Below are positions 1 through 64,000 of a DNA stretch of 64,000 bases, in pieces; the first letter of the stretch is position 1, and every line of letters begins with the position of its first letter. The stretch spans positions 1 to 64,000 of the forward strand of contig JAADJB010000045.1 of NCBI GenBank assembly GCA_013151035.1, written 5' to 3'. This DNA is from Gammaproteobacteria bacterium. GTDB taxonomy: Bacteria; Pseudomonadota; Gammaproteobacteria; JAADJB01. The notes below the pieces were generated by a model, which saw only the letters and a program-made list of their open reading frames with translations, did no database searches and was not told the origin of the DNA. Made by a program: the position numbers and the translations under genes.

Positions 1-560
1 ATCATGCCACCACCCCCCATCATGCCACCACCCCCTCCCTCGGAGCATAGACCATTATTATAAATATCAAGCTGATTAATACTCGCCTTGTTTGTCATCA
101 TGCCTGAGTGATGTATTGCGGTGACTCCATTTGCACCAAAGACAGGTAGGGAGCTGTAGCTATTATCGGCACTGGGTGAGCACACAACGGTTGTTTGTAT
201 TGTCCGTGTATAATTAGCGCTGGCAATATCGGGGTCATAACCACTGGCGGTAATGAGATAGTTTCGTGTTACTGCAGGATTGGTGTCGGTAATGGTATAG
301 GAGAAATCACCCTTGCCTGCCATAGTGGTTGTGACGGCAGCAGTGTAGGGGTTGTCACAATTATTGGATACTTGCGACTTACCGGCTTGCAGCCCCGCCT
401 CTGCTAATAAAAATGCATTATCTGATGAGCGGTGTTCAGTAGAGAGCGCGACATCACCGACGTAGAGTTTGCCTACGACGGATCCAATAACACTGAGAAC
501 GATAATGATAGCAATAACCGCAATGAGGCTAACACCGGACTGGCGGGATTTTAGTTTCAT
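1..560 (-). CDS. mshP: MshP-like pilus assembly protein (PilX-like), cut by window edge
   Basis: This reading frame starts at the ATG complementary to 558-560 and runs off the left edge, so about 186 N-terminal residues are visible. The N-terminus has a short basic stretch, then SGVSLIAVIAIIIVLSVIG, a hydrophobic helix like that of PilX/MshP minor pilin-like proteins but without the GFTLIE prepilin motif. A cysteine pair (VSNNCDN, VVCSPS) follows. The last visible part is Gly/Met-rich, encoded by a directly repeated 18-base unit at 1-37. It is last in the mshC-D-O-P series, as in Vibrio msh loci. Whether it ends as MshP or continues into an MshQ-like adhesin cannot be seen. Confidence 0.75.
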   Translation of the reverse strand, partial: MKLKSRQSGVSLIAVIAIIIVLSVIGSVVGKLYVGDVALSTEHRSSDNAFLLAEAGLQAGKSQVSNNCDNPYTAAVTTTMAGKGDFSYTITDTNPAVTRNYLITASGYDPDIASANYTRTIQTTVVCSPSADNSYSSLPVFGANGVTAIHHSGMMTNKASINQLDIYNNGLCSEGGGGGMMGGGGM

Positions 561-632
561 GTGGTATCTCTTCATAATATTGTATTTCAAGCCTAGCAGG
601 GTATCGGTCTGTTTTTTACAGACTAAAGCGAT

Positions 633-1160
633 TTATGTGCAGTTATAGTTACGCAGGTAAATACTGCTTCGTAGTGGCAGTTCGATACCACTGGCTGAGG
701 TTATTTTGTATTCTATAATGGTTTGTGCACAGAGCCCGTCACTGCTGGCATCATTCAATAGTGTGAAGATGGCATTGCCATTGTTCTGCGAGGCATTCCG
801 TGCGATAGGGTGCCAGTTACTATCTCCTGCGCTTGATTTTCTTTCCAGGCTTGTGCCATTGAGGCGATATTCAACGGTCGGTATTGGACTACTACCCAGC
901 ATCTTGAAACGGATGCTGGTGCTTGATGTAATCACCACCTGGCTATCCTGGGCGTTGCGTAATTCCCGTGCTAGACGCTCCATGGGTAGGCGTGCCTGTG
1001 GTGTGAGTTCAGATAATTCAGCAGAGACGAGAGCTGCCTTGAGTTGCTGGCCGAGTACCTGGGCAAATATGGCAGAGATAATTCCCAGGATTACGATAAC
1101 AATAACCATCTCGATCAGAGAGAAACCGGAGGATTTATTGTTGTGGGGGGTTGGTTGCAT
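633..1160 (-). CDS. mshO: MshO-like minor pseudopilin
   Basis: A 175-residue prepilin-like protein. The leader ends at Gly in SSGFSLIEMVIVIVILG, a type III/IV prepilin cleavage site followed by Phe and Glu at +5 of the mature helix, so a PilD-type peptidase should process it. The rest is a soluble domain with a C-terminal cysteine. The distance to mshD is 3 bases and to mshP about 70, consistent with one minor-pilin operon (C-D-O-P). The family member is assigned mostly from gene order and length; the C-terminal domain diverges too much for a motif-level assignment. Confidence 0.8.
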   Translation of the reverse strand: MQPTPHNNKSSGFSLIEMVIVIVILGIISAIFAQVLGQQLKAALVSAELSELTPQARLPMERLARELRNAQDSQVVITSSTSIRFKMLGSSPIPTVEYRLNGTSLERKSSAGDSNWHPIARNASQNNGNAIFTLLNDASSDGLCAQTIIEYKITSASGIELPLRSSIYLRNYNCT

Positions 1161-1163
1161 TCT

Positions 1164-1574
1164 TTATTGGATAATCAGGGCAGTGGATTGAGCCAGGGAA
1201 TCACTGGTATTGCTGTCGGTAACAACAACGCTGAGTTGCTTGCACTCATTAGCAAAGGTCGGGCAGGGGGTAACACCTGCAGCAATGGTTAGCACGCTCA
1301 TATTACGGGAGAAATCGGCATAGCCAATGGTCGTTAGCGCACCTTCATTGTCATCAATAATACTGGCATAACCCAGAGAGTCACTATAGGTGTTGGCCCA
1401 TGCTTGTTCGATACGTTCTAACGACAGAAATTCTGCCTGCATCATCTTTCGTGGCAGGTGAGCCTTACCCAGGGTGGTGGTATAGATAAGAGCGGTCACC
1501 GAGCCAATCATACTTAACAGGACAATGGCAATAATCAGTTCAATCAGGGAAAAGCCGCTATTATGTTTATTCAT
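1164..1574 (-). CDS. mshD: MshD-like minor pseudopilin
   Basis: A 136-residue prepilin-like protein. NSGFSLIELIIAIVLL near residue 6 is a prepilin cleavage motif with the conserved Glu, followed by a hydrophobic helix. Two cysteines (TPCPTFANECKQ) probably form a disulfide loop in the globular part. Its ATG overlaps the stop of mshC by four bases (1571-1574), which implies translational coupling. It is probably a tip or initiation pilin of the MSHA-type pilus, assembled in the inner membrane. The name rests on position between mshC and mshO. Confidence 0.8.
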   Translation of the reverse strand: MNKHNSGFSLIELIIAIVLLSMIGSVTALIYTTTLGKAHLPRKMMQAEFLSLERIEQAWANTYSDSLGYASIIDDNEGALTTIGYADFSRNMSVLTIAAGVTPCPTFANECKQLSVVVTDSNTSDSLAQSTALIIQ

Positions 1575-1981
1575 GGCCCGCTGACCATGCCAGTTTCCGC
1601 CTCGATAAAGATAATATAGCTTACTCCATTACCTGATACGGTGGCTTGATTACTTCCCGAGGGTGCACCTATAGAATCAAAACTTATACTAAAGCTGGTG
1701 ACACTGGCTCCGTCAAGGATATGGCTGGACAGGGTTCCACCGGAGTCACTAATGGTATATTGGCTGGATGAGGTGCTGGCAATCTGTATATTGCTGGAGC
1801 GACTAAGCGCCATGGTTTGTGTATAGCGAATATCCTGGGCCAGTTGTCGTGCCAAGGGTTGTATGGTGATGCTATCCGGCCAGCGAGCTACCGCTGTGAC
1901 AGCGAGGATGCTGATCAAGGTGATTACCATGACCATCTCGATCAGGGTAAAGGCATTTTGTTTGTGCGCGGGTGACAGCAT
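1571..1981 (-). CDS. mshC: MshC-like minor pseudopilin (GspH/FimT type)
   Basis: A 136-residue prepilin-like protein with the motif NAFTLIEMVMVITLISILA, in which Ala rather than Gly precedes the processed Phe; prepilin peptidases accept this. The mature part resembles GspH/FimT pseudopilins, with a QDIRYTQTMALSRSSNIQI helix and a C-terminal glycine-rich strand region. First gene of the minus-strand mshC-D-O-P unit; it reads away from the pilin gene, and the 144 bases between 1982 and 2125 must hold both promoters. No clear promoter hexamers were recognised there. Confidence 0.8.
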   Translation of the reverse strand: MLSPAHKQNAFTLIEMVMVITLISILAVTAVARWPDSITIQPLARQLAQDIRYTQTMALSRSSNIQIASTSSSQYTISDSGGTLSSHILDGASVTSFSISFDSIGAPSGSNQATVSGNGVSYIIFIEAETGMVSGP

Positions 1982-2125
1982 AATGATCTAATCATAAACC
2001 GCATCATGATTGTATGCCAATATTGTGATTATATTGATTAATATTTTAAAAACGCTCAAGGTATCGTGATGGGGGACGTTATGTCTCAGGATATTAATTA
2101 AAAAACAGCTTTTCGGAGAGATTAT

Positions 2126-2506
2126 ATGAATCAAGCAAGATATATAAAGCAGCAGGGCTTTACCTTGATCGAACTGGTTATGGTGATCCTGATTTTGGGT
2201 ATCCTGGCAGCGACAGCAATTCCCAAGTTTATTGATATGCGTACAGATGCCGCTCTGGGTGCTGTTAAAGGTGTTGCCGGATCATTAGCTGCCGCATCAG
2301 CTTTAAATAAGGCAGCACGAACCTTGAATCCTTCAATAGGAGTTACCGTGACAAATTGTACTAGTCTTTCGAGTGCCCTGGATGGAGGACTGGATGTAAA
2401 ATATACTATTACCTCTTCAGCGATTGCTAATAATGCAACGGCAACCTGTACGGTAACGGGTGAGCAGTCTCAGACAGCCACCTTTATTGGTCATGGTATA
2501 ACCTAG
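2126..2506 (+). CDS. mshA: MSHA-type major pilin
   Basis: A 126-residue type IV pilin. The short basic leader ends QQGFTLIELVMVILILGILA, with Gly before Phe and Glu5. The segment SAASALNKAAR-like (residues 51-65) and the C-terminal pair of cysteines (TNCTSL ... TATCTV), which should close the D-region loop, follow the MshA pattern. A CGGAGAG Shine-Dalgarno sequence lies 7 bases before the ATG. Unlike in Vibrio, where mshA lies in line with mshB and mshC-D-O-P, this gene is inverted: divergent from mshC and convergent with mshG, with a shared terminator. It is the only full major-pilin candidate in the window. Confidence 0.85.
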   Translation: MNQARYIKQQGFTLIELVMVILILGILAATAIPKFIDMRTDAALGAVKGVAGSLAAASALNKAARTLNPSIGVTVTNCTSLSSALDGGLDVKYTITSSAIANNATATCTVTGEQSQTATFIGHGIT

Positions 2507-2528
2507 TTAGTCGCATCAAGATCGATTT

Positions 2529-2555
2529 AAAAGGCCCGCATCATGCGGGCCTTTT
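2529..2555. terminator. Bidirectional intrinsic terminator between mshA and mshG
   Basis: A 12-base perfect stem (AAAAGGCCCGCA / TGCGGGCCTTTT) with a 3-base loop, preceded by A's and followed by T's. It lies 22 bases after the pilin stop and 11 bases beyond the mshG stop, so it can end both converging transcripts. The strength fits insulation of a highly expressed pilin gene. Confidence 0.9.
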
Positions 2556-2566
2556 ACGTTGGGTCT

Positions 2567-3799
2567 TTAATGATTCATTGCCGCAGAACCCAGATCCCAC
2601 ATCGGCAGGAAGATGCCGAGTGCCAGCATTAATACTAATCCACCAATGAAGACAATCAGGATGGGTTCAATGGCAGCACTGAGTCCCTTGAGTTCATAGT
2701 CCACCTCGCGGTCGTAAAAATCAGCGACCTCCAGCATGAGTTGATCAACGGTACCGGATTCCTCTCCAACAGCCATCATCTGCAAGACCAGTGGGGTGAA
2801 TATATTGGCAGCAGTGGCACTGCGGGTGAGGCTGTCTCCACGCTCAATGCCTTCTCGAATATAGCGCATTTTAGCGGCAATATAGTCATTATCGGCAGAC
2901 AGGGCAATGGTGTTCAGTGCTTGCAGAATAGGTACGCCGGATGACATCGCCATGGAAAAGGCACGCATCAGTCGGCTCAAGGTGGCGCGGAGAATAATGC
3001 TGCCAACAATGGGTAAGCGGAGTTTGTAGTAGTCCCATTGATAACGCCCTTGTTTGCTATTGATATAGCGGCGTACAGAAAAAAACAGGAGGGTAATGCC
3101 TAGCAGGATGTAGGGCCAGAAATTGAGGGTAAAGTTGGAGATGGTGATCAATATCTGTGTTGGCAGGGGGAGCTCACTATCAAACGCCTTGAAGATATCA
3201 CTGAAGGTTGGAATGACAAAGATATTAATAATAAAGAGCGCTGCGAAAATGGCAATAAAGACCATACTGGGATAACGCAGTGCATCTTTGATACGGTTCA
3301 TGGTATCTTTTTCACGTTGCAGGTATTCCGAGAGTTGATTGAAGGCTTCATCAAGATTACCCGTCTCTTCACCCACCTTGATCATATTGACAAAGATAGC
3401 CGGGAAGGTCTTTGGATAGGTCGACATTGCAGAAGACAGCGGTCGACCGGATTCCAGTCCATCGACCACACCATTGAGTGACTTTGCAAATACCGGGTTA
3501 GTAGCAAGTTCGGCTAGACCCTTAAAGGCGCGTACAATGGGTAAGCCGGATTTTAGCAGGCTGTAACTCTGTCGCGAGAACAGGATAAGTTCATCTGTAC
3601 CGGGCTCCTTTTCATTCATCTTTGCCAATAGATTCTTGAGGATATCGGGCTGAGTCGTCATCGTCTGTTGGGTGATATCAATAGGTGTCACACCATTATT
3701 AATTAACTGGCTGGCAACCTGATCTTTATTATCGGCATTGATTATCCCCTCGACCGGGTGCCCGGAAAGGTTACGGCCTTTGTAGATGAAATTAGGCAT
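2567..3799 (-). CDS. mshG: MSHA pilus inner-membrane platform protein (GspF family)
   Basis: A 410-residue polytopic platform protein of the GspF/PilC family. It has the N-terminal FIYKGRNLSGHPVEGII segment and two T2SSF repeats (about 70-190 and 275-395). The first contains FSRQSYSLLKSGLPIVRAF with a downstream VGEETGNLDEAF; the second contains LSRLMRAFSMAMSSGVPILQAL with VGEESGTVDQLM. Transmembrane helices lie near 175-195, 225-245 and 380-400. It couples the MshE motor to pilin insertion in the inner membrane. It follows mshE after 14 bases and closes the minus-strand operon. Confidence 0.92.
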   Translation of the reverse strand: MPNFIYKGRNLSGHPVEGIINADNKDQVASQLINNGVTPIDITQQTMTTQPDILKNLLAKMNEKEPGTDELILFSRQSYSLLKSGLPIVRAFKGLAELATNPVFAKSLNGVVDGLESGRPLSSAMSTYPKTFPAIFVNMIKVGEETGNLDEAFNQLSEYLQREKDTMNRIKDALRYPSMVFIAIFAALFIINIFVIPTFSDIFKAFDSELPLPTQILITISNFTLNFWPYILLGITLLFFSVRRYINSKQGRYQWDYYKLRLPIVGSIILRATLSRLMRAFSMAMSSGVPILQALNTIALSADNDYIAAKMRYIREGIERGDSLTRSATAANIFTPLVLQMMAVGEESGTVDQLMLEVADFYDREVDYELKGLSAAIEPILIVFIGGLVLMLALGIFLPMWDLGSAAMNH

Positions 3800-3813
3800 T
3801 AATCAGAATATCC

Positions 3814-5706
3814 CTAAACAAGATCATTGGCCGAGATATCGCCAGCGATACGTATCACCTCATCAATGCTGGTAATGCCTTGTTGGGCATACTTCAGCGC
3901 ACAGAGATGTAATGGGTGAAAGTTGTTGGATTTTTTGGCCGTCTCGGCAAAATTGTGGGTGTCCTCATGGGTGATCGCCTGTAGCATGGAGGCATCAATC
4001 TCCAGAAATTCATACACACCAATACGACCATGGTAACCGGAGTGATTACAGATATTACAGCCATGGCCTTTTTTATAGCTATAGTGCTGTTCATTATTAT
4101 TTGTAATGGCTGATATGAAGATTTTGTCTTGTTCGGATAGATTATGATCTTTGGCACAGCCGCTACAGACTTTGCGGATCAGGCGTTGCGAGATAATGCC
4201 AACAAGAGCAGAAGCCAGCAGGTAGCCTTTGGAACCCATATCCAGTAGACGATTTACAGTAGCAATGGCACTATTGGTATGCAGTGAGGATAAGACCAGG
4301 TGTCCGGTAATGGAGGCACGCAGGCCAATTTCGGCAGTCTCGGCATCGCGGATCTCACCAATCAGGATGATATCGGGGTCTTGACGCAGTGCAGTACGCA
4401 ATACCTTGCTGAAGGTCAGATTAATCTTTGGGTTGACTTGTACCTGGTTGATCCGCGGCAGGCGGTATTCAACCGGGTCTTCAACCGTGATGATCTTCTT
4501 ATGGGGATCATTGACATGGCTGAGTGCAGAATAAAGGGTTGTGGTTTTGCCACTTCCAGTAGGGCCGGTCACCAGTATCATGCCGTGTGGAAATTTTAGC
4601 AGGCGTTTGAATTGCTGGAGTATGGCATCGGGCATACCCAGGTCATCAATGGCTAGCTGCCCGGTTGACTGGTTCAGCAAGCGCATGACGACCGATTCAC
4701 CAAATTGTATCGGCATGGTTGACAGGCGCACATCGATATTGTTTTTTTGTATCTTGATGTTAAAGCGTCCATCCTGAGGTTGCCTTTTTTCTGATATATT
4801 CAGGCCTGACATTAGTTTTAAACGAGAGACCAGTGCCGGGGCAATCTTAACCTCATCCATGATTTGTTCATGTAGGATGCCATCAATACGCTGGCGTATG
4901 CGTAATACCTTTTCATCGGGTTCAATATGAATATCCGAGGCGTTCATCTGTACCGCATCCTCGAACAGAGACTGCAACAGGTGAACAACGGGTGCATCAA
5001 CAGCCATATCGGCATGTATGATCTGTTCCAGATCCAGATTGGCATCGGCCAGTTCCTCACCCAGGATCTCGGCATAACTGGTGATCTCTCCGGTCTTGCG
5101 GTAGATCTGGTCAATGACCTGAATAATCTCTGTCTCGGAGACAATCGCAAGTTGTATCGGTTGTTTGAGGAGCAGAGACAGTTGATCATAGGCAAAGATA
5201 TCGGTGGGATCAGCCATGCCAATGAGGATGCCATCTTCGCCTTTTGCCAATGGAATGGATCGAAAACGTCGGGCGATCATCTCAGGAATAAGTTTTACAA
5301 TATCCTTACTGTATTGATAGTGTCTGAGGTTAATTAGTGGGATATGCAGATGCTCGGAAAGAACAGTTAGCATTTGTTCTTCGGTGATGAGTTGCATATT
5401 AATCAGAACTTGACCGAGTTTGTGCCCGCTTTTTTTCTGTTCACTCAAGGCATTCTGCAGGTCTGTTTGGTTAATCAGACCTTCATTAACTAACAGGTCA
5501 CCAACACGAATCTTTTTTTGTTTACTTGTTTGCTTATCCAGATAGGTTTGCAGGGTTTGACTGTTAATCAAATTAAGATTGATAAGGATATGTCCCAGCT
5601 TAAGACCGCTGATCTCCTGTTCATGGATGGCAGCATCCAGTTGCTCCTGGGTAATAAGGCCATCTTTTATAAGCAGGTCACCCAGCATACTATTGTTTTT
5701 TTGCAT
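3814..5706 (-). CDS. mshE: MSHA pilus extension ATPase with two tandem MshEN modules
   Basis: A 630-residue GspE/PilB-family hexameric motor. The N-terminus holds two full MshEN c-di-GMP-binding modules, each with 24-residue half-motifs joined by 5 residues: M7-Q30 / K36-Q59 and R67-Q90 / K96-H119, all of the form (R/K)LGxxLxxxxLxxxxLxxxLxxQ. Most MshE proteins have one. A GspE N-domain follows, then the motor with Walker A GPTGSGKTTT near residue 380, the Walker B region DPDIILIGEIRDAET, and a zinc site (CSGC ... CNIC) near 515-545. Its start overlaps the mshJ stop by one base. Pilus extension is probably c-di-GMP dependent. Confidence 0.93.
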   Translation of the reverse strand: MQKNNSMLGDLLIKDGLITQEQLDAAIHEQEISGLKLGHILINLNLINSQTLQTYLDKQTSKQKKIRVGDLLVNEGLINQTDLQNALSEQKKSGHKLGQVLINMQLITEEQMLTVLSEHLHIPLINLRHYQYSKDIVKLIPEMIARRFRSIPLAKGEDGILIGMADPTDIFAYDQLSLLLKQPIQLAIVSETEIIQVIDQIYRKTGEITSYAEILGEELADANLDLEQIIHADMAVDAPVVHLLQSLFEDAVQMNASDIHIEPDEKVLRIRQRIDGILHEQIMDEVKIAPALVSRLKLMSGLNISEKRQPQDGRFNIKIQKNNIDVRLSTMPIQFGESVVMRLLNQSTGQLAIDDLGMPDAILQQFKRLLKFPHGMILVTGPTGSGKTTTLYSALSHVNDPHKKIITVEDPVEYRLPRINQVQVNPKINLTFSKVLRTALRQDPDIILIGEIRDAETAEIGLRASITGHLVLSSLHTNSAIATVNRLLDMGSKGYLLASALVGIISQRLIRKVCSGCAKDHNLSEQDKIFISAITNNNEQHYSYKKGHGCNICNHSGYHGRIGVYEFLEIDASMLQAITHEDTHNFAETAKKSNNFHPLHLCALKYAQQGITSIDEVIRIAGDISANDLV

Positions 5707-6338
5707 TACAAGCTGCCTACACTGATGGTATGCAGGTTGATTTCTACCTGTCCGCCAGCCTCATTACTTTCATATATCAGTTTATCAATGATGAGTCCCC
5801 AGGGGTTATTTTCAAGATAATAGATGTATTCAAGGTTATTGAGGTAGCCAGAACTAAAGTTGATATTAATCTCCTGGTATTGATAACGGGATAGCTGATC
5901 GTTTTTTTTGCCTTTATTTTCAAATAGAGGTCGGGCATTTTTTTTAGTGAGATCCCTGATCGGTACCAGTGGATTATTAATAATATAATCCAGTGCCTTG
6001 TGGGTGGTGGATGCCTTGATAAAAGCAGAGGACTTTTGCTTGATTTGTTGCGTCAGTTGATCAATCTCATTTTGTAAATTGAGGAGCTGTTTTCTGTTTT
6101 TATCAGCAGGATTTTTGCCGGTAATATTTTGTGCCGATTCAATATCAATTCCGGTCAGGATAATGGTGTTCTTAAGTTGTTCAATATCATTTAATACGCG
6201 GGTGTTTTCAGATGTAACAGATTGGGTCAGGACGATATCGATAATAGAGTAGGAGGCAATAATGGCGACCAGGCCGAGAATAACCTTTTCTCTTAAGGAC
6301 AAGTTATTAAATGAATTATTTATATTGTCAGTGTTCAT
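5706..6338 (-). CDS. mshJ: MshJ, PilO-like inner-membrane assembly protein
   Basis: A 210-residue bitopic protein: cytoplasmic N-terminus, one transmembrane helix (KVILGLVAIIASYSIIDIVL, about 20-40), a coiled coil (about 55-105) and a periplasmic ferredoxin-like domain. This is the architecture of PilO/GspM proteins. It lies between mshI2 and mshE and overlaps mshE by one base. With MshI (PilM-like) and MshI2 (PilN-like) it should form the alignment subcomplex linking the platform to the secretin. The assignment rests on architecture and order rather than on a sequence motif. Confidence 0.75.
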   Translation of the reverse strand: MNTDNINNSFNNLSLREKVILGLVAIIASYSIIDIVLTQSVTSENTRVLNDIEQLKNTIILTGIDIESAQNITGKNPADKNRKQLLNLQNEIDQLTQQIKQKSSAFIKASTTHKALDYIINNPLVPIRDLTKKNARPLFENKGKKNDQLSRYQYQEININFSSGYLNNLEYIYYLENNPWGLIIDKLIYESNEAGGQVEINLHTISVGSL

Positions 6339-6356
6339 GCTTATTCATCAGCGCTC

Positions 6357-6944
6357 TTATTTATGGGTGCTTATGGTAAAAGAGTAATTGGTATCTTCTT
6401 CATTACGTTGTATATCAATCTTCTGAAAGATAATATTTTTTAGCGTCTCATCGGTGGATAATAATCGTATAAATTCAGGTAATAGCTCGGATTTTCGGGT
6501 AATCCCTGTTAACGTTATGCTGGATTGGGTACGGTCGATCAATATATTGGTGAGCCATAGTCCGGATAGGGTGTTATTGGCAAGACTATAGATATAAGTG
6601 GATATTTTATACTGTTCTGATGTTGCCTTGGTAATGACATCAAGTATTTGGTTTTTTTGTATTCTTTCACGCGCCAGTACCTGTAGTCGTTTACTAATAC
6701 TGGCATTATCTCCCTGCTGTAAGGGCTGCAGTTTATCCTTAAGCTGATTCAGCTTAGCAACCTGTTTCTCCAGTTTATGCAGGGCTACCAGGTTTTGCTC
6801 AAGGATGCTGTCATTATAAAAATAATAGGATAGGTTGATGGCTATGGATACAACAAACAGGGTGATGATATGTGTTAGAGAAAAACGATTTTTATTCTGT
6901 TTGTCCTGACCCTGGAACAGATTGATTTGTTGTTTCATAATCAA
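6357..6944 (-). CDS. PilN-like MSHA assembly protein (MshI2)
   Basis: A 195-residue PilN-like protein. The N-terminal QQINLFQG motif is the conserved PilN cytoplasmic segment (INLxP-like) that binds PilM. A transmembrane helix (ITLFVVSIAINLSYYFY), a coiled coil with KLEKQVAKLNQLKDKL and a small periplasmic domain follow. Two ATGs (6942-6944 and 6936-6938) are possible starts. The gene sits between mshI and mshJ, in the M-N-O order of the type IV pilus alignment complex. In Vibrio this function is named MshI2 or is counted as part of mshI. Confidence 0.78.
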   Translation of the reverse strand: MIMKQQINLFQGQDKQNKNRFSLTHIITLFVVSIAINLSYYFYNDSILEQNLVALHKLEKQVAKLNQLKDKLQPLQQGDNASISKRLQVLARERIQKNQILDVITKATSEQYKISTYIYSLANNTLSGLWLTNILIDRTQSSITLTGITRKSELLPEFIRLLSTDETLKNIIFQKIDIQRNEEDTNYSFTISTHK

Positions 6945-6952
6945 TAGTCCCT

Positions 6953-7909
6953 CTATGCCTCAGTCTCTTGCGAGTAATCGCGTAGTAGAGATCCGATGGC
7001 AGTAATGTATAGGGATTGTTCCTCGTCGGCAATGGCGGTATTGCAAGTAAAGACCTTGTTAATGTCAAAGGCCATAATATTGATATTTAAAATACTGGAT
7101 AGATACTCTATTAATTCCGGCTTGTGTATTTTGATAGGAGATATTAATAGATTTTGGCAAGGTGCCTGGCCATAGTGGCTTTCGTAATAATCTGTGGAGC
7201 GCTGTATTTCGAGAATAATGGTATTAAGGGAATCATTATTGCTCTGATTGATATCCATGCTGTTGTTAATGGAGTCCAGACCAAAATTCAGAGTGCGCGC
7301 AAGATAGAGCAGACCTTCTTTTACAATAATAATAGTACTGTGAGTGGCCTCAATATTCAGATAGATCATGCCGGTTTTATGTTGTGGAAATAATGTGCAT
7401 ATATTGCGTAGAGCCAGTTCCTCGATATCAATGACTTGAAGTGCCAGTTTATTATTATTGATAAGGTTGCTGCGTTCCTCAATGGTTTCTTTTTTTGCCG
7501 ATACGACATAGAGCATCTTTTTTTGATCATCATTATTATATTTATTAGGCATGTCGAATATATCAATAACGGCATCATCCGGCGAGTAATCGATCATGCT
7601 TTTTATTTGCCAGCGCATCGCCTGTTGCAATTCATCATCAGGGAGATTAGGTGCCTGCATATTAATAAGCTGGTAGTTTTCTGATTCCAGCACGGTATAG
7701 CAGACAGGATTAGTGAGAGCCTGTTCTTGTATCAGGACTTGCAGTGCTTGTTGCTGATCCTTTTGCGAAAGATAGGCTTTATGGGTAGCAAAATTAATAC
7801 AGGGTTTTTCAAGATGGATATCAGACAGAGATACCATGCATATATTATTCTGTTGCAGGGAGATGCCAATCAGGTCGGTGCTTTTTTCTTTTTTAAGAAA
7901 CCCCAACAT
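6953..7909 (-). CDS. mshI: MshI, PilM-like actin-fold assembly protein
   Basis: A 318-residue cytoplasmic protein of the PilM/MshI family (actin/Hsp70-like fold). Visible features are the N-terminal IGISLQQNNICMVSL strand pair, the LPDDELQQAMRWQIKSMID segment resembling the PilM region that follows the first lobe, and the TGMIYLNIEATHSTIIIVKEG phosphate-loop-like strand pair. It should bind the N-terminal peptide of the adjacent PilN-like protein. It follows mshN by 3 bases, so the genes are co-transcribed. In Vibrio msh loci mshI and mshJ lie upstream of mshK-N; here they lie downstream. Confidence 0.8.
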   Translation of the reverse strand: MLGFLKKEKSTDLIGISLQQNNICMVSLSDIHLEKPCINFATHKAYLSQKDQQQALQVLIQEQALTNPVCYTVLESENYQLINMQAPNLPDDELQQAMRWQIKSMIDYSPDDAVIDIFDMPNKYNNDDQKKMLYVVSAKKETIEERSNLINNNKLALQVIDIEELALRNICTLFPQHKTGMIYLNIEATHSTIIIVKEGLLYLARTLNFGLDSINNSMDINQSNNDSLNTIILEIQRSTDYYESHYGQAPCQNLLISPIKIHKPELIEYLSSILNINIMAFDINKVFTCNTAIADEEQSLYITAIGSLLRDYSQETEA

Positions 7910-7912
7910 GGT

Positions 7913-8929
7913 TCAATGAATGTCCTGATCGATGGGCTGAAGAGCCGCAATACGCTGATCAATATATTGCAGGATACGTGGACTAATATTGTTTGTATTG
8001 CTGGCATGGTTGAAGGCAGCAAGCGCTTTTTGGCGCTGTCCCTGTTGTTCTTGTGATATACCAAGACCTAGCCACCATAGACCATTATCCGGCATGGATT
8101 GCAATGCTACATTGTAATGTTGAATCGCCATGCGGTGTTGAGATAGTCGTTGGTAGATGGCGGCAATAAAGGCATGGTAACCAGCACTATTATTTGTTGA
8201 GGCCTGTAGTATATGCAGGGCATCCTGATCCTGTTGTTGTTCGAGTAATAATCTTGCCATCATCATTTCATAGTGATGATGTTGGGGCCATTTTTTTATC
8301 GCATTAAGTAGAACGGATTGAGCCTTTGGATAGTCACCCCTTTGTGTATAAATGCTAACCAGTGTCGCTCGTACATCGTGTTGAGCAGGGTTGTCTTCAA
8401 GATAGCGGGACAATGTGTTGATGGCTTGATTGTAATCGCCCTTATCAACATAGTTATTGGCATCAGCGATCAGGGTGGATGGTGTAATGATAGGTATTAT
8501 TTTTTTGGGTTTGATCGCTTTAACAATAGGAGTTATGACGGTTTTTATTTTAGGCTCTGGCATTGGGACAGGCTTAATAACAGCTATCGTTTCAATGTTG
8601 TTAACAGCCGGTATAGACGGGGACGGGGGATCCGGAATCTCCGGAACAGGCTTAACGACACTAAGTGCTGGCTTCGGTACCGGTGGCGGTGTTTGTAGCA
8701 CAGGCTTTGTTATTGTTGTTTTTTGTACCGTGGCCTCTGTCTCCATCCAGAAGTAGATTGATATAAAGGTGACAATAAAAATAACGGTGCCCGCTACTAC
8801 TAGATTTATGTTGAAAAGGGGTTTGGGCTTGTTATGTGCTTTATGAAGGCCTGGCAAAGGGATGTCGGCGGGTTCTTGAGCCGATTGTCGAGTGTCCAGG
8901 TCGCTTAACATCTGATTAATAAGACTCAT
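7913..8929 (-). CDS. mshN: MshN, TPR-containing membrane protein
   Basis: A 338-residue bitopic protein. The cytoplasmic N-terminus begins MSLINQMLSDLDTRQ, typical of MshN and related GspB-like partners. One transmembrane helix (NLVVAGTVIFIVTFISIYFW, about 43-62) leads to a Pro/Val/Lys-rich linker (about 70-150) that spans the periplasm, and then to four or five tetratricopeptide repeats (about 160-325). It overlaps mshM by four bases. TPR proteins of this type are thought to help the secretin reach or assemble in the outer membrane. Confidence 0.85.
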   Translation of the reverse strand: MSLINQMLSDLDTRQSAQEPADIPLPGLHKAHNKPKPLFNINLVVAGTVIFIVTFISIYFWMETEATVQKTTITKPVLQTPPPVPKPALSVVKPVPEIPDPPSPSIPAVNNIETIAVIKPVPMPEPKIKTVITPIVKAIKPKKIIPIITPSTLIADANNYVDKGDYNQAINTLSRYLEDNPAQHDVRATLVSIYTQRGDYPKAQSVLLNAIKKWPQHHHYEMMMARLLLEQQQDQDALHILQASTNNSAGYHAFIAAIYQRLSQHRMAIQHYNVALQSMPDNGLWWLGLGISQEQQGQRQKALAAFNHASNTNNISPRILQYIDQRIAALQPIDQDIH

Positions 8930-9837
8930 GATGAATTAACCAGAGAGTAACTCAGGTAAGCAAAAATAGCGCCTGCAGCAATCAGTAAAATTAGTTTAAG
9001 GCCCAGAATTATTCGGCTTGCAGGCAATGAGGCATCTTCGGTATCGTCTACTGCCAGTTTTGCATGTTTGCGTGTGATATTGATATCACCTTTACCATAG
9101 GCAGCCATTAGTGATTTATGGCACAGAATATTGAGCAGGCGAGGAATGCCTCGGCTGGCATTAAACAAATATTTCAGGGCATCTTTTTTGAAACAGGAGG
9201 GGCCATTCCATCCCGCATGGGTGAGTCGGTGTGAGATATAACCTGTGGCTGTTTCGTAGTCTAGTGGTTGCAGGGTGTAGGAAAAGGTGATGCGTTGTTT
9301 TAGCTGACGAAATTTTTTCAGGTTCAGGCGTTCATTCAGTTCGGGTTGTCCAAAGAGTACAATCTGAATCAATTTGAATTTCTCTGTCTCGATATTGGTA
9401 ATTAAACGCAAGGCCTCCAGACTGTCATCAGGCAGTGCCTGAGCCTCATCAATGAGCAGGACGACCTTTTTATCCTGTTTGATTAGAGCAATCAATTTTT
9501 CGGTAATCAATTTAACCAGTTTATGTAGGCCGATATTTTCCTGGTGTTCGATGCTGAGTTCATCAGCAAGTGCAATGTAGAGTTCCAGTGGTGGCAAAAA
9601 AGGATTCGGTATATAGGCAGTGATAAAGTTATCCGCCATATTTTTTAACAGGGTTCGGCAGAGCATGGTTTTTCCTGTGCCTACCTCACCGGTTATTTTT
9701 ATAAAGCCATCACCATGCGCCAGTGCGATCAAGATGGTATTGAGAGCCTCTTGATGATTGTTGTCTTTAAACAGGAAGCTGGTATCCGGTGTGATACTGA
9801 AGGGTAGTTCCTGTAATGAAAAATGTTTTAGATACAT
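8926..9837 (-). CDS. mshM: MshM, ExeA-like AAA ATPase
   Basis: A 303-residue ExeA/GspA-family ATPase. The opening MYLKHFSLQELPFSITPDTSF is the family N-terminus. Walker A is ITGEVGTGKTMLCRTLL (about 48-64) and Walker B is KKVVLLIDEAQAL (about 124-136), followed by the FGQPELNERL sensor region. A C-terminal transmembrane helix (LKLILLIAAGAIFAYLSY) is present. By analogy with GspA/GspB it should act with MshN in getting the secretin through or anchored to peptidoglycan. It lies 6 bases after mshL. Confidence 0.88.
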   Translation of the reverse strand: MYLKHFSLQELPFSITPDTSFLFKDNNHQEALNTILIALAHGDGFIKITGEVGTGKTMLCRTLLKNMADNFITAYIPNPFLPPLELYIALADELSIEHQENIGLHKLVKLITEKLIALIKQDKKVVLLIDEAQALPDDSLEALRLITNIETEKFKLIQIVLFGQPELNERLNLKKFRQLKQRITFSYTLQPLDYETATGYISHRLTHAGWNGPSCFKKDALKYLFNASRGIPRLLNILCHKSLMAAYGKGDINITRKHAKLAVDDTEDASLPASRIILGLKLILLIAAGAIFAYLSYSLVNSS

Positions 9838-9843
9838 TGTTGA

Positions 9844-11577
9844 TTACTTTTCATGGAGTAGGGGATAGGATTTTTTAATCCATTTTTGCCAGGCATAATC
9901 ATTATTGACAACAATCGGGCGTATCAAGATAACCAATTCACTTTTTCGGGTGCTTTCTTTTTTATGGGAGAACAGGTTGCCGATAAGCGGGATAGAACGA
10001 AGACCAGGGATACCCGCATCATTGCTGCTTATGCTGGTTTTCATCAGGCCGCCAATGGCGATAATTTGACCACTCTGTGCGCGAATGATGCTATCAGATT
10101 CACGGATTGAACTAAAGGCAAGGGGTACGCTCATGGTGTTGTTGGCAGTAATATTAATCTGCTTGGTTTTTTCAATAACTTCACTAACGGTCGGATGAAT
10201 GTGTAGGATGATGCTACCATTTTCATCAATTTGTGGAATAACATCGAGGGCAACACCTGAAAAGAACGGGGTCAGCTCAACATCAACTGTTTGATCCTGG
10301 GTTGCCGCTGTTGTGGTGGTGGTACGACTCTCAATATCGGTAACAAAAAATTCATCAGAGCCGACCTTGATAATGGCCTTTTGATTGTTGATGGTTGATA
10401 TGCGTGGGCTGGATAGAATGTGTACATCCCCTTGTGTGCCCAGTAATTCAATAAAGGCATTAAAGCGGTCAAAGTTAACCGCCAGAGAAAACATGCCACC
10501 AAAGGCAGCGGCAGTCGTACCCTGTATAGGTGTGTAATTATTGGGATCAAGGATACCATTATTTCCGGCGATAGACGGGGTGGTGCTACTGCTTAACAGG
10601 GTGCCACCACCAACTTGTGCTGCGGTGATGCTACCACCACTATTGAGGGCTGCCCAGTTAATGCCCGATTGATAGCCATCATTGAGTGCAACCTCAATAA
10701 TCTTGGCTTCAAGAATGACCTGTCGTTGTATGATCGATTGTGTCATCTCCAGAAAGTCTGCGATCTTTCTGATCTCGGAAGGCGTGGCATGCACCATTAC
10801 AATACCGGATAACGGGTTAACAATGACTCTTTTGTCTTTGTCTTCACCAATGATTGTCTTTAGAGATTGTTCAAGTTCAGGCCAGAAGTCAGAATCAGAA
10901 CTTGTATTGAGTTCGCTACCAGATACACTGGAGGATGCCAGAGTTTCATTATTGTTGTTGTTTGTATCGGTATCTGATCCAGTGGTGGTGGTTTTTGAGA
11001 CCTGTCCCGAGCTAACCTGAATCTTTGAGTTGCCACTACGATTAATATTCAGATAATTGATATTGAAGATACGGGTTATCAATTTATTTGACAGCACCTC
11101 ATAGCCGTTGGTTATTTTCATAAATTCATAACCGTATACGCTGCGTACCATTTTCATGGTCTCGTTCAGGGTGACATTTTTCAGGGTCAGGCTAATATTA
11201 CCTTTAATGCCTGGGTGAACCACCATATTATAAGGGGTGTCTTTTACCAGACTCATAAAAAAGGCCTTGGCAGGTACATTGTCGGTTATTACATTAAAGC
11301 GTGGTTCGGTATTTATAGTGGATTTTTTGTGACTAGAAACAGGGTAGCTTGGTAATAGAGCCTGTGTGATATCAGCCGGTGGTAGAGTAGGTGGTACTAT
11401 GTTTTTTTTGTTTTGATTAGGTTCTTTAACGGCGGCATGGACTGTCTCCATATTTTGTTTGGGGCGAACCTGATGAGCGGGATGACAGGCATACAGGTTG
11501 AGCAGAGCAAACAATATGATCAGTTGTAAAAAATATTTGCTAGTAACGGGTGTCATCTGTATAGAGGATATATTCAT
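9844..11577 (-). CDS. mshL: MshL outer-membrane secretin
   Basis: A 577-residue secretin. The N-terminal signal ends in the lipobox-like LLNLYAC, so it may be a lipoprotein; an ATG at codon 8 is an alternative start. N-terminal STN/N0-like domain (about 95-170), a Ser/Thr/Asn-rich linker (about 185-225), N1 domain with VIVNPLSGIVMVHATPSEI, then the secretin core with SSPRISTINNQKAIIKVG and the C-terminal amphipathic region GQIIAIGGLMKTSISSNDAG ... IPGLRSIPLIGNLFSHK. It forms the outer-membrane pore for the pilus. It overlaps the mshK stop by one base. Confidence 0.92.
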   Translation of the reverse strand: MNISSIQMTPVTSKYFLQLIILFALLNLYACHPAHQVRPKQNMETVHAAVKEPNQNKKNIVPPTLPPADITQALLPSYPVSSHKKSTINTEPRFNVITDNVPAKAFFMSLVKDTPYNMVVHPGIKGNISLTLKNVTLNETMKMVRSVYGYEFMKITNGYEVLSNKLITRIFNINYLNINRSGNSKIQVSSGQVSKTTTTGSDTDTNNNNNETLASSSVSGSELNTSSDSDFWPELEQSLKTIIGEDKDKRVIVNPLSGIVMVHATPSEIRKIADFLEMTQSIIQRQVILEAKIIEVALNDGYQSGINWAALNSGGSITAAQVGGGTLLSSSTTPSIAGNNGILDPNNYTPIQGTTAAAFGGMFSLAVNFDRFNAFIELLGTQGDVHILSSPRISTINNQKAIIKVGSDEFFVTDIESRTTTTTAATQDQTVDVELTPFFSGVALDVIPQIDENGSIILHIHPTVSEVIEKTKQINITANNTMSVPLAFSSIRESDSIIRAQSGQIIAIGGLMKTSISSNDAGIPGLRSIPLIGNLFSHKKESTRKSELVILIRPIVVNNDYAWQKWIKKSYPLLHEK

Positions 11578-11948
11578 TAACGAGGTTCTTTTATTTTTCT
11601 GGATTTCAGGGTCAGTATAATGGCTTTTTTATTGCTACCCAGTTTTACAGTGTCTTTGTTAATAGCGATGATTTGAGCATTATTAATCGTATCGCCTGTG
11701 GTAAGGCTCTTGCCATTAATAATGGCAATGCGTCGTTGGGGGGCGTGTAGTATGGAATTGAGTATCCATTGCTGTTGATCGGTTTTTTGAACGGCCAGGG
11801 TATGGGTTGGAAGCGTCGGATCTTTTAGTTTTGCCTGGAGACCGTGGCTTGACCCTATGAATGTAAAAATCAGGGTGATTGATAAAATGGATGCGCTATA
11901 TTTAATTAGTTTTATCTTATTTTCCATGCTGTTGTGAGCATAACACAT
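11577..11948 (-). CDS. mshK: MshK, PilP-like periplasmic protein
   Basis: A 123-residue exported protein with a signal helix (about 19-38) and a small PilP/MshK-like domain. The KDPTLPT motif matches the DPTRP motif of the family, and SILHAPQRRIAIINGKSLT ... GDTI is the homology-region beta fold that contacts the secretin. A second ATG at codon 8 (11925-11927) is an alternative start; neither has a strong ribosome-binding site. It is the first gene of the minus-strand run K-L-M-N-I-I2-J-E-G, so the operon promoter lies upstream, possibly in or before pyrD (20-base gap). Confidence 0.75.
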   Translation of the reverse strand: MCYAHNSMENKIKLIKYSASILSITLIFTFIGSSHGLQAKLKDPTLPTHTLAVQKTDQQQWILNSILHAPQRRIAIINGKSLTTGDTINNAQIIAINKDTVKLGSNKKAIILTLKSRKIKEPR

Positions 11949-11968
11949 TCATTTAAGTCTTAATGCAA

Positions 11969-12907
11969 TTAGTTTAATTGCAGGCTTCCTCTCAGTTCAG
12001 ACAGATTGCTCAGTTGATGACGTTGCAGGTAATCAATCAAACCTTGATTGATCTTTTTACAGATCAGCGGGTCATAGAATAGAGCTGTGCCAATACCAAC
12101 TGTTGTTGCACCGGCAATAATAAATTCCAGTGCGTCTTCTGCACTATTGATGCCGCCTTGGCCGATAATGGGGATATTGTGTACCTTGCAGACTTGATAG
12201 ACCTGGTGCACTTTTAACAGAGCAATCGGTTTAATTGCTGGCCCGGAAAGACCGCCCTGATTGTTGCCAATAATAGGTTTTCGATTTTCAATATCAATTG
12301 CCATGCCCATCAGGGTATTGATGGCAGCAAAGGCATCGGTGCCGGCTTCAATACAGCGCCGGGCATTTTCGGCAATATCGGTTTGATTGGGCGATAGTTT
12401 GGTGATCAGTGGTTTGCTGGTTGCCTTGCGACAGGCAGCCACTACGTTGGCAGACATCTCCACGTTATTGCCGAAGGCCACCCCCCCTTCCTTGACGTTC
12501 GGGCAGGAGATATTGATTTCAATGGCATCGACGGGCGAATCATCAAAGCGCTGACAGATTTCAGCATATTCCTCAATGGTCGAGCCTGCTACATTAGCGA
12601 TAAAGCGGGTTTCAGAAAAATCGAGGTCAGGAAGGATTTGGTTGATAACGTGATCCGCTCCCGGATTTTGCAGGCCAATGGCGTTAATCATGCCCATTGG
12701 TGTTTCATAGATACGGTGTGGCGGGTTGCCCAGCCGGGGTTCCAGGGTTGTACCCTTGAGGCAGACGGCACCGACATCGTTATTGGAAAAACCAGCAATA
12801 CGCGTGTATTCTTCTCCAAATCCAACACAGCCAGAGAGTAGTACCTGTGGCGAGTTTAGAGTGAGGCCGCAAAAGTCAGTTATTAATGGATTTTTATCAG
12901 TTGGCAT
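11969..12907 (-). CDS. pyrD: Dihydroorotate dehydrogenase, class 1B-like catalytic subunit
   Basis: A 312-residue TIM-barrel flavoenzyme. INISCPNVKEGGVAFG (about 133-148) holds the catalytic Cys of class 1 enzymes; class 2 membrane enzymes have Ser. INTLMGMAIDIENRKP and GGLSGPAIKPIAL are class 1B signatures for FMN binding, and IIGQGGINSAEDALEFI is the phosphate-binding end. No N-terminal membrane helix. Class 1B enzymes normally need the PyrK Fe-S/FAD partner to pass electrons to NAD; no pyrK lies nearby. Most gammaproteobacteria use class 2 PyrD. It is upstream of mshK on the same strand and divergent from trmL. Confidence 0.85.
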   Translation of the reverse strand: MPTDKNPLITDFCGLTLNSPQVLLSGCVGFGEEYTRIAGFSNNDVGAVCLKGTTLEPRLGNPPHRIYETPMGMINAIGLQNPGADHVINQILPDLDFSETRFIANVAGSTIEEYAEICQRFDDSPVDAIEINISCPNVKEGGVAFGNNVEMSANVVAACRKATSKPLITKLSPNQTDIAENARRCIEAGTDAFAAINTLMGMAIDIENRKPIIGNNQGGLSGPAIKPIALLKVHQVYQVCKVHNIPIIGQGGINSAEDALEFIIAGATTVGIGTALFYDPLICKKINQGLIDYLQRHQLSNLSELRGSLQLN

Positions 12908-12963
12908 GGCTCATCATAGCTTATTGATTAATTCATTTAGATAATACCTTAAGGTGTAGCGAT

Positions 12964-13428
12964 ATGTTTCATATTATTTTATATCAACCAGAGATCCCAC
13001 CTAATACAGGTAATATTATGCGCCTTTGTGCCAACACGGGTTGTCAATTACATCTAATCCACCCGCTGGGTTTTTCGGTGGATGATCGTAGTTTACGCCG
13101 TGCCGGTCTGGATTATCGAGATGCTGCGGTGATGAAGGAATATGATAGTTTGCAGGATTGTTTGCAGCAGATACCAGTCACGCGGGTTTATGCTTGTTCA
13201 ACCAAGGGAGCGCAGTCTTATCATAAGGTTGATTTTGCTGAGGGTGATGCCTTGTTATTTGGTCCGGAGACCCGTGGTCTGCCTGCCGAGGTATTAGACT
13301 CTTTGCCAGAAAATCAGGTGATACGGGTGCCGATGCAGGCGAATAGCCGGAGCTTGAATCTATCGAACACAGTTGCCGTTGTTGTTTATGAGGCCTGGCG
13401 ACAGCAAGGGTTTGGGGGGGAGGTTTAG
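12964..13428 (+). CDS. trmL: tRNA (cytidine/uridine-34 2'-O)-methyltransferase TrmL
   Basis: A 154-residue SPOUT methyltransferase of the TrmL (YibK) family, the usual minimal length. It methylates the 2'-OH of the wobble base of tRNA-Leu isoacceptors. Motif 1 is [16 protein letters not shown] (about 11-26), motif 2 [11 protein letters not shown] and motif 3 [20 protein letters not shown], which form the SAM-binding trefoil knot. The start ATG follows AAGGTGTAGCGAT. It overlaps gpsA convergently by four bases. In E. coli trmL is also close to gpsA-secB. Confidence 0.95.
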
Positions 13429-14432
13429 CCGAGTTCGGGCTTGCGTTCGCGTCCGAGCAGGGCTCGGGCGGCTGCTTGTGGTGCTATATTCTCATAAAGA
13501 ACACGGTAGACCTGTTCGGTAATGGGGAGTTCAATCTGTAATTTTTTAGCCAGCTTCATCATCTCTTTGGTGGTGTTGGCGCCCTCAACAACTTGTCCGA
13601 TGGATGCAATGGCCTCATCCTTGCTGTATCCCTGACCAAGAGCCATGCCCAGTTTTCGGTTACGGCTTTGGTTATCGGTGCAGGTCAGGATAAGATCGCC
13701 GACACCGGCAAGCCCCATAAAGGTCTCCTGTTTTCCACCAAGTGCGGTGCCGAGTCGGATGAGCTCGGCTAGTCCACGGGTGATGAGTGCGGCACGACTG
13801 TTGGCACCCAGACCAAGACCATCGGAGATACCGGCGGCAATGGCGAGAACATTCTTTAATGCGCCACCGAGCTGAACGCCAATAACATCATTGGTAGTGT
13901 AGGCGCGTAATGACTTGTTATGCAGTAATTGTGCAACGTTAGCGGCGGTTTCGGAGGAATTAGACGCAATTGCAACCGCTGTTGGTAGCCCGCTAGCAAC
14001 CTCTCTGGCAAAAGTGGGGCCTGATAATATGGCGATGGGGTGATCCTTGCCGAGTATTTCTTCACCCACCTGATGTAATAGCTTGCCGCTATTCTGTTCA
14101 AGGCCTTTGGTCGCAATAATGAGTCGGGATGAGGGTTTTAATAGTCCGTCACAGATTTGTAGCTGACCACGAAAAGCATGGCTGGGAACAACCATGAGCA
14201 GGTCGGCTGATCCTTGTAAGCTGTCCTTAATATCTGGACAAATTTGTAGATTGGGTGGAAAGGCAATTTCAGGCAGGTAGGTTGAATTGCAGCGATCTTT
14301 CTCTAATTGCTGTAAAAACTCTGGTTTATGCCCCCAAAGGCGTACATCATGCCCATTTTGTGCTAGCAGAATAGCGAGCGCGGTGCCCCATGAACCGGCA
14401 CCATGAACAGCGATTGGGTGATGTGATGCCAT
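13425..14432 (-). CDS. gpsA: NAD(P)H-dependent glycerol-3-phosphate dehydrogenase
   Basis: A 335-residue cytosolic enzyme that reduces dihydroxyacetone phosphate to sn-glycerol 3-phosphate for phospholipid synthesis. The Rossmann motif [10 protein letters not shown] is at residues 11-20, the family motif [17 protein letters not shown] near 139-155, and the catalytic Lys in [17 protein letters not shown] near 188-204. Length is normal. It follows secB by about 20 bases on the same strand, the conserved secB-gpsA pair. Confidence 0.97.
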
Positions 14433-14453
14433 TATACCAGGGGCATTCCGGAT

Positions 14454-14948
14454 TTAATGGGTGACTTCCGGGGTCTCGTTATCACCGTCAGTGGCTGCTT
14501 GTTGCTGGGCAGCCATCTGTTGTGTTTTCTGTGCGTATAAGGCCTCAAAATTTAGAGGGGAAAGCAATAATTGGGTAAATCCGCCCTTGGACACCATGCT
14601 GGCAGCCGCCTCTGAGGCATAGGGGTAAATCAGGCTGGGCGCATAGCTACCGAGCATGGGGCCTAGTTCTTCATCAGAAAAACCCTTGACCAGAAATAGC
14701 CCTGCTTGTTGTACCTCGGCAAGATAGGCGGTCTCATCACTATCTCCGACCTTGGCGGTAACAGTGAGTGACAGCATAACTTCAAATAGATCATTATCCC
14801 CTTTTTTAACCTCGCTATTAAGTTGCATATTGAGATTAGGTTTCCACTCCTTGGCAAAGATGCCTGGTGTGTTCGGGGCCTCGAAGGAGGCATCCTTTAA
14901 GTAGATTTTTTGCAATTCAAATCTTTTTGTATTTTCGCTATCAGCCAT
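14454..14948 (-). CDS. secB: Protein-export chaperone SecB
   Basis: SecB keeps Sec-dependent precursors unfolded and hands them to SecA. The chosen start gives 164 residues, MADSENTKRFELQKIYLKD, with an AGGGA ribosome-binding site about 6 bases upstream. An in-frame extension of 27 codons to 15029 exists but runs into yibN and has no SecB homology, so it is rejected. Conserved segments are IYLKDASFEAPN, the AYLAEVQQAGLF dimer region, and LIYPYASEAAASMVSKGGF. The acidic C-terminus (TDGDNETPEVTH) lacks an obvious zinc-binding SecA-contact tail. Confidence 0.96.
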   Translation of the reverse strand: MADSENTKRFELQKIYLKDASFEAPNTPGIFAKEWKPNLNMQLNSEVKKGDNDLFEVMLSLTVTAKVGDSDETAYLAEVQQAGLFLVKGFSDEELGPMLGSYAPSLIYPYASEAAASMVSKGGFTQLLLSPLNFEALYAQKTQQMAAQQQAATDGDNETPEVTH

Positions 14949-14976
14949 GTCGAGTCCCTGTATATTTGTGAAGTAA

Positions 14977-15402
14977 TTATGCTTTGTTGATGGGTAGGTT
15001 GGCATTTTGCCATGCCATGAACCCACCATTTAGATTCTTTAAGTCGTTAAAGCCCAGTTTTTTTAATAGATTGCAGGCCTTTGCTGAACGATGACCGCTA
15101 CGACAATAGACGATGACTGTCTTGTCAGGGCTCAGTTCACTATGGCGTGTATTGAGTTCGGGTAGCGGGATGTGAGTGTCGTCTTGCAGTGAGCCATTTT
15201 TGAGTTCATCGGCGTTGCGCACGTCCAGCAGAGTGATATCCTGTTCATTGCTCAGCTGAATCAATTGCTGAGGGCTGATGTCCGGAAAGCCACGGGTCTT
15301 GTGTTGTATTTCACCCAGGATCAGCATGCCAAGTAGCACAGCAAAGGCAAAGGATAGTTCCCAGTGGTTAGTAATGAACTCGCCGAGTTGAATAGTGTCC
15401 AT
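14977..15402 (-). CDS. yibN: Membrane-anchored rhodanese-like sulfurtransferase (YibN)
   Basis: A 141-residue protein with an N-terminal transmembrane helix (LSFAFAVLLGMLILGEI, about 14-30) and one rhodanese domain (about 40-138). The active-site loop is CRSGHRS near residue 100, with the catalytic Cys that carries the persulfide. The strand ITLLDVRNADELKNGSL is the rhodanese CH2A motif. It faces the cytoplasm. E. coli has yibN-grxC-secB-gpsA; grxC is absent here and secB follows directly. It is 25 bases downstream of an ArsR-type regulator on the same strand. Confidence 0.93.
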   Translation of the reverse strand: MDTIQLGEFITNHWELSFAFAVLLGMLILGEIQHKTRGFPDISPQQLIQLSNEQDITLLDVRNADELKNGSLQDDTHIPLPELNTRHSELSPDKTVIVYCRSGHRSAKACNLLKKLGFNDLKNLNGGFMAWQNANLPINKA

Positions 15403-15427
15403 AGTTTATATTCTTGAATTGAGTGGG

Positions 15428-15748
15428 TTAGGGTTGTCTTGAACAAAATACCTGGCGCATCATATCAATGAGTTGCAGGGTGCGGGTATCGCCAATGCGG
15501 TAAAAGACCTTATTGGCTTCTTTGCGTGTATTAAGAATGCCCTTGTCACGCAAGATGGCAAGATGTTGAGATATATTGCTTTGCGAGGTGCCTACTTTGG
15601 TAACAATTTCCTGTACGCTATATTCTGTGTCGCCTAGTTTACACAGGATGCTCAGACGCAACGGGTGCGACATAGCCTTGAGCGAACGTGAGGCTCGTTC
15701 AATATCCTCTGCCTGGGAGAGTAGATCTGCATCAGTGTTTTCACTCAT
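15428..15748 (-). CDS. ArsR-family regulator with a SqrR/BigR-type cysteine pair
   Basis: A 106-residue winged-helix ArsR/SmtB-type repressor. The recognition region is KVGTSQSNISQHLAILRDKG (about 51-70) and the wing NTRKEANKVFYRI. No metal motif (ELCVCDL type) is present. Instead there are only two cysteines, C36 (in RLSILCKLGD) and C102 (in RQVFCSRQP), 66 residues apart. Known persulfide sensors SqrR and BigR use a pair with this same spacing. It sits upstream of, and on the same strand as, the rhodanese gene. A role as a sulfide/persulfide-responsive repressor is inferred, not shown. Confidence 0.85.
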   Translation of the reverse strand: MSENTDADLLSQAEDIERASRSLKAMSHPLRLSILCKLGDTEYSVQEIVTKVGTSQSNISQHLAILRDKGILNTRKEANKVFYRIGDTRTLQLIDMMRQVFCSRQP

Positions 15749-15791
15749 AGTATTACCATTTAACTTATGCGGTTTGATTTATCATATCCTT

Positions 15792-15809
15792 TATAATTAA
15801 AACATTATA
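15792..15809. promoter_or_regulatory. AT-rich inverted repeat between arsR and gpmI
   Basis: TATAAT-6 bases-ATTATA lies in the 92-base gap between the divergent regulator and gpmI. The arms themselves resemble -10 elements on both strands, so this may be a promoter, an ArsR-family operator, or both. Only the symmetry is seen; binding is inferred. Confidence 0.35.
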
Positions 15810-15840
15810 CAATAATACTGTACTTTAGCGTGGAAATTTT

Positions 15841-17388
15841 ATGCCAAATAATATCAAGCCAGTTGTTTTGTTGATCATGGACGGTTGGGGTTATAGCGAA
15901 GACCCTTTCTATAATGCCATTCATGCGGCGAATAAGCCGGTATGGGATGGCCTATGGAGTCAATATCCGCATACCTTGATACGCACCTCGGGTGCGGCGG
16001 TGGGTCTGCCCGCTGATCAGATGGGCAACTCGGAGGTCGGGCACCTGAATTTGGGTGCTGGCCGGGTGGTCTACCAGGAGTTTACCCGGGTTAGCCGTTC
16101 GATTAAAACCGGTTCTTTCTTTACTAATGCAACCCTGACCGATGCGGTTGATTTGGCAATTGAGAGTGATAAGGCGGTGCATCTTATTGGTCTGTTATCG
16201 CCGGGCGGGGTGCATAGTCATGAAGAACATATTCATGCGATGGCTGAGTTAGCGGTTAAACGGGGCTGTAACAAAGTCTATATGCATGCCTTTCTGGATG
16301 GTCGTGATACGGCGCCACGTAGCGCGCAGGAATCCCTGCAGCGTATGGATGATAAGTTTGCCGAGCTGGGCGTGGGTTGTATTGCCTCTGTTATTGGTCG
16401 TTATTTTGCGATGGATCGGGATCATCGCTGGGAACGAATTAAGTCCTCTTACGATTTGATTACTCAGGGTAAGTCTGCTTATCGCGCAGAAAATGCTGTT
16501 GCGGCTCTGCAAATGGCCTATGAACGTGATGAATCAGATGAGTTCGTTCAGGCTACCGCGATTGTGCCCGCAGGTGGTTCAGCGGTGCGGGTTGAGGATG
16601 GTGATGTCATCATCTTTATGAATTATCGTTCTGATCGAGCCAGACAAATTACCCGGCCCTTTATTGAACCGGTGTTTGATGGTTTTACGCGTGAATATGT
16701 CCCGAAACTGGGGCGTTTTGCCAGTTTGACAGAATATAAGGCCGACTTTGATGTGCCGGTTGCCTTTCCTTCTGAACGTCTACGGAATGTCTTTGGTGAA
16801 TATGTTGCGAATAATGGTCTGCGTCAGATGCGTATAGCAGAGACCGAGAAGTATGCCCATGTCACCTTCTTTTTTAATGGCGGTGAGGAAGATCCCTTTG
16901 AGTGTGAAGATCGCATCCTGATCCCTTCGCCCTCGGTTGCAACTTATGATCTACAACCGGAAATGAGTGCGGATGAATTGACGGACCGTCTGGTTGAGAC
17001 CATTGAGGGTGGTAAGCATGATGTAATTATCTGTAATTATGCCAACCCGGATATGGTCGGGCATAGTGGTCATTATGAAGCTGCGATTAAGGCGATTGAG
17101 TTCCTGGATCAGTGCTTAGGTCGGGTTCTTGTGGCGATACAGCATGTGGATGGCGACCTCCTGATTACTGCCGATCATGGTAATGCAGAAAAGATGCGGG
17201 ATGAAGACACCGGTCAGCCACATACAGCGCATACTACGAACCCGGTACCTTTGATCTATGTCGGTCATCGGGGGATATTAAATGACACCGGTTCATTGTG
17301 TGATATTGCACCCACTATGCTGGAATTGATGCGTCTACCTATCCCGCAGGAAATGAGTGGTAGTAGTTTGATAGAATTTGTTGGTTAA
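15841..17388 (+). CDS. gpmI: Cofactor-independent phosphoglycerate mutase
   Basis: A 515-residue alkaline-phosphatase-superfamily enzyme that interconverts 3- and 2-phosphoglycerate with two Mn ions. [13 protein letters not shown] (about 10-22) holds the first metal Asp, [15 protein letters not shown] (about 61-75) the phosphorylated Ser, [14 protein letters not shown] substrate residues, and [13 protein letters not shown] (about 440-452) further metal ligands. Length is standard. It heads the plus-strand run gpmI-envC-ctpA-yibQ-yajL, as in many gammaproteobacteria. Confidence 0.98.
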
Positions 17389-18565
17389 ACATTCATACGA
17401 TAATGATTCACTCAGGCGCTGGGGGTTTCGTCTAGGGTGGTTGTTTTTGGGTTGTTTTTTTATCCCGCTGACGTGGGCGAATACGCAGCCTGATATTAAT
17501 GCCGATAAAAATCTACAGCAGATTCGTGAACAGATTGAGCAGATTCGCAATAAAATAAGTCGCAATCAAAAAAAAGAATCGAAGTTGGAGACCGGGTTAC
17601 GGACGCTTGCCTTAAGTCTTGCGCGTAGCACGCAGGTACTCAGAGATATTGAGCGCAGGGTTTATCAGCAGCAAAGGCAGTTGGATGAATTGCAACAAAC
17701 CAGGGGTAGGCAATCACAACGACTGGATGAATTGAATGCGGATCTGGCAAAGGTTATAAAGGCTGCGTATGGTTTGGGTCGTCAGGGACGTTTGCGTTTG
17801 TTGTTGAGTAGTGAAGATCCTGCTGTGTTGGCACGTAATCAAATTTATTTTAATTATGTGGCGGATAGTCAGGCTGCTTTGATCAAAGAGATAGAACAAG
17901 GCATGGAGGCATTGTATAGTACGGAAAGTCATATTGTTGCAGGGAAGGAAAGCTTGCAGGAATTAAAGCGTAACAAGCTGGCAAAGCGTAATGACTTGCA
18001 GCAACAGCGGGCGCGTCGTCAGCAGTTGTTACAGGTGTTACGCAAGGATCTTGGTCAGCAGGAAAATATACTGGAGCGTTTATTGGCCAACGAAAGGCAA
18101 TTGCAGGCGCTGGTGGATGAGTTGCAGTCTTTATCGTTAGAGGAAATGGAGCTACGCGAACAAGGCTCTTTTCGTGATATGAAAGGGCAGTTATCCCGAC
18201 CATTAAGAGGGGAATTGTTACAGCACTTTGGCCGGCAACGTCAGGGTAGTGGTTTAGCCGCAAAGGGTGTGGTGATTCAGGCTGATGCTGGCAGTGCAGT
18301 GCATGCTATATTTAATGGTCGTGTTGTATTTGCCGATTGGCTACGTGGATTTGGCATGTTGATTATTATTGATCATGGTAGTGAATTTATGAGCCTGTAT
18401 GGGCAGAATCAAAGCCTGTATAAAGAGGTAGGTGAGTGGGTCATGAGTGGTGAGGAAATCGCAGGTGTTGGGGATGGCGGTGTATCGGCACAACAAGGGT
18501 TGTATTTTGAGTTACGAGAAAAAGGCAGGCCTGTTAATCCTCAAGGCTGGTGGGTAACAGATTAG
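17378..18565 (+). CDS. envC: Murein hydrolase activator EnvC
   Basis: A periplasmic activator of AmiA/AmiB amidases in septum splitting. There is a hydrophobic signal near residues 15-35 ([17 protein letters not shown]), a long coiled coil (about 40-260) and a C-terminal LytM/M23-like domain (about 275-390: [36 protein letters not shown]). The zinc-binding HxxxD motif is absent, as is usual for EnvC, so it activates rather than cuts. No ATG precedes the signal sequence; the likely start is TTG at 17378 or 17381, inside the gpmI 3' end, so the two are translationally coupled. Confidence 0.9.
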
Positions 18566-18594
18566 CCTGTGGATTCAGGTATTAATTTAAGGAA

Positions 18595-19995
18595 ATGGTT
18601 AAGGGTATGAGATTAAAGACACAGAAATTATTATTCATATTGACAGGCGTTGTACTGGGAGCTTCCTTGAGTATAGGAAGTGGTGTGCTGGCAGAGCGTG
18701 ATAATGGTCCGGCAGCATTACCATTGAAAGAGCTTAGAGAGTTTAGTGATGTCTTTAATCGTATCAAGAGTGATTATGTTGAAGAGGTTGATGATAAGGA
18801 GCTTTTGGAGAATGCTATTCGAGGCATGTTATCCGGGCTAGATCCACACTCAAACTACCTTGATACAGAAGAGTTTGAAGAATTACGTGTTGGTACTACA
18901 GGTGAGTTTGGTGGCCTGGGTATTGAAGTGGGCATGGAGGATGGTTTTGTTCGTGTGGTTTCGCCTATTGATGACACGCCAGCACAAAAGGCAGGTATGC
19001 AGTCGGGTGATCTGATTATTCGTCTTGATGATACCCCGGTTAAAGGTATGACCTTGCGTGATGCAGTGAAGATTATGCGTGGTGAGCCAGGCGAACCTAT
19101 TATGTTGACCGTGGTACGAGAAGGTGTGGAACGACCATTAAAGGTAGAGATTATTCGTGCCATTATTAAGGTGCGTAGTGTCAAGAGCCGAGTCCTGGAA
19201 GATGGTTATGCCTATGTGCGTATCTCTCAATTTCAGTCAAAGACAGCAAAAAATCTGGATGAAGAGCTGGAGAAACTAAAAGAAGAGATGGGTGAGATCA
19301 GCGGTATGATCCTGGATCTGAGGAATAATCCGGGCGGTGTCCTGAACGGTGCCGTGGATGTCTCGGATGCCTTTTTGCAGAAAGGCTTGATCGTTTATAC
19401 GGAAGGTCGAATTGATGATTCGCTGATGCGTTTTAATGCCAAGCCGGGGGATCTGCTGGATGGTGCCCCACTAGTCGTATTGGTTAATCAGGGTTCCGCA
19501 TCGGCATCAGAGATCGTTGCAGGTGCCTTGCAGGATCATAAGCGCGCACTTGTTGTGGGTCGGAAAACCTTTGGTAAGGGATCGGTGCAAACCATTATGC
19601 CCCTGAGTCCGGAAACCGCAGTGAAGATGACGACAGCAAGATACTTTACGCCATCGGGTCGCTCGATACAGGCGGAAGGGATTGTGCCGGATATTACCTT
19701 TGAAAAATTAAAGGTAACCGTTGTTAAAACACCTTTCAAGGCGGTACGTGAGGCAGATTTAACGGGACACCTGGAGCATAAGAATTCAGAAAATGGTGAT
19801 GCTGATATCGAGGCTGATAAAGGCAGGAAGAAGGGAAAGGTCAAAAATAAAGATAAAGATGATACTGTGAATAAGGATGATGCAACGGATAAGGATGAAG
19901 AGAAGGAGAACACCCTGGCAAAGACCGATTACCAGCTTTATGAGGCACTTAATCTATTGAAGGGTCTGGTTATTTATAAAGAGAGTCTTAATTGA
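18595..19995 (+). CDS. ctpA: S41A C-terminal processing peptidase
   Basis: A 466-residue periplasmic Ser-Lys protease. Signal/anchor helix (about 9-30), activation segment with EVDDKELLENAIRGMLSGLD, PDZ domain (about 90-180, with GLGIEVG), and the S41 core. The catalytic Ser is in NQGSASASEIVAGAL and the Lys in GRKTFGKGSVQT near 325-330. The C-terminal extension (about 400-450) is a run of Lys/Asp/Glu without known fold. ATGs at 18595 and 18607 are both possible starts. In this synteny (envC-ctp-yibQ) the partner substrates are likely envelope proteins. Confidence 0.94.
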   Translation: MVKGMRLKTQKLLFILTGVVLGASLSIGSGVLAERDNGPAALPLKELREFSDVFNRIKSDYVEEVDDKELLENAIRGMLSGLDPHSNYLDTEEFEELRVGTTGEFGGLGIEVGMEDGFVRVVSPIDDTPAQKAGMQSGDLIIRLDDTPVKGMTLRDAVKIMRGEPGEPIMLTVVREGVERPLKVEIIRAIIKVRSVKSRVLEDGYAYVRISQFQSKTAKNLDEELEKLKEEMGEISGMILDLRNNPGGVLNGAVDVSDAFLQKGLIVYTEGRIDDSLMRFNAKPGDLLDGAPLVVLVNQGSASASEIVAGALQDHKRALVVGRKTFGKGSVQTIMPLSPETAVKMTTARYFTPSGRSIQAEGIVPDITFEKLKVTVVKTPFKAVREADLTGHLEHKNSENGDADIEADKGRKKGKVKNKDKDDTVNKDDATDKDEEKENTLAKTDYQLYEALNLLKGLVIYKESLN

Positions 19996-20828
19996 GAAAA
20001 GTGTGTATAGCACTAGCTAGGGTGCGTATTACGCACCATAAAATTTTATTATTTTTATACTGTTTACTGGCTCCCAGTTTATTATCGGCGCAGCCAGCGG
20101 TAATTAGTATTATCCTGGATGATATGGGTGGGCATCTCGATGCAGCTCGTCGTGTATTACAATTACCGGGGCCGGTTGCCTGTTCCTTCCTGCCTTTGGC
20201 ACCCTATACCCGCCAGCTTGCACAAGAGGCTTATGTGCAGAACAAAGAGGTCTTGTTACATTTGCCGATGCAGACGATGCGAGACCGACCGCTGGATGCC
20301 GGTGGTCTGACGCTGGATATGAGTGAGGCAGTATTTCTCCAGGTGTTGCGTGAAGATATTGCCAAGGTGCCTCATGTTAGTGGTATTAATAATCACATGG
20401 GTAGTCTGTTAACCCAGCATCCCGGTCACATGACATGGTTAATGCAAGAGATGGGTCGGCAGCAAGCCTTGTTTTTTATCGATAGTCGTACCACGCATTC
20501 CAGCATTGCCTATAACATCGCCCAGGAAAATAATATCCCTAGCGCAAAAAGAGATGTCTTTCTGGATGATGAGCGCGATGTTGTCTTAATTGAAAAACAG
20601 TTTGATCGTTTGCTGGATCTGGCGAGAAAAAATGGTCATGCCATTGCTATCGGTCACCCCTATCCAGAAACCCTGGCGGTACTGGAAAGGCGTTTAAGTC
20701 AATTGAGTAAAAAAATAAGATTAGTGCCACTCAATAAACTTCTTTTAATGCATGAAGTTGCTGATCTAGAGGAGCAGAAAAAATGGCAGACGTCCTTGTA
20801 CCCCTCGCACAGGGCTGTGAAGAACTAG
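19992..20828 (+). CDS. yibQ: Divergent polysaccharide deacetylase (YibQ family)
   Basis: A 278-residue exported protein of the divergent polysaccharide deacetylase family (NodB-like barrel). VISIILDDMGG has the paired Asp of the family, LLHLPMQTM and INNHMGSLLTQ the putative metal His region, and FFIDSRTTHSSIA the next motif. The likely start is TTG at 19992, overlapping the ctpA stop and preceded by AGAGAG; GTG at 20001 or 20022 are alternatives. The signal peptide (KILLFLYCLLAPSLLSA) is directly preceded by residues encoded by a palindromic repeat (20018-20038), so the repeat forms part of the N-region. Confidence 0.88.
   Translation: MRKVCIALARVRITHHKILLFLYCLLAPSLLSAQPAVISIILDDMGGHLDAARRVLQLPGPVACSFLPLAPYTRQLAQEAYVQNKEVLLHLPMQTMRDRPLDAGGLTLDMSEAVFLQVLREDIAKVPHVSGINNHMGSLLTQHPGHMTWLMQEMGRQQALFFIDSRTTHSSIAYNIAQENNIPSAKRDVFLDDERDVVLIEKQFDRLLDLARKNGHAIAIGHPYPETLAVLERRLSQLSKKIRLVPLNKLLLMHEVADLEEQKKWQTSLYPSHRAVKN
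20018..20038. repeat. GTAGGGTGCGT-family palindrome, inside yibQ
   Basis: Copy of the dispersed palindrome: arms GGTGCGT and ACGCACC around ATT, with the 5' TAG flank. It lies in the first codons of yibQ and encodes ARVRITHH. Confidence 0.9.
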
Positions 20829-21331
20829 AAGCGGTTACGGTTATTGATCTGCTGCGTCGGGCCGATATTCATGTGACAACTGCGGGTCTGGATCAACATT
20901 CGGTCAAGGCATCGCGCGGTGTAGTGTTAATTCCGGATACCACGTTAGACAAGGTGTTGGCACAGCCCTTTGATATGATCGTGTTGCCAGGCGGTCTGCC
21001 AGGGGCCGATAATCTGGCGCAGGATAATCGTATTCAGCAGATATTACTTAAGACTCTGGAGCAGGGCGGAATGGTTGCAGCGATTTGTGCTGCACCGAGG
21101 GTGTTAGTGCGTGCAGGCTTATTACCGGGTAAGCGGATAACGTCATATCCCGGCACACTGGATCACATGGCATTAGATGGGATCAACCTGACTCAGGATG
21201 CTATTGTTGTTGATGGTCAGATTGTTACCTCGCGTAGTCCAGGCACAGCGATGGATTTTGCACTGGCGTTGATTGAAAAGCTGGCAGGGAGTAACAAACG
21301 AAAAGAGGTCGAAGCGGGTTTAGTGCGTTAA
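20783..21331 (+). CDS. yajL: DJ-1/PfpI-family protein (YajL/ThiJ-like)
   Basis: A 182-residue DJ-1 superfamily protein. The nucleophile elbow is AAICAAPRVL near residue 105 with the reactive Cys, preceded by the conserved Glu in GCEELEAVTVIDLLRRA (residue 14-17 area) and by VLPGGLPGADNL. YajL-type proteins are proposed covalent chaperones or deglycases that protect against carbonyl and oxidative stress; the exact activity is debated. The ATG has a GAGGAG ribosome-binding site 8 bases upstream and lies 46 bases inside the 3' end of yibQ, so translation is coupled. Confidence 0.92.
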   Translation: MADVLVPLAQGCEELEAVTVIDLLRRADIHVTTAGLDQHSVKASRGVVLIPDTTLDKVLAQPFDMIVLPGGLPGADNLAQDNRIQQILLKTLEQGGMVAAICAAPRVLVRAGLLPGKRITSYPGTLDHMALDGINLTQDAIVVDGQIVTSRSPGTAMDFALALIEKLAGSNKRKEVEAGLVR

Positions 21332-21335
21332 CGCC

Positions 21336-22637
21336 TTATGCCTTTGTTGTCTGATGTATCTTATGTGGTGATGTGTCGTCATTGATGCCCTCTTGATCCG
21401 GGTTATGATAACTACAGATGAGATCAGCACGACCGGTACGTTTTACTTCATAGAGATCAATGGTGTTTTGATCGGAGCGCATAGGGGTCTTATCAAAATC
21501 ATATTTGTTCAGGAATGGGCTGAATGTCCTGGGTGTAGTGGGTATCTGAGATACGGATCTTTTGGTTACTGGTGGTATTGAGACTGTTTCAGTCTGGGGT
21601 ACCAGCGGCTCGTTACTCACAACTGGCATTTTCTTTAGTGCCTTGATTTCACTGCGTAATTCAGCGATTTCATCACTGATCTGATCGATCTTGACAGACA
21701 TTTTCTGCGTCAGCTTGAGCAGCGCATCATCATTTTTATTCACAACCGTGGTTACGAAGGGTTGATCCTGTAGCTGTGGGCTATGGGGTTCTCTGGGGTC
21801 TTCTTTAGTATTATTTAACGTGAGAGGGCTATTTAATAGCTTGAGATAACGCACCCAGAAATCATGCAGGTCGATATTTTTTGGGTTGGCAGCGGCTTGT
21901 TTTGCAATCTTGTTGGCAATATCAATAATGCCCTTGGCAGCGCGAGATTCCGGGTAAAGAGCAATCAAGGCCTTTTGTGCTCGTACTGCCTCGGTCAATT
22001 TGCTGTCCTGCTGTATTGAACCCAGCATCGGGATGTCCGCATCCAGATAGGCCTGAGCCACCTCACTGAATTTCTCATAGGTATGGCGGGCTAATCCGTG
22101 TGACTTGGCCTGATTAACAATAATCTGTACCTGACCTTCAAAGTTGTTTAGATACAGTACCTTAAGCAGGGCATAAGCATCTGTTAGCGAGGTCGGTTCC
22201 GGGGTGATAATCAGCAGCACCTGTTGCGATGCCAGACAAAAGGCGATGACATTACGCGAGATACCCGATGAGGTATCAAAGATAAAGTAGTCGTAGTCAT
22301 CCAGTCCGGAGAGCTTTTGTATCAATTGACGCATCTGTTCAGGGGTCAGATCCGCCATCATCTCCACACCCGAGCTGCCCGGGATGATATCCAGTTGATC
22401 AGAAACAGAGACCAGCAGTTCATCGAGTGTAATCTTGCCCAGGATGAGTTCATCAAGGGTGTGATCCGGCATGAGTTTTAGCAGGATGTTGATATTAGCC
22501 AGACCAAGATCGGCATCAAACAGGCAAGTACGACCACGGGTTCGTGCTAATTGCAGGGCAAGATTGACACTGATATTGGTCTTGCCGACACCACCCTTGC
22601 CACTGGTTATTGTAATTGTTGTTGTCATGGGATCCAT
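21336..22637 (-). CDS. MinD/ParA-family ATPase with C-terminal coiled coil
   Basis: About 433 residues from the ATG at 22635-22637 (a second ATG three codons on is also possible). Deviant Walker A SGKGGVGKTNISVNLAL, then CLFDADLGLANINILL and a switch region YDYFIFDTSSGISRNV, as in FlhG/MinD-like proteins. Residues beyond about 270 are a tail with a short coiled coil (KIDQISDEIAELRSEIKALKK) and no amphipathic MinD membrane helix. An in-frame upstream extension to 22709 is encoded by a palindromic repeat and is rejected. It could position polar structures such as flagella or pili; no flagellar genes are in the window. Confidence 0.85.
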   Translation of the reverse strand: MDPMTTTITITSGKGGVGKTNISVNLALQLARTRGRTCLFDADLGLANINILLKLMPDHTLDELILGKITLDELLVSVSDQLDIIPGSSGVEMMADLTPEQMRQLIQKLSGLDDYDYFIFDTSSGISRNVIAFCLASQQVLLIITPEPTSLTDAYALLKVLYLNNFEGQVQIIVNQAKSHGLARHTYEKFSEVAQAYLDADIPMLGSIQQDSKLTEAVRAQKALIALYPESRAAKGIIDIANKIAKQAAANPKNIDLHDFWVRYLKLLNSPLTLNNTKEDPREPHSPQLQDQPFVTTVVNKNDDALLKLTQKMSVKIDQISDEIAELRSEIKALKKMPVVSNEPLVPQTETVSIPPVTKRSVSQIPTTPRTFSPFLNKYDFDKTPMRSDQNTIDLYEVKRTGRADLICSYHNPDQEGINDDTSPHKIHQTTKA

Positions 22638-22692
22638 ACTATCATTCCAGAGGGGGTTCGTCACCCATATGTATACGGGTATCTCTAACCTC

Positions 22693-22716
22693 GGTAGAGT
22701 GCGTACCACGCACCAA
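22693..22716. repeat. GTAGGGTGCGT-family palindrome (variant GGTAGAGTGCGT)
   Basis: Arms GTGCGT and ACGCAC around ACC, with the first arm changed from GGG to GAG. It lies in the 5' region of the MinD-like gene, about 60 bases before its start. Confidence 0.85.
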
Positions 22717-22775
22717 TATCTATCATTTTCTTATCAGTGGCTCACCCCGTGAGCCCCCACATCGAGTACACTTTA

Positions 22776-22952
22776 ATGAGATTACGCAATATTTTTATTG
22801 ATAAGTTAAGTGCTACAAATCCATCCGATATTCCTGGGGTCTCTCAGTTATCGTCTAATGGTTATTCGACTTCCGGTGATAGTTATGATCTTTGCAGGCG
22901 TGTTGTAGAAAAGAGAGTGCGCACTGAAATAGAGCCATTAGGTCGGCCATAA
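22776..22952 (+). CDS. Possible small protein of 58 residues, unrecognised
   Basis: An open frame from ATG 22776 to TAA 22950-22952, starting MRLRNIFIDKLSATN and ending in a charged stretch (RRVVEKRVRTEIEPLGRP). No Shine-Dalgarno sequence is convincing. It fills the gap between the divergent MinD-like gene and the WYL remnant. It could be a real small gene paired with the MinD-like ATPase, or chance. Confidence 0.3.
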   Translation: MRLRNIFIDKLSATNPSDIPGVSQLSSNGYSTSGDSYDLCRRVVEKRVRTEIEPLGRP

Positions 22953-22954
22953 AC

Positions 22955-23598
22955 ATGGACAGAATGGAGCGCTTCTTTAAGATAGATCAGTTGTTGCGTC
23001 ATGCACAGATGAATGAGGGCGAGATCTATGCCTTACTGACCATGCAGCAGTTATTATCCGGCATGCAACCGGGCTTGTTGGGTGATCATATCCAGCCCAT
23101 TATGGAACGGGTGAATAAACTACCGGATTCAGCGAATCATAGTGTGTTATCTCACCACAACGCTTAATCTATTATCGGGATCACTGGTATCTGGATGCCT
23201 GGTGTCATAAGCGGGATGAATTGCGCATCTTTGCGGTTGAATCAATAAGGCAGGCAAACCAGATGGATGAAAAGGCAAGGAATGTCTCCGATAAATTACT
23301 CGATACCGAGCTAGGCAGTGGTTATGGTATCTTCACCGGATCAAAAACCAGGGATGCTGTATTGCGGTTTAACCCGATGATGGCGCGGTGGGTGGAGACC
23401 GAGGCATGGCACCCGCAACAAGAGTCTAGATATGATCGGGAGGGTTATTACCTGCTCTCCATTCCTTATGCCGATGACAGGGAATTGATGCAGGATATAT
23501 TAAAGTATGGTGCCAATGTAGAGGTGTTAAAGCCCGCTGCATTAAGGCAACGGGTACAGCAGGCATTAATAGATGCAGCAACATTATATGAGGATTAA
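22955..23598 (+). pseudogene. Decayed WYL-domain transcriptional regulator
   Basis: Three pieces of a YafY-type WYL regulator are joined. MDRMERFFKIDQLLRHAQ is the N-terminus, but the HTH that should follow is missing, and the text resumes at EGEIYALLTMQQLL ... GDHIQPIMERV. After ANHS (about 23143) a second deletion and frameshift leads into SPQRLIYYRDHWYLDAWCH (from about 23152) in another frame, the WYL core. The C-terminal WCX part (SGYGIF ... WHPQQESRYDREGYYLLSIP) is intact to the TAA at 23596-23598. So about 60 N-terminal and about 60 central residues are lost. It lies immediately upstream of the helicase gene, which it may once have controlled. Confidence 0.88.
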
Positions 23599-23599
23599 A

Positions 23600-26500
23600 A
23601 TGTATAAAAAAAATAAATCGTTTGTTTTCTCTCCATCGGATCTAACGGTTTTTAGCGGGAGCCCCTTTGCCTCATGGATGGATCATTTCCATCAGTTCTT
23701 TCCTGAGGAGGATGTGAATGAGGATGATGACGATGATTTCATGCAACTGTTGCAGGAGAAAGGTTATGCCCATGAACAGGATGTTCTTCAACAGCTAAAG
23801 GAAAAAGGTCTATCAGTGATTGATATCGCTGATGAGGAGGATCCCTGTCAAGCCAGTATCGAGGCGATGAAGCAGGGCTATGATGTGATTTTTCAAGCCG
23901 TTCTCCAACATCAACCCTTCAGAGGCCACGCTGATTTTTTGGTCAAGGTTGCCGGTGATAGCGCGTTGGGTGATTATCACTATGAGGTCTGGGATAGCAA
24001 GCTATCAAAAAGTATGAAGCCCTATTTTGTCATCCAGCTTTGTTGTTATGAGGATATGTTACAGGCGGTTCAGGGCAGGCGCTCAGAAGAGATCGTGGTG
24101 GTGCTGGGTAATGGTCGCCATGAGCGATTAAGAACCGATGATTATTTTTATTATTATCTTTCATTAAAGCAGGCCTTTCTCGCGTTACATGAGGGCTTTG
24201 ATCCCGAGCAACAACCTAACCCTGCCCATTTTTCATCCTGGGGTCATTGGAGCGACTATGCCAAGGCGTTATTGCTAGAGGTCGATCACCTGTCACAAGT
24301 CGCAACAATCACCCGTGCACAGATTAAAAAGTTTAATAAGGCAGGCATTACGACGATGCAGGGTTTGGTTGACAGCGATTGCCCGGTTATCACTGGCATT
24401 AATGCCTCAATCTATGCCCGACTCAAGCAACAGGCGACCTTGCAAAAGAACAGTGAGGGTAAAGAGTCTCCACTTTATGAGATTGTCCCGGAAGGTGAGG
24501 ATAAAAAGGGGCTATCTTTGTTGCCGCCGCATTCTGATAAAGATGTCTTTTTTGATATCGAGGGTTATCCCTTGGCAGAGGGTGGTTTGGAATATCTATG
24601 GGGTAACAGCTATTTTGATGATAGCGGTGCGCGACAATTTAAAGACTTCTGGGCACACAATCAGGCGCAGGAAAAACAATGCTTTCAGTATTTTATACAG
24701 TGGGTGTATGGGCGTTGGCAGTCTGACCCTGCCATGCATATCTACCACTATGCCAATTATGAGATTGCCGCCTGTAAAAAACTCATGGGTCGCTATGGTG
24801 TGTGTGAAGACGAGCTGGATCAACTGTTGCGTAACGAGGTCTTTGTTGATCTCTACAAGATTGTAAAAAGCGGCCTGCTTATTGGTGAGCCACGTTACTC
24901 CATCAAGAATGTCGAGCACCTTTATCGCGGTAAACGAGAGACCGCTGTGGGTGATGGCGGTGCCTCGGTCGTGGTCTATGAACAATGGCGTGTTAATCCT
25001 GATGGTGAGACCTGGCAGGACTCGAAGATCCTGAAGGATATCCGTGATTACAATATTGATGATTGTGATAGCACACAGGAGTTAGTGGACTGGCTCAGGG
25101 CGCGTCAGATCGAGAACAAGATAGGGTATGACGGCAATAATGCGATTGTTGTGCCGGATATCCCGGAGCTTATTTCAGAACGAATACAGCTTAGGGATAA
25201 GTTGTTGGCCTGTGCCAATGAGATAAGAGAGAGCGATCCTGAGCGAGCGGCATTAACAGAAAATATGGCGTGGGCACTGGAGTTTCATCGTCGAGAGGCA
25301 AAGCCACTCTATTGGCGTTTGTTTGAGCGCATGGCAATGACAGATATAGAATTGCTTGATGACCTGGATTGCCTCGCCTGTTGTGAAAGAACAGAACGTG
25401 AGGCGTTTAAGCCAACACCGCGTGCACGTAATCTGGCGTATGAATATCGCTTTGATGTGCATCAGGAATTCAAGGCATCCAAGGCCCGGAGTTTTTATCT
25501 TCTAGGGTATTATAAAGAGGATGGTTGGCCCTTGGGTGTTACCTGTCTCAAGGATGAAAGTAATTTCAAAAAGGGTCTTGTGGTGATACAGGTCAAAGAA
25601 GAGCCACCCACATTAATATCTCTTATCCCTAATGAACAAATATCTGCCGAACCTATACCGGGTGCCATTAATCGTGTTGTTAAGGCGTATGATAAAAAGG
25701 GCGTTACTCAATCGGCGCTAATGGATTTTTTGCAACGGAAGCCACCACGCATTAAAGGATTAAAGCGCAGTCAGCCCATTGTCTCAGCACATGATCCAGA
25801 GCAGCGGCTTGAGCAGATTACCCAGGCGATTATTAATTTAAAAAATTCCTACCTGACGATACAAGGGCCACCCGGATCAGGCAAGACCTATACCGGTAAG
25901 CATGTGATTGCCGCATTATTAAAACTGAATAAAAGGATCGGGATTTGTTCCAATTCACACAAGGCGATTAATAATCTATTAATCGGTGCGGTAAAGACCT
26001 GTCAGGTACAGGGTATTGAGGGTTATTTTGCCTGTAACAAGAATACGGACCCTGAACTGGAGGAGCTGGATGTTGAGATTATAGGCAATCCTGCTATAGC
26101 CAATCATATCGACGGTCCCTGCATCATTGGCACCACCGCCTGGGGTTTTAGTCGCAAAGAGCTGGAAAAGAGTTTTGACTACCTGTTTATTGACGAGGCA
26201 GGGCAGGTGAGTGTGTCTAACCTGATAGCCATTAGTCAGGCGACCAACAATCTGATCCTGATGGGTGATCAGATGCAGTTAGGGCAACCGACCCAGGGCA
26301 GTCATCCCGCAGAGAGTGGTTTGTCAATACTCGATTATCTATTACATGATAGCCCCACGATCTCAGAGACTATGGGTGTTTTTCTTGCCATGACCTATCG
26401 TATGCATTCAGCGGTTAATGATTTTATCAGTCATGCCATCTACGAAGGTAAGCTGGAATCTGACCCCGATAATGATCAACAGCTTATCGCCGTGCCCAAA

Positions 26501-26995
26501 AACTATCAAGGTCCATTAGATAAAGAGGCGGGCATTATTTATATACCTATAGACCATGAAGGTAACCAACAGGCGAGTGATGAAGAGGTCGCCGCTATCA
26601 AGAAACTAAGCAAGCAATTATTAGGTCGAGAGTTTACCGATAAAGAAGGCAATCAACGCAAGATCGGATGGGATGATATTCTTTATGTCGCACCGTATAA
26701 CCTCCAGGTGACCAATCTACAAAAGGCACTAGGAAAGAAAGCCAGAGTTGGAAGCGTGGATAAATTCCAGGGACAGGAAGCCCCCATCGTATTCCTGAGT
26801 ATGTGTAGCAGCGATGCCGGTGATTCACCACGCGGTATTGATTTCCTGTTTGATAAACACAGGATTAATGTCGCAGTATCAAGGGCACAGGCAATGACCA
26901 TCGTAGTTGCCAACCCCACTTTAAGGATACAGAATGCAAGCAATATAAAACAGCAGAATGCAATCAACATCTTTTGCCGATTATCATCCCGGTAG
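23600..26995 (+). CDS. TM0106-type RecB-like nuclease / RNase H-like / SF1 helicase fusion
   Basis: About 1131 residues from the ATG at 23600, which has GAGG six bases upstream and follows the WYL remnant's stop by one base. Domains: RecB-like PD-(D/E)xK nuclease (about 70-200, EVWDSKLSKSMKPYFVIQLC), YprB/RNase H-like exonuclease (about 315-500, DVFFDIEGYPLAEGG with paired acids, YHYANYEIAA, CDSTQELVDWL), then a Upf1/DNA2-like helicase: IQGPPGSGKTYTGKHVI, DYLFIDEAGQVS, LMGDQMQLGQPTQG, VGSVDKFQGQEAPIVFLS and INVAVSRAQ. It probably unwinds and degrades nucleic acid in repair or phage defence. The TAG stop belongs to a palindromic repeat. Confidence 0.88.
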   Translation: MYKKNKSFVFSPSDLTVFSGSPFASWMDHFHQFFPEEDVNEDDDDDFMQLLQEKGYAHEQDVLQQLKEKGLSVIDIADEEDPCQASIEAMKQGYDVIFQAVLQHQPFRGHADFLVKVAGDSALGDYHYEVWDSKLSKSMKPYFVIQLCCYEDMLQAVQGRRSEEIVVVLGNGRHERLRTDDYFYYYLSLKQAFLALHEGFDPEQQPNPAHFSSWGHWSDYAKALLLEVDHLSQVATITRAQIKKFNKAGITTMQGLVDSDCPVITGINASIYARLKQQATLQKNSEGKESPLYEIVPEGEDKKGLSLLPPHSDKDVFFDIEGYPLAEGGLEYLWGNSYFDDSGARQFKDFWAHNQAQEKQCFQYFIQWVYGRWQSDPAMHIYHYANYEIAACKKLMGRYGVCEDELDQLLRNEVFVDLYKIVKSGLLIGEPRYSIKNVEHLYRGKRETAVGDGGASVVVYEQWRVNPDGETWQDSKILKDIRDYNIDDCDSTQELVDWLRARQIENKIGYDGNNAIVVPDIPELISERIQLRDKLLACANEIRESDPERAALTENMAWALEFHRREAKPLYWRLFERMAMTDIELLDDLDCLACCERTEREAFKPTPRARNLAYEYRFDVHQEFKASKARSFYLLGYYKEDGWPLGVTCLKDESNFKKGLVVIQVKEEPPTLISLIPNEQISAEPIPGAINRVVKAYDKKGVTQSALMDFLQRKPPRIKGLKRSQPIVSAHDPEQRLEQITQAIINLKNSYLTIQGPPGSGKTYTGKHVIAALLKLNKRIGICSNSHKAINNLLIGAVKTCQVQGIEGYFACNKNTDPELEELDVEIIGNPAIANHIDGPCIIGTTAWGFSRKELEKSFDYLFIDEAGQVSVSNLIAISQATNNLILMGDQMQLGQPTQGSHPAESGLSILDYLLHDSPTISETMGVFLAMTYRMHSAVNDFISHAIYEGKLESDPDNDQQLIAVPKNYQGPLDKEAGIIYIPIDHEGNQQASDEEVAAIKKLSKQLLGREFTDKEGNQRKIGWDDILYVAPYNLQVTNLQKALGKKARVGSVDKFQGQEAPIVFLSMCSSDAGDSPRGIDFLFDKHRINVAVSRAQAMTIVVANPTLRIQNASNIKQQNAINIFCRLSSR

Positions 26996-27014
26996 GGTGC
27001 GTACTACGCACCAA
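26991..27014. repeat. GTAGGGTGCGT-family palindrome, supplies a stop codon
   Basis: Full copy, GGTAGGGTGCGT-ACT-ACGCACCAA. The TAG at 26993-26995 is the stop of the helicase gene. It lies between that gene and rmuC and could act as a terminator or mRNA end. Confidence 0.95.
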
Positions 27015-27035
27015 TTCAATTAAAGAGAAACAAAC

Positions 27036-28613
27036 ATGATCATTGATATAGTTATTACATTAGTCATTGCCACCATCGCCACAACGATGGGCTACTTCAT
27101 CAGCCGCAGCAAGGCCAACGCAGAACTCGCGCGCCTTCAATTAGATGCCGATTTAAAACAACAACAATTAGCCGAGCTGGAATCAAACAAGACAGAACAG
27201 CAGCAAACCATAGATGCCTTAAAGACAGAACTAACCGATAGCAAGACAAACCTGGCACTTGCCAAACAACAGTTAGAGAGTATCCAGTCACAGTATAAAG
27301 AGGTACAAGAAAAACACGCCGATGCGCAAGGCAAGTGTAATCAATTACTCACCAGCCTGTCCGAACAAAAGAGTGTTTCATCATCAACCCAGGCCAGCCT
27401 CAATGCCGAGAAAGACCGAGCCAATAAACTCAACACAGCGTTAGAGGCCGCTCATTCCGAACTAAAACAGGCACGACAGGAAGCCGGTAAGCTAACAGCA
27501 GAGAATGCCGAGTTACGCACCAGTCAACAGGAAAAGGAAGCCGGTTTCAAAAAACAACTCGCCCAGTTTGAAGAACAAAAGGAAACCTTGAAAAAGGAAT
27601 TCAGGATTGTCGCCAATGAAATTTTTGAGGCCAAGGGCAAGACCTTTACCGAAACCAGTAAGGAATCACTCAGTGCCTTACTCAATCCATTTCGTGAACA
27701 GATGACCGCATTCAAGGCCAAGGTTGAAGATATCCATCACAAGGATACCCAGCAACAGAGTGAGATGAAAACTGAATTAAAAAATCTGCAAAAGATGAAT
27801 CAGGAGATTACCGAAGAGGCACACAATCTCGCCACCGCATTAAAAGGCAAGAACAAGATGCAGGGTAACTGGGGTGAGATGATCCTGGAGAATGTGCTGG
27901 ATCGTTCCGGTCTGGTGCTAGATAAAGATTACAAACGAGAGGTGAGCTTTAATACCGCAGAGGGTCGCAGTCGCCCCGATGCCATAGTCTATCTACCCGA
28001 TAATAAACACCTGGTGATTGATGCCAAGGTATCACTCAATGCCTACACCCGTTATGTGAATGCCGAGGATGAACTGGAACGTGAACAGGCGCTCAAGGAA
28101 CATATCGCAGCTTTTGGTGATCGCATCAAGGAATTGTCAGACCGTAATTATTATGACCTCCCCGGACTGAACTCACCCGATATGGTGTTTATGTTTGTAC
28201 CGATTGAATCCGCCTTTGTTGAAGCACTCAAAGGTGATGAGATGTTATTTCAGAAAGCACTGGAACAAAATGTATTGGTAGCAACCCCGACCACATTATT
28301 AACCAGTCTCAATATCGTGCGACAACTATGGCGCTTCGAGGATCAAAATAAAAACACCGCCGAGCTAGCAGAAAAAGCCGGCAAGATGTATGACAAGCTC
28401 AATGGCTTCCTTGTCAGTATGAAAACGGTGGGCTCATCCCTGGATAAGGCAAAAGAGACCTACGATAAGGCCTATGGGCAGTTATATACAGGGCGTGGAA
28501 ATCTAATCAAACAGGCCAATGAGTTCAAGAACCTGGGTGTATCGGTTAAGGCCGAGTTACCACAAGAGTTAGTGGATAAGGCCGAATTGGAATTGATTGG
28601 CCATGATAAATAA
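27036..28613 (+). CDS. rmuC: DNA recombination protein RmuC
   Basis: A 525-residue RmuC family protein. N-terminal transmembrane helix (IVITLVIATIATTMGYFI), a long coiled coil (about 25-230) and the RmuC core (about 230-490) with KGKNKMQGNWGEMILENVLD, RSRPDAIVYLPDNKHLVIDAK (a PD-(D/E)xK-like nuclease strand) and FVPIESAFVEAL. RmuC limits inversions at short repeats and is linked to nucleic acid cleavage; some relatives defend against foreign DNA. It follows the nuclease-helicase by a repeat and about 20 bases on the same strand. Confidence 0.94.
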   Translation: MIIDIVITLVIATIATTMGYFISRSKANAELARLQLDADLKQQQLAELESNKTEQQQTIDALKTELTDSKTNLALAKQQLESIQSQYKEVQEKHADAQGKCNQLLTSLSEQKSVSSSTQASLNAEKDRANKLNTALEAAHSELKQARQEAGKLTAENAELRTSQQEKEAGFKKQLAQFEEQKETLKKEFRIVANEIFEAKGKTFTETSKESLSALLNPFREQMTAFKAKVEDIHHKDTQQQSEMKTELKNLQKMNQEITEEAHNLATALKGKNKMQGNWGEMILENVLDRSGLVLDKDYKREVSFNTAEGRSRPDAIVYLPDNKHLVIDAKVSLNAYTRYVNAEDELEREQALKEHIAAFGDRIKELSDRNYYDLPGLNSPDMVFMFVPIESAFVEALKGDEMLFQKALEQNVLVATPTTLLTSLNIVRQLWRFEDQNKNTAELAEKAGKMYDKLNGFLVSMKTVGSSLDKAKETYDKAYGQLYTGRGNLIKQANEFKNLGVSVKAELPQELVDKAELELIGHDK

Positions 28614-29073
28614 AATATTGGTTTTGGTCATTGATTATGATTATTCCTGGAATAGGTCAGTTATTGCCTGGTTTCCACATTACTATTTTAAGTTGTCATT
28701 TGGTTTGCAGGATCAATGCGCAAAAATTCTTTCTCAATATCTTGATAAGTATTCGGTGGAAATCAATGAAAATACGATTACTGGAAATAATGTAGATCAG
28801 TTGAGATTGAGTATTAATAATTGGCTACATGAAAACCCTAAAGCTCTACAGCGTTTGATGTGTTATGTTCCCTATCGTTTATTAACACCATTTTGTGAAC
28901 ATGAGGTTCAAGGTATTAGTGATGGTGCTAAGCATCGGACAATAGGAGAATATGCAGAGGAGTATTTTGAGCAACCTGGAGTTATTCCAGGTATTAACTT
29001 ATCAATTATTCATATTATGATGGAGAATGAGAAGCAGATCTGGGGTGATCCGGCTTATCCGGTGGTGGATTAA
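28603..29073 (+). CDS. Protein of unknown function, 156 residues
   Basis: Not recognised. It starts at ATG 28603, overlapping the rmuC stop by 11 bases, so it is probably coupled to it. The protein opens with a hydrophobic strand (INKILVLVIDYDYSW), has no transmembrane helix or signal, and is mildly acidic. Conspicuous residues are WFPHYYFKL, CYVPYRLLTPFCEHEV and KHRTIGEYAEEYF. Codon use is more A+T-rich than rmuC. It may be an island gene of recent arrival. Confidence 0.65.
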   Translation: MINKILVLVIDYDYSWNRSVIAWFPHYYFKLSFGLQDQCAKILSQYLDKYSVEINENTITGNNVDQLRLSINNWLHENPKALQRLMCYVPYRLLTPFCEHEVQGISDGAKHRTIGEYAEEYFEQPGVIPGINLSIIHIMMENEKQIWGDPAYPVVD

Positions 29074-29142
29074 GGTCAATACTTGTAGATATTTCCCCAG
29101 ACACCAACCAACCTCGTTTATCTTGCTATTACACTTAATTAA

Positions 29143-29162
29143 TATATACTTTTTGGTATATA
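29143..29162. promoter_or_regulatory. Inverted repeat upstream of vapBC, likely autoregulatory operator
   Basis: TATATAC-6 bases-GTATATA lies 21 bases before the vapB ATG. VapBC complexes bind such palindromes over their own promoters; symmetry and position fit. Binding is inferred. Confidence 0.6.
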
Positions 29163-29182
29163 CTAAAATAGCGGGTGATAAT

Positions 29183-29416
29183 ATGGGTGTGCAAATAGCC
29201 AAGGTATTTATGAATGGACGTAGCCAGGCGGTTCGTTTACCTAAAGAGTATCGCTTTGATACTGATGAGGTTTATATTACAAGGCAAGGGGATAACATCA
29301 TTCTTTCGGCAAAAGAACCAGGCTGGGATGAGTTTTTTGATTCCTGCTCCGTTTTTGGTAATGATTTTTTGCAAGATAGACTTGATGAGCAACCACAGGA
29401 AAGGGATTTTGATTGA
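29183..29416 (+). CDS. vapB: VapB-type antitoxin (AbrB/SpoVT fold)
   Basis: A 77-residue antitoxin. The N-terminal swapped-hairpin domain reads AKVFMNGRSQAVRLPKEYRF, the characteristic VapB motif (fmNGrSQAvRLPkefrf), followed by TDEVYITRQGDNIIL. The acidic C-terminus (DEFFDS ... DRLDEQPQERDFD) should bind the toxin. ATG 29183 fits the motif's start; a longer frame upstream has no homology. Stop and the vapC start overlap (TGATG). Confidence 0.9.
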   Translation: MGVQIAKVFMNGRSQAVRLPKEYRFDTDEVYITRQGDNIILSAKEPGWDEFFDSCSVFGNDFLQDRLDEQPQERDFD

Positions 29417-29817
29417 TGTATATGCTGGATACCAATATTTGTATTTATGTTTTAAAAAATCACTCGAAGAAATTGAGATACAAATTTAAAGCGATAAAGA
29501 ATATTTGTATTTCATCAGTGACTTATGGGGAGCTGTGCTTTGGGATAGAGAATGGAAATAATGCTTTAAAAGAAGATCGGTGGCGACAGCTGGATCTTTT
29601 TACACAAAGGCTATTGATAAAACCTTTGGGTGAAAATGCTGCCAGGCACTATGGCTTGATTAGAGCACAACTAAAAAAAGAAGGCAGGGTAATTGGTAAT
29701 AATGACCTTTTTATTGCGGCACATGCTCGCAGTATTGATGCGGTATTAGTGACGAATAATGTGGGTGAGTTTAATCGAGTGCCGAATCTTGCTGTTGAAA
29801 ACTGGGTTTCGGCGTAG
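29416..29817 (+). CDS. vapC: VapC-type PIN-domain ribonuclease toxin
   Basis: A 133-residue PIN-domain toxin. Acidic residues that hold Mg are visible: MLDTNICIYVLK (Asp5), SVTYGELCFGIE (Glu around 40), GNNDLFIAAHARS (Asp around 97) and the C-terminal LVTNNVGEFNRVPNL (Glu/Asp). VapC toxins of this subgroup cleave initiator tRNA or rRNA loops. All catalytic residues are present, so the pair looks functional. It overlaps vapB by one base. Confidence 0.92.
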   Translation: MYMLDTNICIYVLKNHSKKLRYKFKAIKNICISSVTYGELCFGIENGNNALKEDRWRQLDLFTQRLLIKPLGENAARHYGLIRAQLKKEGRVIGNNDLFIAAHARSIDAVLVTNNVGEFNRVPNLAVENWVSA

Positions 29818-29854
29818 GCATTAGAGAATATCTGATAGAACGCATTGTTACCGG

Positions 29855-29998
29855 TATGCCATTGAGGTGAAGGTCTCTGCGACCTTAAGTAATGGAGATT
29901 TTAATGGGCTGAAGCGCTTTAAAAATATTGCAGGAGACAAATTTAAAATGGGCATCTTGCTTTATGATGGTGATCATACGATGGCTGGAGTAGTATGA
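29855..29998 (+). pseudogene. C-terminal remnant of a DUF4143-type AAA ATPase
   Basis: Forty-seven codons ending in TGA read YAIEVKVSATLSNGDFNGL ... RFKNIAGDKFKMGILLYDG. This is the end of the DUF4143 nuclease-like domain of Archaea-type AAA ATPases (YxIEVKxSxT ... DFKGLKxL ... GDKFKxGIVLY). Stops in all frames precede it, and nothing of the ATPase remains upstream; vapBC now occupies that place. The last codons overlap the start of the SEC-C gene and include its Shine-Dalgarno sequence. Confidence 0.82.
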
Positions 29999-31038
29999 TA
30001 ATGAATATGATGGATAATAAGGTGGGTCGTAATGATCCATGCCCCTGTGGTAGTGGCAGAAAATATAAAAAATGTTGTCTACAGAATGAGAGTATTGAGG
30101 GTCGCAAGGGAGCTGGGCCTGCGGCGGGTGCCTCTGATGATTTGCGTGAGGCCATGGAGGGTCAGGATTTTGGTTCAATGGAGGAAATGCAGGCGTTTGT
30201 TGAGCAGCATACTCAGCAGCGTAATTCTGCACCAATGGATGACTTTCATGGGCTTTCACCGAGTCAGATGCATCCGCTACTGAATCAGCCCTTTAGTTCA
30301 CCGCAGTTGGTCACTTTTTTCGATGGTCTGGATGATGTGCCGTCTGCACCTATTATGATGCTTTTTGGTTTATTGGTGGATGCGCTGGATGAGAAGGGTT
30401 TGAAGCCGACGGCCAAGGGTAACTTACCGCGTAATTTTTGTCGTGAGGCGGCTTTGAGTTATATCAATGAAGAGGGTGATCAAAGGTTTGTCCGGTTTGG
30501 TAAGATCAATAAGGAAGAAGATTTTTTTGATTTGCATATAGTCCGTCTGGTCGCTGAGATGGCAGGTCTTATTCGTAAGCATAAGGGACGTTTTATTCTG
30601 AGTAGTGAGTGTCGCAAATTGTTGGCTGAATCGGGGATGAGTGCGATCTATCCACGATTGTTCATGGCCTATGTGGAGAGCTTTAATTGGGCCTATAGAG
30701 ATAGGTTTCCTGATATTCCGTTTATTCAACAATCCTTTCTTTTTACGCTCTATCTGCTCTATCATTATAACGATAGCAAACGGCTGATGAGTTTTTATGA
30801 AGAGGCTTATATCAATGCCTTTCCGATGTTGCTGGATGAATTTGGGGAGAACGAATACATTAAGCCAGAGAGGGAATTAGCTTTTTGTTATTCATGTCGT
30901 AGTTTGACAGGGTTTTCTGCTTTTTTGGGTTTGGTGCGGCTAGAAAAATGCATGCCGAATGATCATTTCGATCATGAGTATCGGGTTGTAAACTTGCCTT
31001 TGTTACATCAGGTCGTTCAGTTTCATCAGGGTTTATGA
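29995..31038 (+). CDS. SEC-C motif protein of unknown function
   Basis: A 347-residue protein. The N-terminal SEC-C zinc motif is [18 protein letters not shown] (about 11-28), as at the C-terminus of SecA, where it binds zinc and ribosomes. The rest is helical with no recognised domain; a segment with [14 protein letters not shown] and a Cys pair (FCYSCRS) are notable. Such proteins occur in defence and toxin-antitoxin neighbourhoods. A GGAG lies four bases before the ATG at 29995; ATG 30001 is also possible. The hepT-mntA pair follows within 10 bases and may be in the same operon. Confidence 0.8.
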
Positions 31039-31045
31039 GAGTGAT

Positions 31046-31528
31046 GTGCTAGAATTAGTGACTATGGATACCCAAATATTACAGAACAATATTGAGAGAA
31101 TGGAGAAACTTGCCGTTCGCTTAAATGAGTCAGTGAAACGCATTGATGCCATCATGCCTCTTGATCCGGAAATATTTGACCCGGATCAGGTCGATTCGGA
31201 TGAGCTGTTATTTCTGGATGCCTTTAGAATACGGTTTTCGGATCTCCAGGATGTGATTGGGCATACTATATTTTATATGGTGGCACTGTATGATCTGGAT
31301 GAATCTCCTGCACAGCGATTATCGACTCGGGAAAGAATCCATTTAATGGAGCGCAAGAGCTTGATTGATGCCTCTGAATGGAATGAATTAAGAGAAATCA
31401 GGAATGGTTTTGCTCATGAATATCCGGATGCCTCCTCTGAAAAGGCAGAGGCATTGAATGCGGCATGGCGATACAGTTCTAAACTGATCGTGCTGAGCAA
31501 AAAATTAAAGGCCTATCTATGCGGCTGA
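31046..31528 (+). CDS. hepT: HepT-type HEPN ribonuclease toxin
   Basis: A 160-residue all-helical HEPN protein. The motif R119-NGFA-H124-E-Y126 is RX4HXY: the Arg and His make the RNase site, and the Tyr is the residue that MntA modifies with AMP in characterised type VII pairs. The start may be GTG at 31046 (GAGAG upstream) or ATG at 31064. It overlaps mntA by 10 bases. Here the HEPN gene precedes the nucleotidyltransferase. It should act in the cytoplasm on RNA or tRNA ends when not AMPylated. Confidence 0.87.
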   Translation: MLELVTMDTQILQNNIERMEKLAVRLNESVKRIDAIMPLDPEIFDPDQVDSDELLFLDAFRIRFSDLQDVIGHTIFYMVALYDLDESPAQRLSTRERIHLMERKSLIDASEWNELREIRNGFAHEYPDASSEKAEALNAAWRYSSKLIVLSKKLKAYLCG

Positions 31529-31827
31529 CTGAACGACAAGTCACAGCTATTCAATTAGTCGCGGATAAATTTTTGCAGAATTATCCAGATGCTGGCTTAT
31601 GGCTATTTGGTTCTCGCCTGAATGATGAGGTGCGGGGTGGCGATGTTGATTTTTGTCTTTTTTTAACAGAGAACAATATAGAAAAACGGGCAAAACTAAA
31701 ACGGCAACTGCGGCCTGCGCTGGAAGAGGCTGTTGATATTAGCACTGATCTGATAATACAGGATCTTGATTCGCCTTTAAAAGCCGTGGCACGAAAGGCT
31801 CAGGAGGAGGGTGTCAGGTTACGGTGA
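31519..31827 (+). CDS. mntA: MntA-type minimal nucleotidyltransferase antitoxin
   Basis: A 102-residue minimal nucleotidyltransferase. LWLFGSRLNDEVRGGDVDFC (about 28-47) is the GSx9DxD catalytic motif with two metal-binding Asp; the third carboxylate is likely in AVDISTDLII (Asp around 78). In known HepT-MntA systems this enzyme polyAMPylates the toxin Tyr to silence it. All catalytic residues are intact. Its ATG lies within the hepT 3' end, so the pair is coupled. Confidence 0.88.
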   Translation: MRLTERQVTAIQLVADKFLQNYPDAGLWLFGSRLNDEVRGGDVDFCLFLTENNIEKRAKLKRQLRPALEEAVDISTDLIIQDLDSPLKAVARKAQEEGVRLR

Positions 31828-31872
31828 TTTCTGATGCTCTGAAGAAGGTCGGTTATCACTGGCATAGTCTAT

Positions 31873-31897
31873 TGGCGCAATTAGAGTAATTGCGCCA
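31873..31897. terminator. Perfect 11-bp hairpin after mntA; surrounding 210-bp gap
   Basis: TGGCGCAATTA-GAG-TAATTGCGCCA lies 46 bases after the mntA stop. No T-tract follows, so it is a weak terminator at best, or an operator or attachment-like site. The rest of the gap 31828-32040 has no gene; a stretch at about 31926-32034 is open on the plus strand and reads like a coding fragment (RVVLDEVQRHLAIRFLLC) of unknown origin. Confidence 0.5.
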
Positions 31898-32040
31898 GTG
31901 GTAGTGGCTTGCCGCCGATAACGAATGCCATTTTTTGTTATTAAAACGGGTTGTATTGGATGAGGTGCAACGGCATTTGGCGATCAGATTTTTGCTGTGC
32001 CGTTATGGTCATAAGGGAAATGTGCTAATCAATAAGGGTA

Positions 32041-33045
32041 TCATTCATCCGTGTATGTCATGTACATCTCCCTGACTATCCCTGCAAATTCCCGTCTTAA
32101 CGCAATCGGCTTAACCACCTCGACCTGATCGCCAAATCCGAGCAACCACCAGCGTAATTGATAGGTGTCTTTGACGGTGGCGCGGAGTTCTTTGCGGTCA
32201 TTATCCAGCGGGGTAATCCTCTGATCCTTGCTCAGTGGGGTCTCTGTCAGGTGATGGATGCTGGTGTTACTAAAATAGGCTACCAGCTTGATATTTTTGT
32301 CACCGGGCAGTGCATATTCTGTGGTGCCGGTGGCTATATAATCATCCAGATTAAAATTGTCGGGGCGTTGTAGGGAGGTATCCATGATCTCTGTTTGTAT
32401 AAAACGATGCAGGGCAAAATGGCGAATGTCTTCGTAGTCCCATAGCGTGGCAATTAGATAAACCACGCTGTCGCGGAAAATCAGGCCGAGTGGATGAAAT
32501 TCATATTCTGCGATATCGTCCTGTCTGTTTTTATAACGCCCACGGAACTGTTGACCCTGTAGCAGGGCATCGTAGATAACACTGAGTACGGTTTGATTAA
32601 TACTTGCCGGAATCAAGGGTTGTGTCCGCGCTACGATCCGCACATGATCGGACCAGTTACCGAGTGAATTATTATCAATCTTACTCAGGATTTTGTCGGC
32701 ACTGCGAAAGTAGGGTTGTAGTTGTGTGAGTACGGCAGGGGGAATCAGGTTGATTAAAAAGGTTTGTGCCAGCTTGAAGGTGAGCGCGGTGGATGGATCA
32801 ATTGATGGCATATCGTGGAGTTCTGCATCCTGTCGCCATGACCAGCCAATCTCATCCTTGTTACCATCGTTGACCAGTTCTGGAAAGATGCTGGATAGAT
32901 TACTCAGATCACGTTGGGTATTACGGCGTGCGGTATTAAAACCTTCGGCCTGTAGCTGTTTGGTGAGGATTCTGGAATTGGTTTTTTTGGGTTGACGTGG
33001 AATCATCTTGAGCATCATCCACTGTCTTAAGAGCGCATCTGACAT
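32041..33045 (-). CDS. WYL-domain transcriptional regulator
   Basis: A 334-residue regulator. N-terminal winged HTH (about 1-65, NTARRNTQRDLSNLS as recognition helix), a WYL domain (about 145-235, with VVYLIATLWDYEDIRHFALHR in place of the canonical W-Y-L strand) and a C-terminal WCX domain (about 260-330, TYQLRWWLLGFGDQVEVVKP). WYL regulators sense nucleic acids or small ligands and often repress defence genes. It is divergent from the AAA+ ATPase gene, with a palindrome in between; it probably controls that operon. Unlike the remnant at 22955, it is intact. Confidence 0.88.
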   Translation of the reverse strand: MSDALLRQWMMLKMIPRQPKKTNSRILTKQLQAEGFNTARRNTQRDLSNLSSIFPELVNDGNKDEIGWSWRQDAELHDMPSIDPSTALTFKLAQTFLINLIPPAVLTQLQPYFRSADKILSKIDNNSLGNWSDHVRIVARTQPLIPASINQTVLSVIYDALLQGQQFRGRYKNRQDDIAEYEFHPLGLIFRDSVVYLIATLWDYEDIRHFALHRFIQTEIMDTSLQRPDNFNLDDYIATGTTEYALPGDKNIKLVAYFSNTSIHHLTETPLSKDQRITPLDNDRKELRATVKDTYQLRWWLLGFGDQVEVVKPIALRREFAGIVREMYMTYTDE

Positions 33046-33064
33046 AATTGGCCTTTTTAGTATC

Positions 33065-33081
33065 GCGTCATATAGTGACGC
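33065..33081. promoter_or_regulatory. Palindrome between WYL regulator and AAA+ ATPase genes
   Basis: GCGTCA-TATAG-TGACGC, a perfect 6-base inverted repeat 20 bases upstream of the WYL start and about 90 before the ATPase start. It is the natural operator candidate for the divergent regulator. Binding is inferred. Confidence 0.55.
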
Positions 33082-33170
33082 TACACTGCTTTGTTGATCT
33101 ATTTTATTGCGTGATGTCTGTCATAATAGTGTCCATAGCTTGTTGATGCAAGTTTTAACAGGAGAAGATT

Positions 33171-35306
33171 ATGATCAGTTTTTCTTTAGTTCGACCCGAT
33201 GTAAAAAGGGGTGTTTGTTTGGCTTCTGAATATACGGATGTTATAAAATTATGGACGCTGAGAACAATATGTTTGTTGCCCAATATAAAAAGAAAGCATA
33301 GTAGTTTCAGGCATAGTGGCGATATTACCAGTGACAGGGAGATACTTGAGGCAATGGATATGCTTGAGTTGGAAAATTCCGATATTAAGGCACGCGCCCT
33401 TAAACGAAAGATTTATTCTGTTCTGGATGAGGTGGAGCAGAAAAAAGATCTGGCGATTGGTGGGGTATTAGAGGCTAATCTCACATTATTGCAACAGCAT
33501 CTGGATCTTCACCATAGTGATATATTGATCCTGGCCTTTCTGACGCTGGTGGAAATGAATCCGGGCATGAGAAGTGCGGTGGATACTCTGGGTGAGATCA
33601 GTGGCGATGGTCTGATTAAAACAGTGGCTTCGATACTGGATATTGATCGGGTCGATATTCGTCGCTCACTTTCGCGTGATGGGATCTTGATTCAAGCAGG
33701 CCTGCTCAAGTTTGATCGTGATGGGCCTAACGAGATTTATCGTAAGCTGGATCTGCTTGATGATCTATCGGATTCATTGCTTAGTCAGCATGACAACATC
33801 TATGACATGCTGAATGGCTATCTCTCCAGGGGTAAGAACAGTGAGCTTGATAAAGTGGATTTTGATTATCTGGATTCACAAACTCAGGTGTTGTCTCAAC
33901 AGATTGAAAAGGTATGGGATACACGGTCGAAAGGGACGAATATTCTGGTTTATGGGCCGCCGGGTACGGGTAAGAGCGAGTATGTGCGCCTATTGGCACA
34001 GACCCTGGAGGCCAATTTTTATGAGATCAATACGGAAGATTCGGATGGTGATTCACTGGCCGGCTATAATCGTTTTCGTTCCTATCAGTTGGTGCAACGA
34101 TTGATTGCGCGTCATCAGAAAGCATTGGTGATCTTTGATGAGATCGAGGATGTCTTTCCACGGCAATCTTTTTCGTTTTTTGGTAGAGCGACGCATAAGA
34201 GTGCGGGTAAGGCATGGGTTAACCGTCTGTTGGAAGATAACCCCATTCCGGCTATCTGGATTAGTAATTCAGTGGGTGAACTGGATCCCGCTTATCTGCG
34301 TCGATTTGATCAGGTGATAAAAATGGATACCCCACCGCTCAGTGTGAGAAGACGTATTCTGGATAAAAGCCTGTCAACATTGAATGTATCACCACAGTGG
34401 ACAGAACGGGTCTCTGAAAATGCGGCATTGGCACCGGCTATTGTCACGCGTGCAGCCAAGGTTGTTGCTATGACAGCCGGGGCATCTGATCAAAATGTCA
34501 TTGAAGGTCGGCTGGAACAGTTGATTGGTAGCACGATGGAGGCGATGGGGTATTCAGATATCCTGTTTAATCGACAGTTGAGTCCTTTAGATTATCATCT
34601 GGAATATCTCAATACCGATATTGATATTGAATCTTTGGTATCCGGTTTGGCTAAAAATCCTGTGGGCAGGTTTTGTTTATACGGTGCACCGGGAACAGGT
34701 AAGACAGAGTTTGGTCGTTATGTTGCCAAGGCAATGGATAAACCCTTGTTGGTGAAGCGTGCCTCTGATTTGCTTTCAATGTATGTTGGCGAGGCTGAAA
34801 AAAATATTGCGGCCATGTTCAAAGAAGCACAACGGGATGACGCTGTGTTATTGCTGGATGAGGCGGATAGTTTTTTACAGGATCGTAAGGGAGCACATAA
34901 TAGTTGGGAGGTTACCCAGGTTAATGAGCTTCTGACGCAGATGGAGGCCTTTGAGGGCTTGTTTATTTGTTCAACAAATCTAATGGATAACCTGGATGCA
35001 GCGGCATTGCGTCGTTTTGATTTCAAGATTAAATTTGATTATCTTGGCAGAGATCAGGCATGGTCACTCTTTAATCGGCTGTTAGAAGCGCATGGCGATA
35101 AGGTGCAGATAGATGCAAGTCATCGCAAGGTGCTTGATGGTATAAGAAACCTGGCACCTGGAGACTTTGCGGTTATCGCGCGTCAGCAACGTCTATTTAA
35201 CAAGCCACTAACCCCGGATGTCTTATTAGAACGCTTGATGGATGAATCTGATTTTAAGTCGGATGGTGATAAACAAGCCATGGGATTTACTGCGAAGATT
35301 CATTAA
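33171..35306 (+). CDS. Double AAA+ ATPase of unknown function
   Basis: A 711-residue protein with a helical N-terminal region (about 1-250) and two AAA+ modules. AAA1: YGPPGTGKSEYVRLLA near 262, ALVIFDEIEDVFP near 325, and AYLRRFDQVIKMD. AAA2: YGAPGTGKTEFGRYVAKAM near 506, AVLLLDEADSFL near 565, and ALRRFDFKIKFD. Both Walker A and B motifs and the Arg near LRRFD are intact, so both rings should hydrolyse ATP. It resembles CDC48/FtsH-like unfoldases but lacks a protease domain. AGGAGA precedes the ATG. It heads a plus-strand unit with the ADP-ribosylglycohydrolase and GGCT genes, opposite the WYL regulator. Confidence 0.88.
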   Translation: MISFSLVRPDVKRGVCLASEYTDVIKLWTLRTICLLPNIKRKHSSFRHSGDITSDREILEAMDMLELENSDIKARALKRKIYSVLDEVEQKKDLAIGGVLEANLTLLQQHLDLHHSDILILAFLTLVEMNPGMRSAVDTLGEISGDGLIKTVASILDIDRVDIRRSLSRDGILIQAGLLKFDRDGPNEIYRKLDLLDDLSDSLLSQHDNIYDMLNGYLSRGKNSELDKVDFDYLDSQTQVLSQQIEKVWDTRSKGTNILVYGPPGTGKSEYVRLLAQTLEANFYEINTEDSDGDSLAGYNRFRSYQLVQRLIARHQKALVIFDEIEDVFPRQSFSFFGRATHKSAGKAWVNRLLEDNPIPAIWISNSVGELDPAYLRRFDQVIKMDTPPLSVRRRILDKSLSTLNVSPQWTERVSENAALAPAIVTRAAKVVAMTAGASDQNVIEGRLEQLIGSTMEAMGYSDILFNRQLSPLDYHLEYLNTDIDIESLVSGLAKNPVGRFCLYGAPGTGKTEFGRYVAKAMDKPLLVKRASDLLSMYVGEAEKNIAAMFKEAQRDDAVLLLDEADSFLQDRKGAHNSWEVTQVNELLTQMEAFEGLFICSTNLMDNLDAAALRRFDFKIKFDYLGRDQAWSLFNRLLEAHGDKVQIDASHRKVLDGIRNLAPGDFAVIARQQRLFNKPLTPDVLLERLMDESDFKSDGDKQAMGFTAKIH

Positions 35307-35343
35307 GTAGGTGCGTTGATGTTTCGTTTAGCCTGGGACAGGA

Positions 35344-35439
35344 ATTGTTCTTATCCAACAGAGACACGCCGTGAATACATCCATGTAGGCTCGACAGCCG
35401 CGTCCATGCGGCTGACGGTCTCTGTTGGATAAGAGCAAT
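35344..35439. repeat. Long hairpin repeat, copy 1
   Basis: A 65-base core (35360-35424: AGAGACACGCCGTG ... GACGGTCTCT) holds inner hairpins ACATCCATGT and AGCCGC-GTCCAT-GCGGCT. The stem extends outwards into ATTGTTCTTATCCAAC / GTTGGATAAGAGCAAT, giving 22 paired bases with one mismatch. The outer arms are unlike those of copy 2 (43779-43870). It lies between the AAA+ gene and the truncated glycohydrolase. Confidence 0.92.
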
Positions 35440-35480
35440 ACCTGTTTGTTGAGTTAATGCGGTTATAGTTAGGAGAAGTA

Positions 35481-36161
35481 ATGAAATTAATAGAACGTTA
35501 TCTCAGTAGTACCGGGCGTTGTTTTGATATTGGTGGCGCTGTGCTTTCGGCATTAATGCGCTATGAGAAATCAGGCGAAGCGTATGCAGGAAGCGCTCAT
35601 CCACAGAGTGCAGGTAATGGTTCACTCATGCGCCTGGCACCGCTTGCTCTTGCCTATGCCAATAATCCTGAGCAGGCTATCGAACTCTCAGGGCAGATGT
35701 CACGCACCACGCATGGTGTAACTGTCGCAATAGATGCCTGTCGTTATTACACTGCTTTGATTATTGGTGCCCTGCAAGGTCGTTCAAAGGGTGAGTTGAT
35801 GGATGATCGTTTTAACCTGGTTGAAGGTTTGTGGGACAGGCAACCTCTGGTTAAAGAAATTGATGAAGTGGCACGCGGTTCATTTCAGTTTAAGCATGCT
35901 GATGAAATCAAGGGTTCGGGTTATGTAGTGGAATCACTGGAGGCATCACTCTGGGCCTTTTATACCACGGATAGTTTTGAAGAGGGTGTATTAGCGGCGG
36001 TGAATCTAGGTGATGATGCCGATACCACCGGGTCTATCTATGGTCAGCTGGCCGGTGCTTATTATGATATTGACAGCATACCGCAACACTGGCGAGACAA
36101 GATTGTTAGCTCGGATCTTATTATTGATCTGGCAGAGAAGATGATGGAGTGTATCGATTAA
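35481..36161 (+). pseudogene. ADP-ribosylglycohydrolase, N-terminally truncated
   Basis: Residues 1-226 match the ADP-ribosylglycohydrolase family from its internal YLSSTGRCFDIG motif onward: SAGNGSLMRLAPLALAY, SRTTHGVTVAIDACRYY, GSGYVVESLEASLWAF and NLGDDADTTGSIYGQLAGA, the second metal-binding site. The usual first 80-90 residues with the GDALG and TDDTxM metal motifs are absent. The frame begins at ATG 35481 with a good AGGAG site, just after the hairpin repeat, so it may be translated but should lack half of the binuclear Mg site. Function is probably lost or changed. Confidence 0.8.
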
Positions 36162-36635
36162 ATGGAATTAGATGATCAACGATTATATTTTGCCTACGGT
36201 ATGAATACTAACCTGGAAGGGATGAAGGTACGGTGTCCACAGGCCGAACCGATTGGTCAGGCCGTGTTACAGGATTATCGCTTAGTCTTTAGAGGGGTTG
36301 CCGATATCGAGCCAGCAGATGGTGATGAGGTTGCGGGTGTCTTGTGGTGGATCACGCCTGATTGTGAGGATGCGCTGGATATTTTAGAAGGCTATCCCTA
36401 CATGTATGGAAAAAGGGTAGTGAGTGTTACCCGGCCAGAGGGTAATGTAATGGATGCGATGGTCTATTACATGATGGATCAGGATGCAGAGGCATCCCCG
36501 AGCCATTTTTATATGGATGAACTGATTAGTGGTTACCGGACATTCAAGCTGGATCTTAATCAGTTAACCGACGCAGTCAAATCTTGTTCGGAGACATTGA
36601 CAGAGAAAGAGATAAAAAATCAGTATGGCTTGTAA
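36162..36635 (+). CDS. Gamma-glutamylcyclotransferase-like (GGCT/AIG2) protein
   Basis: A 157-residue protein. YFAYGMNTNLEGM (about 9-21) is the substrate-binding loop (usual form YGSNLN; Ser is Met here), and ALDILEGYPYMYGKRVV (about 74-90) holds the catalytic Glu. GGCT-like enzymes release 5-oxoproline from gamma-glutamyl compounds. It starts one base after the glycohydrolase stop, so the two are coupled. The exact substrate is unknown. The Ser-to-Met change may alter specificity. Confidence 0.82.
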   Translation: MELDDQRLYFAYGMNTNLEGMKVRCPQAEPIGQAVLQDYRLVFRGVADIEPADGDEVAGVLWWITPDCEDALDILEGYPYMYGKRVVSVTRPEGNVMDAMVYYMMDQDAEASPSHFYMDELISGYRTFKLDLNQLTDAVKSCSETLTEKEIKNQYGL

Positions 36636-36636
36636 A

Positions 36637-36660
36637 GGTAGGGTGCGTACTACGCACCAT
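36637..36660. repeat. GTAGGGTGCGT-family palindrome
   Basis: Full copy GGTAGGGTGCGT-ACT-ACGCACCAT, one base after the GGCT gene stop. It probably marks the 3' end of that operon. The following 113 bases (36661-36773) hold no recognised gene. Confidence 0.95.
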
Positions 36661-36773
36661 GATCTATGGATTCCCGTCAGTGAGATTTATTGAGCCAGCC
36701 ATTGGAGACCAAGCCAGATAGGAATGAGGCGCGTGCTCGTGAGAATCGGGGTATTCAAGGAGGGGTGAAATAA

Positions 36774-37057
36774 ATGCCTGAAATAGGTGTCATATTAGGG
36801 CGTAGCATGAATCCTTATCTTGAACAGTTAGGCCAGACTCTACGTATGGAGCGTAAAAAAAGAAGTTTAACCAGAGCGATGCTGGTGCTCGTGCGGGGGT
36901 GTCTCGACAGGATATCTCTGAAATAGAAAACGGGTCTTTTAAGGGGAGCATCCTGAAGGCTCAGGATTATGCCATGTCATTGGGTTATACCTTGTCGCTG
37001 GAAATTAAACGCCGACCACAATTGTCTGAATTAGAAGAACTATTCGATGAAGATTAA
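36774..37057 (+). pseudogene. hipB: HipB-like antitoxin with a frameshift
   Basis: From ATG 36774 (AAGGAGG upstream) the frame reads ... NPYLEQLGQTLRMERKKRSL, then shifts at about 36871-36875. In the other frame it continues SDAGARAGVSRQDISEIENG, GSILKAQDYAMSLGYTLSLE and ends ELFDED at 37057. Both halves are an XRE-type HTH antitoxin of the HipB kind. Loss of one C (ACCAGAG for an expected ACCCAGAG) would explain it. A sequencing error is possible, but the neighbouring hipA is also broken. Confidence 0.85.
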
Positions 37058-38087
37058 TGCAAAAGGTCGTATTCAGAATATCAATATTAAGGTGGTAGGT
37101 AGACCGGCTGGAGTGCTTAATAAAAAGTCTCAATTGGAATTCACATATCATTCTGATATCAGTAATGATATATCGGTAACCATGCCATTGAGTACGCCAC
37201 ATTATCAACGTGGATGAGATGCTTTTTTTATCGTTACAAGGACTCACGGGTATTGGTTGCCTTGGTTATGAGACAGCCGGTATTGAGTCAGAAGATATTG
37301 GCGGAGAAAAACTTTCAGAGATTCTTGCCTGGCAAGGTAAAGATGATTTATTTGAAGAGTTGCTTAATAAGTATTTGCTACAGTCGACGCTTAGCGGTGT
37401 GCAACCTAAAGTCATAGTGCCAGAAGAACAGACTGGATTGGAAAAGGGGGCATTTATTCTTCCTTCTCTAATCGTAAAGACCAGTGATGAGGATTATCCT
37501 GAGCTTGCGATTAATGAATATATTTGCATGAATTTGGCAAAGGCCTGTCAAATAAAAACACCTGATTTCTGGTTATCGGATAATCAACAGATCATAAGTA
37601 TCAGGGTAGTTATGAATCTATAGGTAAGGCACTTAATCTGTATTCATCTACTCCTAAGGAAGATATGGAAATATTTTTTAAAATGGTTGTGCTCAGTTGT
37701 TTGGTGGGAAATGGTGATGGCCATTTAAAATTTTTTTCTATGTTGTATGATCATCCTGATAATATGCGTTTAAGTCCTGTATATGATGTTGTTAACACGC
37801 AAATCTATATGCCAAAGGATACGCTTGCGTTAAATTTATCTAAATCAAAAGACTTTCCTGATCGACGAAGAATGATTGCCTTGAGTCAGTCATTGGGGAT
37901 AAAAAATGGAGAAATGATCCTCGATGAAATGGCAGGTATAGTTCGAGAACAGCTCGATAAGTTATCTGATTATACTGAATTAATGGCGCTTGATATTAAA
38001 GCTGCAATATTAAAAAACCTTCATTTAGTTACAACGCGTACAGCAATTAAAACACACTCATCAAGAAGGTATACTAAACATCATTGA
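37047..38087 (+). pseudogene. hipA: HipA-like kinase toxin, broken in several places
   Basis: Three frames are needed. 37047-37217 reads the N-terminal subdomain (GRIQNINIKVVGRPAGVL ... ISVTMPLSTPHY) and ends in TGA. 37210-37600 reads LQGLTGIGCLGYE and STLSGVQPKVIV ... IVKTSDEDYPELAINEYI. After DNQQ (about 37595) a deletion of roughly 50 codons and a shift lead into GSYESIGKALNLYSS and the catalytic part VGNGDGHLKFFS (metal/catalytic Asp) and LSPVYDVVNTQIY, ending at 38087. The kinase cannot be made. It overlaps hipB's end, the usual hipBA arrangement. Confidence 0.88.
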
Positions 38088-38157
38088 GTGCAGAGTCTCA
38101 TTTGTGCAACACTGGAATAGTGGTGTTAACAGGGATCGGTTACGGGCTGGCGTCATT

Positions 38158-38523
38158 CTATTTCAGTTCATAATCCTGGATCAAACTTTCGGTAGGAATT
38201 TTTAGTCCGGCATGTAGTTTTCTAATCATGCTTAATGTTAATTTGCGTTTGAAATTGAGCACTTCAGATACACGGCCAGATTGTCCAATATAGGGTATTA
38301 AATCTTTATTCTTCAGGTCGTATTGCTCCATACGGAAGCGAATGGCTTCCACAGGGTTGGGTGCATCGACAGGGTAATGTTGTGCCTCATATTTCTCAAT
38401 TAATGTTACGAGTATATCAAGCTTATCGCCTGCCGCCGTATCAAGACTGGCATCCATTAAATCATTAACCTGTGCAAGGGCGGCATTATAGTCTGCTTCA
38501 CATTTAATGGGTGTGATATTCAT
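38158..38523 (-). CDS. higA: HigA-type antitoxin
   Basis: A 121-residue antitoxin of the HigA group that has an N-terminal helical part (ITPIKCEADYNAALAQVNDL), the AQHYPVDAPNPVEAIRFRM linker and a C-terminal XRE HTH (KDLIPYIGQSGRVSEVLNFKRKLTLSMI). It looks complete. Its ATG overlaps the stop of the toxin gene upstream (TAATG-like). It would bind the toxin and the operon promoter. Confidence 0.92.
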   Translation of the reverse strand: MNITPIKCEADYNAALAQVNDLMDASLDTAAGDKLDILVTLIEKYEAQHYPVDAPNPVEAIRFRMEQYDLKNKDLIPYIGQSGRVSEVLNFKRKLTLSMIRKLHAGLKIPTESLIQDYELK

Positions 38524-38765
38524 TATATGGTCTCCACATTGATAGTATCGTATTGCTGATGAGTGCCCACAAAGCGTATGTAGACGACGCGGCTATCCTT
38601 GAGAATACTTGCATTGCGGAATTGTGCTTTAACCTGTTGAGGTGTTTCCCAGTTGGCTTCAGTAACCTCTTTATGCCAGGCTGCCAATGGGGCTTGAGCG
38701 TCGGCATATTCAGGATGTGACTGCCAGAACTCACGCAGTGTCCGTTTTGCGATGATTCTCATCAT
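38523..38765 (-). pseudogene. higB: HigB-type mRNA interferase with an internal deletion
   Basis: The frame reads MMRIIAKRTLREFWQSHPEY and AQFRNASILKDSRVV as usual, then goes straight to YIRFVGTHQQYDTINVETI. HigB proteins have about 22-24 residues here (FN-x-GGN-x-x-R strand pair, then VVYIRFVGTH), which make the central beta sheet and part of the RNase site. The loss is in frame and lies between the two VV positions. The toxin is about 80 residues instead of about 104 and should be inactive, while the antitoxin gene is whole. ATG 38765 or 38762 is the start. Confidence 0.75.
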
Positions 38766-38892
38766 CCCATTATGGGAGTTTTTTTGTAAAGTCAATACTT
38801 ACTTATAGAATTAATACACACTTGGTGATAACCGATTTTATTATCAGCATCCCGGCCTGATTTAATTTGTGCCTAAATATGTATCGTTCACC

Positions 38893-38925
38893 TTGATTTT
38901 TACCATTTATAAGTTACAATGTAAC
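38893..38925 (+). promoter_or_regulatory. Promoter with overlapping palindrome before the RHH protein
   Basis: TTGATT (38893-38898), 16 bases, TACAAT (38915-38920). The -10 lies inside GTTAC-AAT-GTAAC (38913-38925). A related half-site GTAACATGTAAAC follows. This fits self-repression by the ribbon-helix-helix protein encoded just downstream. A strong AGGAGG site precedes its ATG. Confidence 0.6.
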
Positions 38926-38952
38926 ATGTAAACAGTAAAAAGGAGGTGTGTC

Positions 38953-39465
38953 ATGTGTCCAGTGGTTAGAATACCGGAACAGACCTATAAACGTTTAGAA
39001 CAGCATGCGGAGGGTTTTGATAGCCCGGCAAGGGTGGTTGAGCGTCTGCTGAATCACTTTGAGGGTGTTGAGGATGTGCTGTCTGATAAGTTATCGAGTC
39101 GTGCTGCAAAAAGGAGGCCGCGTGAGAAATATTCCTTTAATAAGCAGGTGCTTGGAAAAGGCAGGATGGTCTTAGCCGTGGTGAAGGCATACCAGGTGGA
39201 TCACCCGGATGCATCATTTGCAGATTTAATTAATGTTTTCCCTGAGGGGCTTCAAGGGTCAATGGGAGTTTTCAGCGAGCAGGCCAAGGCGCAGGAGATC
39301 TTTGAGCGAACAGGACATAAGCGACATTTTATCAAGGATGCTGAGCTTATTAAGTTATCCGATGGTGTGATTGCGGTGAGTACAGAATGGGGTGCGGGTA
39401 ATATTGAGGCCTTTATTCAGAATGCGGCATCATTAGGTTATGTGGTATCTTTGTTAAATGATTAG
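38953..39465 (+). CDS. Ribbon-helix-helix protein with a C-terminal domain of unknown function
   Basis: A 170-residue protein. The N-terminus (VRIPEQTYKRLEQHAEGFDS, ARVVERLLNHF) looks like a SeqA/MetJ-type ribbon-helix-helix DNA-binding domain. The C-terminal 110 residues (YSFNKQVLGKGRMVLAVVKA, FPEGLQGSMGV, ELIKLSDGVIAVSTEWGAGN, IEAFI) form a domain that I recall at the C-terminus of assorted nuclease and restriction-linked proteins, but its function is unknown. AGGAGG lies 6 bases before the ATG. It overlaps bax by 8 bases. Confidence 0.7.
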   Translation: MCPVVRIPEQTYKRLEQHAEGFDSPARVVERLLNHFEGVEDVLSDKLSSRAAKRRPREKYSFNKQVLGKGRMVLAVVKAYQVDHPDASFADLINVFPEGLQGSMGVFSEQAKAQEIFERTGHKRHFIKDAELIKLSDGVIAVSTEWGAGNIEAFIQNAASLGYVVSLLND

Positions 39466-40195
39466 GAACTCTCAGATTAATTATATGAATGCAAGATGGC
39501 TTTATGTTTTTTTCATCATAAACAGTTTGTTTTTTTCAGTGGCACTAAAGGCGCAGGAAAAAATAACAGCTCAGCAGGCGAGTGTTTTTGATTATTCACA
39601 GGTCAGGACTGTTGCTGAAAAGAAACGGATTTTTTTCAGCATTCTGCGTCCGATTATATTAAGTGAGCTTCAGCTTATTGCTGAAAAACGTCAGCGCATT
39701 ATTCGGGCACGGGATAAGGGTGATGATATTTTATGGATAAAGCAGTTGGCGACTGAGTACAAGATTCAATGGGATGATAGCAACCCGGACTGGGATCAAT
39801 TGCTGCTTCGTGTCGATGGTCTGCCGGTGGATCTGATTATGGTGCAGGCGGCGAATGAATCGGCTTGGGGGCTGTCTCGTTTTGCGCGGCAGGGTAATAA
39901 CCTGTTTGGTCAATGGTGTTTCAGTAAGGGTTGTGGTCTAGTGCCGGGGCAGCGTACGGAAGGCGCGCGCCATGAGGTTAGACGTTTTTCCAGTATCAAT
40001 GAATCCATTACCAGTTATGTTCACAACATTAATACATTTGGTGCCTATCGGGAGTTGCGTAATCTTCGTGGGCAATTACGCGAGCAGGATAAACCACTGG
40101 ATGCTATTTTTCTTGCACAGGGATTAAAACAGTATTCCAGTCGGGGTATGGCCTATGTTGAAGAGATTCAATCAATGATAAGGAGTATGAGGTAA
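39458..40195 (+). CDS. Bax-like glucosaminidase-family protein
   Basis: A 245-residue exported protein of the Bax family (mannosyl-glycoprotein endo-beta-N-acetylglucosaminidase fold). Signal helix (LYVFFIINSLFFSVALKA), then the glucosaminidase core with IMVQAANESAWGLSRFA (Glu catalytic), QGNNLFGQWCFSKGCG, RFSSINESITSYVHNIN and AYRELRNLRGQL. It probably trims peptidoglycan. ATG 39485 is a plausible shorter start. Confidence 0.9.
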   Translation: MIRNSQINYMNARWLYVFFIINSLFFSVALKAQEKITAQQASVFDYSQVRTVAEKKRIFFSILRPIILSELQLIAEKRQRIIRARDKGDDILWIKQLATEYKIQWDDSNPDWDQLLLRVDGLPVDLIMVQAANESAWGLSRFARQGNNLFGQWCFSKGCGLVPGQRTEGARHEVRRFSSINESITSYVHNINTFGAYRELRNLRGQLREQDKPLDAIFLAQGLKQYSSRGMAYVEEIQSMIRSMR

Positions 40196-40206
40196 TCTTA
40201 TAGATG

Positions 40207-40230
40207 GATTCCCGCCTGCGCGGGAATGAC
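40207..40230. repeat. REP-like palindrome (ATTCCCGC...GCGGGAAT)
   Basis: ATTCCCGC-CTGC-GCGGGAAT with flanks G and GAC, just after bax. Related imperfect copies are at 50733-50756 and 59981-60004. Confidence 0.9.
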
Positions 40231-40248
40231 AGAGGTTCGGCGGTTTAA

Positions 40249-40272
40249 GGTAGGGTGCGTATTACGCACCAC
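40249..40272. repeat. GTAGGGTGCGT-family palindrome
   Basis: Full copy GGTAGGGTGCGT-ATT-ACGCACCAC between bax and ubiB, which converge. With the REP-like element it makes two hairpins in 66 bases, likely the transcription end for both genes. Confidence 0.95.
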
Positions 40273-40280
40273 AGGGCTAA

Positions 40281-41939
40281 TTATTTTTCTTCATCCCAGG
40301 TATATAAAAACAGTACTGCCACTCCTAACCCTCCGAGTACCCAGGATAATAGCGGCACACCTGCGATCATGCGAGGTGAATAACCATCGAGTCCAAAGAT
40401 CAGTGCGGCACTGATAATCAGGCCGGTTCCCAGTATGCTGGAGATGGTGCGTTTATTGGATCGTTTGATCTCGTTACGCAGTTCTCTAATTTGCTGATCG
40501 GCATCTTCGAGTTGTTCGGATAACTTGGCAGAATTTTCCAGGCTCTGGTGTACTAACATGGGTATTTTAGGTAATAGATCGCGCAACTCGGGCAGGTTCT
40601 TTGTTACATCCTTGAATATGCTGCTCACACTATTGCGTTGATACATCCATTTTTCCAGGAAGGGCTTTGCGGTTTGCCACAGGTCAAGATCGGGATAGAG
40701 TTGGCGGCCCAGGCCTTCGATATTGAGCAGGGTCTTTTGTAGCAGTACCAGTTGAGGTTGTACCTCCATATCGAAGCGGCGTGCAGTCTGGAACAGACGT
40801 AATAATAATTGGCCGAAGGAGATGTCTTTTAGCGGTCGTTCAAAAATAGGTTCACATACGGTGCGAATGGCGGCTTCGAATGCTTCGATGCGTGTGCCCT
40901 TGGGCACCCAGCCGGATTCCACATGAAGCTCGGCTACTCGTTTATAATCACGCTGGAAAAAGGCAAGGAAATTACCTGCCAGGTATTGTTGATCCTCATC
41001 ACTGAGTGAGCCGACAATGCCGAAGTCGATAGCGATGTATTGTCCCTGCGGGGAGACAAATATATTACCGGGGTGCATATCGGCATGGAAGAAATTATGC
41101 TGGAACACCTGGGTAAAAAATATCTCTACACCTTGTTCGGACAGACGTTTCAGATCGATGCCATTGTCTTTCAGTGCGCTGATATTACTAACGGGGGTAC
41201 CATAGATACGTTCCATGATGATGACGTTGGGTTTACAGTAAGGCCAGTAGATCTCGGGCACATAGAGAAGGTCTGAATCAGAAAAGTTACGGTATAACTG
41301 TGAGGCATTGGCTGCTTCACGCATTAGATCCAGTTCATCAAAGATGGTGCGTTTGAATTCCTCAACAACCTCGCAGGGGTGCAGACGTTTGCCATCTTTC
41401 CAGTAGTGTTCGGCTAATTTGGCGATATACCCCAGCAGGTTAACATCCTTACGAATAATGTTTTCAATACCAGGGCGCAACACCTTAACCACGACATCAC
41501 TGCCATCGGGCAGGGTTGCACTATGTACTTGTGCCACCGAGGCAGAGGCGAGTGGTGTTTCATCAAAATGATCAAAGAGCTCACTGATGGGTTTCTTGTA
41601 GGCCTTTTCGATAATTGCAATGGCTTGTTGGGATGGAAAAGGGGGGACGCGATCTTGCAGATGGGCGAGTTCATCGGCGATATCGTTAGGCAATAGGTCA
41701 CGTCGGGTTGAAAGAATCTGACCAAATTTTATAAAGATGGGGCCGAGTTCAATCAGTGCCTCACGGATGCGTTGGCCTCTTGGTTTGCGTTTGCGTTTGA
41801 TCCAGTTCCAGGGAGCTAGATAAAGTATAAAATGAAACGGTCTGAACAAGTGTGTTGCTAGCACGATCTCATCCAGTCCATGTTTAGCCAAAACATAGTT
41901 GATGTGTAATAGACGTGCCAGTTGTTTCGGGGATATCAT
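40281..41939 (-). CDS. ubiB: Ubiquinone biosynthesis accessory ATPase UbiB
   Basis: A 552-residue atypical kinase/ATPase (ADCK/COQ8 family) needed for ubiquinone synthesis. KxGQ-type motif [15 protein letters not shown] (about 48-62), Ala-rich loop [11 protein letters not shown] (about 127-137), VVVKVLRPG with the active Lys, [13 protein letters not shown] and IAIDFGIVG (metal Asp). Two C-terminal transmembrane helices ([33 protein letters not shown]) hold it in the inner membrane. It follows ubiE-ubiJ, the conserved order. Confidence 0.97.
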
Positions 41940-41946
41940 TAATCGC

Positions 41947-42567
41947 TTACTCTGATTTCTCTTTTGCCCATTGTTGCAGACGTTTTATTCTTGCTTCGAG
42001 CCGATCACTATCATAACGTAACTGGTCGACATCGTTATAAAAGTTTTCCAGTTGAATGGCGGTTGGCAAAATTCTTTTTTCTTCCTGTAGATATTCTGTC
42101 AGGTCTTGTCCAAGTATCTTGGCACTTTGTTGGGTATAAGCCTTTGCCTTGCGGGTATTTCTCACTATCTGATGGGCGGCAATATCACCTGTAACACGTG
42201 AGAGCAGGTCTTCCCAGTCGATCTCAATAGCGTTTAATATATCGCGGAATTGTCGCCCGGTTTCCAGGTCGCCGCGCATCTCGATATTGGTGGAAAACAG
42301 GCTGCTCTTGTCCGATCCATGAATGCTTAAGTGTAACAGGTCAAACAGACTACAATAGATGCGGGTATCTGGTTTGTCTTCGTAGCTGGATAGTATCTGG
42401 ATCTTGCTGTCGGTTGGCAGGAAATAAAATTTAATATCGGGGGTGGTGATGTTTAGCAGGATAACCTTGTCTTCTAATTGTTGCAGTTGACTCGCAATCT
42501 CGGGATCAAGTCCTAATACGGTATTGATCGCGGTTTCGAGGCTGGCAGCAAGTAGAATGGAATTCAT
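41947..42567 (-). CDS. ubiJ: Ubiquinone biosynthesis accessory factor UbiJ
   Basis: A 206-residue SCP2-fold protein. The N-terminal sterol-carrier-like domain (about 15-115, [30 protein letters not shown]) should bind the lipid ubiquinone intermediate, and a C-terminal coiled coil (about 170-205) pairs with UbiK. It lies between ubiE and ubiB with 7- and 14-base gaps. Confidence 0.93.
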
Positions 42568-42581
42568 AATGAGCTATTGGA

Positions 42582-43328
42582 TTAAAGCTTGTATCCCCGG
42601 TGTAGGGCAACAATGCCGCCACTAAGGTTAAAGAATTCACAACGCTCAAAGCCGGCATTCTCCATCATTTCCTTGAGTTCTTCCTGCGGTGGGTGCATGC
42701 GGATGGATTCCGCTAGATAGCGGTAGCTTTCTTCATCATTGGCAATAAGCTTGCCCATGAAGGGCAGGATCTTGAAGGAATAAAAATCATAAAATGGTTT
42801 CAGTCCAGGGGTAACGGGTTTGGAAAACTCAAGTACCAGTAGTTTACCCCCCGGCTTGAGGATACGCTGCATGGAACGCAATGCCTTATCTTTATCGGTG
42901 ACATTGCGTAGACCAAAGGCCATGGTAATACAATCGAAATAATCATCCGGAAAAGGAAGTTCTTCGGCATTGGCTTGCACATAATGAATATTGCCACTCA
43001 CACCCTGGTTTAACATTCGGCTTCTGCCTTCTGCAACCATAGAGGCATTGATGTCGGCAAGAATAATCTCGCCTTCAGCACCCACCATTCTTGACATGCG
43101 CCCAGCAAGGTCACCCGTGCCACCGGCCAGATCGAGCACCTTGTGACCCTTGCGTACACCACTCAGGTCGAGGGTGTAACGCTTCCATAGACGATGGATG
43201 CCGAGTGACATGACATCATTCATAATGTCGTAGTTACTGGCGACGGAATCAAAGACCTTGGCGACCTTGCGTGCCTTTTCCTTGACAGGAACCTGTTGAA
43301 AGCCAAAGTGTGTCTTTTTTTCTTCCAT
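42582..43328 (-). CDS. ubiE: Ubiquinone/menaquinone C-methyltransferase UbiE
   Basis: A 248-residue SAM-dependent methyltransferase that methylates demethyl-quinone precursors. Opening [20 protein letters not shown] with [19 protein letters not shown] is diagnostic. SAM motif [16 protein letters not shown] (about 66-80), [16 protein letters not shown] and [14 protein letters not shown] follow. Length is normal. DUF971 lies upstream by 23 bases. Confidence 0.98.
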
Positions 43329-43351
43329 CGTTATTGTCCGGATTGCTGTGC

Positions 43352-43714
43352 TTAGGCGTCGTTGGGTATTTTGTGCCCAGCCTCTTTGAGTTGTTGCAGG
43401 TACTCAGCCCAGTATTTGTCGTGGTTGCTGGCTAAATCATACAGCGTCGTCCAGGAATAGATACCGGTATTGTGATTGTCATCAAAATGTAGCTGTATGG
43501 CATAGTTGCCTACGCTATCGATCTTGTCGATGGCGACATCCGCCTTGCCAATTTGTAGTGTGCCTTGACCGGGGCCATGGCCCTGTACTTCGGCGGAGGG
43601 AGAATTGATCCGCAGATATTCACTGGTCAGGGTGAATTTCTCACCATTACCAAAGGTAAGGTCGAGGGTACGAGCCTTTTTGTTTAACTTGATTTCGGTT
43701 ATATGGATACTCAT
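43352..43714 (-). CDS. DUF971 (gamma-butyrobetaine hydroxylase-like N-domain) protein
   Basis: A 120-residue protein of the DUF971 family, a small beta domain with [20 protein letters not shown] and [20 protein letters not shown]. Similar domains sit in carnitine hydroxylases and Fe-S related proteins. The gene lies between hslU and ubiE, a common gammaproteobacterial position. Its precise role is unknown. Confidence 0.9.
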
Positions 43715-43778
43715 TGTTTAGTCCTCTAATGTGCAGGGAGAGTCTCTGATTCAAGGCTTACGAATCCGAGAAATGAAT

Positions 43779-43870
43779 GGTCTATCTTTATCAGAGACAC
43801 GCCGTAAATACATCCCTGTAGGCTCGACGCCCGCGTCCATGCGGGCGACGGTCTCTGCTAAAGACAGACC
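43779..43870. repeat. Long hairpin repeat, copy 2
   Basis: The same 65-base core as copy 1 (43793-43857: AGAGACACGCCGTA ... GACGGTCTCT, inner GCCCGC-GTCCAT-GCGGGC). The outer arms GGTCTATCTTTATC / GCTAAAGACAGACC pair with two mismatches but differ from those of copy 1. The inner stem shows compensatory changes between copies (AGCCGC/GCGGCT against GCCCGC/GCGGGC). It lies between hslU and DUF971 in the same-strand gap. Confidence 0.92.
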
Positions 43871-43911
43871 CTCCATGTCTCTCGCAGTTAATGTATTCAT
43901 CGGCGCCTTTT

Positions 43912-45240
43912 CTATAAAATATATCGACTAAGATCTTCATCCTGCGCCAGATCGCTCAGGTTTTTATCGACATAGATCTCATTAATTAATAAGGTGTCAC
44001 CAGAACGATCGGATGCCTCGTAAGAGATGCCTTCTAACAGACGTTCCATAATGGTATGCAGACGACGGGCACCAATATTCTCGGTACGCTCATTAATATC
44101 AAAGGCGACACTGGCAATACGTTGGATGCCGCTATCATCAAATTCGAGATTGACCCCTTCGGTCTTTAACAAGGCACTATACTGTTCGGTGAGTGAGGCA
44201 TCGGGTTCGGTTAGAATTCGTGCAAACTCTTCGGCACCGAGGGCATTGAGTTCGACCCGAATCGGCAGGCGACCCTGTAGTTCGGGAATCAGATCCGAAG
44301 GCTTGGATAAATGAAAGGCACCGGATGCGATGAACAGGATATGATCGGTCTTGACCATGCCATGTTTGGTGGAGATGGTGCAGCCTTCAACTAAGGGCAG
44401 CAAGTCGCGTTGTACGCCTTCACGCGAGACATCGGGGCCGCGACCTTCCGAGCGTTGGGTTACTTTGTCAATCTCATCGAGAAATACGATACCATTTTGT
44501 TCGGCAATCTCAACAGCGCGTAGTTTGAGATCATCCTCGTCAACGAGTTTGGCTGCCTCTTCATCCTGCAAGATCTTCCAGGCATCCTTGACCTTGAGTT
44601 TACGGCTGCGAGTCTTGCCACCCGACATATTCTGGAACATGCCTTGTAACTGGTTGGTCATTTCTTCCATGCCGGGGGGTGCCATGATCTCAACCCCCAT
44701 GCTGACACTCTCAACATCAATACTGACATCTTTATCATCCAGCTTGCCTTCGCGTAGCATCTTGCGTAGTTTTTGTCGGGTATCCTGACCACTCTCCTGA
44801 TCTTCGGCCGCCTTGCTTTCTTTGGGTTGTGGAAACAGGGCATCCAGTAAACGATCTTCAGACGCATCAGCGGCGCGATGTTTAACCTTTTCCATTTCCT
44901 GTTCACGAATCATTTTGATGGACATATCCACCAGGTCACGAATAATGGATTCAACATCACGCCCGACATAACCCACCTCGGTGAACTTGGTCGCCTCAAC
45001 CTTGATGAAGGGGGCGTTCGCCAGTCTTGCCAGTCGGCGGGCAATCTCGGTTTTACCGACCCCGGTGGGGCCAATCATAAGAATGTTTTTGGGTGTGATT
45101 TCGTTACGCAGGGATTCATCCACCTGCATCCGCCGCCAGCGATTTCTGAGCGCAATGGCAACGGCACGTTTGGCCTCATTCTGGCCAATAATGTGTTTAT
45201 CGAGTTCCTGAACTATTTCTCTGGGTGTCATTTCAGACAT
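43912..45240 (-). CDS. hslU: HslU, ATPase subunit of the HslVU protease
   Basis: A 442-residue AAA+ unfoldase. The start is [20 protein letters not shown]; a 41-codon extension to 45363 overlaps hslV and is rejected. Walker [17 protein letters not shown] (about 58-73), an I-domain (about 110-240) with the pore motif [10 protein letters not shown], Walker [12 protein letters not shown], sensor 1 FIASGAFHL. The C-terminus ends EDLSRYIL, the tail that docks into HslV. It follows hslV by 40 bases. Confidence 0.98.
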
Positions 45241-45280
45241 GGATACTAACCTGCTTTGTTGTGTTGGGTGATGGACTGAA

Positions 45281-45820
45281 TTAAATATCCAGCTCTTCAA
45301 TAGTAAGATTGTGATTGGTGTAGATACAGATGTCACCGGCAATATGGAGCGAGGCCTCAACAATGTCGCGTGCGCTCATCTCGGTATTCTCTAGTAGTGC
45401 CCGGGCAGCGGATTGTGCAAACGGGCCACCTGAGCCAATGGCGATTAGGCCTTGTTCGGGTTCGATAACATCACCATTGCCGGTAATAATCAATGAGGTG
45501 GTTTTATCCGCAACGGCAAGTAACGCCTCCAGCTTGCGTAGCATACGATCAGTGCGCCAGTCTTTGGCGAGCTCTACCGCAGCACGGGTAAGATTACCGT
45601 GATGCTTTTCCAGTTTGGCCTCAAAGCGTTCAAACAGGGTAAAGGCATCGGCAGTACCGCCAGCAAAACCGGCAATGATCTGATCCTTGTACAGGCGGCG
45701 TACCTTGCGTGCATTACCCTTCATAACGGTATTGCCCAGGGAAACCTGGCCGTCGCCACCAATAACAACCTGATCCCCTCTGCGTACAGAAAGTATGGTT
45801 GTGCCTCTATATTGTTCCAC
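45281..45820 (-). CDS. hslV: HslV, peptidase subunit of the HslVU protease
   Basis: A 179-residue proteasome-like peptidase. The catalytic Thr is T7 in [15 protein letters not shown], exposed after removal of the first six residues. Other conserved parts are [34 protein letters not shown] and [15 protein letters not shown]. It forms the double ring capped by HslU. It shares an operon with hslU and lies downstream of xerC. Confidence 0.98.
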
Positions 45821-45894
45821 GCATTAATCTCCTCATATCGGGGACGCTATTCTACACGAAATCACACTAAAAGGATTAGCTACGGTGTGTCGGG

Positions 45895-46806
45895 TTATTT
45901 TTTCCGTGCCCGTGGATGCGCCTGATCGTAGCTTTGTGCCAGATGTTGAAAATTGAGGTGGGTATAGATCTGGGTGGTATTGATATTGCTATGACCGAGC
46001 AGTTCCTGTACTGCACGCAGGTCACCAGAGGATTCGAGCAGGTGGCTGGCAAAGGAGTGACGCAGCATGTGCGGGTGTATTTTTCCTGTAAGTCCTTGTT
46101 TCCTTGATAATATTTTTATCCGTTCCTGTATGGATCGGTGGCTGAGTCGATTACCATTGCGGGCAACAAAGAGGGCATTATTATCTGTGTTGGCATATTG
46201 AGCCCTGAGTTTAAGCCAGTTTTTCAGTGCTGTTTGTGCCATGCGGCCAATCGGTAGGATGCGTGTCTTTGAGCCCTTGCCCAGTACCTTTACCAGACCC
46301 TGTGACAGGTCAATATCATTGAGATCGAGGTTGGCAAGCTCGGCCAGTCGCAGGCCAGAGGAGTAAAAGAGTTCTATTAAGGTAATATCCCTGGTTACCA
46401 GCGGTTTATTTGATGAGTTTTGAAGCAATTGTTGCATCTGATCAACACTCAGGGTATCGGGCAGGTGATGCCCAGTTTTGGGTGCGCGGATGCCTTGTGC
46501 CGGGTTGTATTTTATCTGACCTTCACGTATCAGATAATTAAAAAAACTACGCAGAGCGGATAGTTTGCGTTGGATACTGCGTCCGCCCAGACCATTCCGG
46601 TGTTGTTGAGCCATTAAGTGACGAACATGATGGTTACGCCATTGTTGCCAGTCAGACGGGAGGGCTTCCTGGCTATCCCGGCGCAGGGTATGGATATCTC
46701 TTTGATAATTACTAATAGTGTGGGGTGATAAACGTCGTTCATTCTCCATATAGGACAGAAATGCGGTTATCCAGGGGTCTTCGGGGCGTATGGGCGCGGC
46801 TGGCAT
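45895..46806 (-). CDS. xerC: Tyrosine recombinase XerC
   Basis: A 303-residue site-specific recombinase that resolves chromosome dimers at dif with XerD. N-terminal SAM-like domain with SPHTISNYQRD; catalytic residues Arg in YSSGLRLAELANLD, Lys in LVKVLGKGSKTR, HxxR in HPHMLRHSFASHLLES, His in ELLGHSNINTT and Tyr in QIYTHLNFQH. It follows DUF484 by 6 bases (dapF-DUF484-xerC), so it is the chromosomal enzyme, not a mobile-element integrase. Confidence 0.96.
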   Translation of the reverse strand: MPAAPIRPEDPWITAFLSYMENERRLSPHTISNYQRDIHTLRRDSQEALPSDWQQWRNHHVRHLMAQQHRNGLGGRSIQRKLSALRSFFNYLIREGQIKYNPAQGIRAPKTGHHLPDTLSVDQMQQLLQNSSNKPLVTRDITLIELFYSSGLRLAELANLDLNDIDLSQGLVKVLGKGSKTRILPIGRMAQTALKNWLKLRAQYANTDNNALFVARNGNRLSHRSIQERIKILSRKQGLTGKIHPHMLRHSFASHLLESSGDLRAVQELLGHSNINTTQIYTHLNFQHLAQSYDQAHPRARKK

Positions 46807-46812
46807 AGGCGT

Positions 46813-47517
46813 TTATGAGGCCACTACTGTGCTAATAACCTTTTCGGTTAATTTTGCTAGATAGTGTAGAAAGTGTACGTCCATATCACTATGAAAGCGT
46901 TCCTTGTCGCAGCTACCCAGGCTTAACAGGCCGGGTTTTCCGTTATCATTGAGTGGAATTAGTGCGGCTGATTTTATAGGGTTGTCTTGTTTATCAAATA
47001 GATAGTCGTTCTGTATGGGGGCTAGTGCAATACAACGTGGTTGATCACCCAGTAGTTTACCCAGGTTCATTTCATTGAACTCATCGAGATTATAGACCTT
47101 GATTGATGCGGGTAAATCCTTCGTGCCAATATCAGCATCCAGATGCAGGCTGATGACATCGACCTGAAAGCCATGGCATAGACTGTCATGCAGGCTGGAA
47201 TAGAGCGCCTTCAGATTAGTGATACCGATCATCTGTAAGGATAGTTCCTGTAGACGCTGGCTGATGGCATCATTGTCCTGGCCAATTTGTATTAATTCAG
47301 CAAGCTGTTGTTGCGCCTGCTGACTTTTTTTGCGTAACAGATCGGTTTGTCGCTCAATGAGAGAAATCGCATTACCACATTGATGTGGTATCTGCAGGTC
47401 ACGGGCAAGATCGGGGTTACGGTTAAAAAAATCAGGGTTTTCAGTAAGATATATTGAAACCTGAGTTTCATCAAGAGGGTTATCAAGGCTCTCTTCGGTA
47501 TTTTGTATTTGGCTCAT
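46813..47517 (-). CDS. DUF484 (GAF-like) protein
   Basis: A 234-residue protein of the DUF484 family. It begins with an N-terminal helix pair and VSIYLTENPDFFNRNPDLARDL, contains a coiled coil (LLRKKSQQAQQQLAELIQIG), and ends in a GAF-like domain with AALIPLNDNGKPGLLSLGS and the motif DMDVHFLHYLAKL. Role unknown; it accompanies xerC and dapF in most gammaproteobacteria. Overlaps dapF by 4 bases. Confidence 0.9.
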   Translation of the reverse strand: MSQIQNTEESLDNPLDETQVSIYLTENPDFFNRNPDLARDLQIPHQCGNAISLIERQTDLLRKKSQQAQQQLAELIQIGQDNDAISQRLQELSLQMIGITNLKALYSSLHDSLCHGFQVDVISLHLDADIGTKDLPASIKVYNLDEFNEMNLGKLLGDQPRCIALAPIQNDYLFDKQDNPIKSAALIPLNDNGKPGLLSLGSCDKERFHSDMDVHFLHYLAKLTEKVISTVVAS

Positions 47518-48344
47518 AGCTCAATTTGTCCTTCAAAAACGCGAGTGGCGGGGCCACTCATATAGACGGGTTCATGCTCACCCGACCAGTTGATTATAAG
47601 ATCTCCCCCGCGCAATGAAACCCGTACTTCGGATTCCAGTTTGCCGAGTAGTCGTCCCCATACCACGGCGGCGCAGGCTCCGGTGCCACAGGCCAAGGTC
47701 TCGCCTGCGCCACGTTCATAGACGCGTAAACGGATATGAGATGGTGTGATAACCTGCATAAATCCGGCATTGACGTGTTGTGGAAAGGCAAGGTGAGACT
47801 CGATCAGTGACCCGAGTCGTTCCACAGGTGTTGTGTCAATATCATCGACCAAGGTGACTGCATGGGGGTTACCCATGGAGACAACACCCATGATAATGGT
47901 TGGATTGGTGCCCTCCAGTGGGTATTGGATAGCTTGTTTTGATACCTTGAAGGGTATCTTGTCAGGCTCAAGTTGGGGAATACCCATGTTGACGCGAATA
48001 AGCCCGTTTGATGAGCGCTGTATCTCTATTATGCCACCTGATGTCTCTACCTTAAGGTTATCTGATGAACTTAAACCCTTTTCATGCACAAACAGGCTAA
48101 AACATCTTGCGCCATTCCCACATTGCTCAACCTCGCCACCGTCGGCATTAAAGATACGGTAGCGAAAATCAAGTGCGGTATTGTGGGGGCGTTCAACTAA
48201 CAGCAACTGGTCACAACCCACACCGGTATGGCGGTTGGCAATAGTGCGAATCTGTTGAGGATCAAGGGTAATATCCTGATTAATAGCATCAATGACGATA
48301 AAATCATTGCCTAATCCATGCATCTTGGTGAATTCAAATCTCAT
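47514..48344 (-). CDS. dapF: Diaminopimelate epimerase
   Basis: A 276-residue cofactor-free epimerase that converts LL- to meso-diaminopimelate for lysine and peptidoglycan. The two catalytic Cys are in QCGNGARCFSLFV (about 73-79) and LACGTGACAAVVWG (about 217-223). MHGLGNDFIVIDA is the family N-terminus. First gene of the dapF-DUF484-xerC operon. Confidence 0.98.
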   Translation of the reverse strand: MRFEFTKMHGLGNDFIVIDAINQDITLDPQQIRTIANRHTGVGCDQLLLVERPHNTALDFRYRIFNADGGEVEQCGNGARCFSLFVHEKGLSSSDNLKVETSGGIIEIQRSSNGLIRVNMGIPQLEPDKIPFKVSKQAIQYPLEGTNPTIIMGVVSMGNPHAVTLVDDIDTTPVERLGSLIESHLAFPQHVNAGFMQVITPSHIRLRVYERGAGETLACGTGACAAVVWGRLLGKLESEVRVSLRGGDLIINWSGEHEPVYMSGPATRVFEGQIEL

Positions 48345-48389
48345 TGGGATCGGTTTACTTTAAGTGTCCTGACGACTAAACTATACATT

Positions 48390-48406
48390 AGTTGTAGTGT
48401 ACAACT
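48390..48406. promoter_or_regulatory. Inverted repeat in the dapF / VPLPA-protein intergenic region
   Basis: AGTTGTA-GTG-TACAACT, perfect 7-base arms, between the divergent dapF and the VPLPA-CTERM gene. CTATACAT just upstream could be a -10. Operator role is inferred. Confidence 0.4.
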
Positions 48407-48477
48407 GCGGAGGGGTTTATTAAAGATCTTCCTTTTTTTGCCGTAACTTAATGGAATGGTTACGTGGTTTGGAGTTT

Positions 48478-49200
48478 ATGGTGTTTAAGCATATTTTAAA
48501 AAAGACAGGTTTGGTGTTTTTGAGCCTGATTTTCATGGGAGCCGTTCAGGCAACCCAGTATACCAATGTGATGAATCAATCGAATGCCCTTGCCGATGAT
48601 GTCGATTATCTGTCGGTTACGATGAATGAGCGTTGGGATGGGTCGAATTATGCGGTGGATCTCCTGATTGAAACCCTTGCTGCGCTGGATAATATTGCAG
48701 GTTCCAATTATGGCATACAGGCGTTTGGTTTTAATCTGCCAGGCATTGATGATTTGTCTTCTCGTTTCGGTGGTGGGGGTGATGGTAAGCATCATGGTAA
48801 GCACGGTGCTCATCATAACACTGGCACTACAGGCAGTAGTTTTATCACTGGCCTGCCATCGGGGTGGGGTATTAAAGAAGACAGTAACATGAGTGAGTTT
48901 GGTGATTTTGATATCCGTGTTGCGGGAAAGGGCAGTTCACGTACGCGCCAACTTAGTTTTACTATTAATGGTGTGCAAATGAAGGATGTGGATATCTACT
49001 TCTTTGCTGCCCATGTCGCTGGTTTTAATGCTATTAAACAAGAGGGGCATCATAAGGATAAGATTACTAGTGCCTTTTTTGGTAATGATGAGCCCAGGAT
49101 TCATGCGGTGCCACTGCCGGCCAGTATCTGGTTGTTTGGTGCCGGCCTGATGGGTATCGTCGGTGTGGCCAGACGTCGTCAACTCAGTCAGGCAAAATAG
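48478..49200 (+). CDS. VPLPA-CTERM sorting-signal secreted protein
   Basis: About 240 residues from ATG 48478, chosen for its GGAG site 5 bases upstream. Signal peptide KHILKKTGLVFLSLIFMGAVQA. The C-terminus is a complete sorting signal: VPLPASIWLFGAGLMGIVGV then ARRRQ, the VPLPA-CTERM variant of PEP-CTERM that is cut by an exosortase. The middle is a beta-rich domain interrupted by a Gly/His/Lys-rich loop (SRFGGGGDGKHHGKHGAHHN) that could bind metals. Function unknown. No exosortase gene is in the window. Convergent overlap with lysA is 17 bases. Confidence 0.9.
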   Translation: MVFKHILKKTGLVFLSLIFMGAVQATQYTNVMNQSNALADDVDYLSVTMNERWDGSNYAVDLLIETLAALDNIAGSNYGIQAFGFNLPGIDDLSSRFGGGGDGKHHGKHGAHHNTGTTGSSFITGLPSGWGIKEDSNMSEFGDFDIRVAGKGSSRTRQLSFTINGVQMKDVDIYFFAAHVAGFNAIKQEGHHKDKITSAFFGNDEPRIHAVPLPASIWLFGAGLMGIVGVARRRQLSQAK

Positions 49201-50434
49201 TTTCACCCTCAAAAAGATCTCTGATCGTTTCTCGTTTGCGGATCAGGTAGGCCTGATCGTTATCGACCATTACCTCAGCAACACGGGGTCTTGAGTTGTA
49301 ATTTGAACTCATGGTAAAGCCATAGGCACCCGCTGAATATATGGCTAGTCGATCTCCTTCCGTTATGCTCAGCGTTCGTTGTTTGCCAAGAAAATCACCA
49401 CTCTCACAGATGGGCCCAACAATATCATAGGTTTTTTCATTAGCCGATGAATGCTTACTAATGGCCTTTATATCTTGCCATGCTTGATATAGCGCGGGGC
49501 GTAATAGATCATTCATGGCGGCATCAATAATGGCAAAATTACAATACGTTGTGCATTTGATGTATTCAACGGTAGTTAGCAATATGCCTGCATTACCTAC
49601 AATCGAACGGCCTGGTTCAAGGATAAGTTCCAGTGGGCTGTCGCTAAGTTGTTGTAGTAACGGCTGGATATATTCCATGGGTGAAGGGGGTGTTTCATTG
49701 TTATAGCAGATGCCCAGACCACCACCCATATCAATATGCTGAATGAGGATATTGTTTTCTTTTAATTCATCGACAAGTGATAAGACACGATTGAAGGCAT
49801 CTTGAAAGGGTGCGGGTTCGGTAATCTGTGAGCCAATATGGCAATCAATGCCGACAATATCCAGGTTGTTCATACGTGAGGCTTCAACATAAATTGATAG
49901 TGCATCATTGATATCAATGCCAAATTTATTTTCTTTTAAACCAGTGGATATATAAGGGTGTGTTTTAGGGTCAACATCGGGGTTGACGCGTATGGAAACG
50001 GGTGCCTTACGATTTAGTGATGCAGCAATATGGTTGATGCGTTCAAGCTCTGCTTCTGATTCAACATTGAAGCAGCGAATACCAACCTCTAATGCCCGTT
50101 TTATTTCATGCGATTGTTTACCGACACCTGAGAAAATGATCTTTCCGGCTTTACCACCTGCAGCAAGTACGCGTTCAATCTCGCCAATAGAGACAACATC
50201 AAAACCGGAGCCTTTTTTTGCCAGCAGGTTAAGAATGGCAATATTGGAGTTTGCCTTAACGGAATAACATATTAGATGTGGATGTGATTGCAGTGCATCT
50301 TCGTAGGACTGCCATTGTGTCTCTATGGCTGACTTTGAATAGACGTAGCAGGGCGTTCCAAATTGGTCAGCAATAGATGCTGTGGAAACGTTTTCGGCAT
50401 AGAGTGTATTATTGCGGTGTTTGAAGTATTGCAT
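49184..50434 (-). CDS. lysA: Diaminopimelate decarboxylase
   Basis: A 416-residue fold-type III PLP enzyme making lysine from meso-diaminopimelate. The PLP Lys is in LICYSVKANSNIAIL (about 60-67), phosphate-binding HIDMGGGLGICYNNE, and the catalytic Cys region in VGPICESGDFLGKQR. Length is normal. lptM lies 4 bases upstream on the same strand. Confidence 0.98.
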   Translation of the reverse strand: MQYFKHRNNTLYAENVSTASIADQFGTPCYVYSKSAIETQWQSYEDALQSHPHLICYSVKANSNIAILNLLAKKGSGFDVVSIGEIERVLAAGGKAGKIIFSGVGKQSHEIKRALEVGIRCFNVESEAELERINHIAASLNRKAPVSIRVNPDVDPKTHPYISTGLKENKFGIDINDALSIYVEASRMNNLDIVGIDCHIGSQITEPAPFQDAFNRVLSLVDELKENNILIQHIDMGGGLGICYNNETPPSPMEYIQPLLQQLSDSPLELILEPGRSIVGNAGILLTTVEYIKCTTYCNFAIIDAAMNDLLRPALYQAWQDIKAISKHSSANEKTYDIVGPICESGDFLGKQRTLSITEGDRLAIYSAGAYGFTMSSNYNSRPRVAEVMVDNDQAYLIRKRETIRDLFEGETILPD

Positions 50435-50438
50435 AGCT

Positions 50439-50564
50439 TTATGGGTTTGTTGTTTGTTGGGTAGAGTCGGGTAGATAGAGATTGCCTTTTTGCCCGCAGC
50501 CAGTAAAGAAAATGGAGGTCATTATTAGTAGAGTGACTAATAAAGGTGTTGTCCTTTTTTGCAT
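50439..50564 (-). CDS. lptM: LptM-type small lipoprotein (LPS translocon maturation)
   Basis: A 41-residue lipoprotein too short for standard gene calling. Signal peptide RTTPLLVTLLIMTSIFFTGC, lipobox FTGC, then the diagnostic CGQKGNLYLPDS (family consensus CGQKGPLYLP). LptM (YifL) helps LptD form its correct disulfides in the outer-membrane LPS translocon. It precedes lysA, the conserved lptM-lysA(-dapF) order. Confidence 0.93.
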   Translation of the reverse strand: MQKRTTPLLVTLLIMTSIFFTGCGQKGNLYLPDSTQQTTNP

Positions 50565-50704
50565 GTGGGTAGTCTCGTCTGGATAATGATTTGTTTATCA
50601 GTATACAATAAACCTGATTTTTTTTTATAGATAAAGTATTTTTCAAATAAAACATGTTCTTTGTGGAGTGGGTCCCTGTCTCTTGTAGTTAATTAGAGTT
50701 TCAA

Positions 50705-50728
50705 GGTAGGGTGCGTGCTACGCACCAA
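50705..50728. repeat. GTAGGGTGCGT-family palindrome
   Basis: Full copy GGTAGGGTGCGT-GCT-ACGCACCAA, upstream of the carboxylesterase gene and downstream of nothing on the plus strand; an exception to the usual gene-end position. Confidence 0.95.
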
Positions 50729-50732
50729 TAAA

Positions 50733-50756
50733 GATCCCCGCATAGGCGAGGATGAC
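50733..50756. repeat. REP-like palindrome, imperfect
   Basis: ATCCCCGC-ATAG-GCGAGGAT (one mismatch) with trailing GAC, four bases after the preceding palindrome. Same family as 40207-40230. Confidence 0.75.
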
Positions 50757-50772
50757 AGGTTAGAGGGTATTT

Positions 50773-51435
50773 ATGAATGCAGTTGAGATTAATCCAGCAG
50801 GCAAGGTGCGTGCGAGTGTTATCTGGTTACATGGTCTGGGTGCGGATGGCCATGACTTTGAGGGTTTGATACCGGAGCTTGGTTTAACCGAGCGGGGTGT
50901 GCGGGTGGTATTGCCCCATGCTGATGTCCGTCCGATGACTTTGAATGGTGGTGCGGTAATGAGAGCCTGGTATGACCTTTATGGTCTGGATTCAAATGCA
51001 GTGGAAGATATTGAGGGGATACGTGCGTCCAGTCGGCAGTTGGTGGAGTGGATTGATAATGAAAGAGAGCGGTTTGATCTTTCTGCTGAGCAAGTAGTGG
51101 TCGCCGGTTTTTCTCAGGGGGGAGCCCTTGCCTTACATGCCGGGTTGGGATACGCAGAGTCCCTGGCCGGTATTCTTGCGCTATCGACCTATCTACCTGA
51201 TGCGGAAGGTATTGCGGTAGAGGGTTTAAAAAAGAACATTAATGTACCCTTGTTGATGGCGCATGGTATGCATGATGATGTGATCTTAGTAGATATTGCC
51301 AGGCAGGTGAGGCAGTATTTAAAGAGCCTGGGTTATGCTGTGGAGTGGAAGGAATATGATATGGCACATGCCGTATCGTTGGCAGAGATTATGGATATTC
51401 GTAATTGGTTTAATAAGGTTTTACAGCTTATTTAG
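50773..51435 (+). CDS. Carboxylesterase/phospholipase (alpha/beta hydrolase, EstB type)
   Basis: A 220-residue cytosolic hydrolase. Nucleophile Ser in VVAGFSQGGALALHAG (about 117), Asp in LMAHGMHDDVI (about 170) and His in YDMAHAVSLAE (about 203): the full catalytic triad. VIWLHGLGADGHDFEGL holds the oxyanion loop. Members hydrolyse short acyl esters or thioesters. Its end overlaps cyaA convergently by 15 bases. Confidence 0.94.
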   Translation: MNAVEINPAGKVRASVIWLHGLGADGHDFEGLIPELGLTERGVRVVLPHADVRPMTLNGGAVMRAWYDLYGLDSNAVEDIEGIRASSRQLVEWIDNERERFDLSAEQVVVAGFSQGGALALHAGLGYAESLAGILALSTYLPDAEGIAVEGLKKNINVPLLMAHGMHDDVILVDIARQVRQYLKSLGYAVEWKEYDMAHAVSLAEIMDIRNWFNKVLQLI

Positions 51436-54279
51436 CGCCTGATTAAGCATGTTCTCAATGCGTTTTTTATAGTTCAGGTAATGTACGGTTTGCAATGGGG
51501 TCTTTGATTCTTTAGCCAAGGCAGTGTTTGATATATCTATGTCAGTAATATGAATAGGGTAGGGTTGGCCGCCACTACGCAGGCCTAATACATATTGGGC
51601 GACACTGTTAAAAAGCTGGTCACCATGTTCGATATTGGAGAATTCCTTTTTATTGCAGTACAAGGTGAAACTGGTTTGACCATCATCCTGGGCATCGCTG
51701 ATGACCTGGATATCAAGGAAGTTTTTAGACAGGCGTTTGTGATTAAATTTCTGAACCTTGACGTTGATTTTATTCTTTGTATTAACACTAACCTGGTAAA
51801 AACCAGGTTCTGTTATGGGTGGTGGGTTTGAGTCCAATTGATTTAAAAAGCTTCGTCGATTATTGATATTGCTTAAAAAACGATAGAGTTGCCCTAGCAG
51901 ACTTGAGTGATCATGGAAGGGAATCTTCTGATGAAATAATGAACCCTTTTCATCAAGTATATAGACCTGTGCATAATCCTTGATCAGTTGGTAAAAAACT
52001 TGTGTATGATCGGCTTGATTTAAGGCAAAAATCTTGGGTAAAGGCGTGTCTTGTAGGATATAACGATCAATAATTATGGGGCTAAAGACCTCTTGTGGTT
52101 TTGATAGATGTTCCAGCAGGGCATTGAATGATCCTGAATGTGTGTATTGTAGCAAGTTGTTTTCAGGCTGTAATATGTAATAGATTTTACCTGCTTGATA
52201 GATATATCTTGCCTGTGGTTTTTTATCTTCTTGATAATAACTTTTGATGATTTCCTTGAATAACAAGGTTACTCGTTTGGCGATATCATTGCCTCTCTTG
52301 GAAGAGAAGCTATAGCAAGAGGGCGTGCAGGGAATATTGTCTTCAGTCGTTGGGTACCTTGAAAATGAGTCGCAGATACATCGAGCCAGGGCATGGTAAC
52401 TTTCATATTTTACAGCGAGTACCTCTTGCCATGAAGTGACTAATACCTGCTCGAAGGTGAGTGCCAGGTTTTCATAGCGGCTGCCAAAATTCAGCGAATC
52501 AGTTCTGTCCGAGATTAAAACGACACCCTTTTTAGTGAACGAGTGCATGGGATCCAGGCCAACATTAATAAAGATTCCATTCTTGTAAAGATGTGCCGGT
52601 CTTGCCAGGTTTTCCATATCAATGGGGGGGATTTTAGCCTTGGGAAAAAGATGTTCAAGGCCATCGATAATTGCCTGTAGCTCGTGAGTATCCATGGTGC
52701 AATCATCAGGTTTTAGACTGACCATGGTTGCCTTGGGATTAAGCACGCGGTTGAAATAACACCATGCTAGTATCTCCAGCAGGTTACGTGTGCGTTTTAG
52801 TGGTGACATTATGCTGTCAGCGATGGATGGAACGTAGCCTTGATACAAGGCCCAGCCGTCATGTGATTTGTGTTGAATCTCATGGATGGATAGCCGCTCT
52901 TCTGACAGGTCAATCTCGGCACTGGGGTTGACGATTTCAATCTTGCCAGCCTTGCGTTCAAAGGCACTATAGAGACGACGACCTAACAGGTTAATCTCTT
53001 CCGGACCAATGGTGAGTTCGTCGGCATGTTCACGCGCAAATGCAGACAGGAGTTGATAGCTCTGGGTGAGTGAGCTGATCATTGAGTTGCGTTCTTCGAT
53101 GACCTGTTGAATCTTCCATGAAGAACGCTGATCAAGAATTACAAACTGTGATGCCCCCCAGCCCCATTGGCCGGCGATCTTTTTGATCGCCTTGTGTTGC
53201 CAGGTCTTGTTGAGGGTTGTTTTGCTGAGTTGGCGGTCAACCTTGTAATAAAAGCAACGCCTGGCCAGTTCGACGCGATCATGATCACCTTGTTCCTTCA
53301 GATATTGTTCGGTTTTTTCTTCCATCAAGACGTAGGGGTCAAGGCGATTGATATCTATCTCACCTTCATAAACGGCTTTTTTATAGGATAGACTTAGCAG
53401 GTCAACCTTGGGGTAGGCGTTGGCATAGGTCTCCATCAGCATGATTTTTAATACGGCTTTGTGTGGCGAATCGATACCTTTATGCAATTGCCAGAGGGCG
53501 GCACCAAAAAACTCACCTACCGGGAATGCCCCTAGATCACCAAAATCAACAAATTCATCGAGTTCAATAAGGCGCTTTTCGATTAATTCCTGTTTGTATT
53601 CTTCATATTGTTCCTCATATTCAGCAGGGATCATTTGCCATATAGGAGGGTTTCCGGCGATTAACAGGCCGGTTCGATAAAATTCATCCAGTAGTAGGTG
53701 ATATTGTGCTGTGCCACTACTATCCTCGGATAGTGCGCTGAGCTCACCGCGACGGAATTCTTCATCACTCATAATAAAGAAATGGGTCTCCAGGCGCAGT
53801 GTTGTAGCCCACTCCTCAATATCATCAGCTTTACGTTGTAGCTCTTTGCGTTGACCGGGATCAATATCCGCATTGATGCAGATCCATACATCAAAGTCAC
53901 TTTTTTTGGTGTATGCAATCGTTCCACTGCTACCCATAAGGTAGATCGCCAGGATGTCATAGCTGTTTTTCAGTTTGTTATTGTATTTGAATCCACGGGC
54001 TATTTTTTTAGCGACCTGTATGGAGTTTTTGTCAGGGGTGTAGAGGGGGATGCCATTAATAGTGTCATCAGACTGGTAACCGGGTAACAGGGTATGATTG
54101 GTATGAAATAACAGGGGCAATAAATCAATAAAGGCACGTTGTCGTTCACCGATGGCCTCTCGCGTGCGTAGTAGTCGCTCATGATTGATGCCTTTGAAAC
54201 GACGACTTATACGTTGGATCTTTTCGGCATCAACAGGGAACTTGCCCTTTTTTTCAGGGGTTTTTTTTACGGTAGCCAT
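51421..54279 (-). CDS. cyaA: Class I adenylate cyclase
   Basis: About 952 residues from ATG 54277-54279 (MATVKKTPEKKGK). The catalytic nucleotidyltransferase-like motif is YLMGSSGTIAYTKKSDFDVW (about 115-135), with Gly-Ser and paired Asp. The N-terminal catalytic half (about 20-530) is like E. coli CyaA; the C-terminal half would be regulatory. It makes cAMP. Adjacent PAS-GGDEF gene and argH follow the arrangement seen in pseudomonads (cyaA-argH-algZ-algR-hemC). Confidence 0.97.
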   Translation of the reverse strand: MATVKKTPEKKGKFPVDAEKIQRISRRFKGINHERLLRTREAIGERQRAFIDLLPLLFHTNHTLLPGYQSDDTINGIPLYTPDKNSIQVAKKIARGFKYNNKLKNSYDILAIYLMGSSGTIAYTKKSDFDVWICINADIDPGQRKELQRKADDIEEWATTLRLETHFFIMSDEEFRRGELSALSEDSSGTAQYHLLLDEFYRTGLLIAGNPPIWQMIPAEYEEQYEEYKQELIEKRLIELDEFVDFGDLGAFPVGEFFGAALWQLHKGIDSPHKAVLKIMLMETYANAYPKVDLLSLSYKKAVYEGEIDINRLDPYVLMEEKTEQYLKEQGDHDRVELARRCFYYKVDRQLSKTTLNKTWQHKAIKKIAGQWGWGASQFVILDQRSSWKIQQVIEERNSMISSLTQSYQLLSAFAREHADELTIGPEEINLLGRRLYSAFERKAGKIEIVNPSAEIDLSEERLSIHEIQHKSHDGWALYQGYVPSIADSIMSPLKRTRNLLEILAWCYFNRVLNPKATMVSLKPDDCTMDTHELQAIIDGLEHLFPKAKIPPIDMENLARPAHLYKNGIFINVGLDPMHSFTKKGVVLISDRTDSLNFGSRYENLALTFEQVLVTSWQEVLAVKYESYHALARCICDSFSRYPTTEDNIPCTPSCYSFSSKRGNDIAKRVTLLFKEIIKSYYQEDKKPQARYIYQAGKIYYILQPENNLLQYTHSGSFNALLEHLSKPQEVFSPIIIDRYILQDTPLPKIFALNQADHTQVFYQLIKDYAQVYILDEKGSLFHQKIPFHDHSSLLGQLYRFLSNINNRRSFLNQLDSNPPPITEPGFYQVSVNTKNKINVKVQKFNHKRLSKNFLDIQVISDAQDDGQTSFTLYCNKKEFSNIEHGDQLFNSVAQYVLGLRSGGQPYPIHITDIDISNTALAKESKTPLQTVHYLNYKKRIENMLNQALNKL

Positions 54280-54316
54280 TAACACGTACTATACAGGAAC
54301 GAGTGTAAAATTATTC

Positions 54317-55132
54317 TTATGAAGCAAGTGCCCCACTGTTTTGTTCATTTTTTTCATGTTTCATATTGAGGATAGCACGCTCAATCAGGGTCTTGCTATG
54401 GTCATTTTTGCGCCACTCGGCGACACCATAATAGGACCATATTTGTTGGTTATCTCCTGATATTTCTTCTTGAATCAATCGATTGAGATGTTCGTCAATC
54501 TTCTTTGTCAGGCTTGTGCTTTCATTAATGCCTGTTTCTGGCAGTGCAATCAGGAATATGTCATTTTCGATGTGGCTAACCAGATCGGCCCAGCGTAACT
54601 GGTCTTTTAACATTTGGCTAATGGCAATAATCAGATCACTATGGTTGCCATCACCACAGACATCAAGGCAGATAACAGAGACGGTATTGCCGTAGCGTCG
54701 GCAGCGTGAGAGTTGGGGTTCTAGTGCCAGCATAAGACCACGCTGATTGAGCAGGCCGGTGGCGGGATCAGTGATACGTTCGGTGGCTAATTGTTCTGCT
54801 AAGGTGTCTCTCTCGGAGGCAAGTTGTTGTTGATGGGTGATGTCACGTAGTATATGTGCACTATGGATGTTGTTTTCAGGTGAATCGGGTAGCGGAATCG
54901 ATAAGGCTTGATAGATGCGTTCTTCACCGGAAGAATTAGTTAATTGGATGGATTTTTGCTCGACCAGCAGTCTTTGTATCTCGGCTACATTATCTTGATG
55001 GCTATGATCCATCAGCTTGTTAGCGGCCTTGTTATGGCTGATGAGGGTTTTGTCCTGATCTAACAGAAAGATGGCATCAGAGCAGTTTTCCAGCAGGGTG
55101 GCCATCTGGGTTTTACACAGCGATTCTGTCAT
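54317..55132 (-). CDS. PAS domain protein with degenerate GGDEF domain
   Basis: A 271-residue cytosolic protein. PAS domain (about 8-105, NCSDAIFLLDQDKTLISHN), a short linker helix with RDTLAEQLATERI, and a GGDEF-fold domain opening DPATGLLNQRGLMLALE (about 125). The GG(D/E)EF signature is replaced by ENDIF (about 196-200), and the usual metal Asp strand reads VICLDVCGDGNHSD. It is therefore probably not a diguanylate cyclase but a c-di-GMP or nucleotide-insensitive relay. It is 38 bases upstream of cyaA on the same strand. Confidence 0.82.
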   Translation of the reverse strand: MTESLCKTQMATLLENCSDAIFLLDQDKTLISHNKAANKLMDHSHQDNVAEIQRLLVEQKSIQLTNSSGEERIYQALSIPLPDSPENNIHSAHILRDITHQQQLASERDTLAEQLATERITDPATGLLNQRGLMLALEPQLSRCRRYGNTVSVICLDVCGDGNHSDLIIAISQMLKDQLRWADLVSHIENDIFLIALPETGINESTSLTKKIDEHLNRLIQEEISGDNQQIWSYYGVAEWRKNDHSKTLIERAILNMKHEKNEQNSGALAS

Positions 55133-55201
55133 TATTTATCTCAATATATAGTCGTAGTCTCCGTGTTACGGCATGAGTGAGATAAACTTTAGGTTATTTT
55201 A

Positions 55202-55225
55202 TTGGTGCGTAGTATGCACCCTACC
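55202..55225. repeat. GTAGGGTGCGT-family palindrome (reverse orientation)
   Basis: TTGGTGCGT-AGT-ATGCACCCTACC, with one arm change (ATGCACC). It lies 5 bases beyond the argH stop. Confidence 0.9.
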
Positions 55226-55229
55226 GCGG

Positions 55230-56621
55230 TCATCTCTGTAGTTCGCTCCTGGCGCGTTTAATCGCTATGCGTACTTGCTCAGGTGCGGTACCACCGAGGT
55301 GGTTTCGGGCTGAGACTGACCCTTCCAGGCTGAGTATCTGGAATACATCGTCTTCAATGGAGGGGGAGAATCGTTGTAGTTCTGATAATGACATCTCAGC
55401 CAGATCCTTGCCCTGATCAATGCCATAACGGACTGATTTACCAACAATTTCATGTGCGTCTCTGAAGGGTATACCTTTTCTCACCAGGTAGTCGGCAAGG
55501 TCGGTAGCGGTGGCAAATCCGAGTCGAGCCGCTTCACGCATGTTTTCTTTGCGCACCATAATATGAGGGATCATATCAGCGTATAGGCGCAGGCAACCCT
55601 TTAAGGTATCTACAGTATCGAATAGAGGCTCCTTGTCTTCCTGGTTATCCTTGTTGTAGGCCAGTGGTTGCGCCTTCATCAGGGTCAGCATGCTGACCAG
55701 GTGTCCATTGATACGCCCGGTCTTGCCACGAATCAGCTCGGGTACATCCGGGTTTTTCTTTTGCGGCATGATGCTGGAGCCGGTGCAGAAACGATCAGGT
55801 AACTCGATAAAATTAAACTGTGCTGATGACCACAGGATCAATTCTTCGGAGCAGCGTGATAGATGAGTCATGATTAGTGCCGCCGCGGAGCAGAATTCAA
55901 TAATGAAATCGCGGTCACTAACGGCATCTAGTGAGTTGTAGGCGGGGCGTTCAAAGCCAAGCAGTTTTGCGGTATAGGCGCGGTCAATGGGAAAACTGGT
56001 GCCGGCCAGTGCTGCTGCGCCCAGGGGCATAATATTAACCCGGGTCTGGCAGTCAATCAGGCGTTGACGATCACGCTCAATCATCTCAAACCAGGCCATG
56101 ATATGATGGCCAAAGGTAATGGGCATGGCTGTTTGCAGGTGAGTAAAGCCGGGCATAATGGTGTCGGTTTCGCGTTCTGCCAGGGTAATTAATGACTCTT
56201 GCAGGCGATGGACTTCACTCAGGATAAAGTCAATCTCCTCGCGCAGATAGAGCCGCATATCGGTGGCTACCTGGTCATTACGTGAGCGTCCGGTATGCAG
56301 TTTTTTCCCTGCATCACCAATACGTTGGGTTAGTTGAGCCTCGATATTCATGTGAATATCCTCCAGCGCAATAGACCAGTTAAAATCGCCTTTTTTGATA
56401 TCGCTACGGATGTCTTCCAGACCATTGGTGATGGCATCACACTCTTCTTGAGTCAGGATATCGACATGTTGCAGCATACGGGCATGGGCAATAGAACCAT
56501 TGATATCATGATCGTACAGGATATGGTCAAAGGGGATGGAGGCCGTGAAGCGTTCGACAAATTCATCGGTTGATTCGGTAAAACGCCCACCCCAGAGTTT
56601 GTCCGTGGTCTCTGAACTCAT
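55230..56621 (-). CDS. argH: Argininosuccinate lyase
   Basis: A 463-residue fumarase/aspartase-superfamily enzyme giving arginine and fumarate. The signature [20 protein letters not shown] (about 282-301) holds the catalytic Ser; [17 protein letters not shown] and [16 protein letters not shown] are substrate segments. Length is normal. It is divergent from algZ. Confidence 0.98.
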
Positions 56622-56719
56622 GATCTTTAACCTGTATGCTGATTGTAATTGGTAAATTATAACATCAGCTGTGATCCAGGTACTTGCATGTTTTTATACA
56701 AAATTCGACACTATGGCGT

Positions 56720-57778
56720 ATGAATCAGGAAATCAAGACATCAGAAAACAGTAACGGCGTGTTTCTACCCGCATTTTGCGGTATTCGAGCCGTCTTTACT
56801 ATTGTCATTGTGGCGCAGTTGTTGGCCTTTGTCTTGACTCTGGTGGCAGCAACGACAGAGTTGGAGTTCTGGAATAAATTAGCGCTGGTCTCTTTACTGG
56901 TGCAGTGGATTGCCTTGTCCAGTGCGTCCTTGTTGTGTTTATTGCATCCGGTGTTGAGTCGATACAATAATGTTGTTGTAGCCAGTATCAGCTATTTTTT
57001 ATTATTACTGGTAACGCTGGTTATTAGTGAGCTTGCCTATTGGTTGATCCTGTATGAGATGGAATACAGTATTTATGCCGGCGCAGGGCATATAGGATTT
57101 ATTGTGCAGAATATGGCAGTGAGTGCCGTGGTGAGTGCCGTGGTGCTGCGTTATTTCTACATGCAGTATCAATGGCGACAGCAAATTAAGACCGAGGCAT
57201 TGGCTCGATTTCATGAGCTTCAGGCGCGGATACGACCTCATTTTCTGTTTAATTCGCTCAACACTATTATCTCCTTGATACGCGTACAGCCGGATCAGGC
57301 TGAGGAGGCGGTACAGGATTTGGCGGATCTTTTTCGTGTCAGTCTGGGCGATCAGGATGGCAGGATCTCTCTGGCCAGGGAGATGGAGATTGTGCGGCAT
57401 TATCTGCATATTGAGTCTTTACGTCTGGGCGATCGCCTACAAGTGGAATGGGCGATTGATAAACTGCCGATGGAGCTAATGGTGCCTCCCTTGCTGTTAC
57501 AGCCTCTAGTTGAAAATGCTGTTTACCATGGTATTGAACCGATGCTGGAGGTGGGCACGATACAGATTAGTGGCGAGCAACAAGAGGGTATGATCAGGAT
57601 TGTTATTGAGAATCCGGTGGATGCCAGTGCTAGCCCTGTTTCCAGGGGGCATCAGATCGCGATTGATAATATAAAACAAAGGCTTATGATTTGTTATGGG
57701 GGTGTTGCACGGCTTACGGCTGAGTGTTCAGAGGGGGTTTTTAAGGTCTTGCTTGAGATTCCTGTGGTGGATAAGTAA
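56720..57778 (+). CDS. algZ: AlgZ/FimS-type LytS-family sensor histidine kinase
   Basis: About 352 residues from ATG 56720; an upstream TTG is also open. Four transmembrane helices (about 25-150), then a His_kinase domain with RIRPHFLFNSLNTIISLIRV (the phospho-His in HFLFN) and a HATPase region with LLLQPLVENAVYHGIEP. It lacks the classical H-box of most kinases, as in AlgZ. It overlaps algR by one base. AlgZ/AlgR control type IV pili and exopolysaccharide in Pseudomonas. Confidence 0.92.
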   Translation: MNQEIKTSENSNGVFLPAFCGIRAVFTIVIVAQLLAFVLTLVAATTELEFWNKLALVSLLVQWIALSSASLLCLLHPVLSRYNNVVVASISYFLLLLVTLVISELAYWLILYEMEYSIYAGAGHIGFIVQNMAVSAVVSAVVLRYFYMQYQWRQQIKTEALARFHELQARIRPHFLFNSLNTIISLIRVQPDQAEEAVQDLADLFRVSLGDQDGRISLAREMEIVRHYLHIESLRLGDRLQVEWAIDKLPMELMVPPLLLQPLVENAVYHGIEPMLEVGTIQISGEQQEGMIRIVIENPVDASASPVSRGHQIAIDNIKQRLMICYGGVARLTAECSEGVFKVLLEIPVVDK

Positions 57779-58503
57779 TGAACATTCTGATTGTCGATGA
57801 TGAGCCTCTGGCGCGTGCTCATTTGCGTCGTATGATTGAGACCGATGATCAACATCAGGTTTGTGGTGAGGCGGGTAATGGTGCGCAGGCATTATCAAAG
57901 ATAGTGGATTGTGAGGTGGATGTTGTATTGCTGGATATCAGGATGCCCGGCATGGATGGGCTGGAGGTGGCGCGACATCTAACCCAGTTAAAACAAGTCC
58001 CCGCCGTTATCTTTACCACCGCCTATAATGATCATGCCCTGGCCGCCTTTGAGGCGCATGCGCTGGACTATCTACTAAAACCGGTACGCCAGGAACGTCT
58101 GCTGGAGGCGTTGGCTCAGGTGAGTCAGTTGAATCGGGTGCAGGCGCGGGCGGTCTTGCAGGATATTGCTGGCCGCAGCCAGATCTGTGTGCGTTGGCAT
58201 GGTGATCTGCACCTGGTTCCACTGTCAGACATTCGTTGTTTTCGAGCTGAGCAGAAATATGTGGTGATTAATGATGGTGAACATGAGTATTTGTTGGAAG
58301 AGTCGCTAAAAAGCCTGGAAGCGGAGTTTAGTGCTGATTTTATTCGTATTCATCGCAATGCACTGGTATCAAGGCATTGGATTGAGAGGCTGGAGCGGGA
58401 TGAAAAAGGGCAGCAGCAAATTTGCCTGCGTGGGATTGAACTGAGTCTGGAGGTCAGTCGCAGGCATTTGGGTGAGGTGCGTGATTTTATTAAGGGCGAC
58501 TAG
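57778..58503 (+). CDS. algR: AlgR-type LytTR response regulator
   Basis: A 241-residue response regulator. Receiver (about 1-120) with NILIVDDEPLARAHLRRM and phospho-Asp in VVLLDIRMPGMDG, then a LytTR DNA-binding domain (about 140-240) with FIRIHRNALVSRHWIERL. LytTR proteins bind direct repeats upstream of targets. In this context the regulon could include the MSHA-type pilus locus and heme genes; no binding sites were located. Confidence 0.93.
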   Translation: MNILIVDDEPLARAHLRRMIETDDQHQVCGEAGNGAQALSKIVDCEVDVVLLDIRMPGMDGLEVARHLTQLKQVPAVIFTTAYNDHALAAFEAHALDYLLKPVRQERLLEALAQVSQLNRVQARAVLQDIAGRSQICVRWHGDLHLVPLSDIRCFRAEQKYVVINDGEHEYLLEESLKSLEAEFSADFIRIHRNALVSRHWIERLERDEKGQQQICLRGIELSLEVSRRHLGEVRDFIKGD

Positions 58504-58504
58504 G

Positions 58505-58993
58505 CTATTCCCGGATTGTGCGTAACGCGTGCTTGATATTATTATCCAGGTAGGCAGCGTATAGCTCAGGGGTATTGATGCCGACCATGCGCTTGGCAAT
58601 TTCATTGCCATCAGGGTCGAGAAATAACAGAGTGGGTGCAAAATCCATCTGATAGTGAGCGTTAAGCTGTTCAATAGTCGCGGGTTTCCCGGAAAAACTG
58701 ATGATGTTATCGTCATCGTCATCAATCATAATCTTCCGGATAAGGATCTTATCATCATAGCTATCATCAATTAACATAGGCAACAGGATCTCTTCCTCCA
58801 GTAGCGCACAATACGTGCAGTCAACATAGGCGGCATAGAGGATTATGAGCAGATTTTTTTTGGAGGCTGTTTGAGCGGTTTCTTGTAGATCCGTGGTTAT
58901 TATAAGCTGGGGCACCCGGTTTGCGGCCTGTGACAGGCTGAAAATGAGTATAGTCACTATAAACAAGGCGGTTTTTTGATAGAATCGTTCCAT
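58505..58993 (-). CDS. Periplasmic thioredoxin-like protein (SoxW type)
   Basis: A 162-residue exported protein. Signal peptide [13 protein letters not shown], then a thioredoxin fold with active site [15 protein letters not shown] (CTYC, about 58-61) and the cis-Pro strand [14 protein letters not shown]. It is like DsbC/SoxW-type thioredoxins that reduce or isomerise periplasmic disulfides. Its 5' end overlaps no gene; it lies between algR and hemC, converging with algR. Confidence 0.85.
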
Positions 58994-59035
58994 ACCCTAA
59001 TCATCGGCTATTGTAGAAATAATTGGAATTTTTTT

Positions 59036-59965
59036 ATGCAACAACAGATTGTACGAATAGCGACACGCAAGAGCGCGCTCGCAATGTGGCAGGCAGAGTT
59101 TGTTCGTGATCAACTATTGGCGGCTCACTCTGGTCTGGAAGTTGAGCTAGTCACTTTTACTACCTTGGGGGACAAAATTCTCGATAGTCCTTTATCCAAG
59201 ATCGGTGGTAAGGGTTTGTTTGTTAAGGAACTGGAGCAGGCTTTGCTGGATGGTCGGGCGGATATTGCGGTGCACTCGATGAAGGATGTACCGGCAGAGT
59301 TTCCAGCGGGTCTAGGGCTTGCGGTGATTCTGGAGCGGGAAGATCCGCGTGATGCCTTTGTCTCTAATCAATATAAAAAACTGCTGGATCTGCCGCAGGG
59401 TGCGGTGGTCGGCACTTCAAGTCTGAGACGGCAGTGTCAATTGCGGGCTTTGCGTGCGGATCTGGTCATCAAGGATTTGCGCGGTAACGTGAATACCCGT
59501 TTGAGTAAGCTGGATGAGGGTCAGTATGATGCCATTATTCTTGCTAGTGCGGGTTTGATTCGTCTGGATATGAAGGATCGTATTACTGAATATCTGGCGC
59601 AGGATGTGTTATTACCGGCGGTGGCACAGGGTGCTATTGGTATCGAGTGTCGTATTGATGACACTGAGCGCTTGCGCTTGATTGCGCCTTTATCACATGG
59701 GGGAACGGAGATTCGAGTACGTGCCGAACGTGCGATGAATCTGCGTCTAATGGGGGGTTGTCAGGTGCCGATTGCGGGTTATTCAGAGATTGATCACGGT
59801 ATGATTGTATTGCGTGGTCTGGTCGGACGTATTGATGGTAGTGAGATTATTGAGTCGGTTATTAGTGGGCGACCGGAGGATGCCGAGGAGTTGGGGCAGG
59901 TGTTAGCAGATGATCTTCTGGCGCGGGGGGCGAAAGCGATTTTGGCAGAGCTTGAAAGTGAATAG
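59036..59965 (+). CDS. hemC: Porphobilinogen deaminase
   Basis: About 309 residues from ATG 59036 ([19 protein letters not shown]); a longer frame to 58976 overlaps the thioredoxin gene and is rejected. The enzyme polymerises four porphobilinogens using its dipyrromethane cofactor on the Cys in [13 protein letters not shown] (about 241-245). The catalytic Asp is in [11 protein letters not shown] (about 84), and [13 protein letters not shown] precedes it. It opens the heme run hemC-hemD-hemX-hemY. Confidence 0.97.
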
Positions 59966-59980
59966 TTAATCTGGAAGATT

Positions 59981-60004
59981 GTCATCTTCGCGCAAGCGGG
60001 GATC
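59981..60004. repeat. REP-like palindrome (reverse, imperfect)
   Basis: GTCATCTTCGCGC-AAGCGGGGATC, the reverse complement of the 40207 element with mismatches. 13 bases after the hemC stop. Confidence 0.65.
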
Positions 60005-60015
60005 TATTGGTTTTG

Positions 60016-60079
60016 TTGGTGCGCAGTGCGCACCCTACCGGGTGGTATTTATTGGGGTAGGGTGCGTATTACGCACCAT
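60016..60079. repeat. Inverted pair of GTAGGGTGCGT-family palindromes
   Basis: TTGGTGCGC-AGT-GCGCACCCTACC at 60016-60039 faces GGTAGGGTGCGT-ATT-ACGCACCAT at 60056-60079, with 16 bases between. The pair lies in the hemC-hemD gap and can fold as two hairpins or one long stem. Confidence 0.95.
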
Positions 60080-60098
60080 GTGAAATAATAAAGGTTCT

Positions 60099-60878
60099 AT
60101 GAGACATAAGTTGATTGAAGGAATACCGGTATTGGTTACGCGTCCTGATGCGCAATCACAACACTTGTGTGATTTGATTAAGGGTGCGGGTGGGTGCTAT
60201 TTTCGCTTTCCGGTGCTGGAGATAGTGACTAGTGATAAACCCGAGCTATTACAGGCGGCTATTCAACAGCTTGATCAATTTGATATTGCTGTATTTATCA
60301 GTGCCAATGCGGTAGAGCGTGTGATGTTGCCTTTACAGGCAAGCAGGGATTGGCCGCAATCAGTACAGATTGCGGTGATTGGTAAGCGCTCAGCTGAGGA
60401 GATGGGGCGATTGGGTTTAGCGGTTGATTTATGTCCAGAACATCAATTTGATAGTGATGGTCTGTTGGCATTGCCTGCATTACAGGCAATCGGTGATAAG
60501 AGGATTGTAATATTTCGTGGTAATGGTGGGCGTGATTATCTGGCAAATCAGTTGCGTGATCGGGGTGCTGAGGTTCATTATGTTGAGGCTTACCAGCGCC
60601 GTAGGCCGCTTGATTGTGATCTTGAGGGGCTTAAGCAGTTTTTACAGCAGGACAAGTTTATTATTACCGCTTATAGTAATGAGAGTCTACAAAATCTGAT
60701 GGATATGGTGGATGATCAGACGCGAAATATTTTGTGTGCGCAGTTGCTTGTGGTGGTTAGTTCGAGGATGAAGCCTCTGGTAAGCAAGCTGGGTTTTGGG
60801 CTTGAGCCTGTTGTTGCCCAAAGTGCTCTGGATGAAGATGTATTATTGGCGATAGCAACAGCACAACAACAGATGTGA
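60099..60878 (+). CDS. hemD: Uroporphyrinogen-III synthase
   Basis: A 259-residue enzyme that closes and inverts the hydroxymethylbilane ring. The family is weakly conserved; visible parts are VLVTRPDAQSQHLCDLI, DIAVFISANAVERVM, IVIFRGNGGRDYLANQLRDR, and FIITAYSNESLQNLMDM. Length and position after hemC fit. Product is uroporphyrinogen III for heme and siroheme. Confidence 0.93.
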   Translation: MRHKLIEGIPVLVTRPDAQSQHLCDLIKGAGGCYFRFPVLEIVTSDKPELLQAAIQQLDQFDIAVFISANAVERVMLPLQASRDWPQSVQIAVIGKRSAEEMGRLGLAVDLCPEHQFDSDGLLALPALQAIGDKRIVIFRGNGGRDYLANQLRDRGAEVHYVEAYQRRRPLDCDLEGLKQFLQQDKFIITAYSNESLQNLMDMVDDQTRNILCAQLLVVVSSRMKPLVSKLGFGLEPVVAQSALDEDVLLAIATAQQQM

Positions 60879-60889
60879 TGGAATATTGA

Positions 60890-61987
60890 ATGACTAAAGA
60901 AACAGAATTACAGGATCAGGACAAGAAGCAGGGGGCTGCTGATAAGAAAGTACCTGTGCAGAAAAAGGATCAAGTGGAACAGACCTCAACGGGTTCTTCT
61001 GGTGGATGGTTGATGGGGCTGGTCTTTATCTTGTTACTCGGTGCTATGGGTGGCTTTTTCTGGATGGGTCAACAAGATCATATAAAGGCTCAAAAGAAGG
61101 TGCAGTTTCGCTTGCAAAAAGAGCTGACTCAATTACAACAGTCGTTTGATTCATTAAAGGCGGGTAAGTCTACCGGTGTGGCACCCTTGCAAAAGGAATT
61201 GTTATTATTGCAGCAACAGCAGGAAGTTTCGGAAAGAGAGTTTAAAAAACTGTCCTCTGTTATTTCCATTAGTGGTGATCGTGTTCATCTGCATGAGGCG
61301 CGTTACCTGCTTTATATTGCTAATCAACAATTACAGTTTAACCGGGATATTGATAGTGCTATCGCTGCCTTGGAAAAAACGGATGGCTTATTGTTAAATG
61401 AAAAAGATCCAAGCCTGTTACCGGTACGCAAAAAGATTGCCCGTGAATTACTCACGCTCAGGTCGCTGGATCAGGCTGATATAGAATCAACGGCGATTCG
61501 TCTGATTGCTATAGGCGATAGTGTTTCAAGGCTGCCATTAAACAAGGATATCAGGGTGGCAGAATTCAAGTTAAATGGTTCGGCATTTAATATGGAGGAT
61601 GTGGATTTAACGGATTGGGAACTGGTGCTGGAACGAATCTGGGCAGAGTTTAGAAAGCTACTGGTTATTCAGCATAAGGATGAAGTAGCTATTCCGATGT
61701 TGATGATCGAGAATGAATATCTGCTGCGTAATAACCTCCAATTAAAGTTGGAGATGATGCGGGTCGCATTGCTGAACAATCAACAAGACTTGTATAAGGC
61801 ATCAATTAATACCGCTATTCGATGGATAGAGTTGTATTTTGATCTGACCGATACGCAGGTTATTGCAGTAAAAGGTGAGCTGGATCAATTCAAGGCACTG
61901 AATATTAATCCTGCTTTTCCTGATATATCAGGTTCACTAAAGTTGTTGCGGGCACAGATTGATCAGACAGCGCAGGGAGTTCAGTAA
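60890..61987 (+). CDS. hemX: HemX-like membrane protein
   Basis: A 365-residue HemX family protein (annotated by homology as uroporphyrin-III methyltransferase-like, but with no methyltransferase motif). Charged N-terminal tail, one transmembrane helix (SGGWLMGLVFILLLGAMGGFF, about 42-62), coiled coil (about 70-130) and a helical C-terminal domain with RDIDSAIAALEKTDGLL. It lies between hemD and hemY; possibly a scaffold for the heme enzymes at the inner membrane. Confidence 0.9.
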   Translation: MTKETELQDQDKKQGAADKKVPVQKKDQVEQTSTGSSGGWLMGLVFILLLGAMGGFFWMGQQDHIKAQKKVQFRLQKELTQLQQSFDSLKAGKSTGVAPLQKELLLLQQQQEVSEREFKKLSSVISISGDRVHLHEARYLLYIANQQLQFNRDIDSAIAALEKTDGLLLNEKDPSLLPVRKKIARELLTLRSLDQADIESTAIRLIAIGDSVSRLPLNKDIRVAEFKLNGSAFNMEDVDLTDWELVLERIWAEFRKLLVIQHKDEVAIPMLMIENEYLLRNNLQLKLEMMRVALLNNQQDLYKASINTAIRWIELYFDLTDTQVIAVKGELDQFKALNINPAFPDISGSLKLLRAQIDQTAQGVQ

Positions 61988-61988
61988 G

Positions 61989-63203
61989 GTGCGGTTTTTT
62001 ATTGTTGCGTTGGTGTTGTTACTAGTGAGTGTCATCGCCTCATTGTTTTTGATTGAAGATACAGGTTATGCATTATTTCAATATGGCGGATGGAGGATTG
62101 AGACCAGCCTAAGTTTGTTTGCTGTGTTGTCCGTGCTTACTTATTTCGTTATTTCTTTTCTCGTTCGCATTGTGTCCGGTTTTTTAAATGGCCCAAAAAG
62201 TATCCGTTTATGGGGTAAGCGTCGGAGCAAGGTTAAATCCCAAAAGGAATTAATGAAAGGTCTTTTCTTGTTGATTGATAGTAACTGGTCGCGCTCGGAA
62301 AAGTTGTTGTCACAACATGCTGAAGGTAGTGATCTTGCTGTGATCCATTATCTTGCGGCCGCCCTTGCCGCGCATCAACAGCATTCGATTGAATTTAGAG
62401 ATCATTATCTGCGACTAGCTACAGCCAGTATGCCTGATGCAGATCTTGCCGTAGGTCTGGCACAGTCCTGGTTTCTTATACAGGATAATAATGAAGAGTC
62501 TGCGCAGAGACGGTTGGAGCAGTTACATGCTGATTATCCAAAAGATGCTATGGTGCTGAGCTTGCAGTCACAGTTATATCAACGCCAGTTTGCCTGGGAA
62601 AAACTGGAGGCATTATTGCCAGCATTAAAAAAGCGCAAGGTACTGTCAGTGGATGGGCTGGATCATTTATATCAACGGGTTTATCTCGGTTTAATGGAGC
62701 GAGTTGAGAATAATACGCAGCCTGATGAGTTGTATAGTGTCTGGAAGAGATTACCAAAAGTGTATAAGAAAAATGAGGTGTTACTGCTCAGATATGCATT
62801 ATTGTTACAGAATCTTGGTCGGGAGAATGAAGCCGAGAGGGTGATTGAAAATCGTTTGCGGGAGCAATGGAGTGAACGCTTGATCAATGCCTATGCTCAA
62901 GTCGAGTCTAAAGATGCAGTGGCTCAATTATCATTAGCCGAAGGTTTTTTGTCCGGGCATGATAAAAACCCAATATTGTTGATGGGTCTAGGACGTTTGG
63001 CGATTCGTTGTCAGTTATGGGGCAAGGCGCGTAGTTATCTGGAGGCCAGTTTGGGGATAATGCCGAGTCTGGAGGTTTATCAGATATTGGCTACATTGAT
63101 GGAGCAGTTGGGTGAAGAGGAGTTATCACATCAATATTATCGTGAGGGTTTGGCGCTGGCTTGCGATATTGGTGCGCAATGCGCATCATCAATGCAGTCG
63201 TAG
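61989..63203 (+). CDS. hemY: HemY-like TPR membrane protein
   Basis: About 404 residues from GTG 61989, one base after hemX, with VRFFIVALVLLLVSVIASLF as the first transmembrane helix; a longer frame to 61959 lies within hemX and is less likely. A second helix (IETSLSLFAVLSVLTYFVISFLV) follows, then TPR repeats (about 110-390). The last residues IGAQCASS and the TAG stop are encoded by palindromic repeat copies (63170-63221). HemY-type proteins are linked to heme synthesis without known enzyme activity. Confidence 0.9.
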   Translation: MRFFIVALVLLLVSVIASLFLIEDTGYALFQYGGWRIETSLSLFAVLSVLTYFVISFLVRIVSGFLNGPKSIRLWGKRRSKVKSQKELMKGLFLLIDSNWSRSEKLLSQHAEGSDLAVIHYLAAALAAHQQHSIEFRDHYLRLATASMPDADLAVGLAQSWFLIQDNNEESAQRRLEQLHADYPKDAMVLSLQSQLYQRQFAWEKLEALLPALKKRKVLSVDGLDHLYQRVYLGLMERVENNTQPDELYSVWKRLPKVYKKNEVLLLRYALLLQNLGRENEAERVIENRLREQWSERLINAYAQVESKDAVAQLSLAEGFLSGHDKNPILLMGLGRLAIRCQLWGKARSYLEASLGIMPSLEVYQILATLMEQLGEEELSHQYYREGLALACDIGAQCASSMQS

Positions 63204-63251
63204 GGTGCGTACCACGCACCAGCAGTTGGTGCGCAATGCGCACACCCTACC
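63170..63251. repeat. Cluster of three GTAGGGTGCGT-family palindromes at the hemY end
   Basis: Copies at 63170-63188 (degenerate, within hemY, TGGTGCGCAATGCGCATCA), 63200-63221 (GTAGGGTGCGT-ACC-ACGCACCA) and 63226-63251 (reverse, TTGGTGCGC ... CCTACC). The second supplies the hemY TAG, the third the TAG of the converging DUF445 gene. They form a likely bidirectional transcription end. Confidence 0.93.
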
Positions 63252-63957
63252 TTACTATGGTTTGTGCGCTAACGGCACCAATTAATCCACCAAACACACC
63301 CCCCCAGATAACCAGCCAGCCCAGGTGTTGTTGAATCATATCTTGTATGATCTGTTTGACCAGTTGTGGTGTGAGTTCATCCAGGCGTTTTTCGATAATA
63401 TCAGCGATTTTGGTACGCATATCCTCAAGTACATCCGGCTGTTCAATCTCCTGGCGCAACAGTTCTCTGAAGGAATCGCGTTCAGTAATGGTAATCAGGG
63501 ATTCCTTCATTTTATCCATAAAGGGTTCCTTGAGGGGTTGTAATGCCGTTTCACCGCCAAACATCCCCAACATACTACCGAAAGAGGACTCCATGATGAC
63601 CTTTACCAGTGCGTCAAAGGATTCACTCAGATCAATTTTTTTGATGATGGGTGTAAACTGAAAGTGATCCGTTGGGCTGTTGCTATCACTCAGGAAGCGA
63701 TCAATATTTTCTTTGGTGAAAAACTGCTGCATCATCAGCCTGCGAATGCCGCCTTTGAAGTCCTCGAAGCGTGCAGGAATAACACCTGAGCCATACAGAC
63801 CAGGCACTTTTTCAAACAGCATGTGTATCGCCAGCCAGTTGGTAATTGCGCCGGATAGAGAAAATAGACCGATGTAGAGAATGAGTGTATTGGCGTAAAC
63901 AATACCCATTGCCAGGATAATTAAGCTGATTATGTTAGTTAACAGGCTTTTATTCAC
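63247..63957 (-). CDS. DUF445 family membrane protein
   Basis: A 236-residue protein. Start GTG at 63955-63957; N-terminal transmembrane region (LTNIISLIILAMGIVYANTL, LILYIGLFSLSGAITNWLAI) and a C-terminal one (LGWLVIWGGVFGGLIGAVSA). The centre is helical and amphipathic (residues 70-200). ITNWLAIHMLFEKVPGLYGS is the DUF445 signature. Function unknown. The TAG stop is within a palindromic repeat. Confidence 0.9.
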   Translation of the reverse strand: MNKSLLTNIISLIILAMGIVYANTLILYIGLFSLSGAITNWLAIHMLFEKVPGLYGSGVIPARFEDFKGGIRRLMMQQFFTKENIDRFLSDSNSPTDHFQFTPIIKKIDLSESFDALVKVIMESSFGSMLGMFGGETALQPLKEPFMDKMKESLITITERDSFRELLRQEIEQPDVLEDMRTKIADIIEKRLDELTPQLVKQIIQDMIQQHLGWLVIWGGVFGGLIGAVSAQTIVR

Positions 63958-64000
63958 AAATATGTCCCAAATTTAAGTGAGGAATGTCATTAATCCAGTA

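Follow-up and report, generated by a model that had tools for sequence, protein, structure and literature searches.

A gene for a WYL-domain regulator in a gammaproteobacterium lies back to back with genes for a AAA+ ATPase, an ADP-ribosylglycohydrolase (ARH) and a protein resembling gamma-glutamyl cyclotransferases (GGCT). The locus raises the question of whether these four genes form one stress or defence module and, if not, which of them belong together and under what control. The window, meaning the whole stretch of DNA analysed, comprises 64,000 nucleotides (contig JAADJB010000045.1, positions 1 to 64,000). A sequence-only reading had proposed a four-gene stress or defence module with a two-ring ATPase and had noted a palindrome between the divergent genes.

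Gene content of the locus and its relatives

Open reading frame (ORF) and Pfam checks recovered all four genes where they had been placed. The regulator is a DriD/PafBC-like WYL-WCX protein of 334 amino acids, encoded on the minus strand (32,041–33,045; Pfam WYL 2e-14, WCX 6e-14). Its gene is divergent from that of a 711-amino acid tandem AAA+ ATPase on the plus strand (33,171–35,306), with 125 bp between the two. Further along the plus strand lie an internally deleted ARH of 226 amino acids (35,481–36,161) and a GGACT/AIG2-like protein of the gamma-glutamyl cyclotransferase family (36,162–36,635; Pfam GGACT 3e-12). The gap between the ATPase and ARH genes holds a dispersed hairpin repeat of approximately 107 bp (35,338–35,445), positioned just upstream of ARH. 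Its 28-nt arms are 93% complementary and at least 40 copies exist in the genome of the window; it is likely a repeat of the MITE or REP type. Since this element separates the ATPase from ARH, the single uninterrupted operon that had been assumed is doubtful.

ATPase relatives gathered from genomes provided 88 loci outside the window, and 95 ATPases entered the linkage count. A strong-scoring WYL gene is present at 28 of the 88 loci and a DUF2779 gene at 13 (by profile or phmmer), in varying order and strand. ARH is found at none of them, and a GGCT gene adjoins the ATPase at one, as an ATPase-GGACT-WYL run (L103, 9,749–10,117). The four-gene module was rejected because ARH and GGCT are this rare near the ATPase. 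The linkage between regulator and ATPase, in contrast, is strong and repeated. Across 369 genomes sampled evenly from the class, the WYL type occurs in 29 and the ATPase in 24; both are present in 15, compared with 1.9 expected (p = 4e-13), and the two genes are then mostly less than 10 kb apart. A WYL gene lies within approximately 6.5 kb of 37 of the 95 ATPases, again in varied order and orientation. There is no WYL gene near 54 of the 95, which include a large Burkholderiales clade and mostly have no operator either. In a quick tree of the ATPase, the deep order of which is unsure, the WYL-linked genes are scattered and the Burkholderiales clade without WYL is again seen.

The grouping with ARH stood in one respect: the enzyme recurs near the WYL type, but not at the ATPase loci counted above. 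ARH occurs in 36 of the same 369 genomes and together with the WYL type in 8 (expected 2.8, p = 0.004). The two genes are approximately 10 kb or less apart in six of these (the window genome, G135, G222, G235, G321 and G362). As judged from these comparisons, what is conserved is a unit made up of the WYL regulator, the operator and the tandem AAA+ ATPase, to which DUF2779 is often joined; a partial literature search found no paper linking DUF2779 with WYL. It is very improbable that the locus is a chance cluster of unrelated mobile genes in an island rich in toxin-antitoxin systems. VapBC-like, HigBA-like, HipA and HEPN/NTase genes do surround it and GGCT recurs only once, but the co-occurrence of WYL and ATPase and their common operator are far above chance. 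The GGCT-like protein is regarded as a passenger, and for it and the local ARH chance clustering may be the explanation.

Several other genes were noted around the locus and its relatives. At 31,046–31,827, a HEPN-like protein gene followed by a minimal nucleotidyltransferase gene converges on the WYL gene and is a probable MNT/HEPN toxin-antitoxin. Another NTase/NTase-substrate-binding pair adjoins the WYL gene in L096. A HipA_C domain extends over two adjacent ORFs at 37,210–38,087 (profile positions 2–62 and 120–208) and looks like a broken hipA. The pair at 38,158–38,795 consists of a HigB-like toxin gene and one for an antitoxin that aligns with the N-terminal third of the PADLOC model PD-Lambda-2_B, and a related pair stands beside WYL and ARH in L205. 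A TM0106-like nuclease/RNase-H/helicase fusion of 1140 amino acids, followed by RmuC, occupies 23,573–28,613. This fusion has relatives next to the ATPase in L050, L087 and probably also on a Pseudomonas luteola plasmid; in L217 and L220, the operator precedes RmuC-like genes by 43–46 bp. A family of approximately 200 amino acids recurs near WYL in L031, L062, L201 and L206 (L062:1487-2143, L201:13391-14008); the L062 member has no Pfam match. A second family of 199 amino acids, also without a Pfam match (L096:10997-11596), occurs near WYL-ATPase in L096, L115 and L200. No tRNA was found in the window as a site of integration.

Kinship of the regulator and its operator

A profile built from 18 WYL relatives was compared with known structures and matched DriD at 3e-18 and PafBC, the second-best PDB match, at 6e-17, whereas CapW and BrxR scored approximately 1e-3. 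The regulator is thus closer to two activators of the DNA-damage response than to CapW and BrxR, which the sequence-only reading had cited as WYL regulators of defence genes. The DriD match spans the WYL-WCX region and not the helix-turn-helix (HTH). A winged HTH (wHTH) is predicted from the N-terminal pattern, and R41 and R45 are invariant in this region among the relatives. With this putative domain, the protein has the three parts of a DriD-type activator (wHTH, WYL and WCX). PafBC, the mycobacterial activator, differs in being a heterodimer or fusion that uses sigma adaptation; the regulator here is one WYL protein, paired with a palindromic site.

Studies of DriD in Caulobacter crescentus have reported the consensus ATACGAC-N7-GTCGTAT, a site that covers the −35 and keeps a constant distance to the −10. 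The protein is switched on by ssDNA and activates an operon transcribed divergently from the gene that encodes it (PMC12340889). The palindrome in the window (33,065–33,081) had been described as perfect; it is more correctly two 6-bp arms around a 5-bp spacer, GCGTCA-TATAG-TGACGC. Alone it is not above chance, as the inverted repeat was equalled or bettered in 147 of 500 shuffled versions of the intergenic sequence, but comparison with relatives identifies GCGTCA-N5-TGACGC as a variant of an operator, GCGACA-N5-TGTCGC. The same architecture is common to the upstream regions of the related WYL and ATPase genes, with the site recurring before WYL relatives and most WYL-linked ATPases, plasmid copies included.

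Loci with the WYL gene hold 93 sites with at most one mismatch in 970 kb, where approximately 2 would be expected by our estimate. Exact sites number 39.7 per Mb in loci with WYL, 2.1 per Mb in those without and 0.06 per Mb by chance. A site upstream of the ATPase (at most one mismatch, TGWCGC half-sites) is present in 25 of 37 loci with WYL compared with 11 of 53 without it (p = 1e-5), several of these 11 being short contigs in which a WYL gene could be missed. Many of the WYL-positive loci in which the motif was counted are those from which it had been derived; independent checks are provided by the WYL-negative loci, genome counts, plasmids and viral loci. Across the 369 genomes, exact sites tallied by hand from a table came to 24 in the 29 genomes with WYL and 58 in the 340 without it, the latter being the level of chance. 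Five of the six plasmids examined carry the site upstream of their ATPase gene, and the ATPase homologues of viral contigs are distinct, with no operator site in 251 kb.

The relatives carry the pseudo-palindrome CGAC-N7-GTCG, which is also the core of the DriD consensus, with flanks that differ (GCGAC here, ATACGAC in DriD). The window has the symmetrical variant CGTC-N7-GACG, shared by one site in L224. Among 70 cases, a −10-like hexamer starts 9 nt past the site in 15 and 10 nt past it in 17, against a background of approximately 2, so that the fixed distance known from DriD is seen at the level of the family. This spacing is not apparent in the promoter of the window, where 98 bp separate the site from the start of the ATPase gene instead of the usual 50–60. 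By its likeness to these sites, the palindrome is a putative operator and a real variant of the family site. It is the sole GCGWCA-N5-TGWCGC in its own 2.4-Mb genome (approximately 0.6 expected by our estimate) and therefore the regulon there is local.

WYL proteins of the CapW/BrxR type are established as repressors of defence operons (PMC9122588, PMC9122601). An unlikely alternative is that such a repressor silences the ATPase, as an anti-phage effector, until infection occurs. BrxR operators are likewise inverted repeats with a 5-bp spacer, the regulator in both cases sits beside defence-type genes, and one plasmid copy adjoins BREX-2 while some loci adjoin restriction-modification genes. 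However, the sequence match to these repressors is weak, as described above, and the family site is placed 9–10 nt upstream of the −10 and not on it, unlike that of CapW. PADLOC tallies of neighbours gave no clear enrichment of defence genes and no clear difference between ATPase loci with and without WYL, in counts to which shadow ORFs from a simple gene caller add noise in GC-rich DNA.

A further level of control may lie in the leader of the ATPase. In the window, a possible hairpin on the plus strand (33,139–33,162; fold z −1.39, a weak signal) would pair part of the Shine–Dalgarno sequence. The mean fold z of ATPase leaders is −1.07 with the operator and −0.19 without it, also a weak difference. 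Hairpins pairing the presumed mRNA start with the Shine–Dalgarno sequence were observed in leaders such as those of L046, L057, L060, L067, L072 and L201, their sequences differing from locus to locus. This suggests translational control of the ATPase.

The tandem AAA+ ATPase

The ATPase consists of a helical N domain with no family assignment (residues ~1–215), D1 (~216–475) and D2 (~476–711). The two-ring assignment was confirmed by a complete set of ATPase motifs in both AAA rings. The Walker A lysines K268 and K511, both Walker B DE pairs, the sensor-1 asparagines and the arginine pairs are invariant in 54 relatives, as are G540 and E543 in D2. By analogy with classical AAA proteins, the pore-loop-like YVG at residues 538–540 (34,782–34,790, plus strand), within SMYVGEAEKNI, would be pore loop 1. 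The protein thus has the features of a tandem classical AAA+ ATPase: two modules with Walker A/B, sensor 1 and arginine fingers, and an aromatic loop in D2. Its AlphaFold2 model has a mean pLDDT of 89.5. A profile search returned VCP-like/Cdc48 at 1e-52, and the top matches by profile and by fold were Rix7, Cdc48, p97 and Afg2, with Rix7 and Cdc48 the best in Foldseek.

The natural reading is that of a double-ring protein unfoldase or segregase resembling Cdc48/p97/Rix7, with which it shares the two rings and the classical D2 with its YVG loop. It differs from them in being bacterial and distant (17–20% identity), and in a helical N domain that replaces the N domain of p97. The best PADLOC match, through similarity in the AAA domain, is IetA of the IetAS defence system. 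Membership was rejected at 122 bits against an NCBIfam cut-off of 510, and no IetAS protease partner was present among the scanned neighbours in the window. A partial literature search found no published account of the ATPase with WYL, or of the operator outside Caulobacter.

Exchangeable cargo and a proposed damage response

The assignment of the third gene to the ADP-ribosylglycohydrolase family was upheld, but not its status as a whole enzyme. The protein matches only positions 77–287 of the 287 in Pfam ADP_ribosyl_GH. Its native start, MKLIERY, is fused in frame to YLSSTG, as seen against relatives at 43–59% identity. Compared with intact relatives, approximately 81 residues (counted by hand against L140) have been lost in frame, including the GDALG and W(S/T)DDT metal-binding motifs. 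A functional ARH has this half as well as the DDADTTG half, and the first is missing here. Because of this loss, the protein is probably inactive. The deletion could be real or a fault of assembly; a search of the window genome revealed no further copy of ARH.

ARH sets with WYL regulators are known. In the case of the ARG-centric anti-ADP-ribosylation systems predicted by Iyer et al. (2022), the passage concerned (PMC9503650) describes shared neighbourhoods of WYL, ARH, chaperones, R-P and calcineurin-like phosphatases, 5′-nucleotidase, macro/NADAR and nucleases. Applied to the present locus, WYL would sense ADP-ribose products, ARH would strip phage-added ADP-ribose from host proteins, and the ATPase would replace the peptide-binding chaperone. 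Several relatives fit such a scheme beyond the nearness of ARH to WYL in the five other genomes listed above. L222 (G206) has ARH-DUF2779-ATPase-WYL as one run with ARH intact, and in L201 (G362) ATPase-WYL is accompanied by two ARHs, two phosphatases (one of the PTP type, the other a metallophosphatase) and a HEPN-like protein. An R-P phosphatase occurs in L050, L201 and L212, a 5′-nucleotidase in L050, and the operator precedes ARH in L201, L205 and L212. Most WYL-ATPase loci, however, are without ARH, and the relevant passage of PMC9503650 names neither a AAA+ ATPase nor GGCT. Such systems are marked by an intact ARH, a WYL or Nudix regulator and no linked ADP-ribosyltransferase; the window has the WYL protein and a broken ARH, while L222 and L212 have both the ARH and the WYL parts. 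The scheme is rated as improbable for this locus, a little more so than the repressor discussed above, and in some genomes the chaperone's place in such sets may be taken by the ATPase.

The ATPase is also found on plasmids with varied company: with BREX-2 genes, WYL, Sir2 and a dual-specificity phosphatase in Sphaerotilus; with DUF2779, WYL, a YqiA-type hydrolase and a metallophosphatase in Diaphorobacter; with macro, DUF2779 and WYL in Rhodoferax; and with RtcB and WYL in Methylomonas. Besides the ATPase, the operator precedes genes for WYL, ARH, DUF2779, PTP phosphatase, RmuC and possibly RtcB.

The preferred reading, to which a probability of about 0.58 is given, is that of an inducible, DriD-type mobile stress or repair island, a regulator-operator-effector pair around a p97-like unfoldase. 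It builds on what sequence comparison establishes, namely the gene pairing, the operator, the −10 spacing of the family, the DriD/PafBC kinship, the p97-like fold and the ARH deletion. From these we infer activation instead of repression, an ssDNA ligand, and the unfoldase activity and its substrate. The regulator would bind as a homodimer between the divergent genes, as at the bidirectional promoter of DriD, and would sense a damage signal on nucleic acid, by analogy with DriD most likely ssDNA. The activated protein would recruit RNA polymerase to the promoter of the ATPase, a p97-like target that sets the locus apart from that of DriD. The ATPase would assemble as a Cdc48/p97-like double-ring hexamer, threading and remodelling protein complexes that are damaged or stuck, on nucleic acid for instance, while linked enzymes would cleave or repair nucleic acid or strip off ADP-ribose. 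This repair or conflict cargo, carried around the pair by genomes and plasmids, would be exchangeable (DUF2779 nuclease, RNase-like HEPN, RtcB, Sir2, ARH, macro, phosphatases), with several of its genes under the same operator as the ATPase. In the window, the cargo would be the GGCT-like protein and the ARH minus its active-site half.

WYL control of stress and defence islands, DriD itself and the ARH-WYL sets were known before. More tentatively, at slightly less than even odds, there may exist a widespread proteobacterial DriD-like WYL regulon, marked by GCGACA-N5-TGTCGC with the half-site TGWCGC. On chromosomes and plasmids alike, it would couple a p97-like unfoldase, inducible by damage to nucleic acid, to an exchangeable set of nucleases, RNA-repair enzymes and ADP-ribose enzymes. 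The view of a working ADP-ribosylglycohydrolase at the locus is corrected, and the operator offers a handle for reading out the regulon across many genomes. DriD-type activation by DNA damage would thereby be linked to mobile repair and conflict islands beyond Caulobacter, and the p97 segregase may have a bacterial counterpart in this ATPase.
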